Below are positions 1 through 46,850 of a DNA stretch of 46,850 nt, piece by piece. Below the pieces are notes generated by a model. It was given only the letters and a program-made list of their open reading frames with translations, was not told the origin of the DNA and searched no databases. Every line of letters begins with the position of its first letter. Positions within the stretch are counted from its first letter, which is position 1. The stretch lies in NCBI GenBank assembly GCA_016783945.1, contig JADHVP010000011.1:1-46850 (forward strand). The letters are read 5' to 3'. The position numbers and the translations under genes were made by a program. This stretch comes from Ignavibacteria bacterium (GTDB lineage: Bacteria > Bacteroidota > Ignavibacteria > Tepidaquicellales > Tepidaquicellaceae).

Positions 1-251
1 GCGTGCGAACCATCTACCCTTGCCAGTTCTTCAACTGCAATAATATAACATGTTGTGTCAAGATTTTGACCTCCGTATTTTTCAGGTAAATAAATCCCGA
101 ACAAACCAAGTTCTCCGATTTGCTTAGTTGTCTCTAACGAAAATTCTTCTTTTTCATCTAACTCTTTTGCTACTGGTTTAATAACACGTTCTGCAAAATC
201 TCTGACGGTATTTCTGATTAATTTTTGGTCTTCTGTTAAGTTGAAATCCAT
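1..251 (-). CDS. Acyl-CoA dehydrogenase, N-terminal fragment (runs off window edge)
   Basis: Reverse-strand translation MDFNLTEDQKLIRNTVRDFAERVIKPVAKELDEKEEFSLETTKQIGELGLFGIYLPEKYGG... is typical of the acyl-CoA dehydrogenase N-terminus. Confidence 0.88.
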   Translation of the reverse strand, partial: MDFNLTEDQKLIRNTVRDFAERVIKPVAKELDEKEEFSLETTKQIGELGLFGIYLPEKYGGQNLDTTCYIIAVEELARVDGSH

Positions 252-308
252 AGTATTCGATTAAAAGATTTTAAAGTAGTTTTTTAAAAATAATGCTTTC
301 TATATGTT

Positions 309-473
309 GCCACAAAGTCACTAAAACACAAAGAAAAAAACTAAATAAGATTAAAAAATTTTGATGAAAACTTAATACAAAAAGAATCTGAAAAAAGGTT
401 AAAACCTGGCTTAAGCATTTGAGATAATGTTAAGCATAAAAATAATAACTTGGTGTCTTTGTGCCTTAGTGGC
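309..473. repeat. Inverted-repeat copy of dispersed 8-nt-periodic family (family 1, copy A)
   Basis: GCCACAAAGTCACTAAAACACAAAG (309-333) faces TTGGTGTCTTTGTGCCTTAGTGGC (450-473). Confidence 0.6.
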
Positions 474-508
474 AAATTTCTAAAAAATATTCAAAATACT
501 TTGTCTAT

Positions 509-1540
509 TCAATGTAACAATTCAGGCGGAATAAGTCCGACCCCGGCTACTGAATTTCCACAGTAAGGGCAGTAAGCATTAACATCAAGCTTGTTGACGA
601 CATCATAAAAGTGTCTCTCTATCAAAGGCTTTTTACATTTGTTGCAAAAAGTAGTCTCAGTGTCTTTATTATAAATATTTCCAGTATAAACATAATGTAG
701 CCCGGTATTAATTCCGATATCGTAAGCGTGTAAAAGCGTTTTGGGGGAAGTTGGTGGAACGTTTAACAGTTTGTAAGTCGGATAGAAAGCACTAATGTGC
801 CAGGGAATATCTTCATCAATGCGTGCAATATATTCTGCTATGGAATGCAGCTCTTCGTCAGAATCATTCTTCGAAGGAATTATTAATGTCGTAACCTCGA
901 TCCATATACCGCATTCTTTTAACAGCTTAATAGTATCCAGTACCGGACTTAATTTCGCACCACATAGTTTTTTATAAAAGTCTTCTGAAAAAGATTTCAG
1001 ATCGATGTTAGCAGCATCGAGATAAGGAACAATTTCCCGTAGAGCTTCGAGTGAGAAGTAACCATTAGTAACGAATACGTTTTTTATATTATGCTGGTGT
1101 GCAATCTTAGCAACATCTAAAGCATATTCAAAATAAATAGTGGGTTCGGTATAAGTGTAAGAAATACTTTTGCAATCGTATTTCAAAGCTTGTTCAACTA
1201 CATCTTCAGGAGAAACATACTTTCCTATTATTCGGTTTGTTAAGGCAGGCATTTGGGAAATATCGTGGTTCTGGCAGAAAACACATCTGAAATTACAACC
1301 AACAGTGGATATAGAATAAGACTTAGAGCCGGGATAAAAATGAAAGAGAGGTTTCTTTTCAATCGGGTCGATGTGCTGCGCAGCTAATTTACCGTAATTG
1401 AGTGCGTAAAGAATTCCATCATTGTTTTCACGTACACCACAAGTACCTCTTTTAGCGGTGCTGATAATGCATTCGTGTGAACAAAGTGTACACTGGACTT
1501 TGTTATCTTCCAACTTATTATAGAAACGGGCTTCTTTCAT
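509..1540 (-). CDS. amrS: AmmeMemoRadiSam system radical SAM enzyme
   Basis: TVGCNFRCVFCQNHDISQ (CxxxCxxC), N-terminal C4-like CTLCSHEC...GTCGVR, C-terminal CxxC pair; family-typical architecture. Confidence 0.88.
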   Translation of the reverse strand: MKEARFYNKLEDNKVQCTLCSHECIISTAKRGTCGVRENNDGILYALNYGKLAAQHIDPIEKKPLFHFYPGSKSYSISTVGCNFRCVFCQNHDISQMPALTNRIIGKYVSPEDVVEQALKYDCKSISYTYTEPTIYFEYALDVAKIAHQHNIKNVFVTNGYFSLEALREIVPYLDAANIDLKSFSEDFYKKLCGAKLSPVLDTIKLLKECGIWIEVTTLIIPSKNDSDEELHSIAEYIARIDEDIPWHISAFYPTYKLLNVPPTSPKTLLHAYDIGINTGLHYVYTGNIYNKDTETTFCNKCKKPLIERHFYDVVNKLDVNAYCPYCGNSVAGVGLIPPELLH

Positions 1541-1544
1541 ATTT

Positions 1545-1679
1545 CGTCTTTGCTACTTTGCGTCTTGGCGTGGAATATTTTCATTAAGTATTTTACATCT
1601 TGTTAAAAGAAACAACTTCACGCAAAGTCGCAAAGAAATTAAGACGCTAAGTATTATAAATTATTTACTATTCTCTGAA
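1545..1679. repeat. Direct repeat flanking GxxExxY gene, copy 1 (contains family 1 arms)
   Basis: Nearly identical to 2053-2186 (cgtctttgctact..gcgtcttggcgtggaatattttcattaagtatt..cacgcaaagtcgcaaagaaattaagacgctaag). Confidence 0.9.
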
Positions 1680-2031
1680 TACCGTTTTTTATTAAAGCTA
1701 CATTAAAATTCACTAACAAACCGAGTTTTATATCAGTCAATTTTAAATAAGTCAATAATTGTTTCTGATGAACTGGTGCAATTGCTTCAATAGATTTTAC
1801 CTCTATTATAACTTTGTTTTCTACTATTAAATCTGCTCTAAAGCCATGATCCATTTTTAAGTCATCCCATGTAACCGCAATAGGACTTTGCCTTTTTACA
1901 TCTAAACCCGCTTTGTTCAATTCATGATACAAAATCTCTTCATAAACAGATTCAAATAATCCTGGTCCAAGTTCTGTGTGAATCTTATAGCAGATGTTTA
2001 CAATTATTTTTGATATCTCATTTTCAGTCAT
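1654..2031 (-). CDS. GxxExxY family protein
   Basis: MTENEISKIIVNICYKIHTELGPGLFESVYEEILYHEL...IIEVKSIEAI...QLLTYLKLT...GLLVNFNVALIKNGIQRIVNNL matches the GxxExxY family (PD-(D/E)XK-like). Confidence 0.9.
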   Translation of the reverse strand: MTENEISKIIVNICYKIHTELGPGLFESVYEEILYHELNKAGLDVKRQSPIAVTWDDLKMDHGFRADLIVENKVIIEVKSIEAIAPVHQKQLLTYLKLTDIKLGLLVNFNVALIKNGIQRIVNNL

Positions 2032-2052
2032 ATAAATTTTCTTTTAATTTAG

Positions 2053-2186
2053 CGTCTTTGCTACTTAGCGTCTTGGCGTGGAATATTTTCATTAAGTATT
2101 TACATCTTGTTAAAAGAAACTATCTCACGCAAAGTCGCAAAGAAATTAAGACGCTAAGCTTTATATATTATTTACTATTCTTTGAA
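2053..2186. repeat. Direct repeat flanking GxxExxY gene, copy 2
   Basis: Second copy of the ~135 bp repeat; ends in a remnant GxxExxY C-terminal coding stretch. Confidence 0.9.
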
Positions 2187-2371
2187 ATCATTTTTTAATA
2201 TAATCTTTTATCAAATTTCGTATTTGTATAAAATTGCTTTTCTCCATAAGGATATGAATTGGATATTACTTTGTTAAGTCAAAAATTGATTTATCGGATT
2301 TAAAAAAGGAACTGAAGTTTCAAAAATTTATAATTACATTTGATATATTTCAAAACTAAAGACGAATCATT

Positions 2372-2641
2372 ATGGATTCACTATTTTTAGTTCTATCCCT
2401 TTTCATACCAAGAATTACATTAATCATATTTTATTTCACCGGTTCGATTCCTTATAACAGCGTTCCTTTTGTGGGAGATATACTGCTGACGGTATTTATT
2501 CCGAGGGTGCTGGTGTTGATTTACATAGTCGATAACCTCGGCACATCAAGTCCGTGGTTCTGGATTCATCTTGTGGTTGCTGTACTTGTTTACATTTCGG
2601 GTAATCATTACAGGAGAAAACGGAAGAAGAGGAAAGACTAA
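2372..2641 (+). CDS. Small hypothetical membrane protein
   Basis: 89 aa with hydrophobic segments and basic C-terminus; TACATTTG -7-like motif ~30 nt upstream. Confidence 0.6.
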   Translation: MDSLFLVLSLFIPRITLIIFYFTGSIPYNSVPFVGDILLTVFIPRVLVLIYIVDNLGTSSPWFWIHLVVAVLVYISGNHYRRKRKKRKD

Positions 2642-2650
2642 GTATCCTTT

Positions 2651-4120
2651 ATGCTAAAGAAAATAACAATATTATTATTCTTTATTATATCCACTAACGT
2701 TATTGCACAGAACGTAACCTGGGAAAAATTTATCCCAGGGAGATTATATAAAGATGAATGGGCAAATGACATTTGCCAGACAACAGACGGTAATTTTGTG
2801 GTAGTAGGAACTTCAGAGGGTATGCCAGGAAATCCTAATAATGTAATAGAAGTTGTAAAAATTAACGGCTACGGGGATACACTATGGATAAAAAAATATC
2901 ATCCTCCCAATACAACAATGAGCCGTGGTAAAGGTTGTTGTTCTTCAGACAATGGGAGTTCTGTTATTACTGGTTTAGCAGGTAATGCAAACACTGCATT
3001 TCTTACAAAAATTGATATAAACGGAGACGTTGTATGGAATAAAGAATATTCTTCTTTTGGAATAACATACGATGGACTCAAGGTTCAAAATACTTCAGAT
3101 GGTGGATATATAGTAAATGGTTTGGATTTTATTATGAAAACAGATTCCTTAGGAAATCATGTTTGGCATAAACATATTTTAGATTATGGTTTTTCAAATT
3201 TCATTAGCTTAACTATTAGTCACTCGGATGAATATCTTGTTATCTATGATATTTTAAGTAATCCTTATGAAAGAGGTGTAGCTAAATTTGATGATAATGG
3301 AAAATTAATTTGGAAAAAAGTAAAACCCCCTAATTATAATATACCACAAGTGATAAAGGGATTGTTTTCTAATGGTTATTTATTGATGGGTATATTTTCC
3401 GAGACTCTATATGGACCATCATATATTTTTACTTTTAAAATGAATGAAGAAGGTGTTTTCAGTAGTTATAAGGAAACGCTCATCAGCAATAGAGGAGATT
3501 TCTTCGATGGGGCAGTAAATATAATTAATGATAACAAATTTGTTTTCGTGACAGGCACTCAACCACAAAGAGATACACAATATTGTACTTTTCGAATAAT
3601 TGATTCCTCTGGAAATATATTAAAAACCACTGAGATAATATCAATTAAACAAAGTATAGGTAAATTCAGGTACAGGTTCTGCCACTCAGTTTTACCGATA
3701 TCAAACGGGTATATTATGTTTGCAGGTATTGGACAAATTGATCCTATGGGCGCAATCGAAGATTTCTACGTGGTAAGAGCAGATTCAAATTTATTTTTCC
3801 AAACCGTTGGTATAAATAATAATCAGAATATCTTACCGGTTAGATTTAAGCTTTATCAAAACTTTCCTAATCCTTTTAATCCCATTACAGTAATAAGATT
3901 CGATATACCGAAATCATCCCTTGCGAAAATAATTGTCTATGACATTCTTGGGAGAGAAGTTGCTATACTTGTAAATGAAAATCTTAAAATAGGAAGTTAT
4001 AATGTGAGTTGGCCTGCCCCTACGGGGGATTCTAAAGAATATCCGAGTGGAGTGTATTTCTACAGTCTTACAGTGGATGGGAAGGTTGTGGATACCAAAA
4101 AAATGATTCTGATTAAGTAA
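2651..4120 (+). CDS. Secreted beta-propeller-like protein with T9SS type A sorting domain
   Basis: Signal peptide; repeats such as 'TTDGNFVVVGTSEG', 'TSDGGYIVNG'; C-term LYQNFPNPFNPITVIRFDIP...GVYFYSLTVDGKVVDTKKMILIK. Confidence 0.85.
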   Translation: MLKKITILLFFIISTNVIAQNVTWEKFIPGRLYKDEWANDICQTTDGNFVVVGTSEGMPGNPNNVIEVVKINGYGDTLWIKKYHPPNTTMSRGKGCCSSDNGSSVITGLAGNANTAFLTKIDINGDVVWNKEYSSFGITYDGLKVQNTSDGGYIVNGLDFIMKTDSLGNHVWHKHILDYGFSNFISLTISHSDEYLVIYDILSNPYERGVAKFDDNGKLIWKKVKPPNYNIPQVIKGLFSNGYLLMGIFSETLYGPSYIFTFKMNEEGVFSSYKETLISNRGDFFDGAVNIINDNKFVFVTGTQPQRDTQYCTFRIIDSSGNILKTTEIISIKQSIGKFRYRFCHSVLPISNGYIMFAGIGQIDPMGAIEDFYVVRADSNLFFQTVGINNNQNILPVRFKLYQNFPNPFNPITVIRFDIPKSSLAKIIVYDILGREVAILVNENLKIGSYNVSWPAPTGDSKEYPSGVYFYSLTVDGKVVDTKKMILIK

Positions 4121-4128
4121 TTTGCTCC

Positions 4129-4350
4129 CCTTTTTACCAAATTAAAGCCTTTTAATATTCCAAGTGCAAGATAATTTCTCGTTATTCGAACTGCATATAT
4201 CGGTTTTTTTGAATGTACTTTTTTAAAATTTAATCCGTGATGATGGGGTTCTTTACTGAAATGAGAAAAAGATTTCTCAGCTAATTTCTAAATTTCTTTA
4301 GGCAGGTTCGAATGCAATTTGCGAAATCTTTCTGTGGTATGTGAAATCAT
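4129..4350 (-). pseudogene. RelE/ParE-like toxin pseudogene (internal TAG, degraded C-terminus)
   Basis: Reverse translation from ATG at 4350: MISHTTERFRKLHSNLPKEI*KLAEKSFSHFSKEPHHHGLNFKKVHSKKPIYAVRITRNYLALGILKGFNLV; the ATG overlaps the antitoxin stop (ATGA). Expected WFWIGxHxDYD-type end is missing. Confidence 0.8.
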
Positions 4351-4565
4351 ATAAGATTGGCATCCATTGGTTTTGTTTTGCCAGCAGTATACTCGTTTAG
4401 TGCTTCATCAGCAAGTTTATCCAAAATGTCTTCAGACTTCGAGTATGATTTATCCCATTTTCTTTCGGCTTCAAGTTCAGAAATCAACCATTTTGCAAGT
4501 TCATTTTGTTCCTCGTCCGATAATTTGGATGCCCTTTCAAATGCTTTTTTAAGAAGATGTGTCAT
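4347..4565 (-). CDS. Orphaned antitoxin-like protein of a RelE/ParE-type module
   Basis: 72 aa 'FERASKLSDEEQNELAKWLISELEAERKWDKSYSKSEDILDKLADEALNEYTAGKTKPMD' is antitoxin-like; overlaps the toxin pseudogene start. Confidence 0.75.
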   Translation of the reverse strand: MTHLLKKAFERASKLSDEEQNELAKWLISELEAERKWDKSYSKSEDILDKLADEALNEYTAGKTKPMDANLI

Positions 4566-4721
4566 GTTTTTATCTTTGTTTGTTTAAATATGTTTAAATA
4601 TCAAAATTAAAACAATGTTGAAATTAAATTACGTCGTTGAATTTGTATTTTGCTTTAAAAAATAAAATAGATCTAAACTGTGAACCTGTCTGTGCCAGGC
4701 AGGTCTGTGGTTTATCAAATG

Positions 4722-5747
4722 TCAGAAGTTCTCGTAATTCAATCTTGGCTTTGCTTTTTCGTTGAAGGATTCGCGAGAGTAATATTTCTTTCTTTTTGAT
4801 AATTTATACTTGAGCATTCCGACAAGACCAATCATAGCGGCGTTATCTGTGGAATATTCTAAATCCGGAATGAAGACTTTGTAGCCTTCTTTGTTTAATG
4901 AAAGAAATTTCTTTTGCAGGCAAGAGTTTGCCGAGACGCCGCCCGATATAGATATATTTTTTATACCATATTTTTGTATAGCTTTCAAGGTCTTTCTGTA
5001 AAGCGATTCAACGGCTGCGTATTGGAAAGAAGCACAAATGTCGTTCACGAGTTTATCGCTTCGTTTGTTTTCAAAATCTATATCTCTTAAAAAGTAAAGG
5101 ACGGATGTTTTTATCCCGGAGAAGGAAAAGTTAAGAGGATAGTTTTTCACGTTTGCCAAAGGGAATTTATGATAATCAGGATTGCCTTGTTTAGCAAGCT
5201 TATCAATTATTGGTCCGCCCGGATATCCGAGCTTCAATAATTTAGCAACCTTATCGAATGCTTCGCCAGCTGCATCGTCGACAGTAGTTCCGAGAATTTT
5301 ATGTTCGAAGTAATTGTTTACTAATATCAATAAAGTGTGTCCACCCGAGACTATCAATGAGATGAAAGGGAATTCAGGTCTTTTTTGATTAAGGAATGTA
5401 GAATATATGTGTGCCTGTATATGATTTACCGTAACGAAAGGAATGTTCAGGGTGGCTGCTATAGATTTTGCAAAGTTCAATCCGATTAGGAGAGCACCAA
5501 TCAAACCAGGCTCAGAAGTTGCAGCAATTAGGTTAATTTCGTTCAGATTTTTTTTTGACCTGCTTAATGCTTCTTCTGTAATTTCAACAATTTTCTTTAG
5601 ATGTTCTCTCGATGCGATTTCGGGAACAACACCGCCAAATTCTGAGTGGAATAACTGTGATGCGATTATGTTAGATAGTACTTTTCCGTTTTCTAATACG
5701 GCGACAGATGTTTCGTCGCAGGAAGTTTCGAAAGCTAAAACAATCAT
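4722..5747 (-). CDS. tsaD: tRNA N6-adenosine threonylcarbamoyltransferase TsaD
   Basis: MIVLAFETSCDETSVAVL, HIQAHIYS, SGGHTLL, PGGPIIDKLA, SGGVSAN motifs. Confidence 0.96.
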   Translation of the reverse strand: MIVLAFETSCDETSVAVLENGKVLSNIIASQLFHSEFGGVVPEIASREHLKKIVEITEEALSRSKKNLNEINLIAATSEPGLIGALLIGLNFAKSIAATLNIPFVTVNHIQAHIYSTFLNQKRPEFPFISLIVSGGHTLLILVNNYFEHKILGTTVDDAAGEAFDKVAKLLKLGYPGGPIIDKLAKQGNPDYHKFPLANVKNYPLNFSFSGIKTSVLYFLRDIDFENKRSDKLVNDICASFQYAAVESLYRKTLKAIQKYGIKNISISGGVSANSCLQKKFLSLNKEGYKVFIPDLEYSTDNAAMIGLVGMLKYKLSKRKKYYSRESFNEKAKPRLNYENF

Positions 5748-5801
5748 AGATAAATTTTCAATAATGAATATTTTTAACTTAAGTAATTCTATAAATATTT
5801 T

Positions 5802-5882
5802 CGTGTCATTTAGTGTTTTGGTGTCTTAGTGGCGAAAAACAATATGCCACAAAAACACTAAGGCACTAAGAAGCACAAAAAG
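5802..5882. repeat. Family 1 inverted repeat (copy D)
   Basis: cgtgtcatttagtgttttggtgtcttagtggc (5802-5833) faces gccacaaaaacactaaggcactaagaagcacaaaaag (5846-5882). Confidence 0.7.
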
Positions 5883-5941
5883 TCGTTAATAATTATAAAA
5901 TCTCTATTGAATAAACCTTATAATAAATTTAAATTGATAAT

Positions 5942-7219
5942 GTGAATAAATATACATCAAAATTAATTCTTTTTATTTGTTTCATCCTCTCTCTCAGCAA
6001 TGTTTCTTCTGCACAGGTGAAGTTGCTTATCCCGATGGAACTCTCGCAAACGGATCATTTAAAAGCTTACGGAATTGCATACAGGCATTTACTTAACGGC
6101 AGGGAGCTTGATTGGTTGTTGAATTACCGCGGGGGAGCTTTTATGTTTGGTTACTCGTCCGAGCTTGAGGACGAATGCAAACAAAAAGGAGTTTCTTATG
6201 AGCTAATCGACGGAACGCAGACTGCTCAGGTATATGCAGATGTAAAGGATGAAAATAGTAACACTGATGTAATCAGGTTGGAGAAAGTTGCTAAGATAGC
6301 TGTTTACGTTCCCCCGAATGCACTTCCCTGGGATGATGCGGTAACGCTTGCACTCGAGTATGCTGAGATTCCTTACGAAAAGCTCTGGGATGAAGAAGTA
6401 TTAGAGGGAAAGCTAAAGGGTTACGACTGGCTTCATTTGCACCACGAAGATTTTACCGGGCAATATGGAAAGTTCTATACTGCGTTTAGATATTCAGACT
6501 GGTATATAGCTCAGCAGAAATTAAGCGAAGAGATGGCTTTGAAGCTTGGCTATAATAAGGTCTCACATCTAAAGCTTGATGTCGTTAAGCAAATACAGAA
6601 TTATGTTTCAAACGGTGGATTTCTTTTTACGATGTGTTCGGGAACTGATACATACGATATTGCCCTTGCTGTTCAGAATACAGATATATGTGATGTGATG
6701 TACGATGGAGACCCGCTTGATCCGCTTGCTAACGATAAACTCGATTACGATGAATGTCTTGTTTTCGAGAATTTTAAAATAGAGATGAATCCCTATGTTT
6801 ATGAATTTTCTGATATAGATATTACCGGTGATCTCGTAATAATGGGTGAAAGCCTTGATTATTTTAATCTCGTGGATTTTTCCGCAAAGTTTGACCCGGT
6901 GCCCACGATGCTTAACCAATGTCACACAGCATTGATAAAAGGATTTTTAGGGCAGACGTCAGGATTTAGAAAAGAGTTTTTAAAAAAGAACATAACTATC
7001 CTGGCTCTCAATGAAGAGACTGATTTTGTGAGATACGTTCACGGGAATTATGGCAGGGGAACGTATACTTTTTACTCCGGGCACGACCCGGAAGATTACC
7101 AGCATTTGGTGGGGGACCCTCCAACAGATTTAAGCAGGTTTAAGAATTCACCGGGTTACAGGTTGATATTAAACAATGTACTTTTTCCAGCAGCTAAAAA
7201 GAAGAAGTTGAAGACATAA
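5942..7219 (+). CDS. Conserved secreted protein; homologs often labelled 'asparagine synthetase B' but no synthetase motifs seen
   Basis: GTG start, signal peptide ending SSAQ, 'YGIAYRHLLNGRELDWLLNYRGGAFMF', 'YDWLHLHHEDFTGQYGKF', 'GGFLFTMCSGTDT' (GATase-like look). Confidence 0.65.
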   Translation: MNKYTSKLILFICFILSLSNVSSAQVKLLIPMELSQTDHLKAYGIAYRHLLNGRELDWLLNYRGGAFMFGYSSELEDECKQKGVSYELIDGTQTAQVYADVKDENSNTDVIRLEKVAKIAVYVPPNALPWDDAVTLALEYAEIPYEKLWDEEVLEGKLKGYDWLHLHHEDFTGQYGKFYTAFRYSDWYIAQQKLSEEMALKLGYNKVSHLKLDVVKQIQNYVSNGGFLFTMCSGTDTYDIALAVQNTDICDVMYDGDPLDPLANDKLDYDECLVFENFKIEMNPYVYEFSDIDITGDLVIMGESLDYFNLVDFSAKFDPVPTMLNQCHTALIKGFLGQTSGFRKEFLKKNITILALNEETDFVRYVHGNYGRGTYTFYSGHDPEDYQHLVGDPPTDLSRFKNSPGYRLILNNVLFPAAKKKKLKT

Positions 7220-7230
7220 CCTTTCTTTAT

Positions 7231-7326
7231 TGAAATAACAAACAACAAATCTCAAATTTCAATAATTCAAATGCATTAAACAGAAAAAGAGTTTTTGGAA
7301 TTTATTTTTTTTGTATTTTGGAAATT
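7231..7326. repeat. Family 2 AT-rich inverted repeat (caaatctcaaatttc.. / ..ggaatttattt)
   Basis: Left arm aataacaaacaacaaatctcaaatttcaataattcaaat; right arm ttttggaatttattttttttgtattttgg. Confidence 0.5.
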
Positions 7327-7353
7327 TACTAATCAAAATTAATTAATTTTATT

Positions 7354-8253
7354 TTGTTAAAGTCATCACGTTTAGCTCTCATAATAATCCTGGTGGTTGT
7401 ATCAATCTCTTGCCAAAAGACACATGAGATTGATAAAAATGCAACTTCTATCAAGGATGATTTAGGAAATGAAATCTCTTTAGATACACTTCCCAAAAGA
7501 ATTATTTCTTTAGCCCCAAATATCACAGAAACTCTATATGCAATCGACTCAGATTCACTGATTGTTGGTGTTACTAACTATTGCGATTATCCAGCTGATG
7601 CAAAAAATAAAAAAAAGGTTGGAGGCATGATAGACCCGAATTATGAAATCATAACTTCTTTAAAGCCGGATTTAATATTACTGACTGTTGAAGGGAATGC
7701 CAAACAATCTTATGTAGCTCTTAAGAATCTCGGGTTGAAAGTTTTTGTAACGAATCCAAGGGATGTTAACGGCATAATAAAAATGATAAATGACCTCGGA
7801 ATAATTACAGGAAAAGAAAAAGAAGCTAATGAAATCTCGAATAAAATTTATAAGGATAAAATATATTTTGAAGAATTGAATCGAAGTTCTGTTGACAAAA
7901 AATGTTTACTGCTGATATCTGTTAATCCATTAATGACAGCAAACCATAATACGTTTATAAATGAAATTGTAGAGTTATCAGGTTTTGATAATCTTTATAG
8001 GAACGAAGCAATTGAATATCCGATGATAAGTTATGAGGATGTAACCGAAAAGGATCCTGAGTACATTATTTTTCCTACTGATACATCTGATGTTAAAGGA
8101 TATAAAAAGTACAAAGAGGAGATTTCTGATAATCTGAATTCAACGAAAGCTGTAAAAGAAAATAGAGTAATTTTTGTTGATGAAAATATACTTTTCAGAC
8201 CTGGACCAAGAATTATTAATGCAGTAAAATTAATCCGTTCAAAAATTGAATAA
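7354..8253 (+). CDS. Periplasmic substrate-binding lipoprotein, BtuF/FepB-type (helical backbone metal receptor)
   Basis: TTG start; lipobox VSISC; 'DDLGNEISLDTLPKRIISLAPNITETLYAI', 'VGVTNYCDYP', 'VGGMIDPNYEIITSLKPDLIL', 'FRPGPRI'. Confidence 0.85.
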   Translation: MLKSSRLALIIILVVVSISCQKTHEIDKNATSIKDDLGNEISLDTLPKRIISLAPNITETLYAIDSDSLIVGVTNYCDYPADAKNKKKVGGMIDPNYEIITSLKPDLILLTVEGNAKQSYVALKNLGLKVFVTNPRDVNGIIKMINDLGIITGKEKEANEISNKIYKDKIYFEELNRSSVDKKCLLLISVNPLMTANHNTFINEIVELSGFDNLYRNEAIEYPMISYEDVTEKDPEYIIFPTDTSDVKGYKKYKEEISDNLNSTKAVKENRVIFVDENILFRPGPRIINAVKLIRSKIE

Positions 8254-8298
8254 TCTATTATTAAATCTATCTTTTAAGTATAATAGTGAGCTTATAAT

Positions 8299-8322
8299 AA
8301 TGATAGTATACAGGCTATCATT
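8299..8322. terminator. Hairpin downstream of BtuF-like gene
   Basis: AATGATAG-TATACAGG-CTATCATT, 8-bp perfect stem. Confidence 0.45.
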
Positions 8323-8420
8323 TTATCATAAATATTATTCTCTTTCTCTCAGCCGAAGCATATCATAGTTTTAAACCTCTATAAATCACTTACATAAAAA
8401 AATACCAAAATAAAACAACT

Positions 8421-8437
8421 TTGGCCTGGTATTTGCA
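8421..8437 (+). promoter_or_regulatory. Putative sigma-54 (-24/-12) promoter
   Basis: TTGGCCTGGTATTTGCA against YTGGCACGRNNNTTGCW: GG and GC elements intact at canonical spacing; two mismatches. Confidence 0.6.
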
Positions 8438-8506
8438 CTTTAACTTAGTGTGAAAAAATCTAATCAAAAATATCACAATAATTCATCAGAAATTAAACAA
8501 TCGATA

Positions 8507-10111
8507 ATGTATACCAAAAATAATTTGAGAAATAGCAGAAATTTAATAGTCATGGTGTTAATCATGGTAATTTTGTCAGGATTTGGTTTTAATAAGCTTT
8601 TTTCTCAAACAAACGATGACGAACTGGATTTAGCATATTCATATCTTAATTCAGGTCAAACAGAATTAGCTACTGTAATTTTCGAGCGTCATATAGTTAA
8701 TAATCCTGAAGATACTAAGATATATTTACAGCTTGCATATATTCATTATATAAATAAAAACTATGATAAAGCTTATGAGTATTTTGATTATGTAAAAAAC
8801 AATTCATCAGATATTTCTGAAGTTGACAGAGCAAAACTTGAATTAGAAAACATAAAAAGTTTAAATGAAACTGATGAATTAAATAAAGCTTATGAATATT
8901 TAAACAATAAAGATTATGATAAGGCTATAACTTTGTTTGAAGAATACCTTGTAAAAAATCCAAATGATACCAAAGTCCATTTACAGTTAGGATATATCTA
9001 TTTTACCAAAAAAGATTATACAAAATCTTTAGATTATTTCAAGTATGTAGCTGAAAATTCGAGTAATGAATCAGAAGTTGCAAGTGCTAAAAAAGAAATT
9101 TCGAACATAAATAAAAATCTTGGAGTTACAGAGCAGATTGAAGGTACGATGACAGATGAAGATTTGAATCAAGCTTATTCTTTATTGAATAATGGTAAAT
9201 TAACAGAAGCAGCAAAGATTTTTAGACAGTATGCAAAAGAAAATCCGAAAGAAACCCAGATACATTTACAGCTTGCATATATTTATGATAAACAAAAAAA
9301 GTATAAATCTTCTTTGAAATATTTCGAATACGTTGAAAGAACATCAACAGATTACGATGAAATTGATGAATCAAGGAAAGCCATTTATATTTTAAATCAG
9401 ATGATACCATATCTTTCTACAACATCCTTTGATGTCTATTTCCACAATTTTTACGATACGCATCAGGAAAATTATATTTCAAACATAGTCGGTCATCTTA
9501 ATTTTAGAGTTGCAAGAGGTCTTTATACAGGACTTTATACCGATATTTATCTCGACAGCCGTTCAAAACCAGACAATATTTATAACGATAGGTTTGTCGA
9601 AGTTGGAGGATTCTGGAAATATTTACCTATCGACAATATTGTTTTTGAAATAAGAGCGGGCTATGTCAGGGAAATTGATTTTAAAAAGAACAGTTTCAAT
9701 TTTAAACCAATGCTATCTGGAGGATATAGATTTGGAAGTCCGGCTTTTTACGCAGGTAGAAAAACATCCAAGAGAGAATATGTTTTCATGGATCTTTATG
9801 GTACCGGACTTTACGATTACAAATTCAGAAACTTCTTCGGTCAGGTTTATTTGAAAGAAACATTGAGATACTTAACCGGGGGATATTCAAACATAGAGTT
9901 TTACTTAGGTCAGTTTGCACAGGGTGACAGCAAACAATTAAACTATAATAACTACGGGGAAATTATTGCTGGGGTGAGTTTCAAACCGAATCTAATGAAC
10001 TTCCCATCAATATTCGTAGAAGCAACAAATAAATTTTATTTCCTCGAAGATAGAGAGGATACTTTTCAAATTAAAGCAGGTTTTCAATTAATTTTTAATA
10101 CATCATTATGA
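8507..10111 (+). CDS. NfrA-like protein: three TPR-like repeats plus C-terminal outer-membrane beta-barrel-like domain
   Basis: Supplied ORF begins at 8450; ATG at 8507 fits a signal peptide (MYTKNNLRNSRNLIVMVLIMVILSGFGFNKLFSQ) and the sigma-54 site. Repeats 'AYSYLNSGQTELATVIFERHIVNNPEDTKIYLQLAYIHYINKNYDKAYEYFDYV' x3; barrel-like C-terminus. Confidence 0.75.
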   Translation: MYTKNNLRNSRNLIVMVLIMVILSGFGFNKLFSQTNDDELDLAYSYLNSGQTELATVIFERHIVNNPEDTKIYLQLAYIHYINKNYDKAYEYFDYVKNNSSDISEVDRAKLELENIKSLNETDELNKAYEYLNNKDYDKAITLFEEYLVKNPNDTKVHLQLGYIYFTKKDYTKSLDYFKYVAENSSNESEVASAKKEISNINKNLGVTEQIEGTMTDEDLNQAYSLLNNGKLTEAAKIFRQYAKENPKETQIHLQLAYIYDKQKKYKSSLKYFEYVERTSTDYDEIDESRKAIYILNQMIPYLSTTSFDVYFHNFYDTHQENYISNIVGHLNFRVARGLYTGLYTDIYLDSRSKPDNIYNDRFVEVGGFWKYLPIDNIVFEIRAGYVREIDFKKNSFNFKPMLSGGYRFGSPAFYAGRKTSKREYVFMDLYGTGLYDYKFRNFFGQVYLKETLRYLTGGYSNIEFYLGQFAQGDSKQLNYNNYGEIIAGVSFKPNLMNFPSIFVEATNKFYFLEDREDTFQIKAGFQLIFNTSL

Positions 10112-11055
10112 TATTCGATATATTTCACATCTTATTATGGGTAACAGCCATAATGCTTGTCGTAAGCGGTCTTGACGATTTTTATTTAGATCTAATTTAC
10201 TGGTTACGCAGGAGTAAGTACAAAAAAGGACTTCCTAATTTTTCTGAAATGAAAAAGAAGCCAGAAAGACCAATTGCAATTATGATAGGTGCCTGGCAGG
10301 AGCATAGGGTCATCGGCAGAACGTTAAGGAATGCATTAAGCAACATTGAGTATGCAAACTACAAAATTTTTATTGCCGTATATCCTAATGACCTTAAAAC
10401 TGTTAAAGTTGTAAGGGATTATGCGAGAAAAGATAAGAGAGTTATTTTATGTCTTAATCCGCAGGATGGTCCTACAACAAAAGCAGATAATTTAAACAAT
10501 ATGTATTCTTGTGTTAATGAATATGAAAAATCAAACGGTAACTTTGATGTCTTATTGATACACGATTCAGAAGATTTCATTCATCCATATTCTTTGAAAC
10601 TGTACAATTATATGATAATGTACAAAGGTCATTATGCTATTCAGATTCCGGTGATTCCAATAAAGAACAAAGCTGGAAAATTCTTCCACAGAACTTATTG
10701 CGATGCATTTGCCGAATTGCATACAAAAGATATGATCGTAAGACAATCAGTAGCTTCTTTCATACCATTTGCCGGTACAGGTATGGCATTTAATCGCAAG
10801 GCTTTCTATTATCTTGAATCACAGAGTAAAGAAATTCAGCCTGGTGAAACAACCTTCGTTGCACCAAAGCCTGAAGTAAAACCCAAAAAGGAAGTTGTAC
10901 ACGAAGAAGAGAATATTTATACCAGGAAACAAACGTTTGATGATTTACTTGAAAGTAAAGAAGAACATGTTGAAACAAAGAAAACTGTAAAAAGAACGAA
11001 AGAAGTTGTAAAAGAGATGATCGAAGATAAAGTTGAAGAAGAAATTCTTAGTTAA
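10108..11055 (+). CDS. NfrB-like glycosyltransferase (GT2), N-terminal half, with added charged tail
   Basis: N-terminal TM 'YLDLIYWLRR', 'IAIMIGAWQEHRVIGRTLRNAL', 'LLIHDSEDFIHPYSLKLYNY', 'FIPFAGTGMAFNRKAFYYLE'; homology appears to stop near aa 237, then a Glu/Lys-rich 78-aa tail. Lacks TED and QxxRW. Confidence 0.85.
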   Translation: MIFDIFHILLWVTAIMLVVSGLDDFYLDLIYWLRRSKYKKGLPNFSEMKKKPERPIAIMIGAWQEHRVIGRTLRNALSNIEYANYKIFIAVYPNDLKTVKVVRDYARKDKRVILCLNPQDGPTTKADNLNNMYSCVNEYEKSNGNFDVLLIHDSEDFIHPYSLKLYNYMIMYKGHYAIQIPVIPIKNKAGKFFHRTYCDAFAELHTKDMIVRQSVASFIPFAGTGMAFNRKAFYYLESQSKEIQPGETTFVAPKPEVKPKKEVVHEEENIYTRKQTFDDLLESKEEHVETKKTVKRTKEVVKEMIEDKVEEEILS

Positions 11056-11115
11056 ATAAGATGAAAATAAATTTTAATATTTTTTACATAAAGATTTTTA
11101 ATTAACAATAATAAA

Positions 11116-13890
11116 ATGACTAACACAAAAATTTCAAATCCCTCAATCACAGATACTCTTATTGAAATCATAAGGAAACAAGCTAAGGGTAATAACACTA
11201 CTGTTCTTGATAAGATCGATGATACAATAAATTGGGATGATATAGTTTACCCAATTAAAGAAAGAATAGAAGATTCTTTAATAGGAACGAGTAAGGATTA
11301 TGATCTCGAAACAATAGTTAAGTGTTTCGTCCTTCAAACAATATATGAATTGACGAACAAAGAATTGGCTGTCGAGATTACGGATAGAAAGAGCTTCCAA
11401 AAATTCCTTAACATGAAATACGGAGATACAATTCCTAAAGAAGATACACTATCTTTCTTCAAAGAATTATTAATTGAAGAGGATCTTTATGATGACATGT
11501 ACAATTCTTTTTATGAACAGTTGTTAGATTCGAATTTTCATTTATTGAAAAACGCAGAAAGAAAAGGTGTTACTAAATATCAAAGTGCTGATAAGAGAAG
11601 TGAGGAAAAATATACACAGTCATATTATGATTCCGGAATGGGGAAAGAAATTGAAAAAGATGAAGATATTCGCTATAAGCTGGGAGTACAGCATAGAGTG
11701 GATGATACAGATAAATTAATTGATGAAATCGAGTCTATAAATCTTGAAGATTCTTCTGGTGATGATAATGGCAATAATTTTGTTGATAAAAAAATCAATG
11801 AGATTGAAGAAAGAATAAAAATGCTATACGACAAAAAGACACAAAATGCTGGAATTTCTTCAGAAGATGATTCAGACGAAGTATCCGTTGGTGAAAAATT
11901 AAAGCAGGTTGATGATGAGATAAAAATGATAAATCATGATCCAGATGAAATATATGAAAGAACAGATAAGATCTATGATAAACTTCTTCAGATTGATGAA
12001 AAAATTGGAGAATTATATGATCTTCCAAAAGAGGATACAGAGCAAAAAGTTACGGAAGAAGAGACCGATAAAACTGAACAGTTAGATAAATCTGAAAAGT
12101 TATTAAATAAATTAACTGAAATTGATAATAGACTTGAGCAGCTTCATGATGAACCGGTACAAACGTCTGACGAAACACTCGAGTTAGAAGAAAAAGATGT
12201 TGAAAAAGAATCTGATACAAACGAGCTTTATGAAAAATTAACACAAATTGACCAGAGATTAAAAGAATTATATGAAAAGCCTTTAGAGGCTGAGGAGAAA
12301 ATCGAGACTGAAGAAAAAGTAATTGATGAATTGCCTGAAGAAGTTGTTAGTTCACAAGCTTCGGAAGTAGATGTAAAAGATGAAATTGAAAAGATTGATG
12401 AGATTATTGAGGAAGTAGATACAGAAAAAGCTGATGAAAGTGATAAAGGTGAGGTATATAAAAAGTTATTTGAATCATTCTATAGTCAGTTAGTTGATGC
12501 AAACATAGTTAAAGAAACTGAGAAAGATGTTGATGAACCAGAATTGAAAGATATTGATATAAGACCGGTTTACTCCAAGAGCGAATCAATAAGTCCTGAA
12601 GATAAAGAGGTTGAACAAGAAATTGAAGATGTAGTAAAAGAGGAAGAAACTGTTTTAGATGAAACCGAAAAAGTTTTAGAAAGCCAGGAATTCAAGAAAA
12701 GAAGTGAAGAGATTGATGAGAAAGTAAAAGAGATCGAAGATCATTATAAATTACTGTATGACAAAGAGGATTTAGAAGCAAAGATCGAAGAAGAATTAAA
12801 AGAAGAAAAGATAGAAGCCCCTGTTATCGAAGAAGAAGTTAAGGAAGAAAAGATTATAACTCCGGTAATTTTAGAGAAAATTGAAGAGAAAGTTGAAGAG
12901 GAATTACTCGAAGCGACGTTTAAGGAAGAAGAAGTTAAAGTTGAGCTTCCGGAAGAAATCAAAGAAGAAGCTCATATAGAAACTACAGAAGAAAGACTTA
13001 AGAAAATTGATGAAGAAATAAAAATGATTTATGATTCGAGTGTAAAAAAAGAAGTTGTTGAAGAAGAGCCGGTACTTAAGATGGTTAAGGAAGAGGAACC
13101 CGAACTAATGGAAACAGTTACGGAAGAAATTACAGAAGAAGTGGTTGAAGAGACAAAGACAATCGAAGTTGAGAAACCCGGTACTTTATTCATGCAGCCT
13201 TCGGCAATTGAAACCGAACCAGAAGTTAAAAAAACCAGAGATAATGAAATCGATCTTAAGAAAAAGAGAAAAGTACAGATTTTTAACGATTCAAATCTTA
13301 CAGAAGATTATGAACTCGGATTAAGGTTTTATAAATTAGGTTTCAAGACAGCTTTTGTAAACATGACTACTGATGCAAAAGATGGAACGATTTCCAGGAT
13401 TGCAACAGCGGAATATTTCCCGAATACATTCTGGGGAGCTGTAAAACAGAGATCAAGATGGATTGCCGGAATAGCGTTCCAGAATTGGAAGATTCATAAA
13501 TGGAAAGGTTCATTAAAGACAAAATATTTCTTGTTTCGTGATAGAAAATCTATAATCAGTGCTTTAGGAATATTGTTATCAAATATAGTTTTTGCTTATT
13601 TTGTAATTTATCTTCTAAGCATAACATTTAATTTCCAATTTTCCTTATCTGTTGTCGATAAGAGTTCTGTGTTATGGTATCTGATGCTTGCAACATTCTT
13701 CTTCATGGTTAGCAGATTAATTCATCGTTTTGCTTTCACTTACAATTGGTATGGATTCAAATACGCAATGTTTAGTATTGTAAGGCTGCCATTCGATAAC
13801 ATAATTAATATATTCGCTACAGCAAGGGCATTCAAAGTGTATAATACAAATAAAACGAAAGTGGTTTGGGATTCGACAGACCACTATTAA
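11116..13890 (+). CDS. Chimeric protein: IS5/DUF772-like transposase N-terminal domain, ~500-aa acidic repeat region, NfrB-like glycosyltransferase C-terminal half
   Basis: 'CFVLQTIYELTNKELAVEITDRKSFQKFLNMKYGDTIPKEDTLSFFKELL' resembles a DUF772 domain; from aa ~719 'VQIFNDSNLTEDYELGLRFYKLGFKTAFV...REYF-like AEYFPNTFWGAVKQRSRWIAGIAFQNW' plus TM segments is the GT C-half. Confidence 0.85.
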   Translation: MTNTKISNPSITDTLIEIIRKQAKGNNTTVLDKIDDTINWDDIVYPIKERIEDSLIGTSKDYDLETIVKCFVLQTIYELTNKELAVEITDRKSFQKFLNMKYGDTIPKEDTLSFFKELLIEEDLYDDMYNSFYEQLLDSNFHLLKNAERKGVTKYQSADKRSEEKYTQSYYDSGMGKEIEKDEDIRYKLGVQHRVDDTDKLIDEIESINLEDSSGDDNGNNFVDKKINEIEERIKMLYDKKTQNAGISSEDDSDEVSVGEKLKQVDDEIKMINHDPDEIYERTDKIYDKLLQIDEKIGELYDLPKEDTEQKVTEEETDKTEQLDKSEKLLNKLTEIDNRLEQLHDEPVQTSDETLELEEKDVEKESDTNELYEKLTQIDQRLKELYEKPLEAEEKIETEEKVIDELPEEVVSSQASEVDVKDEIEKIDEIIEEVDTEKADESDKGEVYKKLFESFYSQLVDANIVKETEKDVDEPELKDIDIRPVYSKSESISPEDKEVEQEIEDVVKEEETVLDETEKVLESQEFKKRSEEIDEKVKEIEDHYKLLYDKEDLEAKIEEELKEEKIEAPVIEEEVKEEKIITPVILEKIEEKVEEELLEATFKEEEVKVELPEEIKEEAHIETTEERLKKIDEEIKMIYDSSVKKEVVEEEPVLKMVKEEEPELMETVTEEITEEVVEETKTIEVEKPGTLFMQPSAIETEPEVKKTRDNEIDLKKKRKVQIFNDSNLTEDYELGLRFYKLGFKTAFVNMTTDAKDGTISRIATAEYFPNTFWGAVKQRSRWIAGIAFQNWKIHKWKGSLKTKYFLFRDRKSIISALGILLSNIVFAYFVIYLLSITFNFQFSLSVVDKSSVLWYLMLATFFFMVSRLIHRFAFTYNWYGFKYAMFSIVRLPFDNIINIFATARAFKVYNTNKTKVVWDSTDHY

Positions 13891-13915
13891 AAAATATAAA
13901 TAATGATGTATCCTT

Positions 13916-13944
13916 AAGTTTGCAGACGATATGTCTGCAAACTT
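13916..13944. terminator. Perfect hairpin after the glycosyltransferase operon
   Basis: AAGTTTGCAGAC-GATAT-GTCTGCAAACTT (12-bp stem); no strong U-tract. Confidence 0.6.
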
Positions 13945-14003
13945 ATCCCATTTTAAAAGAAAATTTTAGAGAAAAAAAATTAATTAAATTAAACTTACCC
14001 ACA

Positions 14004-16010
14004 ATGTTAAATCACTTCAAGTTTTTAAAAAGCTCTGCGATAATTGTATCGCAAATCTTGATACTTGTACTTCTTTTATCTTCGGTCGATGTGTTTGCAC
14101 AAAACAGACCAAAAGGACCGATAGATAGATATCAGTATAAGTTATTACCATCAATTATCCCACAATCGGACGATCCTTATATTGTTATTAAAGAGGATTT
14201 TTTATTAACTCTTAGGGATGGTATCAAAATGGATTGTTCAAAATTTTATCCAAACGTTCCCAATATATATCTGCCAGATGGATATCCGGTTGTAATAATG
14301 GTTCATGGATATGGTGACAGAAAAGAAACCTTAGAGCATTTTGCATTTGCTCAAGCTCAATATAATTATGTAGTTTATACATATAGTGTTAGAGGGCAGG
14401 GTACTTCAGAAGGTTTATCGAATCTAATCAGTATGATAGAAGCTGAGGATTTAATGGAATTAGTTGAATATGTAAAAGCGGATGTAGTAGGTTTGGATCC
14501 GACCAAGATCGCCATTATGGGTGGTTCACAGGGTGGAACTTTACCATACATGGCTGCCTGCAATGGAATGCAGGTCAATTCCATGATTTCAGCATTATCA
14601 TCTCCTAAGTTTGCAAGCAGCTGGATGGAAAACGGCTGTGTTAAAATGACTCTTCTTTGGTCAATAGAATATCCTCTGGATTCCGTCAGGTATACACCTA
14701 CTGTTGATAGAATGTCTGATTGGATTTACGCATCAGGAGTAAAATCTGATAAATGGGACAGCCTGGCGTATTATATGCCACTTGGCAGAGATTTTATGGA
14801 TAAAGTCGGGAATTGTCAAGTTCCGATATTGACTGAAAATTCATGGCAGGATTTCTTCTTCAATGCGAAGAATACCATCGAAACATTTCCTTTAGTTCAA
14901 TATCCAAACAGAGTTTATCTTGGTGCTGTTATGGGTCACGGCGGCGACACTTCTAATGCTGAGAACCAATGGCACATGAATTTCTTTAACGAATGGTTTT
15001 ACTATTATATTTGGGGAGTGGACAATAATTTGCCAAACAGACCGAAATATCATTATGCTCTTACAAAATATCCAAAGAATATAGTTAATATGTGGTCTTT
15101 TACTCATGACAGCTCTACTGTCTGGCCACCCGCAGGTGTTTCTGATGTCAAGTTTTATTTTAATCGAAATAAGTTAAAGTTAACTCCTTTAAAAAATAGT
15201 TCCGCATTTAAAAGATTAAGAAACAGAGTCCGTAGGAATTATTCTTTACAATCTGCTGTGTACGAAGAGTTTACAGGGAATACCTTCAACAGATATTTCA
15301 AAAAACGTCAATTGATATTTGAAACAGCACCAATAACAAATGAAGTCCAGGTTATTGGAACGCCAAAAGTACACCTTAAGTATTCAGCAACTGCTGATAT
15401 ATGTCAGTTCAACTTTCAATTGTATGAAGTGAAAGCAGACAATACTGTGAACTTCATTAACAGGATTAATTATACTGACAGGAATTATCAACCATCGAGC
15501 ATTCGAACTATTGTCATCGAAGGTTTAGCATTTGCTCATCAATTCACGGCAGGAAGTAAACTAAGAGTTGTTGTTACTAATTTAGATACAACACCAGACG
15601 ATTTTGATTTCTTAGCAACGAATCCTCATGTACTGCCGGTTATGACAAATAGCATTAATAAAATTTACCTGAGAGATACGTACATTGAATTGCCGTTAAG
15701 AGGATTTACATCTGATAATCAAATTGTAAAGAATGAGACCGAATCACCAGTTCTTCATCAGAATTATCCAAACCCGTTTAACCCGGTTACAAATATCAAA
15801 TTCGAATTACCCGTAAATTATAATGGCTTGGTAACTTTTAAGATTTTTGATATAACCGGAAGGGAAGTCGCGAAATTAATAAATCAGGATATGACGTCCG
15901 GCTCGCATAGTGTTACATGGGATGCAAGCAGTTTCGCAACCGGTGTTTATTTTTATAAATTATCAGCAGGAGAATTCTCCGAAGTAAAAAGAATGATATT
16001 CATAAAATAG
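14004..16010 (+). CDS. CocE/NonD (S15/X-Pro dipeptidyl-peptidase-like) hydrolase with T9SS type A sorting domain
   Basis: Supplied ORF starts 13866 (overlaps upstream gene); ATG at 14004 gives signal peptide. VHGYGDRKET, YSVRGQGTSEG, GGSQGG nucleophile elbow, PepX_C-like C-terminus, [17 protein letters not shown]. Confidence 0.88.
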   Translation: MLNHFKFLKSSAIIVSQILILVLLLSSVDVFAQNRPKGPIDRYQYKLLPSIIPQSDDPYIVIKEDFLLTLRDGIKMDCSKFYPNVPNIYLPDGYPVVIMVHGYGDRKETLEHFAFAQAQYNYVVYTYSVRGQGTSEGLSNLISMIEAEDLMELVEYVKADVVGLDPTKIAIMGGSQGGTLPYMAACNGMQVNSMISALSSPKFASSWMENGCVKMTLLWSIEYPLDSVRYTPTVDRMSDWIYASGVKSDKWDSLAYYMPLGRDFMDKVGNCQVPILTENSWQDFFFNAKNTIETFPLVQYPNRVYLGAVMGHGGDTSNAENQWHMNFFNEWFYYYIWGVDNNLPNRPKYHYALTKYPKNIVNMWSFTHDSSTVWPPAGVSDVKFYFNRNKLKLTPLKNSSAFKRLRNRVRRNYSLQSAVYEEFTGNTFNRYFKKRQLIFETAPITNEVQVIGTPKVHLKYSATADICQFNFQLYEVKADNTVNFINRINYTDRNYQPSSIRTIVIEGLAFAHQFTAGSKLRVVVTNLDTTPDDFDFLATNPHVLPVMTNSINKIYLRDTYIELPLRGFTSDNQIVKNETESPVLHQNYPNPFNPVTNIKFELPVNYNGLVTFKIFDITGREVAKLINQDMTSGSHSVTWDASSFATGVYFYKLSAGEFSEVKRMIFIK

Positions 16011-16080
16011 TGTAGATATTTTATTGCATTATCTACCTAATGTAGTATGGTTATTAGTGTTCTAAAAATTTTATTATAAA

Positions 16081-16246
16081 AAATCCAAATAACAATTAAC
16101 AAATTACAAATAAATTACAATATCCAATTATCGAAATATGTAGGTTCAAAGGTAGACCGATACATAAAGGTTTAAAAAATAGTTTGTGATTTTAACTTTG
16201 TAATTTGGAATTTATTTGATTTTTGTAGTTTGGTATTTGATATTTT
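16081..16246. repeat. Family 2 AT-rich inverted repeat
   Basis: aaatccaaataacaattaacaaattacaaataaattacaa (left) vs tttgtaatttggaatttatttgatttttgtagtttggtatttgatatttt (right). Confidence 0.55.
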
Positions 16247-16410
16247 AAGAATTTTTGGCATAGGGAAAAGAAAACATTAAAATAACTTTAGGAAAATTGT
16301 GATATGCTATAAAATATAATTTAATTTCTAAATTCGTGTTTTGAAAAATAGCAGGATTATCAGGTTTAGAATTAATTCAAATATATCTTTTAAAAAATTT
16401 GAATACGGAA

Positions 16411-16451
16411 TTGTTAACCCTCTTTCAGTAAAATGTAAGAGGGTTTTTTTA
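16411..16451 (+). terminator. Rho-independent-terminator-like hairpin
   Basis: AACCCTCTT-TCAGTAAAATGT-AAGAGGGTTTTTTT. Confidence 0.65.
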
Positions 16452-16514
16452 TGAAAAAATAAAGATAGTATTGTCTAAGTCTTTTTAGGAAAGATTTAAA
16501 ATTAATCAACTCTG

Positions 16515-17347
16515 TTGTACAGGAGGTATACAGAGATGAAAAAAAGAGGGCAGAAGTTTTCTTCAATAAAACCGTGGAAGGTTCTTAATAAAGAATTAAT
16601 CCTTTTCAGGATTGACTTCGCCCTCTTATATTTAAATCAAAATTTTCAATATAATTTAGTAAAATTTTTGCAAAAGGATAATAGTAAAATTAATATTTGT
16701 CAAAGAAAATATGAGAAACTCCTTTCGGAGGTGCTCCGATTAAATCACTTTCAGCGATCAGTGCCTGAGGGGGAAGGAGATTCTCTTTACAAAAGTTCTT
16801 TCTCAAATTACGGTAGTACATCTGTAAATTACGATAGTACTCTTATAAATCACAATAGTACTCTTATAAATTACGAGATTGCCGACCTGAAGGCACAGGT
16901 TTCGGTTAAACTTGCCGAAGCACGTCTTTTGAGAATTGAAATTAAGGGCTTTGCAGATATGGTAGAAAACCTTGCAAGAGGACTGCACAGCGATAATCCC
17001 GAGAAACTTGTCGAGTATGGTATAAAATAAGAAAACCCCCGGAACCAACGTCTAAACCTTCTATGGTATTAACGCTTGTTCTAGAAGATGATACTGACGG
17101 TGTTGGTTTTGTATTATCATTACAAGAACCCGACGATGAAGCAGAACATTATGATTGGAAGAAAGGTATCGGTGCAGACCCGAAAGATGACCTGACCGTA
17201 CCTGCAATGTCATTTCTTATTTCAACAACGAAGTCTCAGTACCTCGATGATGATGTGCCCAAAGGTGAACGCATATTTTATTCAGTTCGTGCTGTAAATT
17301 CAAAAGGCGATGGTCCCTGGAGTGCACCTGTGAGCAGGGTGCAGTAA
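16515..17347 (+). pseudogene. Fn3-like protein split by a one-base frameshift (ORFs 16515-17030 and 17063-17347)
   Basis: After ...EKLVEYGIK the -1 frame continues at 17027 as IRKPPEPTSKPSMVLTLVLEDDTDGVGF...FYSVRAVNSKGDGPWSAPVSRVQ. Confidence 0.65.
16806..16868. repeat. Three 21-bp in-frame tandem repeats (aattacgatagtactcttata)
   Basis: aattacggtagtacatctgta / aattacgatagtactcttata / aatcacaatagtactcttata; encodes NYxSTxxN units. Confidence 0.85.
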
Positions 17348-17456
17348 TGAAAAAGTAGATTTAATTATTCGTATGGAGTGTGTTTGTATCATATAGCACT
17401 CCATTCGGATAGATTGATTGTGAAAATTTTGCAAACCAAATAAGGATATTAATAAA

Positions 17457-19505
17457 ATGAAAAAGCTAATAATTACAATTTTTTTATTGCTGGTTTTTTT
17501 CAAAATAGAAGGAGAATGTAGTACAGATTCATCAAGATATTTTCCGCTTCAAGCAGGTAATGCTTTCTATTATTTAAAAATACGAAGTAATCCTGGAGGT
17601 CCTGTCTCATCATATATAATCTCCAGAATTACTCATTCAAAAGTATTTCATAATAAAACATATTATTATTGTACTAATTTTAAAGGATATTTGTATAATG
17701 ATCTTTATCTTCGTTATGATTCTATTACAGGTAATCTTGTACATTATGATTCTTTGAATATAAATTGTAATTATGAACTTGCTCATTATAATCTTGCTGC
17801 AGAAATTGGTGATTCATGCGGGACAAGCTGCATAGATCATCGTAATTATAAGTGTTATGGAATCAATGATACTATTCTCTATGATCTTACAACAAGAGTA
17901 AAGAAGTTTTCTTATTATACCACAAATTACGGATGGGTACACCGTGGAAATACTTATTTTGCAAAAGATCTGGGAATGATTTACCATTATTGGATCACAC
18001 ATAATAATTCATATGTATCCGAAAAGTATATTATGTTAGGTGCAAAAGTTAATGGTATTGTATATGGAGATACTACCCATGGATTTCGTGATTTTTCTGC
18101 CGAGTCGTTTGTTAGTTTTCCGGAAATTTTTCTTAAGGATACAGCGTATCAAATAGTAGCAAGTATTAAAAATAATGGTGATTATGATGAGACAGGCGTT
18201 CCGATAAAATTATTAATTAATGACATTGAAGTTGAGCAGCAGTTTCTAGGTATTCCTTTTAGAGGATTTGAAAAGATAGGATTTATGTGGGCTCCGCCCG
18301 ACACTGGTAGTTATAAAATCGCTGTGGTTTCTGTTCTTGATTCTGATCAGGTACGGTATAACGATACTTTAAAAAAGAATGTTACTGTGGTCCCAGTGAT
18401 AAACGATTTTTCAGCAGGTCCATTTATTGATTTTCCATTTTTATTTATGAAAGACAGCACTTATCATATCAAAGCACTTATAAATAATGAAGGAAACGTA
18501 TATGAGAGCAATGTGCCTATAAGATTTTTGATTAATAAATTGCAGGTTGGTTATTATTTGTTAAGTATCCCAAGAGGAGAAGTCGATTCTGTTGATTTTA
18601 TATGGACACCGCATATAACCGGGGACTATAATATAGCAATTGCCTGTGCTTTGCCCACTGATAGTAATCGTACCAATGATACAGTTAAGGCAGACATTAG
18701 TGTATATTCATCACTTCCTTTGTCTATTTTCTGTGATGATTTCAGTGGTGGTATTGCTAATTGGATTATAACTCACGATAGTGGTGCTTGCTTCTGGCAG
18801 ATATATTCACCCCCTTATCCAAATGCTTACACACTTCCTGCAACATCATCTGGAGCTGTTTTAGCTGCCGACGCAAATGTGTGCGGATACGGAAATACTT
18901 TACTATCGACCGCTACTATTATAGAAAATGTTGATTGTTCTGTATATGAGAGTGTTTATCTTGAATTCGATAATGATTGGAATGGAGTAAATAATTACGA
19001 TTATGCAATTATTGATGTGAGCTATGATGGAGGTGTAAATTGGGAGACAATTATTAGTTGGGGTAAAAATGATGTGAGAAATACTCGAAATAATTATTAC
19101 CTGCCTGGTGCCGACGGTAATCCAAATGTCAGAGTAAGGTTTATAACACGACAGGGAGGAGGACATGATTGGTGGGCAATAGATAATGTTTGCATAAAAG
19201 GATTCCCGCTAACAGGCTTAGCACAAAACAGCAAGATTCCAACTGAATACGCTTTAATGCAAAACTATCCCAATCCCTTCAATCCAACAACAAAAATAAA
19301 ATTCGACCTTCCGAAATCAACGCATGCGAAATTGATTATCTACGACATACTTGGAAGGGAAGTTACCACACTCGTAAATGAAAAATTAAATGCAGGGAGC
19401 TATATAATGGATTGGTATGCGAGTAGTTATCCGAGCGGTGTGTATTTTTACAGATTAATTACTAAAGATTTTTCACAAACTAAAAAAATGTTGTTAATAA
19501 AATAA
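17457..19505 (+). CDS. T9SS-sorted secreted protein with two CARDB-like domains and a MAM/jelly-roll-like domain
   Basis: Two 'DFSA.xFxxFPxxFxKDxxYxIxAxIxNxG' units; '[10 protein letters not shown]...[12 protein letters not shown]'; C-term [22 protein letters not shown]. Confidence 0.82.
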
Positions 19506-19533
19506 ATAATCCGATAAAGGAGGGATTATTAAT

Positions 19534-22325
19534 ATGAAAAAAATATTACTATTCTTAGTACTGCTCATAACAATGAGCGCCAATGCACAATGGGTGCCAT
19601 CTGACGGAGTGTATGGGGAAAAGTCCGATCTTTAATTACGTCAGGTGTTTACATTTTTGCAGGGACAGATAACTTCGGTGTTTTCGTCTCTTCAAACAAT
19701 GGTGCAAACTGGACACAAACTCCATTGAACAATAAAATAGTCAATGCGCTTGCTGTTAGCGGAGGGAACGTACTTGCAGGAACAACTGGAAGTGGTGTGT
19801 ATATTTCAACTAACAATGGAGTAAGCTGGACACAAACATCATTTAATTATAAAACTGTTTATTCAATTCTTGCTTCAGGTAATAATATTTATGCTGGAAC
19901 AACAAGAAGTGGTGTATATATTTCTACTGATAATGGAGCAAATTGGACACAGACTTCATTGAACAATAAATCTATTTTATCTTTATCCATTAGCGGAAAT
20001 AGTTTATATGCAGGAGCAAACTTAGGTGTTTATCTTTCAACTAATAATGGTAATAGCTGGACTAATATCGGTTTAAACTCACTTATTAACCGTTCTTTGT
20101 TAAACGTTGGAAGTTACTTATATTCTGCAACAGTCCATAGCGGTGTTTATTATACAACAAACAATGGTAATAGTTGGATTCAAACATCTTTGAATAATCA
20201 ATCAAGTTATTCACTTTTAAGTGTAGGAAATTCTATTTATGCTGGAACAAACAAAGGACTCTTTCAATCTACAAATAGTGGAACATCGTGGAATCTAACA
20301 CTCAATAATTCATCTATTCGTTCATTGACTAACAATGGAAATAATATTTTTGCAGGTGCGGAAAGGCAGGGTATCTATTTTTCTACCAATAGTGGTACAA
20401 CTTGGTCTCAAATTGGATTAAATAATTTAATTGTAAATTGTCTCGCTTTAAAAGGAAACAATCTTTTTTCAGGAACACTTTATCATGGCGTTTATGTCTC
20501 TACTAATAATGGTATCAAATGGACACAAACTTCATTAAACAATAAACATATTAGGGGTCTTACATCTTTTGGGAACAATATAATTACAGGTACAAATCAT
20601 GAAGTATATGTTTCTTCAAATGATGGAGTTGATTGGATACAAACAAATAATTTAGGAGGTTATTTGTGTTCTAACAACACAAATACTTTTTTGGGTACAA
20701 ATTCCACCGGGATTTATAAATCAACTAATGGTGGAATCAATTGGACACTATGTACAAGTAGTATTCATCCTTATATAATTGTTGCTCTCGGAAATAATAT
20801 TTATGCAAGTGATGTCTCTGGCTCATACTATTCAACTGATAATGGAAATAATTGGAGTTCTTTAGGGTTAGAAAATAAAGATGTAACCTCATTTGCAAAT
20901 ATTGGAAATTATATATTTGCAGGTACTTGGGGAGATGGTGTTTTGTTCTCAACCAATAATGGTGTAAATTGGACGCAGACTGCATTGAATAAAACTGTTC
21001 GTTCACTTTTTTCAAGCGGGAATATTTTATTCGCAGGTAGTCAAAGTAATGGTATTTATATATCAACCAATAATGGAGCTAGTTGGATACAGAAAAATGA
21101 GGGTTTTGGTTTAATTATACCAACAAGTAATGCATTGATTATTTCGAACAATTATATATTCGCAGGAACATTTCATTATTCTGTTTGGCGAAGACACCTT
21201 TCAGAGATTATTTCTGGAAATCACGACTTCTCTGCCGGTCCATTTATAGATTTCCCAGAAGTGTTTATAAAAGATTCAAGCTATCATATTAAAGCAAGGA
21301 TTACAAACGAAGGCAGGGAACCTGAGACAAATGTCCCGATAAGATTCTTAATAAATGGTACTCAAGTAGGATACTATTTACGAACTCTTCCAGCAGGAGG
21401 TATCGACACTGTCGATTTCACCTGGACACCTCATACTGCAGGAGACTTTAACGTTGCGATTGCATCTGCTTTGCCTACGGATATTAACCGTTCTAACGAT
21501 ACGGTTAAGACAGACGTCAGAGTGTATTCTTCACCTGCTTTACCAATATTCTGTGATGATTTTTCAGGAGGTACAGCAAACTGGACAATAACTAACGATG
21601 GAGGGACTTGTGTCTGGCAGACGTACTCTCCTCCTTATCCGAATGTTTACTCACTTCCTGCAACATCATCGGGTGCAGTCTTATCTGCCGATGCGGATGA
21701 TTGCGGTTCAGGAACAACTTTACTTTCGACTGCTACGATAATAGAGAATGTAGACTGCTCTTTGTTTGAGAACATTTATCTTGAATTCGACAATGACTGG
21801 AATGCGATAGATGAACAGGATTCTGCTATTGTCGAGGTAAGCTATGATGGTGGTACGAGTTGGTCTTCAGTAGTTGCATGGGGTGGAACTGATATAAGAA
21901 ATACACAGGAGAGTTATACTCTCCCCGGTGCTGATGCAAATCCAAGTGTCAGGATAAGATTCAGGTCAATACAGCCCGGTTGGGATTGGTGGTGGACAAT
22001 AGATAATGTATGTCTCAAGGGATTTCCTGTAACAGGTCTAACACAAAACAGTAAGATTCCGACTAAATATGCTTTAATGCAGAACTACCCCAATCCATTT
22101 AATCCCACAACAAAAATAAGATTCGATCTTCCAAAGTCAACACAAGCGAAACTGATTATCTACGACATACTTGGAAGGGAAGTTACTACACTCGTAAATG
22201 AAAAATTAAATGCAGGGAGTTACGAGGTTGAGTGGAATGGGAGTAGTTATCCGAGCGGTGTGTATTTTTATAGATTGATTACTAAAGATTTTTCGCAAAC
22301 TAAAAAGATGTTGATGATAAAATAG
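19534..22325 (+). pseudogene. T9SS-sorted BNR/Ycf48-like beta-propeller protein with one-base frameshift near 19616 (ORF track starts at 19725)
   Basis: ATG at 19534 gives MKKILLFLVLLITMSANAQWVPSDGVYGEKSDL*; the adjacent frame reads ..KVRSLITSGVYIFAGTDNFGVFVSSNNGANWTQTPLNNKIVNAL.., contiguous with the 19725 ORF. Many ~40-aa 'AGTxxSGVYISTNNGxxWTQTSLNNK' repeats, then CARDB/MAM/T9SS cassette. Confidence 0.78.
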
Positions 22326-22344
22326 TGATAACTATTTTATCAGA

Positions 22345-22365
22345 AATCCGCCTTAGGCGGGGTTT
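22345..22365 (+). terminator. Intrinsic terminator
   Basis: CCGCC-TTA-GGCGG followed by GGTTTT. Confidence 0.6.
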
Positions 22366-22408
22366 TAATAAAATAAAAGAGCGTTACCTCCTTACGTACG
22401 CTTCATAT

Positions 22409-22455
22409 GAAAGGGATGTCAGTAAAAACTATAAACTGTCATCCCTTTTCCATAT
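22409..22455. terminator. Hairpin terminator
   Basis: AAAGGGATGTCAGT...ACTGTCATCCCTTTTCC. Confidence 0.65.
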
Positions 22456-22592
22456 CTATCCATTGAAATAAATCCCTGATTTAATGAATTATATATGATA
22501 GTCTGAGATTTATGTGTATAGTGCAAATACTATTAATTATGAGTATTTATTCTTAAAAAAGCCTCAAAATTTGATAAAAATAGGGAATTATT

Positions 22593-22609
22593 CTGGCATA
22601 AGAATTGTA
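22593..22609 (+). promoter_or_regulatory. Possible sigma-54-like promoter upstream of second T9SS hydrolase
   Basis: CTGGCATAAGAATTGTA: good -24 element, -12 element TTGT instead of TTGC. Confidence 0.35.
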
Positions 22610-22707
22610 CTTAATATGTGGGAATGAATTTAAATTTCCAATTAACATAATGAATTAATCATTTTAAAAATATATAAACTAAATTTCAAACTAATAATTA
22701 CTTACTC

Positions 22708-24711
22708 ATGAAAAACTTTAGTTATTCAAAAATCTTCAAGTTTCAAATTCTACAAATATTGATTGCAGTTTTGCTATTCTCTTCAATAAATTTGCAAGCA
22801 CAGAACAGACCTCCAAAAAAATTGGATAGTTATGAATTCAAATTATTACCATCACCTCTTCCACAGACCGATGATCCGTATATTGTCATTAAAAATGATT
22901 TCTTTCTGACATTAAGGGATAATATGAAAATGGATTGCTCGAAGTTTTACCCAAATGTTGGGAATATATATTTACCCAATGGATATCCTGTTGTTGTGAT
23001 GGTTCACGGATACGGTGACAGGAAGGAAACACTAGAAAATTTCGCATTTGCACAGTCTCAATATAATTATGTTGTTTATACTTACAGCGTAAGAGGTCAG
23101 GGTAATTCAGAAGGTCTGTCAAATCTCATTAGCATGACAGAAGCAGAAGACCTGATGGAATTTGTCAATTATATAAAAGTCGATAACGTCGGAGGTGACT
23201 CTTCCAAAATAATGATTATGGGTGGTTCACAGGGTGGTACGCTACCTTACATGGCAGCCAGTAACGGGATGAATGTTGCCGGAATTATTTCAGCACTTTC
23301 ATCACCTAAGTTCGCAAGCAGCTGGATGGAAAACGGTTGTGCAAAAATGACTCTTTTATGGTCGATAGAATACACACCGGACACAGTTAGGTACAATTCA
23401 ACCGTTAATGCAATGTCTGATTGGATTTATGCATCAGGAGTTAAGTCTGATAAGTGGGACAGCCTGGAGTACTATATGCCTCTTGGCAGGGATTTCATGG
23501 ATAAGGTTCAATATAACCAGGTCCCGATATTGATTGAAAACTCATGGCAGGATTACTTCTTTAATGCAAGAAATGGAATTGAGTCATTGCCTTTACAGTT
23601 TCCATTCAGGATTTATTTCGGTGCAGTTATGGGACATGGCGGAGATATATCTGAATCTGAAAACCAATGGCACATGAATTTCTTTAACGAGTGGTTTTAT
23701 TATTACATTTGGGGTATTGACAATAATCTGCCGAACAGACCAAAATTTCATTACGCATTAACAACTTATCCATGGACTACAAACGGTATGTGGTCTTTTG
23801 TACATGACAGCTCATCCGTCTGGCCCCCTGAGAATGTAAACGGTATAAAGTTTTATATTAACAAAAAGAATAAAAAACTTTCATTAACTTCCAGTGGGAA
23901 AGATAAAGACCAGGTAAATTTTAAAAATGATGTAAAAAAGAACTATACACTTCAAACAGCGGTGTACAGCGAGTTCACGGGTTCGGAATTCAACAAGAAT
24001 TTTAAGAAAAAAGAATTAGTCTATGATACCGAACCTTTTACAAGTGAAGTCCAGTTGATAGGTACACCAAAGGTGCATTTAGATTATGAATCAGACAAAG
24101 ATATTTGCCAGTATAATTTCCAGATTTATGAAGTAAAAGCCGATAATACAATTCATTTAATTAACAGAGCCAATTATACAGACAGGTATTATACTAAGAA
24201 AGATAGAAGGACAAAGGACATAGAAGGATTATCATTTGCCCATCAGTTTTCTGCGGGAAGCAAATTGAGGTTAATTGTTACCAACCTGGATACTTCTCCG
24301 GATGATTTTGATTTTCTTAATACGAATCCACACGTTCTTCCTGTAATGGAAAAAAGTACTAACAAGATATACACAAAAAATACTTATATCGAACTTCCGC
24401 TTAAAGGATTCACCAGTGATTACTTTATTGCAGGGAATGAACCCGAAGTAAAGCTTTACCAGAATTATCCAAATCCGTTTAATCCAACCACGAATATTAA
24501 ATTTGAAATACCAAAGGATTACAATGGTCTGGTCACGTTGAACATCTATGATATAACCGGTAGAGAAATTGCTAAATTAGTAAATCAAAATCTCACAACC
24601 GGACAATATAATGTTAGTTGGAATGCGAATAATTTTGCAACGGGAATTTATTTCTATAAATTGGACGCAGGTGATTTCTCGGAAGTTAAAAGAATGATAT
24701 TGATCAAATAA
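22708..24711 (+). CDS. CocE/NonD-type hydrolase with T9SS type A sorting domain (paralog of 14004-16010)
   Basis: Colinear with 14004-16010 protein: [69 protein letters not shown]. Confidence 0.9.
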   Translation: MKNFSYSKIFKFQILQILIAVLLFSSINLQAQNRPPKKLDSYEFKLLPSPLPQTDDPYIVIKNDFFLTLRDNMKMDCSKFYPNVGNIYLPNGYPVVVMVHGYGDRKETLENFAFAQSQYNYVVYTYSVRGQGNSEGLSNLISMTEAEDLMEFVNYIKVDNVGGDSSKIMIMGGSQGGTLPYMAASNGMNVAGIISALSSPKFASSWMENGCAKMTLLWSIEYTPDTVRYNSTVNAMSDWIYASGVKSDKWDSLEYYMPLGRDFMDKVQYNQVPILIENSWQDYFFNARNGIESLPLQFPFRIYFGAVMGHGGDISESENQWHMNFFNEWFYYYIWGIDNNLPNRPKFHYALTTYPWTTNGMWSFVHDSSSVWPPENVNGIKFYINKKNKKLSLTSSGKDKDQVNFKNDVKKNYTLQTAVYSEFTGSEFNKNFKKKELVYDTEPFTSEVQLIGTPKVHLDYESDKDICQYNFQIYEVKADNTIHLINRANYTDRYYTKKDRRTKDIEGLSFAHQFSAGSKLRLIVTNLDTSPDDFDFLNTNPHVLPVMEKSTNKIYTKNTYIELPLKGFTSDYFIAGNEPEVKLYQNYPNPFNPTTNIKFEIPKDYNGLVTLNIYDITGREIAKLVNQNLTTGQYNVSWNANNFATGIYFYKLDAGDFSEVKRMILIK

Positions 24712-24749
24712 GAATTTAGCATATACGCTCCTTTCGAATAACGTAATAA

Positions 24750-24788
24750 AAAGGGATGGCTGATAAAAAGTCATCCCTTTCTTTTTAT
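24750..24788. terminator. Bidirectional terminator between convergent hydrolase genes
   Basis: AAAAAGGGATGGC-TGATAAAAA-GTCATCCCTTTCTTTTT. Confidence 0.75.
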
Positions 24789-24796
24789 ACAAAATT

Positions 24797-26464
24797 TCAG
24801 AAACTCTCTTTTATTGGAAGCTCTACGAACGTAGCATTGTTATGACCGAAGTATATGGTACTCTTACCATTTTCTAATATAGGAAGCACGAAAGGATTGC
24901 TTCTCAAAAAACTGTCACCGCTGCGAGTATCAAGATTAGTGATAATAATTCGAATACGATTACCTTTGCTGAAGATGTGTGCCTGCGAATTTCCTTCGAT
25001 TGTTAATTCCTTTTTTGAATGTGGTATATTATTCCGGTCTGAGTAATTAATACTTGTTACAAACTTCATGCTGTTATCCGGAAAAACTTCCCATACCTGA
25101 AAATTGAACTGACAAACAAAAGCATTTGAAGTATAAACTAAATTTAGTTTTGGAATACCGATCATGTTGTAATTCCAATCCAAAGGGCTGGTGTCAAAGT
25201 AAATGCTGTCTTTTTTGAATTTTGAATTGAAAACCGAGCCTGTGAATTCGTAGTTTACAGCTTCTTCCATGGTTAACTTATTGTCGGTAATTTCATTGCG
25301 GAATGAAATAGTATCGTTAATTCCATAAAAAGGAAAGGTCTGTAAATTATTTCCAGGGTGAAGATAAAACTTTTCTCTTTTCAAACCATCATCAGGAAAG
25401 GATTGAGATATATATCTTGAATACGTCCAGTTGTTGTTGTTCAAAGGATAAGAGCTGAATGTGTAAGTGATTCTATCTTCATCTTTAGTTCCATTTGGCA
25501 AATCGTATAGCCAGTACTCGAGCCATTTATCGAGTTTATTGTTTATGTATATGTCTTCTGCAGCATCATATTCAGAACCATGCCCGCTTAATGGTCCGAA
25601 GTACATAGTGTAATCACATTTTAAAAGCCTGCCTGCTTTTATCATTCCGTTAGCGTTAAAATATTTATCCTGAAAAGAATTTGCAAAAGATGCAGGGATT
25701 ACGCTGGTGCCAACGTGTTTCATAAAATCTCTTTCCTGTGGGAAGTAATATTGCAAGCTGTCCCATTTGTCTTTTTCTCCGGACAGTATCCATTCCCTGT
25801 ATCTTTTAACTTGCGGACTGTATCTTACGATTGATTTATCATAGCTAAGAGACCACAGCAGTGACATCTTAATGCATCCGTTTTCTATCCAGTTTGAAGC
25901 AAACAGAGGTGATGCAAGGTCTGATACTATACATCTAACATATAAACCATTACAAACTGCCATAAATGGGATGATGCCGCCTTGTGATGCACCGATGACA
26001 CCAATTCGTTCTTTATCTATTTTCTCATTATCTTTTAAGTAATCGATAATTTCGATCAGGTCATTCATTTCAGTAATACTTATGAAGTCTGATTTACCTT
26101 TTGATTCACCCTGTCCTCTCATAGAAAAAGTAAATGTGTAGTATCCGTATTTTGCATAGTCCTCAGCGGAAGGTGACATCTCATACTTTGATTTTCCGAA
26201 ACCTGCACAGTAAACCAAACAGGACCAACCCTGTTGTGGTGGAGTCGTATCAGGAATGAAAGAAGAACAATCAAGATTTATTCCGTCACTCATTCTTACG
26301 AAGAAATCTTTTTTGTTAACAGGATAATTTTTGTTTAAACTTTTCTGAGGAAAAAGTATCGCAGGGTATACGACAATTACTATAAAGATTAGTATTTTAG
26401 AAATGCAGGTTATCGGTTTTATCAATTGCAAATTAGTTTTGTTTTGCAATATATAAAAATTCAT
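24797..26464 (-). CDS. CocE/NonD-type hydrolase, no T9SS domain
   Basis: CAGFGKSKYEMSPS, FSMRGQGESKG, VIGASQGGIIPFMAV, PepX_C-like C-terminus; ends ...FVELPIKESF. Confidence 0.85.
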   Translation of the reverse strand: MNFYILQNKTNLQLIKPITCISKILIFIVIVVYPAILFPQKSLNKNYPVNKKDFFVRMSDGINLDCSSFIPDTTPPQQGWSCLVYCAGFGKSKYEMSPSAEDYAKYGYYTFTFSMRGQGESKGKSDFISITEMNDLIEIIDYLKDNEKIDKERIGVIGASQGGIIPFMAVCNGLYVRCIVSDLASPLFASNWIENGCIKMSLLWSLSYDKSIVRYSPQVKRYREWILSGEKDKWDSLQYYFPQERDFMKHVGTSVIPASFANSFQDKYFNANGMIKAGRLLKCDYTMYFGPLSGHGSEYDAAEDIYINNKLDKWLEYWLYDLPNGTKDEDRITYTFSSYPLNNNNWTYSRYISQSFPDDGLKREKFYLHPGNNLQTFPFYGINDTISFRNEITDNKLTMEEAVNYEFTGSVFNSKFKKDSIYFDTSPLDWNYNMIGIPKLNLVYTSNAFVCQFNFQVWEVFPDNSMKFVTSINYSDRNNIPHSKKELTIEGNSQAHIFSKGNRIRIIITNLDTRSGDSFLRSNPFVLPILENGKSTIYFGHNNATFVELPIKESF

Positions 26465-26559
26465 ATACCAGAGAAACAGAGAAATGTAATGATGAGTAAG
26501 TTAAATATTTAAGAGGAATTAAATTATATCTTACTTAATTCAAATTGAAAACATGAAAA

Positions 26560-26744
26560 GTTCAAATAACAAATCTCATAAATCAAATAATACTCAAATT
26601 CCAAATTCTATCTATCGCAGTTCTTTACGGAAAAAGCTGATTCTAATACATAAATTTATCTATTAGAATTGATGATTTTGATATTTGTTTTTTAATAATT
26701 GGAATTTATTTGGATTTTGGCTTTTGTGTTTTGTTATTTTTTAT
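26560..26744. repeat. Family 2 AT-rich inverted repeat
   Basis: ttcaaataacaaatctcataaatcaaataatactcaaattccaaatt (left) vs ttgatatttgttttttaataattggaatttatttggattttggcttttgtgttttgttattt (right). Confidence 0.6.
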
Positions 26745-26785
26745 AATTAAATGTTTGTAAGTCTTTATTAAGGATAATATCTAAT

Positions 26786-28447
26786 TTAATTCCGAACATA
26801 GTTTATTAAAGGCAGCTCTATATAAGTTGGTTTTGTCTTTGAATTATAAATAATATTCTTTGCATTCACCATTGATGGAAGAACATGTGGATTCGTTCTT
26901 AGAAAAGGATCGTCCGTGATATTATCGAGATTTGTTATGATAATTCTTATCCTGCTGTTTTGTCCAAATACGTGTGAAGAGGATATTCCGTTAAAGAGAA
27001 CTTCTCTAATAACATTCGGTTCGGTACTTCTATCCGTATAATTTGCTCGCGTTACGATGTTAGCTTCACCACTAGGTTTTACTTCCCAGACCTGGAAATT
27101 GAATTGAGCAATCACTGTGTCCGATTCATAGAATAGTTTTACAAAAGGTGTTCCGGCAAGACGGCATGGCTGTTTCAATGGTGCTGTTTCGAATATTAAT
27201 TCGCTCTTCGTGAACTTAGAGTTGAATATATCCCCTGTAAATTCTCGATTGACCGCTTCCAGCATGTTTAAGGAAGTATCCTTTATTTCGTTGTGTAGTA
27301 TTATAGTATTGGAATCCACAGGAGTATTCGAAAGTTTATTTCCAGTGTCAAAATAAAATTTAACTTTTTCAACTCCATCGGGGGGCCACGTGTTTGAATA
27401 GAATGGCTGCCAATTCCACATAACCTGCTTTTCACCTGCTTCCCGTGGATATGTACTTGAGACGCATACAAATTTACTGGAATCGAGACATCCATTTTGA
27501 ATATTTCCTAACCAGTATTCAATCCATTGAGCCGAAATTGTATCGTTGTAAGTAATCTGAGGTTTATAGGGATCCGCCCCATGCGCATCTAAGGTTCCGA
27601 AATACATTCTGTACGGAACGTTGAGAAGATCGATTGTTTTTAACATCCCGTATGAATTAAAAAATTTATCCTGCCATACAGTAGAGACAAAGATAGGGGT
27701 TTTGCTCTTCGACACTTTGTTTATGAAGTCTCTTCCCTGTGGCAGGTAAAAAATAAGACTGTCCCATTTCTCAGGAGTATCTTCGAGTATCCAATCCCGC
27801 ATTCTTGCTACTGTTGGATCGTATCTTACAATTGTATTGTCATAACTAAGTGACCATAAGAGAGTCATTTTAATTGAGTTATTCTCTATCCATGTAGTAC
27901 TTAATTCAGGAGTACTCATATTGGATACAATACATCTTAAATCAAGCCCATTGCAGACAGCCATAAAAGGAACTGTACCACCTTGTGAACCGCCAATAGC
28001 TCCGACCCGTTCGGGATTGATGAATGGTTCTTTTTTGACATACTCTATTACTTTTGTGAAATCATTTGCTTCTGTTATGCTGATAAGATTTGACAATCCT
28101 GTCGATAAACCCTGACCCCTCATTGAATAGACTAAAGTATAATATCCTTTCTTCGCAAACGCTTCTGCATTCTTTGAATCTTCTAATTTTGAATGTCCAA
28201 AGCCGTGGCAGTAAATTAAAGCGGACCAACCACCGGGAGGTGGGGCAGCTTCAGGATAAAATTTAGTGCAATCTAATTTTGTACCATCCTCAAGAGTAAT
28301 AAAAAAGGCAGTCGTTTTTATTGCGTATCCTTCGTCTTTAAATAGAAAACACGAATTAAAATTAAAAATGAGAAATGCAAAGAATAATAAAAAAAGAATT
28401 TTTAATTGTGACTTTGTGATGCGAATTGCAGGATTTAACATATTCAA
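26786..28447 (-). CDS. CocE/NonD-type hydrolase, no T9SS domain, possible lipoprotein
   Basis: FLIFNFNSCFLFKDEG (lipobox-like), YCHGFGHSKLEDSKNAEAFAKKGYYTLVYSMRGQGLSTG, IGGSQGGTVPFMAV; paralogous along its length. Confidence 0.85.
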   Translation of the reverse strand: MNMLNPAIRITKSQLKILFLLFFAFLIFNFNSCFLFKDEGYAIKTTAFFITLEDGTKLDCTKFYPEAAPPPGGWSALIYCHGFGHSKLEDSKNAEAFAKKGYYTLVYSMRGQGLSTGLSNLISITEANDFTKVIEYVKKEPFINPERVGAIGGSQGGTVPFMAVCNGLDLRCIVSNMSTPELSTTWIENNSIKMTLLWSLSYDNTIVRYDPTVARMRDWILEDTPEKWDSLIFYLPQGRDFINKVSKSKTPIFVSTVWQDKFFNSYGMLKTIDLLNVPYRMYFGTLDAHGADPYKPQITYNDTISAQWIEYWLGNIQNGCLDSSKFVCVSSTYPREAGEKQVMWNWQPFYSNTWPPDGVEKVKFYFDTGNKLSNTPVDSNTIILHNEIKDTSLNMLEAVNREFTGDIFNSKFTKSELIFETAPLKQPCRLAGTPFVKLFYESDTVIAQFNFQVWEVKPSGEANIVTRANYTDRSTEPNVIREVLFNGISSSHVFGQNSRIRIIITNLDNITDDPFLRTNPHVLPSMVNAKNIIYNSKTKPTYIELPLINYVRN

Positions 28448-28554
28448 TAAGTGTTGTGTTATAGTTGTAAGTAAAAATACTAAAGATAAAGTATTTAATG
28501 AATGGAATAAGCATCATAATTTCATTTTACACTTAAATAATATCAGTTTATCTT

Positions 28555-28562
28555 TATATTTG
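28555..28562 (+). promoter_or_regulatory. Bacteroidota-type -7 promoter motif (TAnnTTTG)
   Basis: TATATTTG ~20 nt upstream of ATG at 28582. Confidence 0.4.
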
Positions 28563-28581
28563 CATTCAAACATTGACAATT

Positions 28582-30558
28582 ATGATTTCGTTAAACAACG
28601 TATTGGTAAGATTCGGGGCGGATGTCTTATTTAAAGATGTCTCATTTCGTGTTTTCGGGAAAGACAGGGTTTCTTTCATCGGGTCGAATGGTTCGGGTAA
28701 GACAACCTTACTCAGGTTGATAACGGGGGAAATGCATCCGGATGAAGGTGATGTTGTAATTTCGAAACACACGACTATTGGTTATCTACCACAGGAGGGG
28801 ATTCATTTAACAGGTAACACTTTGTACAACGAGGTTTACAACGCTGCGGGAAATATTAATGAGGTACAGAAAGAACTACATGAAATTGAAAAAGAGATGG
28901 AGGAAGCTAATGACACTTCGAGTGAAGAGTTCATGGATTTGCTTGAAGAATACGGAGAGCTTCAGGAAAAATTCCAGATGCTAGATGGTTTTAAAATAAA
29001 ATCAAAAATAGAAAAGATTCTCATAGGTCTTGGTTTTAAAGAAAGTGATTTTGAAAGATTTACAGATGAGTTCAGCGGGGGCTGGCAGATGAGGATAGCT
29101 CTTGCAAAATTACTTCTCGATAATCCTTCAATATTATTACTCGATGAGCCTACTAACCATCTTGACATTGAATCTCTAATTTGGGTGGAAAATTATCTGA
29201 AAAACTATCATGGTGCAATTGTTCTTGTATCCCACGATAAAGATTTTCTTAACAATATAACAAAAAAAACGGTTGAGATCTCACTCGGAAAAGTAACAGA
29301 GTACACAGGTAATTATTCCTTTTATTTGAATGAGAGCAAGCAGAGAAAAGAATTGCTCGAAAGCAGATCCAAGAACCAGCAGAAGTATATCAAAGAGCAG
29401 GAGAGGTTTATAGACCGATTCCGGTATAAATCAACGAAAGCCAAAGCAGTTCAAAGCAGGATTAAGATGCTGGATAAATTAGATATTGTTGAATTGGAAG
29501 ATGTAGAATCATCAGTGAGATTCAATTTTCCTCCGGCAACTCATTCAGGAAAAATTACTATAGAGATAGAAAGTGTTTCAAAGAGTTATGATGGGTTGAA
29601 TTATGTTTTGGAAGGTATTGACCTTACGATAAGCAGGGGAGAGAAGATTGCATTTCTCGGTGTAAACGGGGCTGGGAAGTCTACATTATCAAGAATTATT
29701 GCTGGTAGTGAGAAGATTAACATAGGGAAAATAAAATTAGGACACTTAGTCGATACGAAATTTTATGCTCAGCATCAGGCAGAAGAGCTCGATGGCAGTA
29801 AGACAGTACTCGAAACTATGGAAGGTGCATCTAAAGGTGAGCTTGTGAAAGATCTCAGGACTATACTCGGTGGATTTTTATTCAGAGGTGACGATGTTTT
29901 TAAAAAGGTCGGGGTGCTTTCGGGTGGAGAGAAATCAAGGTTAGCACTTGCGAAGATGCTAATCGAACCATCTAATTTTCTTATACTCGATGAGCCGACA
30001 AACCACCTTGACATGCTTTCGAAGGATGTGTTAATGAATGCTTTGCAGAAGTATAAAGGGACGGTGGTGATTGTTTCGCATGACAGGCAGTTTCTTGACG
30101 GTATTATAGACAAAGTAATTGAATTTAAAGATAAGAAGATAAAAACATATTACGGGAACTGCTCGGAATATCTCAGGGAAAAAGAAATCGAGCACGGAAA
30201 GCACGATGCAATTAAATCTGAAGAAATGCACACACAAGGAAAAAAGAAATCAAATGATAATAGTAAGTTTGCTTCAAGCTACGAACAGAAGCAACGGAAG
30301 AAGGAATTAAACAAATTAATTGCGCCTATAAAGAAAAGAATTGGAGATGTGGAGGAAGAGGTTAAAAGATTAGAGCAGAGAAAGTCTGAGCTGGAGCATA
30401 TAATGGCACAAAAGGATTTTTTTAAAGATGCAAATAAAGTTATTGATGTTCAGAATGAATATAATGATATTCTTAAAAAGCTTACTGCTTCTAATTCTCT
30501 TTGGGAAATTGAAACAGAAAAATTAAATAGTATAGAAAACAAGTTAATTTCAAATTAA
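28582..30558 (+). CDS. ABC-F family ATP-binding protein
   Basis: Two Walker A (GSNGSGKTT, GVNGAGKST), two signature/Walker B (FSGGWQMRIALAKLLLDNPSILLLDEPTNHLD; LSGGEKSRLALAKMLIEPSNFLILDEPTNHLD), C-terminal coiled coil. Confidence 0.95.
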   Translation: MISLNNVLVRFGADVLFKDVSFRVFGKDRVSFIGSNGSGKTTLLRLITGEMHPDEGDVVISKHTTIGYLPQEGIHLTGNTLYNEVYNAAGNINEVQKELHEIEKEMEEANDTSSEEFMDLLEEYGELQEKFQMLDGFKIKSKIEKILIGLGFKESDFERFTDEFSGGWQMRIALAKLLLDNPSILLLDEPTNHLDIESLIWVENYLKNYHGAIVLVSHDKDFLNNITKKTVEISLGKVTEYTGNYSFYLNESKQRKELLESRSKNQQKYIKEQERFIDRFRYKSTKAKAVQSRIKMLDKLDIVELEDVESSVRFNFPPATHSGKITIEIESVSKSYDGLNYVLEGIDLTISRGEKIAFLGVNGAGKSTLSRIIAGSEKINIGKIKLGHLVDTKFYAQHQAEELDGSKTVLETMEGASKGELVKDLRTILGGFLFRGDDVFKKVGVLSGGEKSRLALAKMLIEPSNFLILDEPTNHLDMLSKDVLMNALQKYKGTVVIVSHDRQFLDGIIDKVIEFKDKKIKTYYGNCSEYLREKEIEHGKHDAIKSEEMHTQGKKKSNDNSKFASSYEQKQRKKELNKLIAPIKKRIGDVEEEVKRLEQRKSELEHIMAQKDFFKDANKVIDVQNEYNDILKKLTASNSLWEIETEKLNSIENKLISN

Positions 30559-30569
30559 ACAAAACAATC

Positions 30570-31325
30570 ATGAAAAAATTAATACTTACATTTTTGTTCA
30601 TCGCTTTGTTATTAAGTTCGTTTAATGCAGTTGTAATAGCCCAGGATAATCCTAAGTTTAGTTCTTACACAATCAGCACGGATAAATTCAATAAGGACTA
30701 TAAATCTGCGTTGAAAGAACACCGGATAAGAACGGGGAAGCTAATAGATTTTTATATAGATTTTCAGTTGGGGTTTGGAGGTACGAGTGCGAATATTGAT
30801 CAAACGCCTGATGCAAAAGGTACTTTCGAAACGGGTTCGAAGGTAGGTTTTACGACCGGAGCGTTGGTTTACATCAACATACTCGAAGGTGTGAATTTTG
30901 CGACAGGATTGACATACGTTGGGAAAAATTTTGAGGTGACTCCTCCTACGGATTCAATCAGCAGTCTTGCAGGTTTGGATACGACTGTGTCGGACATATC
31001 GAACAATTATTTAAACATTCCGCTTTATATTAATGTAGGCGGGATGATAACCGAAGATGTTGGAATAACATTTAACGGCGGACCTTACCTGGGAATTCTT
31101 ATGTCTACTGATGAAAAAGCCGGGCTGGGTTATAAGAATTTTGATTTCGGGCTTGCCGGGACACTGACGGGTAATTACATGCTTAACCAGTTCGTGAGTA
31201 TTATACTCGGAACGAGGTTTGAGTACGGCGGTTTGAATAATCTCGGGAGCACGAAGTTTGTTGATAAGATTACAACGACGAATTACACTGTGTTTACGGG
31301 GATTAGGGTTGGATTGAGTATGTAA
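30570..31325 (+). CDS. PorT-like outer membrane beta-barrel protein
   Basis: Signal peptide, alternating beta-strand pattern, 'KVGFTTGALVYINILEGVNFATGLTYVGKNFE...TGIRVGLSM'. Confidence 0.7.
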   Translation: MKKLILTFLFIALLLSSFNAVVIAQDNPKFSSYTISTDKFNKDYKSALKEHRIRTGKLIDFYIDFQLGFGGTSANIDQTPDAKGTFETGSKVGFTTGALVYINILEGVNFATGLTYVGKNFEVTPPTDSISSLAGLDTTVSDISNNYLNIPLYINVGGMITEDVGITFNGGPYLGILMSTDEKAGLGYKNFDFGLAGTLTGNYMLNQFVSIILGTRFEYGGLNNLGSTKFVDKITTTNYTVFTGIRVGLSM

Positions 31326-31345
31326 TAATTTTGTAGTGATGTTTT

Positions 31346-31395
31346 TTACCACAAAGATACAAATGTTTCACGCAAAGACGCAGAGTCGCAAAGAA
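31346..31395. repeat. Family 1 repeat (copy E, single-arm)
   Basis: ttaccacaaagatacaaatgtttcacgcaaagacgcagagtcgcaaagaa. Confidence 0.65.
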
Positions 31396-31499
31396 TAATG
31401 TGAATCCTATGCGCTCATACTTCGCTGCAGGGAAAAAGCAATGATTAACCCTGTACGCTAAAGCTACAGGGCAGGCGAATAATGATTTAAGAATATTAA

Positions 31500-31790
31500 A
31501 TGAAAAAACTAGAAGACATAATAAGTATAATTAACAAACATAAAGTCGAATTAGAAGATAAGTATAAAGTTAAGGAAATTGCAATCTATGGTTCTTTTAC
31601 AAGAGGTGAGCAAAACGAAGAAAGTGATATTGATATTCTAGTAGAATTTAATGAACCGGTTGGCTTTCTATTTATTCATCTCGCAGATTATTTAGAAGAA
31701 ATCCTTGGGACAAAAGTTGACCTTCTTACTCCAGATGCGATTAAACCAAACAGAAAGAAATATATAATGGAGGATTTAGTTTATGTCTAA
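31500..31790 (+). CDS. MNT-type nucleotidyltransferase antitoxin of HEPN/MNT module
   Basis: IAIYGSFTRGEQNEESDIDILVEF motif; overlaps the start of a truncated HEPN gene. Confidence 0.9.
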   Translation: MKKLEDIISIINKHKVELEDKYKVKEIAIYGSFTRGEQNEESDIDILVEFNEPVGFLFIHLADYLEEILGTKVDLLTPDAIKPNRKKYIMEDLVYV

Positions 31791-31875
31791 ACGCGAATGG
31801 AAACTATTTGTGGAGGAGTATTTTAATTCGAGAGAGATTTATGATTTAGGTGGAGGAGAGCCGCCTACTCTGTAG
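31783..31875 (+). pseudogene. Truncated HEPN (DUF86-like) partner
   Basis: ATG at 31783 overlapping MNT stop; MSKREWKLFVEEYFNSREIYDLGGGEPPTL*; the start matches DUF86-type 'MSKREWKLFVEDI', then diverges. Confidence 0.7.
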
Positions 31876-31926
31876 GAGAATAAAGAAAATTATTTATGAA
31901 AGGCGACTCCCTATTATACTCCCTTT

Positions 31927-31975
31927 TTTAACCCTATATCCTGTGTGTCCATTTAATAGGGGTTGCTTTTTTATT
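31927..31975 (+). terminator. Terminator-like hairpin
   Basis: AACCCTAT...ATAGGGGTTGCTTTTTT. Confidence 0.5.
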
Positions 31976-32017
31976 TAAATCGGGAGTTTATTTTTAAAAT
32001 AATCTATCCAAATAGTT

Positions 32018-32782
32018 ATGAATCTCAATAATTGTAACAGTGATACGCAGAATAAAACAATGTCAATACCAGATTTAATTATGAATGCAAACGAGAATTT
32101 AATATTAAAATCGCTTGCATTTCAGGATGCACAAAAATTTGTTTTATCAGCAAGCTGTTATGCATTAGAATGTGTCAAGAGAATTTATAATAAAAAAGAT
32201 GTTTCTAAGCAAGATATTGATCTTGTGAAGTCTTATAAAGAATTAAATAATAACCTTAAAAAGCACAATATAAAATCTGAAGATTACTATCACTCACTTT
32301 TGTTTATCGATTTAATTTCCAGTACCGAAATACATTTTGTTGAATTAATTAAAATAATATTAGTAAATTATCCAAAGAAAATAGGAAATATTCAATTTGA
32401 ACTGAACGAGATACTTGATTGTGCATCAGTCTATGAACTTGTTGAAAGAGCTGCCGAGGAGTATGTATATAAATTAATGTATAAAAAACCAAACGATTTT
32501 CTCTCTGGTATATGCTCAACTCTTTCAATTGATGAAGCAATTGTTCAGAAATATTGGCCAAGTTTTATCGAGGCTAAGGCAAGAAGAGACTTGGGTGTTC
32601 ACAACAACTGGCGCTGTAATCTTACATATTTACGAAAGGTGAACGAAGTAGGGATTAAAGCTCATAATTCAGAAGGAGATATAATGTTGCCAAATGATTC
32701 GCAATACTCATATAAAGTGTCTCAGAATATACTATCGATGGCTGAAAGCATCTCATCTAATCTTCTTATGAAATATTTATAA
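32018..32782 (+). CDS. HEPN-like protein (RiboL-PSP/MAE-like)
   Basis: All-alpha 254 aa with C-terminal EAKARRDLGVHNNWRCNLTYLRKV; RDLGVH fits the HEPN R(N/D)x3H-type motif. Confidence 0.6.
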   Translation: MNLNNCNSDTQNKTMSIPDLIMNANENLILKSLAFQDAQKFVLSASCYALECVKRIYNKKDVSKQDIDLVKSYKELNNNLKKHNIKSEDYYHSLLFIDLISSTEIHFVELIKIILVNYPKKIGNIQFELNEILDCASVYELVERAAEEYVYKLMYKKPNDFLSGICSTLSIDEAIVQKYWPSFIEAKARRDLGVHNNWRCNLTYLRKVNEVGIKAHNSEGDIMLPNDSQYSYKVSQNILSMAESISSNLLMKYL

Positions 32783-32859
32783 CAAGAAATTGTATTCAAA
32801 TAACTGGTACTAAAAATATTTAATGACGCATCAAGAGCAAATATTTATCTATTAAAAAT

Positions 32860-33264
32860 ATGAAAAATTTTTGTATAAATTGTCATTTCCTTGTGAAATA
32901 TATGAGACCTTTGAATAGTCATGAGATCACATTTGTTGTAGATGATAATGAAAGAAATGGATTTAAAAAAGGAAACACAAACTTTGTTCAAAAAGAATAT
33001 AATTTGCAGTGTCATCACCTTATTTGGAGTGAGGGTACTAATCCTGACAGAACACAGAGAAATAATATTATCAGTTTGACAAAAAGGAAGAATGAATGTT
33101 TCTTTCTGCCATATGTGCCTAATATGCTTCTACCTGCTGCTGAAAAGTTATTTAATTTAAAAAATGAGAAAAGTGAGAAGTTGAAAGATAGAGCTGTTGG
33201 TTTTGTTTTAGGAATCATTGCTACAATATTAACAGGTATTTTTTTGAAATGGATATTGTCATAG
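32860..33264 (+). CDS. Small putative zinc-binding protein with C-terminal TM anchor
   Basis: MKNFCINCHFL...QCHHLIW...KNECFF plus C-terminal AVGFVLGIIATILTGIFLKWIL. Confidence 0.5.
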   Translation: MKNFCINCHFLVKYMRPLNSHEITFVVDDNERNGFKKGNTNFVQKEYNLQCHHLIWSEGTNPDRTQRNNIISLTKRKNECFFLPYVPNMLLPAAEKLFNLKNEKSEKLKDRAVGFVLGIIATILTGIFLKWILS

Positions 33265-33294
33265 TTGTTTATCGTTAAAGTTAATATTTATTTT

Positions 33295-33369
33295 CCCCGC
33301 TGTTGGTGTTCTCACCAACGGCAATACGAATACAAGGCATAACATGATAAGGTTTGTGCCGTGCGCGGG
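33295..33369. repeat. Compact multi-hairpin structured element
   Basis: Outer CCCGC/GCGGG encloses GTTGGTG-TTCT-CACCAAC and ACGGCA...TGCCGT pairings. Confidence 0.5.
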
Positions 33370-33496
33370 AAGTAGAAACATGTAATGACAACACTACAAA
33401 TGCCACCAAGAAATTAAACACACACAACACTTCATAATTTTGACATACAAATTCATACCAATTTTAATTATTATTATCTTTAAAAAATTGTGATAC

Positions 33497-34351
33497 ATGA
33501 AAATAGGTGATTACGAAGTTCATTCCGTGCAGACGGGATTGTTTAAACTTGACGGCGGGGCGATGTTCGGAGTTGTTCCTAAGAACCTCTGGGAAAGAAC
33601 GAATCCTTCCGATGAAAAGAACAGGATTGAGATGTGTGCAAGAGCTTTGTTATTAGACAGTGGTAAGAAGAAGGTCTTAATCGATACCGGTATCGGGAAT
33701 AAGATGCCGGAAAGACTTAACCAGATCTATGCGGTGGACAATTCCAAATACACTCTCGACAGTTCGCTGAAAGAGCTTGGCTGTATGCGTGAAGATATAA
33801 CCGATGTTATTATCTCGCATCTGCATTTTGACCATGCGGGGGGGAGTACGTTTTATGACGAAGATAAACAATTGAAAGTTGCTTTTCCGAATGCGGTGTA
33901 TCATGTTCAGAAAGAGCAGTACGAGTGGGCACTAAATCCATCGGACAGAGACAGGGCGAGTTACTTCCCGGAGAATTACAAGTTACTTGAAGATAAAAAA
34001 GTTTTGAACCTATTAAATGGTGAGCATAAATTTGATGGTAATGTAACACTGTTACCAGTGAACGGTCATACGAAGGATATGCAAATGATAAAAATTTCTG
34101 ACGGAGATAATACTTTATTGTACCTGGCTGACCTGATACCTACAGCAGGTCATATTCCTTTACCTTATATTATGGGATATGACCTTTTTCCTTTAATGAC
34201 TCTTGATGAGAAGAAGAAGTACTTAAAAGACGTATCGGAAAATAACTGGATGGTGTTCTTCGAACATGATCCGTACAATGAATGTGCTACTGTCGGACTC
34301 GGTGCAAAAGGGTATAATACGAAAGAATGCTTTTCGGTTTCTGAAAAATAA
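33497..34351 (+). CDS. MBL-fold metallo-hydrolase
   Basis: VLIDTGIGNK, ISHLHFDHAGGS, VNGHTKDMQ, FFEHDP. Confidence 0.92.
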   Translation: MKIGDYEVHSVQTGLFKLDGGAMFGVVPKNLWERTNPSDEKNRIEMCARALLLDSGKKKVLIDTGIGNKMPERLNQIYAVDNSKYTLDSSLKELGCMREDITDVIISHLHFDHAGGSTFYDEDKQLKVAFPNAVYHVQKEQYEWALNPSDRDRASYFPENYKLLEDKKVLNLLNGEHKFDGNVTLLPVNGHTKDMQMIKISDGDNTLLYLADLIPTAGHIPLPYIMGYDLFPLMTLDEKKKYLKDVSENNWMVFFEHDPYNECATVGLGAKGYNTKECFSVSEK

Positions 34352-34381
34352 TCTGTTAATAATCTATAAAACTTTAAATGT

Positions 34382-35887
34382 ATGAACTTTCCTTTAGTTG
34401 ACCAGATTATAATTGTTGTTTATATACTGGGAGTGGCTGCATTTGGTATTTATTTTTCCGGAAAACAGAAGTCTTTAAAAGATTACTTTCTTGGGTCGAA
34501 GCAAATCCCGTGGTGGGCAGCATGTTTTTCTGTTGTTGCAACTGAGACGAGTACACTGACCTTTATCAGTATTCCGGGATTGGCGTATATTACGAACATG
34601 AATTTCCTCCAGCTTGCGATGGGTTTTTTAATCGGGAGGATTATTGTAGCTTTTGTTTTTATTCCGAGATATTATGCGGGAAACATGGAAACTGCGTACG
34701 AGTTTCTCGGGAACAGGTTCGGGACTCCGATGAGAAAGTATTCCTCAATAACTTTTATTTTTCTTAGAATATTTGCTGATGGTGTGAGATTGTTCACGAC
34801 CGCTATTCCTATAAAGCTGATAACGGGGTTGAGCTATTTTGAAAGTATATTGATAATTGGTGTCATAACGGTTGTTTATTCTTATGTAGGCGGCATAAAA
34901 GCTGTTATCTGGACGGATGTAGTTCAGATGATAATTTATTTTGTGGGGGCAGCTGCAACTATAATTGTTATATATCAGTTGCTTCCGAACGGATGGTCGG
35001 ATGTTGTTCATTATGCTTCGACTGATAATAAGTTCCAGGTGTTTAATTTTGCGTTTGCGGATTCATTCAGTAAGTTCTTTACAGGAGGGTATAACATTGT
35101 GGGTGGATTGATTGGCGGAGCGTTTCTTGCAATGGCTTCTCACGGTACTGACCAGATGATTGTTCAAAGACTTTTAACATGTAAAGATACAAGATCTTCA
35201 CAAAAAGCAGTTATTGGAAGTGGTATAATTGTGTTGATACAGTTTGCTATCTTTCTGTTGATCGGTATTATGTTATATGCGTTGTATGAAGGTGTTGATT
35301 ACAAAACATTGGTTGTTGGTGATCATTTATTGACAAAACCCGATGAGATATTCCCAAAATTCATTATACAAAATCTACCGATTGGTTTAGCAGGTCTTGT
35401 TGTTGCCGGACTTTTAGCTGCATCAATGTCGACTTTATCATCGACATTTAATTCATTAGCAGCGACAACGATGTTTGACCTTTTTAAAAGAAAGGGAACT
35501 CCTTCTGTAGGCACAGGTGAGTCTTCGAATCGTGATCTCAGATATTCAAGGCTCGCAACTTTATTCTGGGCAGTCGTGATAATTAGCACTTCTATGTTAT
35601 TCCAGAGTGAAACAAACCCGGCAGTTGATTATGCATTAAAAATACAGTCATTGATATACGGTGGATTGCTCGGTGTGTTCTTGCTGGGTGTAGCATATAA
35701 AGGAGCAAAGTTAAGCGATGCGGTAATATCTTATTCTGTTTCTATATTCGTTTTAGTACTTTTATTTATTCTACCAAAATTCGATATTATACCAGCGTTG
35801 AATCTAACCTGGTTTACATTGTTTGGAGTAATTATTGTATTTATCATTTCAACAATTAGTGTTAATGTAAGGAAAATGTTTAAATAA
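34382..35887 (+). CDS. Sodium:solute symporter (SSS family)
   Basis: Multi-TM; 'KDYFLGSKQIPWWAACFSVVATETSTLTFISIPGLAY' and 'ASHGTDQMIVQRLL' motifs. Confidence 0.93.
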   Translation: MNFPLVDQIIIVVYILGVAAFGIYFSGKQKSLKDYFLGSKQIPWWAACFSVVATETSTLTFISIPGLAYITNMNFLQLAMGFLIGRIIVAFVFIPRYYAGNMETAYEFLGNRFGTPMRKYSSITFIFLRIFADGVRLFTTAIPIKLITGLSYFESILIIGVITVVYSYVGGIKAVIWTDVVQMIIYFVGAAATIIVIYQLLPNGWSDVVHYASTDNKFQVFNFAFADSFSKFFTGGYNIVGGLIGGAFLAMASHGTDQMIVQRLLTCKDTRSSQKAVIGSGIIVLIQFAIFLLIGIMLYALYEGVDYKTLVVGDHLLTKPDEIFPKFIIQNLPIGLAGLVVAGLLAASMSTLSSTFNSLAATTMFDLFKRKGTPSVGTGESSNRDLRYSRLATLFWAVVIISTSMLFQSETNPAVDYALKIQSLIYGGLLGVFLLGVAYKGAKLSDAVISYSVSIFVLVLLFILPKFDIIPALNLTWFTLFGVIIVFIISTISVNVRKMFK

Positions 35888-35900
35888 TTTTTTTTTGAAC

Positions 35901-35967
35901 TTTAGTGTCTTAATGTTTTAGTGACATTTTTTTCCACAAAGTCACAAAAACACAAAATAGCACTAAA
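35901..35967. repeat. Family 1 inverted repeat (copy F)
   Basis: tttagtgtcttaatgttttagtgaca faces ccacaaagtcacaaaaacacaaaatagcacta. Confidence 0.65.
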
Positions 35968-35985
35968 TAATTTAAATATAAAATC

Positions 35986-36519
35986 ATGGAAAGCGGCAAA
36001 CCGTCAAGAGAGCAGTTAGAAAAATATTTTAAGGAGAGCAGAAAATATTTCGATGATATAGCGAAATCTTATATGGAAACGGATAGGGAATATTATGATA
36101 AATACATCGCACCCTTTTACAGTTCACCTTTCGGAGCAGTGAGTGGTGGTGCAGCAAAAAAAGTTGCTTCTGTGGCGGTTCTTGCAGGAGCTTTATTAGT
36201 TGTGGGTATTGGAGCTGCTGTTTTCTTTATATCAATGGATAGTACATCTGATAAAAAAGTTGAAGTTGTTCAGGAAGAAAGTACTTCGGTCGAAAAAGAT
36301 TCAGATTTTGATTACAAGACTAATTACGAAAAGGGATTATATTTTTATGAACGGGAAAATTATAAATCTGCGAAGAAATATTTTAAAAGGGTGGGGGAAT
36401 CGGATTCGGAATATAAGAAGGCTCAAAAATATCTCGAGAAAATAAAAATGATTGAGAGAAAAAATAATATGGGAGATGATGGTAATGCTAAGCAGCGGAA
36501 GTTAGAGAAACCAAATTAA
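35986..36519 (+). CDS. Hypothetical single-TM protein with TPR-like C-terminus
   Basis: TM 'VASVAVLAGALLVVGIGAAVFFI'; 'NYEKGLYFYERENYKSAKKYFKRVGESDSEYKKAQKYLEKI'. Confidence 0.65.
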   Translation: MESGKPSREQLEKYFKESRKYFDDIAKSYMETDREYYDKYIAPFYSSPFGAVSGGAAKKVASVAVLAGALLVVGIGAAVFFISMDSTSDKKVEVVQEESTSVEKDSDFDYKTNYEKGLYFYERENYKSAKKYFKRVGESDSEYKKAQKYLEKIKMIERKNNMGDDGNAKQRKLEKPN

Positions 36520-36532
36520 AATAATTTTCTGC

Positions 36533-36811
36533 ATGTCAGATATTTCATCGGAAAACATCGGAATTATTTTAATCTGGTTATTTCTATTAATAATTACATA
36601 TCCATATCCTTATTACAAAAACAAACTCCATCCTTACCTTCTTTACACAGTATTTTCAATATTCCTCATTGTGTTTCTTGCCCCAATCTACATTTGGTTC
36701 CTGGGTTTCCCGTATGAATTTACAATAACATTTACTTCAATTGCTTTTGTGTTGTATGCTGTGGTTTATTTCGTCTTGAATAGCAAAAGGAAGAAATCAA
36801 AAACAGAATAG
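36533..36811 (+). CDS. Small hypothetical membrane protein
   Basis: 92 aa with three hydrophobic segments and basic C-terminus. Confidence 0.5.
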   Translation: MSDISSENIGIILIWLFLLIITYPYPYYKNKLHPYLLYTVFSIFLIVFLAPIYIWFLGFPYEFTITFTSIAFVLYAVVYFVLNSKRKKSKTE

Positions 36812-36892
36812 AGTGTTTTTCACGTCTGTCCAAGATAAGTTTTTATAATGAAAAAAGTTTAAAAATAAAATAACTCTTTTTGACTTTTGTTG

Positions 36893-36951
36893 AACTCAAC
36901 CCCTAGCCCCCTTCTCTTTGAAGAGAAGGGGGAATTAAAGGGGGATGAGTT
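36893..36951. repeat. Nested palindrome (REP/terminator-like)
   Basis: aactcaacccctagCCCCCTTCTCTTtgAAGAGAAGGGGGaattaaagggggatgagtt. Confidence 0.85.
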
Positions 36952-36976
36952 AGTTTTAAAAGAGTGAATGATTAAT

Positions 36977-38596
36977 CTAATCGTTTAGAATGTACTTTGA
37001 TATGATTTTATAAGTGGGAGCTCCGGATGATACAATTTTATTGTGGAAGTCCTTTAGAGAATATTTCCCATTATGTTTTGTAAAGAAATCGTTTTTTAAT
37101 TTCTTCAAGAGTATCTTGCCTAATGTGTAACTCAGATATCCGGGATCAAAAGCTCCTCTCTCAGCTTCATGTTTTGCTGTCGTATTTGATATTTTTGCGT
37201 GCTCTGTGAACAGAGATGCTGCTTCGTCTAACGACATATTATCGCAATGCAATCCAATTGCGGCGAGATAGCGGCAGCATCTTACGAGTGCTTCTTTAAT
37301 TTGCGCTATTTTAATATGCAAATCACCGTTACCGTATCCCTGGTCAATCATCATCTCTTCAGTATAGTGTGCCCAGCCTTCTACGTAAGTATAGCACATA
37401 AATATTTTAGCTAATTTTGAAGCATGTAAATTTGAATTCAGGAAGTGAGTATAATGACCGGGGAATGCTTCATGTATAGAAATAAGTTTTAACGTCGGGT
37501 AATTAAAAAGAGTCATCCATTCTTTTTTATCTTTTTCATTGAAAGATTTATCGGGCAGACTAACAAAGTAGAATGATTCATCTGATTTTTCGAATGGACC
37601 TGCTGTTGACATAGCTGCGAATCCTATCTTCATATAGTGTGGCATCTCTTTAACTATACAATTAAGATTATCCGGTATGCTAATTAAATCTTTTTCCCTT
37701 ATGTATTCTATTAGTTCGTTGAGTGTGTTATCAGTTTCAGTGATAAGATTATTTTCTGTTGGGTGATTATTAAGAAAATCATCATGGTCGTATTCATCAC
37801 CTCCAATTTCTTTCAACTCTTTTTTCAGTCTTTCTAGTTCTTCTTCTCCAAGCTTTTTTAATTCTGGTAGTGGAATATCGATATGCTCTTCTATCCGTAA
37901 CATTTTCGTAAACTTCTCCTCACCTAATCTAAAATCATCATTCGCTTTAGGTAATAAAACTTCATCGATGTATTTTATAAAATCATTGAATGCTTTTACA
38001 GTTGTTATGCAAACTTCTTTATATTCATTTACAAGATTTATATTAATCTCTCTTTTGTTTATTTCATCCATAATCTCGTTTTCAAAGAAATCCTCATAAC
38101 CGGATGCAAATTGTTTTGCATATTTACAGAATATTTTTGGAACAACTTCATCTAAGTTTTTCTTTGCGTTTTCAATTACGTTTGGAATTTCTTTCATTAT
38201 GCTGATGATAGAAGAGAGTCTGTCTTCGAAAGGTGCATAATCTCTGTTGAGATAATTACTCATGTTAATGAACATTAGTGCATAAGTCATCGGGTTACGT
38301 TTATATGCTTGAATCTCATCATGTTCAAAAAAATCTGATTCTAATGACCATTTTATAAGATCGAAATCGAACTTGTTTTCTGAAGATAATTCTTCATATT
38401 TTATTTCCAGTAATTCATTGTAGAGTGATTCGAAAAATAACCTTTCCTTTTTAATTCCTGATAAGGAAGTATCACTCATTTTTCCATCATATTCATGGAG
38501 TCCCAATGTTACTGCATGTGTGGGGGAATAATTTAAATATTCTTTAAAAAATTTTTCAGAGTAATCTTTGAACTGTTTGTTTGCTTCTTCTTTCAT
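36977..38596 (-). CDS. DUF885 family protein (putative metalloprotease-like)
   Basis: 'HEAFPGHYTHFLN' (HExxPGH-like), 'EGWAHYTEEMMID', 'DPGYLSYTLGKILLKKL'. Confidence 0.9.
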   Translation of the reverse strand: MKEEANKQFKDYSEKFFKEYLNYSPTHAVTLGLHEYDGKMSDTSLSGIKKERLFFESLYNELLEIKYEELSSENKFDFDLIKWSLESDFFEHDEIQAYKRNPMTYALMFINMSNYLNRDYAPFEDRLSSIISIMKEIPNVIENAKKNLDEVVPKIFCKYAKQFASGYEDFFENEIMDEINKREININLVNEYKEVCITTVKAFNDFIKYIDEVLLPKANDDFRLGEEKFTKMLRIEEHIDIPLPELKKLGEEELERLKKELKEIGGDEYDHDDFLNNHPTENNLITETDNTLNELIEYIREKDLISIPDNLNCIVKEMPHYMKIGFAAMSTAGPFEKSDESFYFVSLPDKSFNEKDKKEWMTLFNYPTLKLISIHEAFPGHYTHFLNSNLHASKLAKIFMCYTYVEGWAHYTEEMMIDQGYGNGDLHIKIAQIKEALVRCCRYLAAIGLHCDNMSLDEAASLFTEHAKISNTTAKHEAERGAFDPGYLSYTLGKILLKKLKNDFFTKHNGKYSLKDFHNKIVSSGAPTYKIISKYILND

Positions 38597-38609
38597 TATT
38601 TATTCATAT

Positions 38610-39599
38610 TTAAATTTCGGAATATTCACCTAAGTTTAACACGTCAATCTTGTTTTTAACTTTTGAACTTTTGCCTATAAGTGATTCAGTCAATGTTGAA
38701 TTCTCAATGACACAGTCTTCACTTATAATACTGTTTGATATGTTACAGTTTTTTAAAACACAGTTATCGTTTATCGTCGCGTGAGGTCCTATAATACAAT
38801 TTTCCAATGCTACGTTTTTTCCGATATAAACAGGATCGTTAATAAGGCAGCTTTTTATTTTATATTTTTTATTTCTTTTTTGTAGAATGTATCTATTAGT
38901 TTCAAGTATTGTTTCCGGTTTCCCGCAATCCAACCAGCCATTAACATTGAATGTTTTCATCTTTCCGTTTTCGTTAATCATTTTTTCGAGTGCATCTGTT
39001 AACTGAAATTCACCTTTGCTCTTTATATTATTTTCTATTATATATTCGAGTGAATCGAATAATAGTTTCGAATCTTTAAGATAGTAAAGCCCAACTATTG
39101 CTTCATTAGACGGAGATACCTTGGGGGAAGCAGGCTTTTCTATGAATTTATTTATAAAACCATTATTATCTTTTTCAACTACACCAAACCTTCTCGGGTC
39201 ATCGACTTTTTTAACTCCAATAACGGAATATTTATTGTCACACATTTTTTTTAGATCCACATCGAATAAAGTATCGCCTAAGATAATAAGAACATCTTCT
39301 TTTTTATCAGGTGAAAATTTTTTCTTTGCACAGTATATAGCGTGCCCTAATCCATGAGCTTCTTCCTGAACAACAAATTCAAATTTGAATTTAAAAGTTT
39401 CATTTATATAATCCTCGATTCTATTTCCAAGGAATCCAGTTATGAAAATTATTGAAGAAGCTATTCTATCTTTAATTAACTGATCTACAATGTAAAAAAT
39501 CATTGGATCCCCAGCAACGTTCAAAAGAACTTTAGGATTTGAAAGTGTGTGAGGTCTCAGTCTTTTTCCAAAACCGGCAACAGGAATTATTACTTTCAC
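38610..39599 (-). CDS. NDP-sugar nucleotidyltransferase (glucose-1-phosphate thymidylyl/uridylyltransferase-like) with left-handed beta-helix C-terminus
   Basis: MKVIIPVAGFGKRLRPHTLSNPKVLLNVAGDPMI; hexapeptide-like C-terminus. Confidence 0.88.
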   Translation of the reverse strand: MKVIIPVAGFGKRLRPHTLSNPKVLLNVAGDPMIFYIVDQLIKDRIASSIIFITGFLGNRIEDYINETFKFKFEFVVQEEAHGLGHAIYCAKKKFSPDKKEDVLIILGDTLFDVDLKKMCDNKYSVIGVKKVDDPRRFGVVEKDNNGFINKFIEKPASPKVSPSNEAIVGLYYLKDSKLLFDSLEYIIENNIKSKGEFQLTDALEKMINENGKMKTFNVNGWLDCGKPETILETNRYILQKRNKKYKIKSCLINDPVYIGKNVALENCIIGPHATINDNCVLKNCNISNSIISEDCVIENSTLTESLIGKSSKVKNKIDVLNLGEYSEI

Positions 39600-42340
39600 T
39601 TATTTAATATGTTTTTAATTTTAGAAGGGAAATTAGTTATAACTTCATTGAGCTTCGAAACGTCTTTTCCACCGGCTGTTGCAAGATGAGGTCGTCCGCC
39701 TCCTCCTCCACCTAATTCTTTAGCTACTTCAGAGATGAGCTTCCCGGCATGAAGGTTTCTCTCTTTAATTAAATTATCGCTGACTGCGCAAACTAAATTA
39801 ATTTTATCGTTCAATACGACTGCTATTAGTCCAACACCGTTCTTAAGTTTTTTATAAAGTTCATCGCCGAGTTCTTTAAGCTCGTCCATATTACTGAGTT
39901 CCATTATTTCAGATACTACTGTTACACTATCAACAACCGGGGATTTAATTATAATTGTATCTAACTGCTCAAAAACTTTCTGCAGGTTTTGTTTGAGCAA
40001 TTCTTTCTCTGTTTGTTTTTTTTCTTCTAAATATTTCTCTCTAACTTCATACAATGATTTTATAGTTTCATCCTGATAAGTAATAAGCTTTTTCATTAAA
40101 TCGACATCTCTGAAGTCAGCACCTTTGTAATCTTTCTTGAAATTGGCTAATCCACTTTTGAAATTATCGGAGTGTTTAGAAGGAAGGTCTGAGATAATTT
40201 TTTCAATATCGGATAATTTTTCATCTATTAACTTGATGATACCTTCTCCAGTTCGTGCAAAAATTCTTCGTACCCCTGAAGAAATGCTCTCTTCCTTAGT
40301 GATCTTGAACAATCCGATATCATTTGTAGAGGAAACGTGAGTACCCCCGCAGAATTCTATACTATATTTATCGTCGACAATGACGACTCTAACTTTATCC
40401 TCATACTTCTCACCGAAGAATTTTTTAACATTCGGTATCTTGTTAGCTTCTTCTATCGTTATATCTTCTAATGTTTTTATAGTAATATTTTCTTGAATTT
40501 TATTATTGACAATTTCTTCGATTTTCGTGAGTTGATCAGATTCGACTTTTTGAAAGTGCGGAAAGTCAAATCTTAAGTATTCATCACTAACAAGTGATCC
40601 CATTTGTTTTACATGATTACCGAGAACTTGTCTGAGAGCTTCGTGTAATATATGAGTTGCTGTATGATTACGCTGTATAGAACGACGTTTTCTATAATCT
40701 ACCTTTGCAATAACGGATTTGTCCAACTCTGGAATTTCAGTATCATTCGGGGTTTTGACAAGAACTGAATACTTATTGGGAACGTCAAAAACCTCTAACT
40801 CAATTCCGTTATTTGCAATAATTTTCCCAACGTCACTTATTTGTCCACCGGCTTCTGAGTAAAAAGGATTTTTTGTTAATACTAATATATTTTCGGATGG
40901 TTTCTTTAGCTCGAACTGTTTTACGATTTTAATCTCTATCCCTTTTTCCTCAAGTTCCCATGGATTATATACACTATTTTTTCCAATATCTTTTTCATCA
41001 AGTTCAATATTTTTTGAATCAGAGTATGCAAAGTGTTCTTTTCTATCTTTTCTCGCACGTTCTTTTTGTATATTCATTTCTTCTTCGAATTTTTCCATGT
41101 CTACTGTGTAACCGTGTTCTTTTGCCATAACCTGGGTTAAGTCTAAAGGAAATCCATAAGTATCGTAAAGCTTAAATGCATCTTCACCAGGAAAAGATTT
41201 AACTTTGTTTTTTTCAAGTTTAAGAATGACTTCATAGAAAAGTTCTAATCCTCTGTCGAGAGTAACACTAAAGCTTTCTTCTTCAGCTCTGATTACTTCT
41301 ATTACAAAATCCCTATTTTCATAAAGTTCGGGGAATGTATCTTTGAAGTTGTCAACAACAATATCGACTAATCTATATATTAATGGTTTTTTATAATTTA
41401 GTTTCCTCGATAATCTTGCGGCTCTTCTTAAGATTCTTCTTAAAACATAACCTCTTCCTTCATTGGATGGAACAGCTCCATCGCTTATCGCGAACGTTAA
41501 AGCTCTTATGTGATCTGCTATAGCATTAATTGATGATACATTTTCACCTTCATATTTTTTCCCGGTTATTTCACAAATCTTTGAGATAATCGGTTGAAAA
41601 ATATCTGTTCCATAATTTGATGTTTTTCCTTGAAGAACTCGTACAACTCTCTCGAAACCCATTCCGGTATCTACATTTTTCTTCGGTAATGTAGTCAGTT
41701 TACCCTTATTATCCCGATTGTATTGTATAAAAACAAGGTTCCAAATTTCGATTACATCTTCGAGTTCTGTATTAATGTCTTTTGATGTACATCCCTCTTT
41801 TGTTAAATCATAATGAATTTCTGAACAAGGACCGCATGGACCGGTATCGCCCATTTCCCAGAAATTGTCTTTTTCATCGAACTTTAGTACGTGTGTTGGG
41901 TCAATATCAGTTTCGTTCTTCCATAAATTAAATGCTTCATCATCGGTCTCATAAACAGTTGCCCAAAGTCTACCTTTTGGAAGTTTCCAGATTTCTGTTA
42001 ACAATTCCCAAGCCCATTTAATAGCTTCTTTTTTGTAGTAATCTCCAAACGACCAGTTACCAAGCATTTCAAAGAAAGTATGATGGTAACCATCGACACC
42101 AACCTCTTCAAGATCATTGTGCTTACCTCCCGCTCTTATGCATTTTTGTGTGTCTGCACAGCGGCTGTATTCCCTGGTTCCTGTTCCTAAGAAAACATCT
42201 TTAAATTGATTCATTCCAGCGTTTGCAAATAGCAGCGTTGGATCATCATAGGGTACTACAGAAGAAGATGGGACTATTTTATGATCTTTTTCTTTAAAAA
42301 ATTCTAAGAACGATTGCCTTATTTCATTTGATGTCAACAA
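39596..42340 (-). CDS. alaS: Alanine--tRNA ligase
   Basis: MLTSNEIRQSFLEFFKEKDHKIVPSSSVVPYDDPTLLFANAGMNQFKDVFLG; RNHTATHILHEALR; CGGTHV; GGGGGGRPHLATAGG. Confidence 0.98.
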   Translation of the reverse strand: MLTSNEIRQSFLEFFKEKDHKIVPSSSVVPYDDPTLLFANAGMNQFKDVFLGTGTREYSRCADTQKCIRAGGKHNDLEEVGVDGYHHTFFEMLGNWSFGDYYKKEAIKWAWELLTEIWKLPKGRLWATVYETDDEAFNLWKNETDIDPTHVLKFDEKDNFWEMGDTGPCGPCSEIHYDLTKEGCTSKDINTELEDVIEIWNLVFIQYNRDNKGKLTTLPKKNVDTGMGFERVVRVLQGKTSNYGTDIFQPIISKICEITGKKYEGENVSSINAIADHIRALTFAISDGAVPSNEGRGYVLRRILRRAARLSRKLNYKKPLIYRLVDIVVDNFKDTFPELYENRDFVIEVIRAEEESFSVTLDRGLELFYEVILKLEKNKVKSFPGEDAFKLYDTYGFPLDLTQVMAKEHGYTVDMEKFEEEMNIQKERARKDRKEHFAYSDSKNIELDEKDIGKNSVYNPWELEEKGIEIKIVKQFELKKPSENILVLTKNPFYSEAGGQISDVGKIIANNGIELEVFDVPNKYSVLVKTPNDTEIPELDKSVIAKVDYRKRRSIQRNHTATHILHEALRQVLGNHVKQMGSLVSDEYLRFDFPHFQKVESDQLTKIEEIVNNKIQENITIKTLEDITIEEANKIPNVKKFFGEKYEDKVRVVIVDDKYSIEFCGGTHVSSTNDIGLFKITKEESISSGVRRIFARTGEGIIKLIDEKLSDIEKIISDLPSKHSDNFKSGLANFKKDYKGADFRDVDLMKKLITYQDETIKSLYEVREKYLEEKKQTEKELLKQNLQKVFEQLDTIIIKSPVVDSVTVVSEIMELSNMDELKELGDELYKKLKNGVGLIAVVLNDKINLVCAVSDNLIKERNLHAGKLISEVAKELGGGGGGRPHLATAGGKDVSKLNEVITNFPSKIKNILNK

Positions 42341-42634
42341 ATTAATCTAAAAATTAAAATAGTTTTTAAAATAAAATATATGATTATAAATTGAAATGTA
42401 ATTGATTGTTATCAATAATGAATAGAAAATAAGCTTTAGAATCTTAATTTCAATTAGCTTAAATTACTTACATAACATAAGTATATAAAAATGTATTTTT
42501 GTTAAAAAATGAAGAAAAAATCTATAAATGTATTGCAATTCCAAACAAATAATTCTAAGTTGCTACTAAGTATTTTTACATTTTTAAAACATGTTTTTGT
42601 ACTAAAAGTTTTTTTAATTAAAAAGGAGTAAACA

Positions 42635-43408
42635 GTGCTTACTCGATTAATAATTTATTCAATTTCTTTTGCTTTAATGAGTGGTTTGTTCGCTAATTTG
42701 AATACTGTTGAAGCTAAGACTCAAAGTATCGAACAAACTAAACAGAAGAAAAAAAAGTACTCAAAAAAGAAAAATACTCAACAGCTTTCCAGTTTTGGTA
42801 AAGCATACAGAGATGCGAGAAAAAAAGGATTAAAAACCTTCAAACATAATGGAAAAACTTACACCACTGAGAAACAGGGCACTACAAATAATAAAACCAA
42901 GAATGTTACTACAAAAAACACCAGTGCTAGTTATAAAAATGTAAGTTTCAGTTCTGCATATAGAGATGCAAGGAAAAAAGGTTATGAGACTTTTAAATGG
43001 AAGGGGAAATTATACAGTACTGATTTAAATAAGAAAACGAGCACAAAGACCAATAAAAAGACAACTTACAAGAAAAAAACCACACAAACTTATACAGGAA
43101 GTTTTAGTTCTGCCTATAGGGATGCTAAGAAAAAAGGCTATTCAACCTTTAAATGGAAAGGTAAGACTTATACTACAGGTAAAACTAAGTATACTAAAAA
43201 GAAGAGTAAATATTCAAAGAAAAAGAAGTATACTAAGAAAAAGAAATATAAGAAAAAGAAAAAGTATAAAACAAAAACTTACTATCCACCAACAAATTCA
43301 TACACTCCACCGAAAAACTACGATAGTGATGATAACAGCGGAAGAGAATTTAAGAGAAGAGAATCTGATGAATCCTTCCGTAAAGAGCCAAAAAAAGAAG
43401 GCGATTAG
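42635..43408 (+). CDS. Secreted Lys-rich protein with three YRDARKKGxxTFKWKGKxYTT repeats
   Basis: GTG start, signal peptide; repeats FGKAYRDARKKGLKTFKHNGKTYTT, FSSAYRDARKKGYETFKWKGKLYST, FSSAYRDAKKKGYSTFKWKGKTYTT; poly-KKY tail. Confidence 0.75.
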   Translation: MLTRLIIYSISFALMSGLFANLNTVEAKTQSIEQTKQKKKKYSKKKNTQQLSSFGKAYRDARKKGLKTFKHNGKTYTTEKQGTTNNKTKNVTTKNTSASYKNVSFSSAYRDARKKGYETFKWKGKLYSTDLNKKTSTKTNKKTTYKKKTTQTYTGSFSSAYRDAKKKGYSTFKWKGKTYTTGKTKYTKKKSKYSKKKKYTKKKKYKKKKKYKTKTYYPPTNSYTPPKNYDSDDNSGREFKRRESDESFRKEPKKEGD

Positions 43409-43430
43409 AAAGTTTATATATTAAAAATAG

Positions 43431-43465
43431 AAACTCCGTTTCAAGAAATATTTGAAACGGAGTTT
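43431..43465. terminator. Bidirectional intrinsic terminator
   Basis: AAACTCCGTTTCAA-GAAATAT-TTGAAACGGAGTTT followed by TTGTTT; between convergent genes. Confidence 0.85.
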
Positions 43466-43501
43466 TTGTTTATATGATAAACAATTATTAAAAGTTATTG
43501 A

Positions 43502-45169
43502 TTAGGTTTGAATAATCCCAACATTAAACTTCTTCATTTCTGGATTGTTGTTTGTAAGTTCTATACAATATGATACTACTTTTCTTGTTTCTGGTGGGTC
43601 AATAATTCCATCTACCCACAATCGGGATGCTGCATATAAAACGTCTGTTTGATCCTCGTATCTTTTCTTTATTTCATCAAATGTAGCTTTCTTATCTTCT
43701 TCGCTCATTTCTTTACCACGCTTTTTCATTTGTCCAATTTTAATATCAAGAAGTACATTGCTTGCCTGAGAACCACCCATAACAGCAATCTGTGCATTCG
43801 GGAAGGCAAAAATGAATCTGGGATCGTAGGCTTTTCCACACATTGCATAATTTCCCGCTCCATTACTGTTTCCTGTAATGATTGTAATTTTTGGTACGAC
43901 TGAATTTGCAACTGCATAAACCATTTTCGCCCCATCTTTAATGATTCCACCGTGTTCAGCTTTTGAACCAACCATAAAACCGGTAACATCCTGAAGAAAA
44001 AGAAGAGGTATTTTCCTTTGGTTGCAATTCATTATGAATCTTGAAGCCTTGTCAGAACTATCGGAATATATAACTCCACCAAATTGCATTTCACCTTCAC
44101 CTACGTCTGTTTTCTTTTTAACTATGTTTCTTTGATTAGCAACAATTCCGACAGCCCATCCATCGATCCTTGCGTAACCTGTAACCAAAGTCTTTCCATA
44201 TCCGGGTTTATATTCATCGAAGTCCCCGTCATCTATTATTCTTGCAATGAGTTCATGTGTGTCGTAAGGCTTGGTTGTATCCTGAGGTAAGATGCCGTAT
44301 ATTTCGTTTGGATCGTACATTGGTTCTTTGCTTTCAATTCTATCAAATCCTGCCGTGTCAAATCTACCTATTTTACTCACCAGACTTCTGATTTTTTTGA
44401 TGCAGGTTTCATCGTCAGGCATTTTCTCATCTGTTATGCCTGATATGTTGGAAGAAACATCACCACCACCAAGCGTTTCATTGTCAATGTTTTCACCTAT
44501 GGCTGCTTTAACAAGATGCGCACCCGCTAAAAAAATACTTCCGCTTCCTTCTACAATGAGTGCTTCGTCACTCATAATTGGCAAGTAAGCACCACCTGCA
44601 ACGCATGGTCCCATAACTGCTGCGATTTGCGGGATTCCCATAGCGCTCATAACTGCATTGTTTCTGAATACTCTTCCGAAGTGTTCCTTATCCGGGAAAA
44701 TTTCATCCTGCATAGGAAGAAATACACCGGCAGAATCAACTAAATATATAATCGGGAGCTTGTTCTCCATAGAAATTTCCTGTGCACGCAGATTTTTTTT
44801 ACAAGTAATGGGAAACCAGGAACCTGCTTTTACTGTTGCATCATTAGCAACTATGATACAATTTCTCCCGTGAATTTTTCCTATACCGAATATTGTTCCG
44901 GAAGATGGTGCACCGCCATACTCTTCATACATTCCATATCCTGCATATAAGCCAAGCTCCATAAAATAGGAATCTTTGTCTATAAGCAAATTAATTCTTT
45001 CCCGGCAGTGAAGTTTTTTCTTTGCATGTAATTTTTCAATTGCTTTTTCTCCGCCTCCAAGCTTAAGCTTGTTGCCTGTATTTTCAATTCTTCTTAAAAG
45101 GTTTTTTTGAAAATCTTCTCGCTTTTGAAATACTGAATCTTTCTTGATGTTTGATTTTAATTTAGACAT
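43502..45169 (-). CDS. Acyl-CoA carboxylase carboxyltransferase beta subunit (methylcrotonyl/propionyl-CoA carboxylase-like)
   Basis: GGGEKAIEKLHAKKKLHCRERINLLID, GPCVAGGAYLPIMSDE, GGGDVSSNISG, RNIVKKKTDVGEGEMQFGGVIYSDSSDKASRFI. Confidence 0.92.
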   Translation of the reverse strand: MSKLKSNIKKDSVFQKREDFQKNLLRRIENTGNKLKLGGGEKAIEKLHAKKKLHCRERINLLIDKDSYFMELGLYAGYGMYEEYGGAPSSGTIFGIGKIHGRNCIIVANDATVKAGSWFPITCKKNLRAQEISMENKLPIIYLVDSAGVFLPMQDEIFPDKEHFGRVFRNNAVMSAMGIPQIAAVMGPCVAGGAYLPIMSDEALIVEGSGSIFLAGAHLVKAAIGENIDNETLGGGDVSSNISGITDEKMPDDETCIKKIRSLVSKIGRFDTAGFDRIESKEPMYDPNEIYGILPQDTTKPYDTHELIARIIDDGDFDEYKPGYGKTLVTGYARIDGWAVGIVANQRNIVKKKTDVGEGEMQFGGVIYSDSSDKASRFIMNCNQRKIPLLFLQDVTGFMVGSKAEHGGIIKDGAKMVYAVANSVVPKITIITGNSNGAGNYAMCGKAYDPRFIFAFPNAQIAVMGGSQASNVLLDIKIGQMKKRGKEMSEEDKKATFDEIKKRYEDQTDVLYAASRLWVDGIIDPPETRKVVSYCIELTNNNPEMKKFNVGIIQT

Positions 45170-45266
45170 ATAATATGAGTTGAAAACAATGTTACTTGTT
45201 ATTAAATGATTTTAAAAAATCATGAACTTGTTGACTTACTAAGAGTTAAGTTACTGAAAGAAAAAC

Positions 45267-45303
45267 ATATATTCTTGAATTAAAAATTAATTCAAGAATA
45301 TAT
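45267..45303 (-). terminator. Perfect 17-bp hairpin downstream of clpX
   Basis: ATATATTCTTGAATTAA-AAA-TTAATTCAAGAATATAT, T-rich on the minus-strand 3' side. Confidence 0.75.
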
Positions 45304-45382
45304 TTGTGAAATGATAAAAATATAAAATGAAAATCTCTTCAAAAAATTAATATGTATTTGTTCCGCAAGGTATTCCTTAATA

Positions 45383-46666
45383 TTATGCAAAAACCTTTTT
45401 GCTGGATTTTGCATATATTGGTTCTTTTTCCTTTGTAATAACGTCTTTAGTTATTATACAGCTATTAATATTTTCTTTTGAAGGGATTTTATACATAATA
45501 TCAATCATAATATCTTCCAGAATAGCTCTCAAAGCTCTGGCACCGGTTCCTCTGTCAATAGCTATTTCAGCAACCATATCAAGAGCATCTTTATCAAATT
45601 CAAGTTCAACACCCTCTATACTTAAAAGTTTTTTGTATTGTTTTATTAACGCATTCTTGGGTTCTGTAAGAATCGACAACAGTGCATTTTTATCGAGTGA
45701 TTGTAATGTTGAAATAATGGGCAGCCTGCCAACGAGTTCGGGTATTAATCCGAATTTAATAAGATCATCGGGTTCAACCTTCGAAAAGATATCGTCTCGT
45801 TTTATATCTTTTTTAGAAATGATCTCGGCTCCAAAACCTATCGATCCTTTAGATACTCTTTTTTCTATAATCTTGTCAAGTTCGCCAAAAGCTCCACCGC
45901 AAATAAATAAAATATTTTTAGTGTTGATATTTATTAATGCCTGTTCAGGGTGCTTCCTGCCTCCACGTGGAGGAACTCCGGCTGTGGTTCCTTCGAGAAG
46001 TTTTAATAATGCTTGCTGTACACCTTCTCCAGATACATCCCGTGTTATGGAAGTACTATCACTCTTCCTTGTTATTTTATCGATTTCGTCTAAATAAATT
46101 ATTCCTCTTTCGGCTTTTGCAACATCGTAATTTGCATTTTGAAGCAAATGGACTAAAATAGATTCAACATCGTCACCAACATAACCGGCTTCCGTTAATG
46201 TTGTTGCATCTGCAATTGCAAACGGAACATTAAGAAGCTTCGCAAGAGTTTGTGCAAGAAACGTCTTACCTGTTCCTGTAGGTCCAATTAGTAGTATATT
46301 GCTTTTTTCAATTTCAACTTCGTCAAATGCATTCAGATCAATCGAATCAATTCTTTTATAATGATTGTATACTGCAACTGCTAACGATTTTTTTGCTCTA
46401 TCCTGACCAATGACATATTCATCCAGAAATTTCTTTATTGAATGAGGGATGATATTTGATCTCAATTTATCCATCGGTTTACCTGTCGATGTAACCGAAT
46501 TCATCTTTATAATTTGTGATGCATTGCTCACACATATTTCACAGATAAAAACAGCTTTACCATGATGGTCTATGGGTCCTTTAATCATGTTAGTAACCTT
46601 CTCTGCTGTTCTTCCGCAAAAAGAGCATCGTGGTTGGTTCTTTTTATTGGATGTATTAGAAGCCAT
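45383..46666 (-). CDS. clpX: ATP-dependent Clp protease ATP-binding subunit ClpX
   Basis: C4 zinc finger CSFCGR...[63 protein letters not shown]. Confidence 0.97.
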
Positions 46667-46714
46667 AATAAAGAATTAATTCATAAATTTTTAAAATAAT
46701 AAATATTTTAAAAG

Positions 46715-46796
46715 TGCGTGATGAGGGACTCGAACCCACACGGGATGTCCCACTAGATCCTAAATCTAGCGCGTCTACCAGTTCCGCCAATCACGC
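46715..46796 (-). tRNA. tRNA-Leu (anticodon UAG), CCA not encoded
   Basis: Reverse strand GCGTGATTGGCGGAACTGGTAGACGCGCTAGATTTAGGATCTAGTGGGACATCCCGTGTGGGTTCGAGTCCCTCATCACGCA folds as class II cloverleaf; loop TTTAGGA. Confidence 0.95.
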
Positions 46797-46850
46797 TTTG
46801 TTGTCTATATTATAACAAAAATAATTAAAAGAAATTCTAAATACAATTTG

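Follow-up and report, generated by a model that had tools for sequence, protein, structure and literature searches.

The window, a stretch of 46,850 nt from an Ignavibacteria bacterium, carries a divided glycosyltransferase gene on the plus strand. Upstream lies a gene with TPR Pfam matches (nt 8450–10111). Its product is a candidate outer-membrane partner in an NfrA-like position. ORF1 (nt 10108–11055) encodes 315 residues and ORF2 (nt 11116–13890) encodes 924 residues, with an intergenic spacer of 60 nt between them (nt 11056–11115; 6–59 nt in relatives). The conserved downstream neighbor (nt 13866–16010) encodes an S15/CocE-type peptidase with a T9SS sorting tail.

Residues 1–237 of ORF1 (nt 10108–10818) form the N-terminal half of an NfrB-like family 2 glycosyltransferase (GT2). 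This half holds the first transmembrane helix, the nucleotide-sugar-binding half, the acidic motif HDSED and the sequence GTGMAFNRKAF. The remaining 78 residues (nt 10819–11052) are a charged tail, as defined by composition and tail alignment. ORF2 starts with 150 residues (nt 11116–11565) that resemble the N-terminal domain (DUF772) of IS5 transposases, followed by an acidic coiled linker (nt 11566–13281). Residues 723–924 of ORF2 (nt 13282–13887) form the C-terminal half, with NLTED, KQRSRW and the C-terminal membrane helices. An insert at about nt 10819–13269 had been proposed by a first-pass annotation of this DNA; the intervening segment is there, and its end is now corrected to nt 13281.

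The family profiles are shared out between the two proteins. Positions 2–85 of PF13632 match ORF1 and 85–196 match ORF2; for PF13641 the corresponding positions are 2–175 and 181–230. The curated NfrB model NF008411 covers ORF1 with positions 9–251 and ORF2 with 252–470, and the best family model, NF011305, matches at 3–235 in ORF1 and 228–453 in ORF2. The NfrB and GT2 profiles are divided between the halves without gap or overlap. Alignment shows that the DxD, TED and QxxRW motifs of an NfrB-type enzyme are all present, spread over two chains. Judged by these profiles, a single GT2 is encoded, one part in ORF1 and the complementary part in ORF2. Coordinates, profile partition and alignment thus bear out two claims of the first-pass annotation, namely complementary halves in two ORFs and catalytic motifs on different polypeptides. 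It had also noted the lack of an MshEN-like domain, and we likewise found no Pfam or NCBIfam match to the MshEN c-di-GMP domain; the ORF2 protein stops after the membrane helices.

The division extends well beyond the window genome. A search with ORF1 in 59 relatives, together with inspection of the neighborhoods, showed that ORF1 of other genera in the family of the window genome also ends without the C-terminal half, which is encoded by the next gene. An unsplit orthologue was then used as the query against 391 genomes of the class, 48 of which have the gene. It is split in 14 of the 48, representing eight genera, all in the family of the window genome (f1). The 34 unsplit genes belong to one further genus of that family (g16, two genomes), to a second family (f2, 15 genomes) and to four other families (17 genomes). 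No unsplit copy was found in any of the 14 split genomes in this survey, and among 396 genomes sampled from the phylum no further split gene was seen. ORF1 and ORF2 are adjacent and on the same strand in 18 loci, with a gap of 6–60 nt where an ATG start could be read. Copies of the N-terminal and C-terminal halves occur at about 1:1 and next to each other. In most loci ORF2 begins with an ATG of its own. The break position is common to the split genomes; it falls in the surface loop that follows the GTGMxF...LE helix and leads into the TED helix.

Purifying selection on both halves is strong. Pairs of close relatives give dN/dS of 0.008–0.038 for the N-terminal half and 0.013–0.033 for the C-terminal half, the same level as in unsplit orthologues (0.02–0.03); no value could be obtained for some pairs, whose synonymous sites were saturated. 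The ORF1 tail and the ORF2 head show dN/dS of 0.07–0.25 where measurable, indicating that they are selected as protein yet evolve clearly faster than the glycosyltransferase halves. In the aligned split sequences the N-terminal half retains HD[SA]ED and the C-terminal half retains TED and Q[RK]SRW. The divergence of the two halves is correlated (r = 0.94), although shared ancestry alone also gives a high r. Judged by selection, both halves are functional.

In a tree of the concatenated halves, all 20 split sequences form one clade (support 94/86), with genus g16 as its sister (96/93). The unsplit orthologues of f2 (446 aa) and g16 (490 aa) have about 55–63% identity to the window halves and the same motifs. 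At the site of the split they run on without a break, through a loop of about 9 residues in f2 and one that carries a 45-aa insert in g16. Split loci and the unsplit loci of g16 and f2 all have the same TPR gene directly upstream. Therefore, the loci are orthologous and the split pair took the place of the single gene. The tree fits one division event, in an ancestor belonging to family f1. Since ORF2 bears a DUF772-like head, and since a DUF772 query outside the ORF2 genes matches IS5-type transposase genes in two genomes (G004 and G046), an IS5 origin of the ORF2 start is reasonable. The start of ORF2 may thus have come from an IS5-type element inserted into the loop. Genes without a linker, with a 45-aa linker and split in two all survive as intermediates, so that the passage from a single gene to a pair can be tested directly.

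The structure of an unsplit orthologue (L111) was modeled with pLDDT 79.7 and pTM 0.80. The break maps to a coil, residues 240–252 of this model, between the helix 230–239 and the TED helix 253–262. Fold comparison gave BcsA and the hyaluronan synthases as the nearest PDB folds, whereas a profile search of PDB sequences gave no match at E ≤ 0.01. An AlphaFold model of the window read-through (nt 10291–13887, stops as Ser, 13 rows) reached pLDDT 43.9 and pTM 0.30, and is uninformative either way on reassembly.

The segments added at the break vary among lineages. In most relatives the ORF1 tail consists of a linker that contains an (N/D)xTxYxDDPFxSLN-like motif, then a transmembrane helix and usually a SPOR domain. 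SPOR (PF05036) is found at the ORF1 C-terminus with E = 2.4e-8 in locus L042 and 3.1e-4 in locus L049, and more weakly in others. ORF1 of the window has no SPOR domain, only its charged tail. No homologue of the ORF1 tail was found elsewhere in the window genome (G000), a MAG that is 78% complete. Compared with its relatives, the window genome is one in which the TM-SPOR tail of ORF1 has been lost and the coiled linker of ORF2 has expanded. A shorter, paralogous split pair (loci L101, L102, L103, L105 and L107) lacks the upstream TPR neighbor, and SPOR and DUF772 are undetected in it.

The ORF2 head matches DUF772 (PF05598) at residues 61–125 with E = 1.3e-8, and the IS5-like model NF033581 with E = 4e-7. 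Only this N-terminal domain is present; no DDE catalytic domain was found in ORF2. The DUF772-like domain occurs in ORF2 heads of genera g1, g3, g4, g8, g11 and g14 and was not detected in g7. The transposase-like piece, earlier taken for an insert, is thus a conserved ORF2 domain in most split genera and not a fresh insertion. The acidic linker contains 45% D/E/K/R, and the whole ORF2 head has a net charge of −113. The first-pass annotation described the repeats as Glu/Lys-rich; in the linker Glu dominates and the two residues are not balanced. A unit of the KLxxIDxxIKxLYD type occurs in six copies in the linker, against a mean of 0.0065 in 2000 shuffles, and VYKKLFESFY is encoded at nt 12454. 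The ORF2 heads of relatives also carry a coiled motif, IxEIExRIKxLYEKK, and an LYKKLF(E/D)SFY motif.

A gene recently disrupted in the window genome only, by insertion of an IS element followed by decay, was one of two readings offered by the first-pass annotation. An IS5-like domain does lie between the halves, and the window genome does lack the TM-SPOR tail of its relatives. However, eight genera share the split, and dN/dS is about 0.02 for both halves; no DDE domain was found, and both ORFs remain open. The condition that the first-pass annotation set for simple disruption, an unbroken ORF in related genomes together with decay in the window, does not hold: contiguous orthologues occur only in outgroup lineages, and no decay is seen. 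Simple disruption was rejected on the conservation of the split across genera and the purifying selection on both halves, and we regard it as highly improbable. A flaw of assembly or binning might be suspected, as every split locus comes from a MAG. The same architecture was obtained in independent MAGs from different studies, several of them with contigs of 0.3–1.2 Mb, which makes an artefact extremely unlikely. The other reading of the first-pass annotation, a split enzyme, is strongly supported by the spread over eight genera, the selection on both halves and the absence of an intact copy in the split genomes.

A single protein might still be restored, through read-through of the stops, a frameshift, trans-splicing or an event like that of an intein. 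ORF1 and ORF2 of the window are indeed in the same frame, as had been pointed out, but this is incidental: all three relative frames occur across the loci. Because the relative frames vary, read-through or a fixed frameshift cannot be the mechanism, and both were rejected. There are also four in-frame stops between the window ORFs (three TAA and one TGA), ORF2 mostly has its own start, and the segments between the halves are selected as protein. A split intein was considered as well; no intein domain was found, and TM/SPOR segments are located at the junction. The chance that one polypeptide is restored by any of these events seems very small. It might instead be argued that the halves are now independent proteins with jobs other than glycosyl transfer, for instance a SPOR nucleotide-sugar sensor and a membrane channel, and no longer make up one enzyme. 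Their tails are large and lineage-variable, and at one locus (C129 in genome G004) the C-terminal half adjoins a SPOR ORF and no N-terminal half is there. Against this, catalytic motifs are kept on both halves, conservation is as tight as in the unsplit enzymes, and the copies remain paired about one to one, side by side. The correlated divergence points the same way, with the reservation given above as to shared ancestry. We consider independent functions unlikely.

ORF1 and ORF2 very probably encode the two subunits of a single NfrB-like GT2 embedded in the membrane. Its most likely role is exopolysaccharide synthesis together with the TPR protein encoded just upstream. Since the acidic, TED and QxxRW motifs are on two chains, neither half should be active alone, judging from the family. 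The enzyme probably must assemble from the two proteins to work. The N-terminal half would contribute donor binding and the acidic motif, and the C-terminal half the TED general base, QxxRW and the helices of the transmembrane channel. The two would associate after translation and together make up one GT-A active site at the cytoplasmic side of the membrane. The first helix of ORF1 presumably places the N-terminal half in the cytoplasm, as in the family. The upstream TPR protein is the likely partner for export.

The new tails may help or control the assembly. These are the TM-SPOR tail of ORF1 in relatives, where the second transmembrane helix would lead to a periplasmic SPOR domain, and the ORF2 head with its DUF772-like domain and coiled acidic segment. 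Reassembly through the charged and coiled segments is plausible. What the data show is the conserved split, selection on every part, the adjacency of the genes and their orthology with the unsplit enzyme; we infer the physical assembly, the synthesis of a sugar polymer, the roles of the tails and the link to the cell wall via SPOR. A more tentative proposal, which we hold as possible but rather less likely to be right than wrong, goes further. The enzyme may be an obligate two-subunit GT-A synthase whose single catalytic domain is split between a SPOR-bearing, wall-tied subunit (in relatives) and a subunit with a domesticated transposase domain and coiled linker. Assembly might then serve as a regulated switch that replaces the c-di-GMP/MshEN control of NfrB and is run by the state of the cell wall or by partner proteins.

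The closest named family for both halves is that of E. coli NfrB, a GT2 activated by c-di-GMP and encoded in the nfrBA-ybcH operon. The active-site signatures of E. coli NfrB are described as DxD, TED and QxxRW, and changes at D169, D267 and W330 in its glycosyltransferase domain each abolish function (PMC8669469). The present pair shares these motifs and the membrane helices. An NfrB-type operon also encodes an NfrA-like protein that joins TPRs to an outer-membrane pore; here a TPR gene for a candidate partner lies directly upstream in split and unsplit loci. E. coli NfrB is a single chain that ends in an MshEN domain, whereas the present proteins are two chains that lack MshEN and bear new tails, either SPOR or DUF772-like and coiled. 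BcsA and the hyaluronan synthases, both processive GT2 enzymes, resemble the unsplit orthologue in fold, but their catalytic domain is a single chain. The ORF2 head is related to the N-terminal domain of IS5-family transposases; unlike them, ORF2 has no DDE domain, is fused to the C-terminal half and keeps its position across genera.

In GT-A synthases of the BcsA/HAS/NfrB type, the catalytic domain is regarded as one chain. Our literature search turned up no report of a GT-A catalytic domain divided in nature, which is weak evidence as most subscription journals are outside its coverage. Alg13/Alg14 and EpsE/EpsF are GT-B enzymes split between two domains. In Alg13/Alg14 and the bacterial EpsE/EpsF, which are split MurG-like glycosyltransferases, the natural enzyme is a pair of subunits, both of them required, one of which is the membrane anchor (PMC4973528). 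The present case differs from both, as here it is one GT-A catalytic domain, of the BcsA/HAS type, that is cut in two. A GT-B division of the MurG type into N- and C-terminal domains does not apply here: the matches are to GT2 families, and the fold of the unsplit orthologue is BcsA/HAS-like.

If the two proteins do form one enzyme, evolution is able to break the GT-A fold at a single loop and to place the general base on one protein and the acidic motif that binds the donor on the other. Such a pair would offer a natural template for splitting GT-A synthases, and the assembly of subunits could control polymer synthesis. It would also be an example of a transposase domain recruited into an enzyme subunit.

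Several genomes carry an additional, shorter split-glycosyltransferase pair (loci L101, L102, L103, L105 and L107). The enzyme is split in these pairs in the same way as in the longer pair, and a transmembrane segment is present; neither SPOR nor a DUF772-like head was detected, and no TPR gene adjoins the pair. The two split pairs of relative G003 (L098 and L100) have an unresolved base or gap within the C-half. Its position is nearly identical in both, and the defect is probably an assembly gap between paralogues.

In relative G004, locus L147 (contig C129, nt 2187–4755) comprises ORF2, with its glycosyltransferase C-half complete, and a preceding ORF of 372 residues. The latter displays a coiled motif, NNQRNGN-type repeats, a DDPF motif, a transmembrane segment and a SPOR-like tail; the N-half is absent from it. 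The sole N-half found in G004 sits on a contig other than C129. It is possible that the N-half is used in trans, or that the arrangement reflects decay.

Upstream of the split glycosyltransferase, the gene at window nt 5942–7219 is conserved at the relatives' loci, with 68–77% identity to its counterparts, and gave no match in Pfam or NCBIfam. Elsewhere in the window, a large, repetitive ORF (19725–22325) contains 2.1 copies of a 117-bp tandem repeat (19775–20019) and ends in a T9SS-type sorting-like tail.
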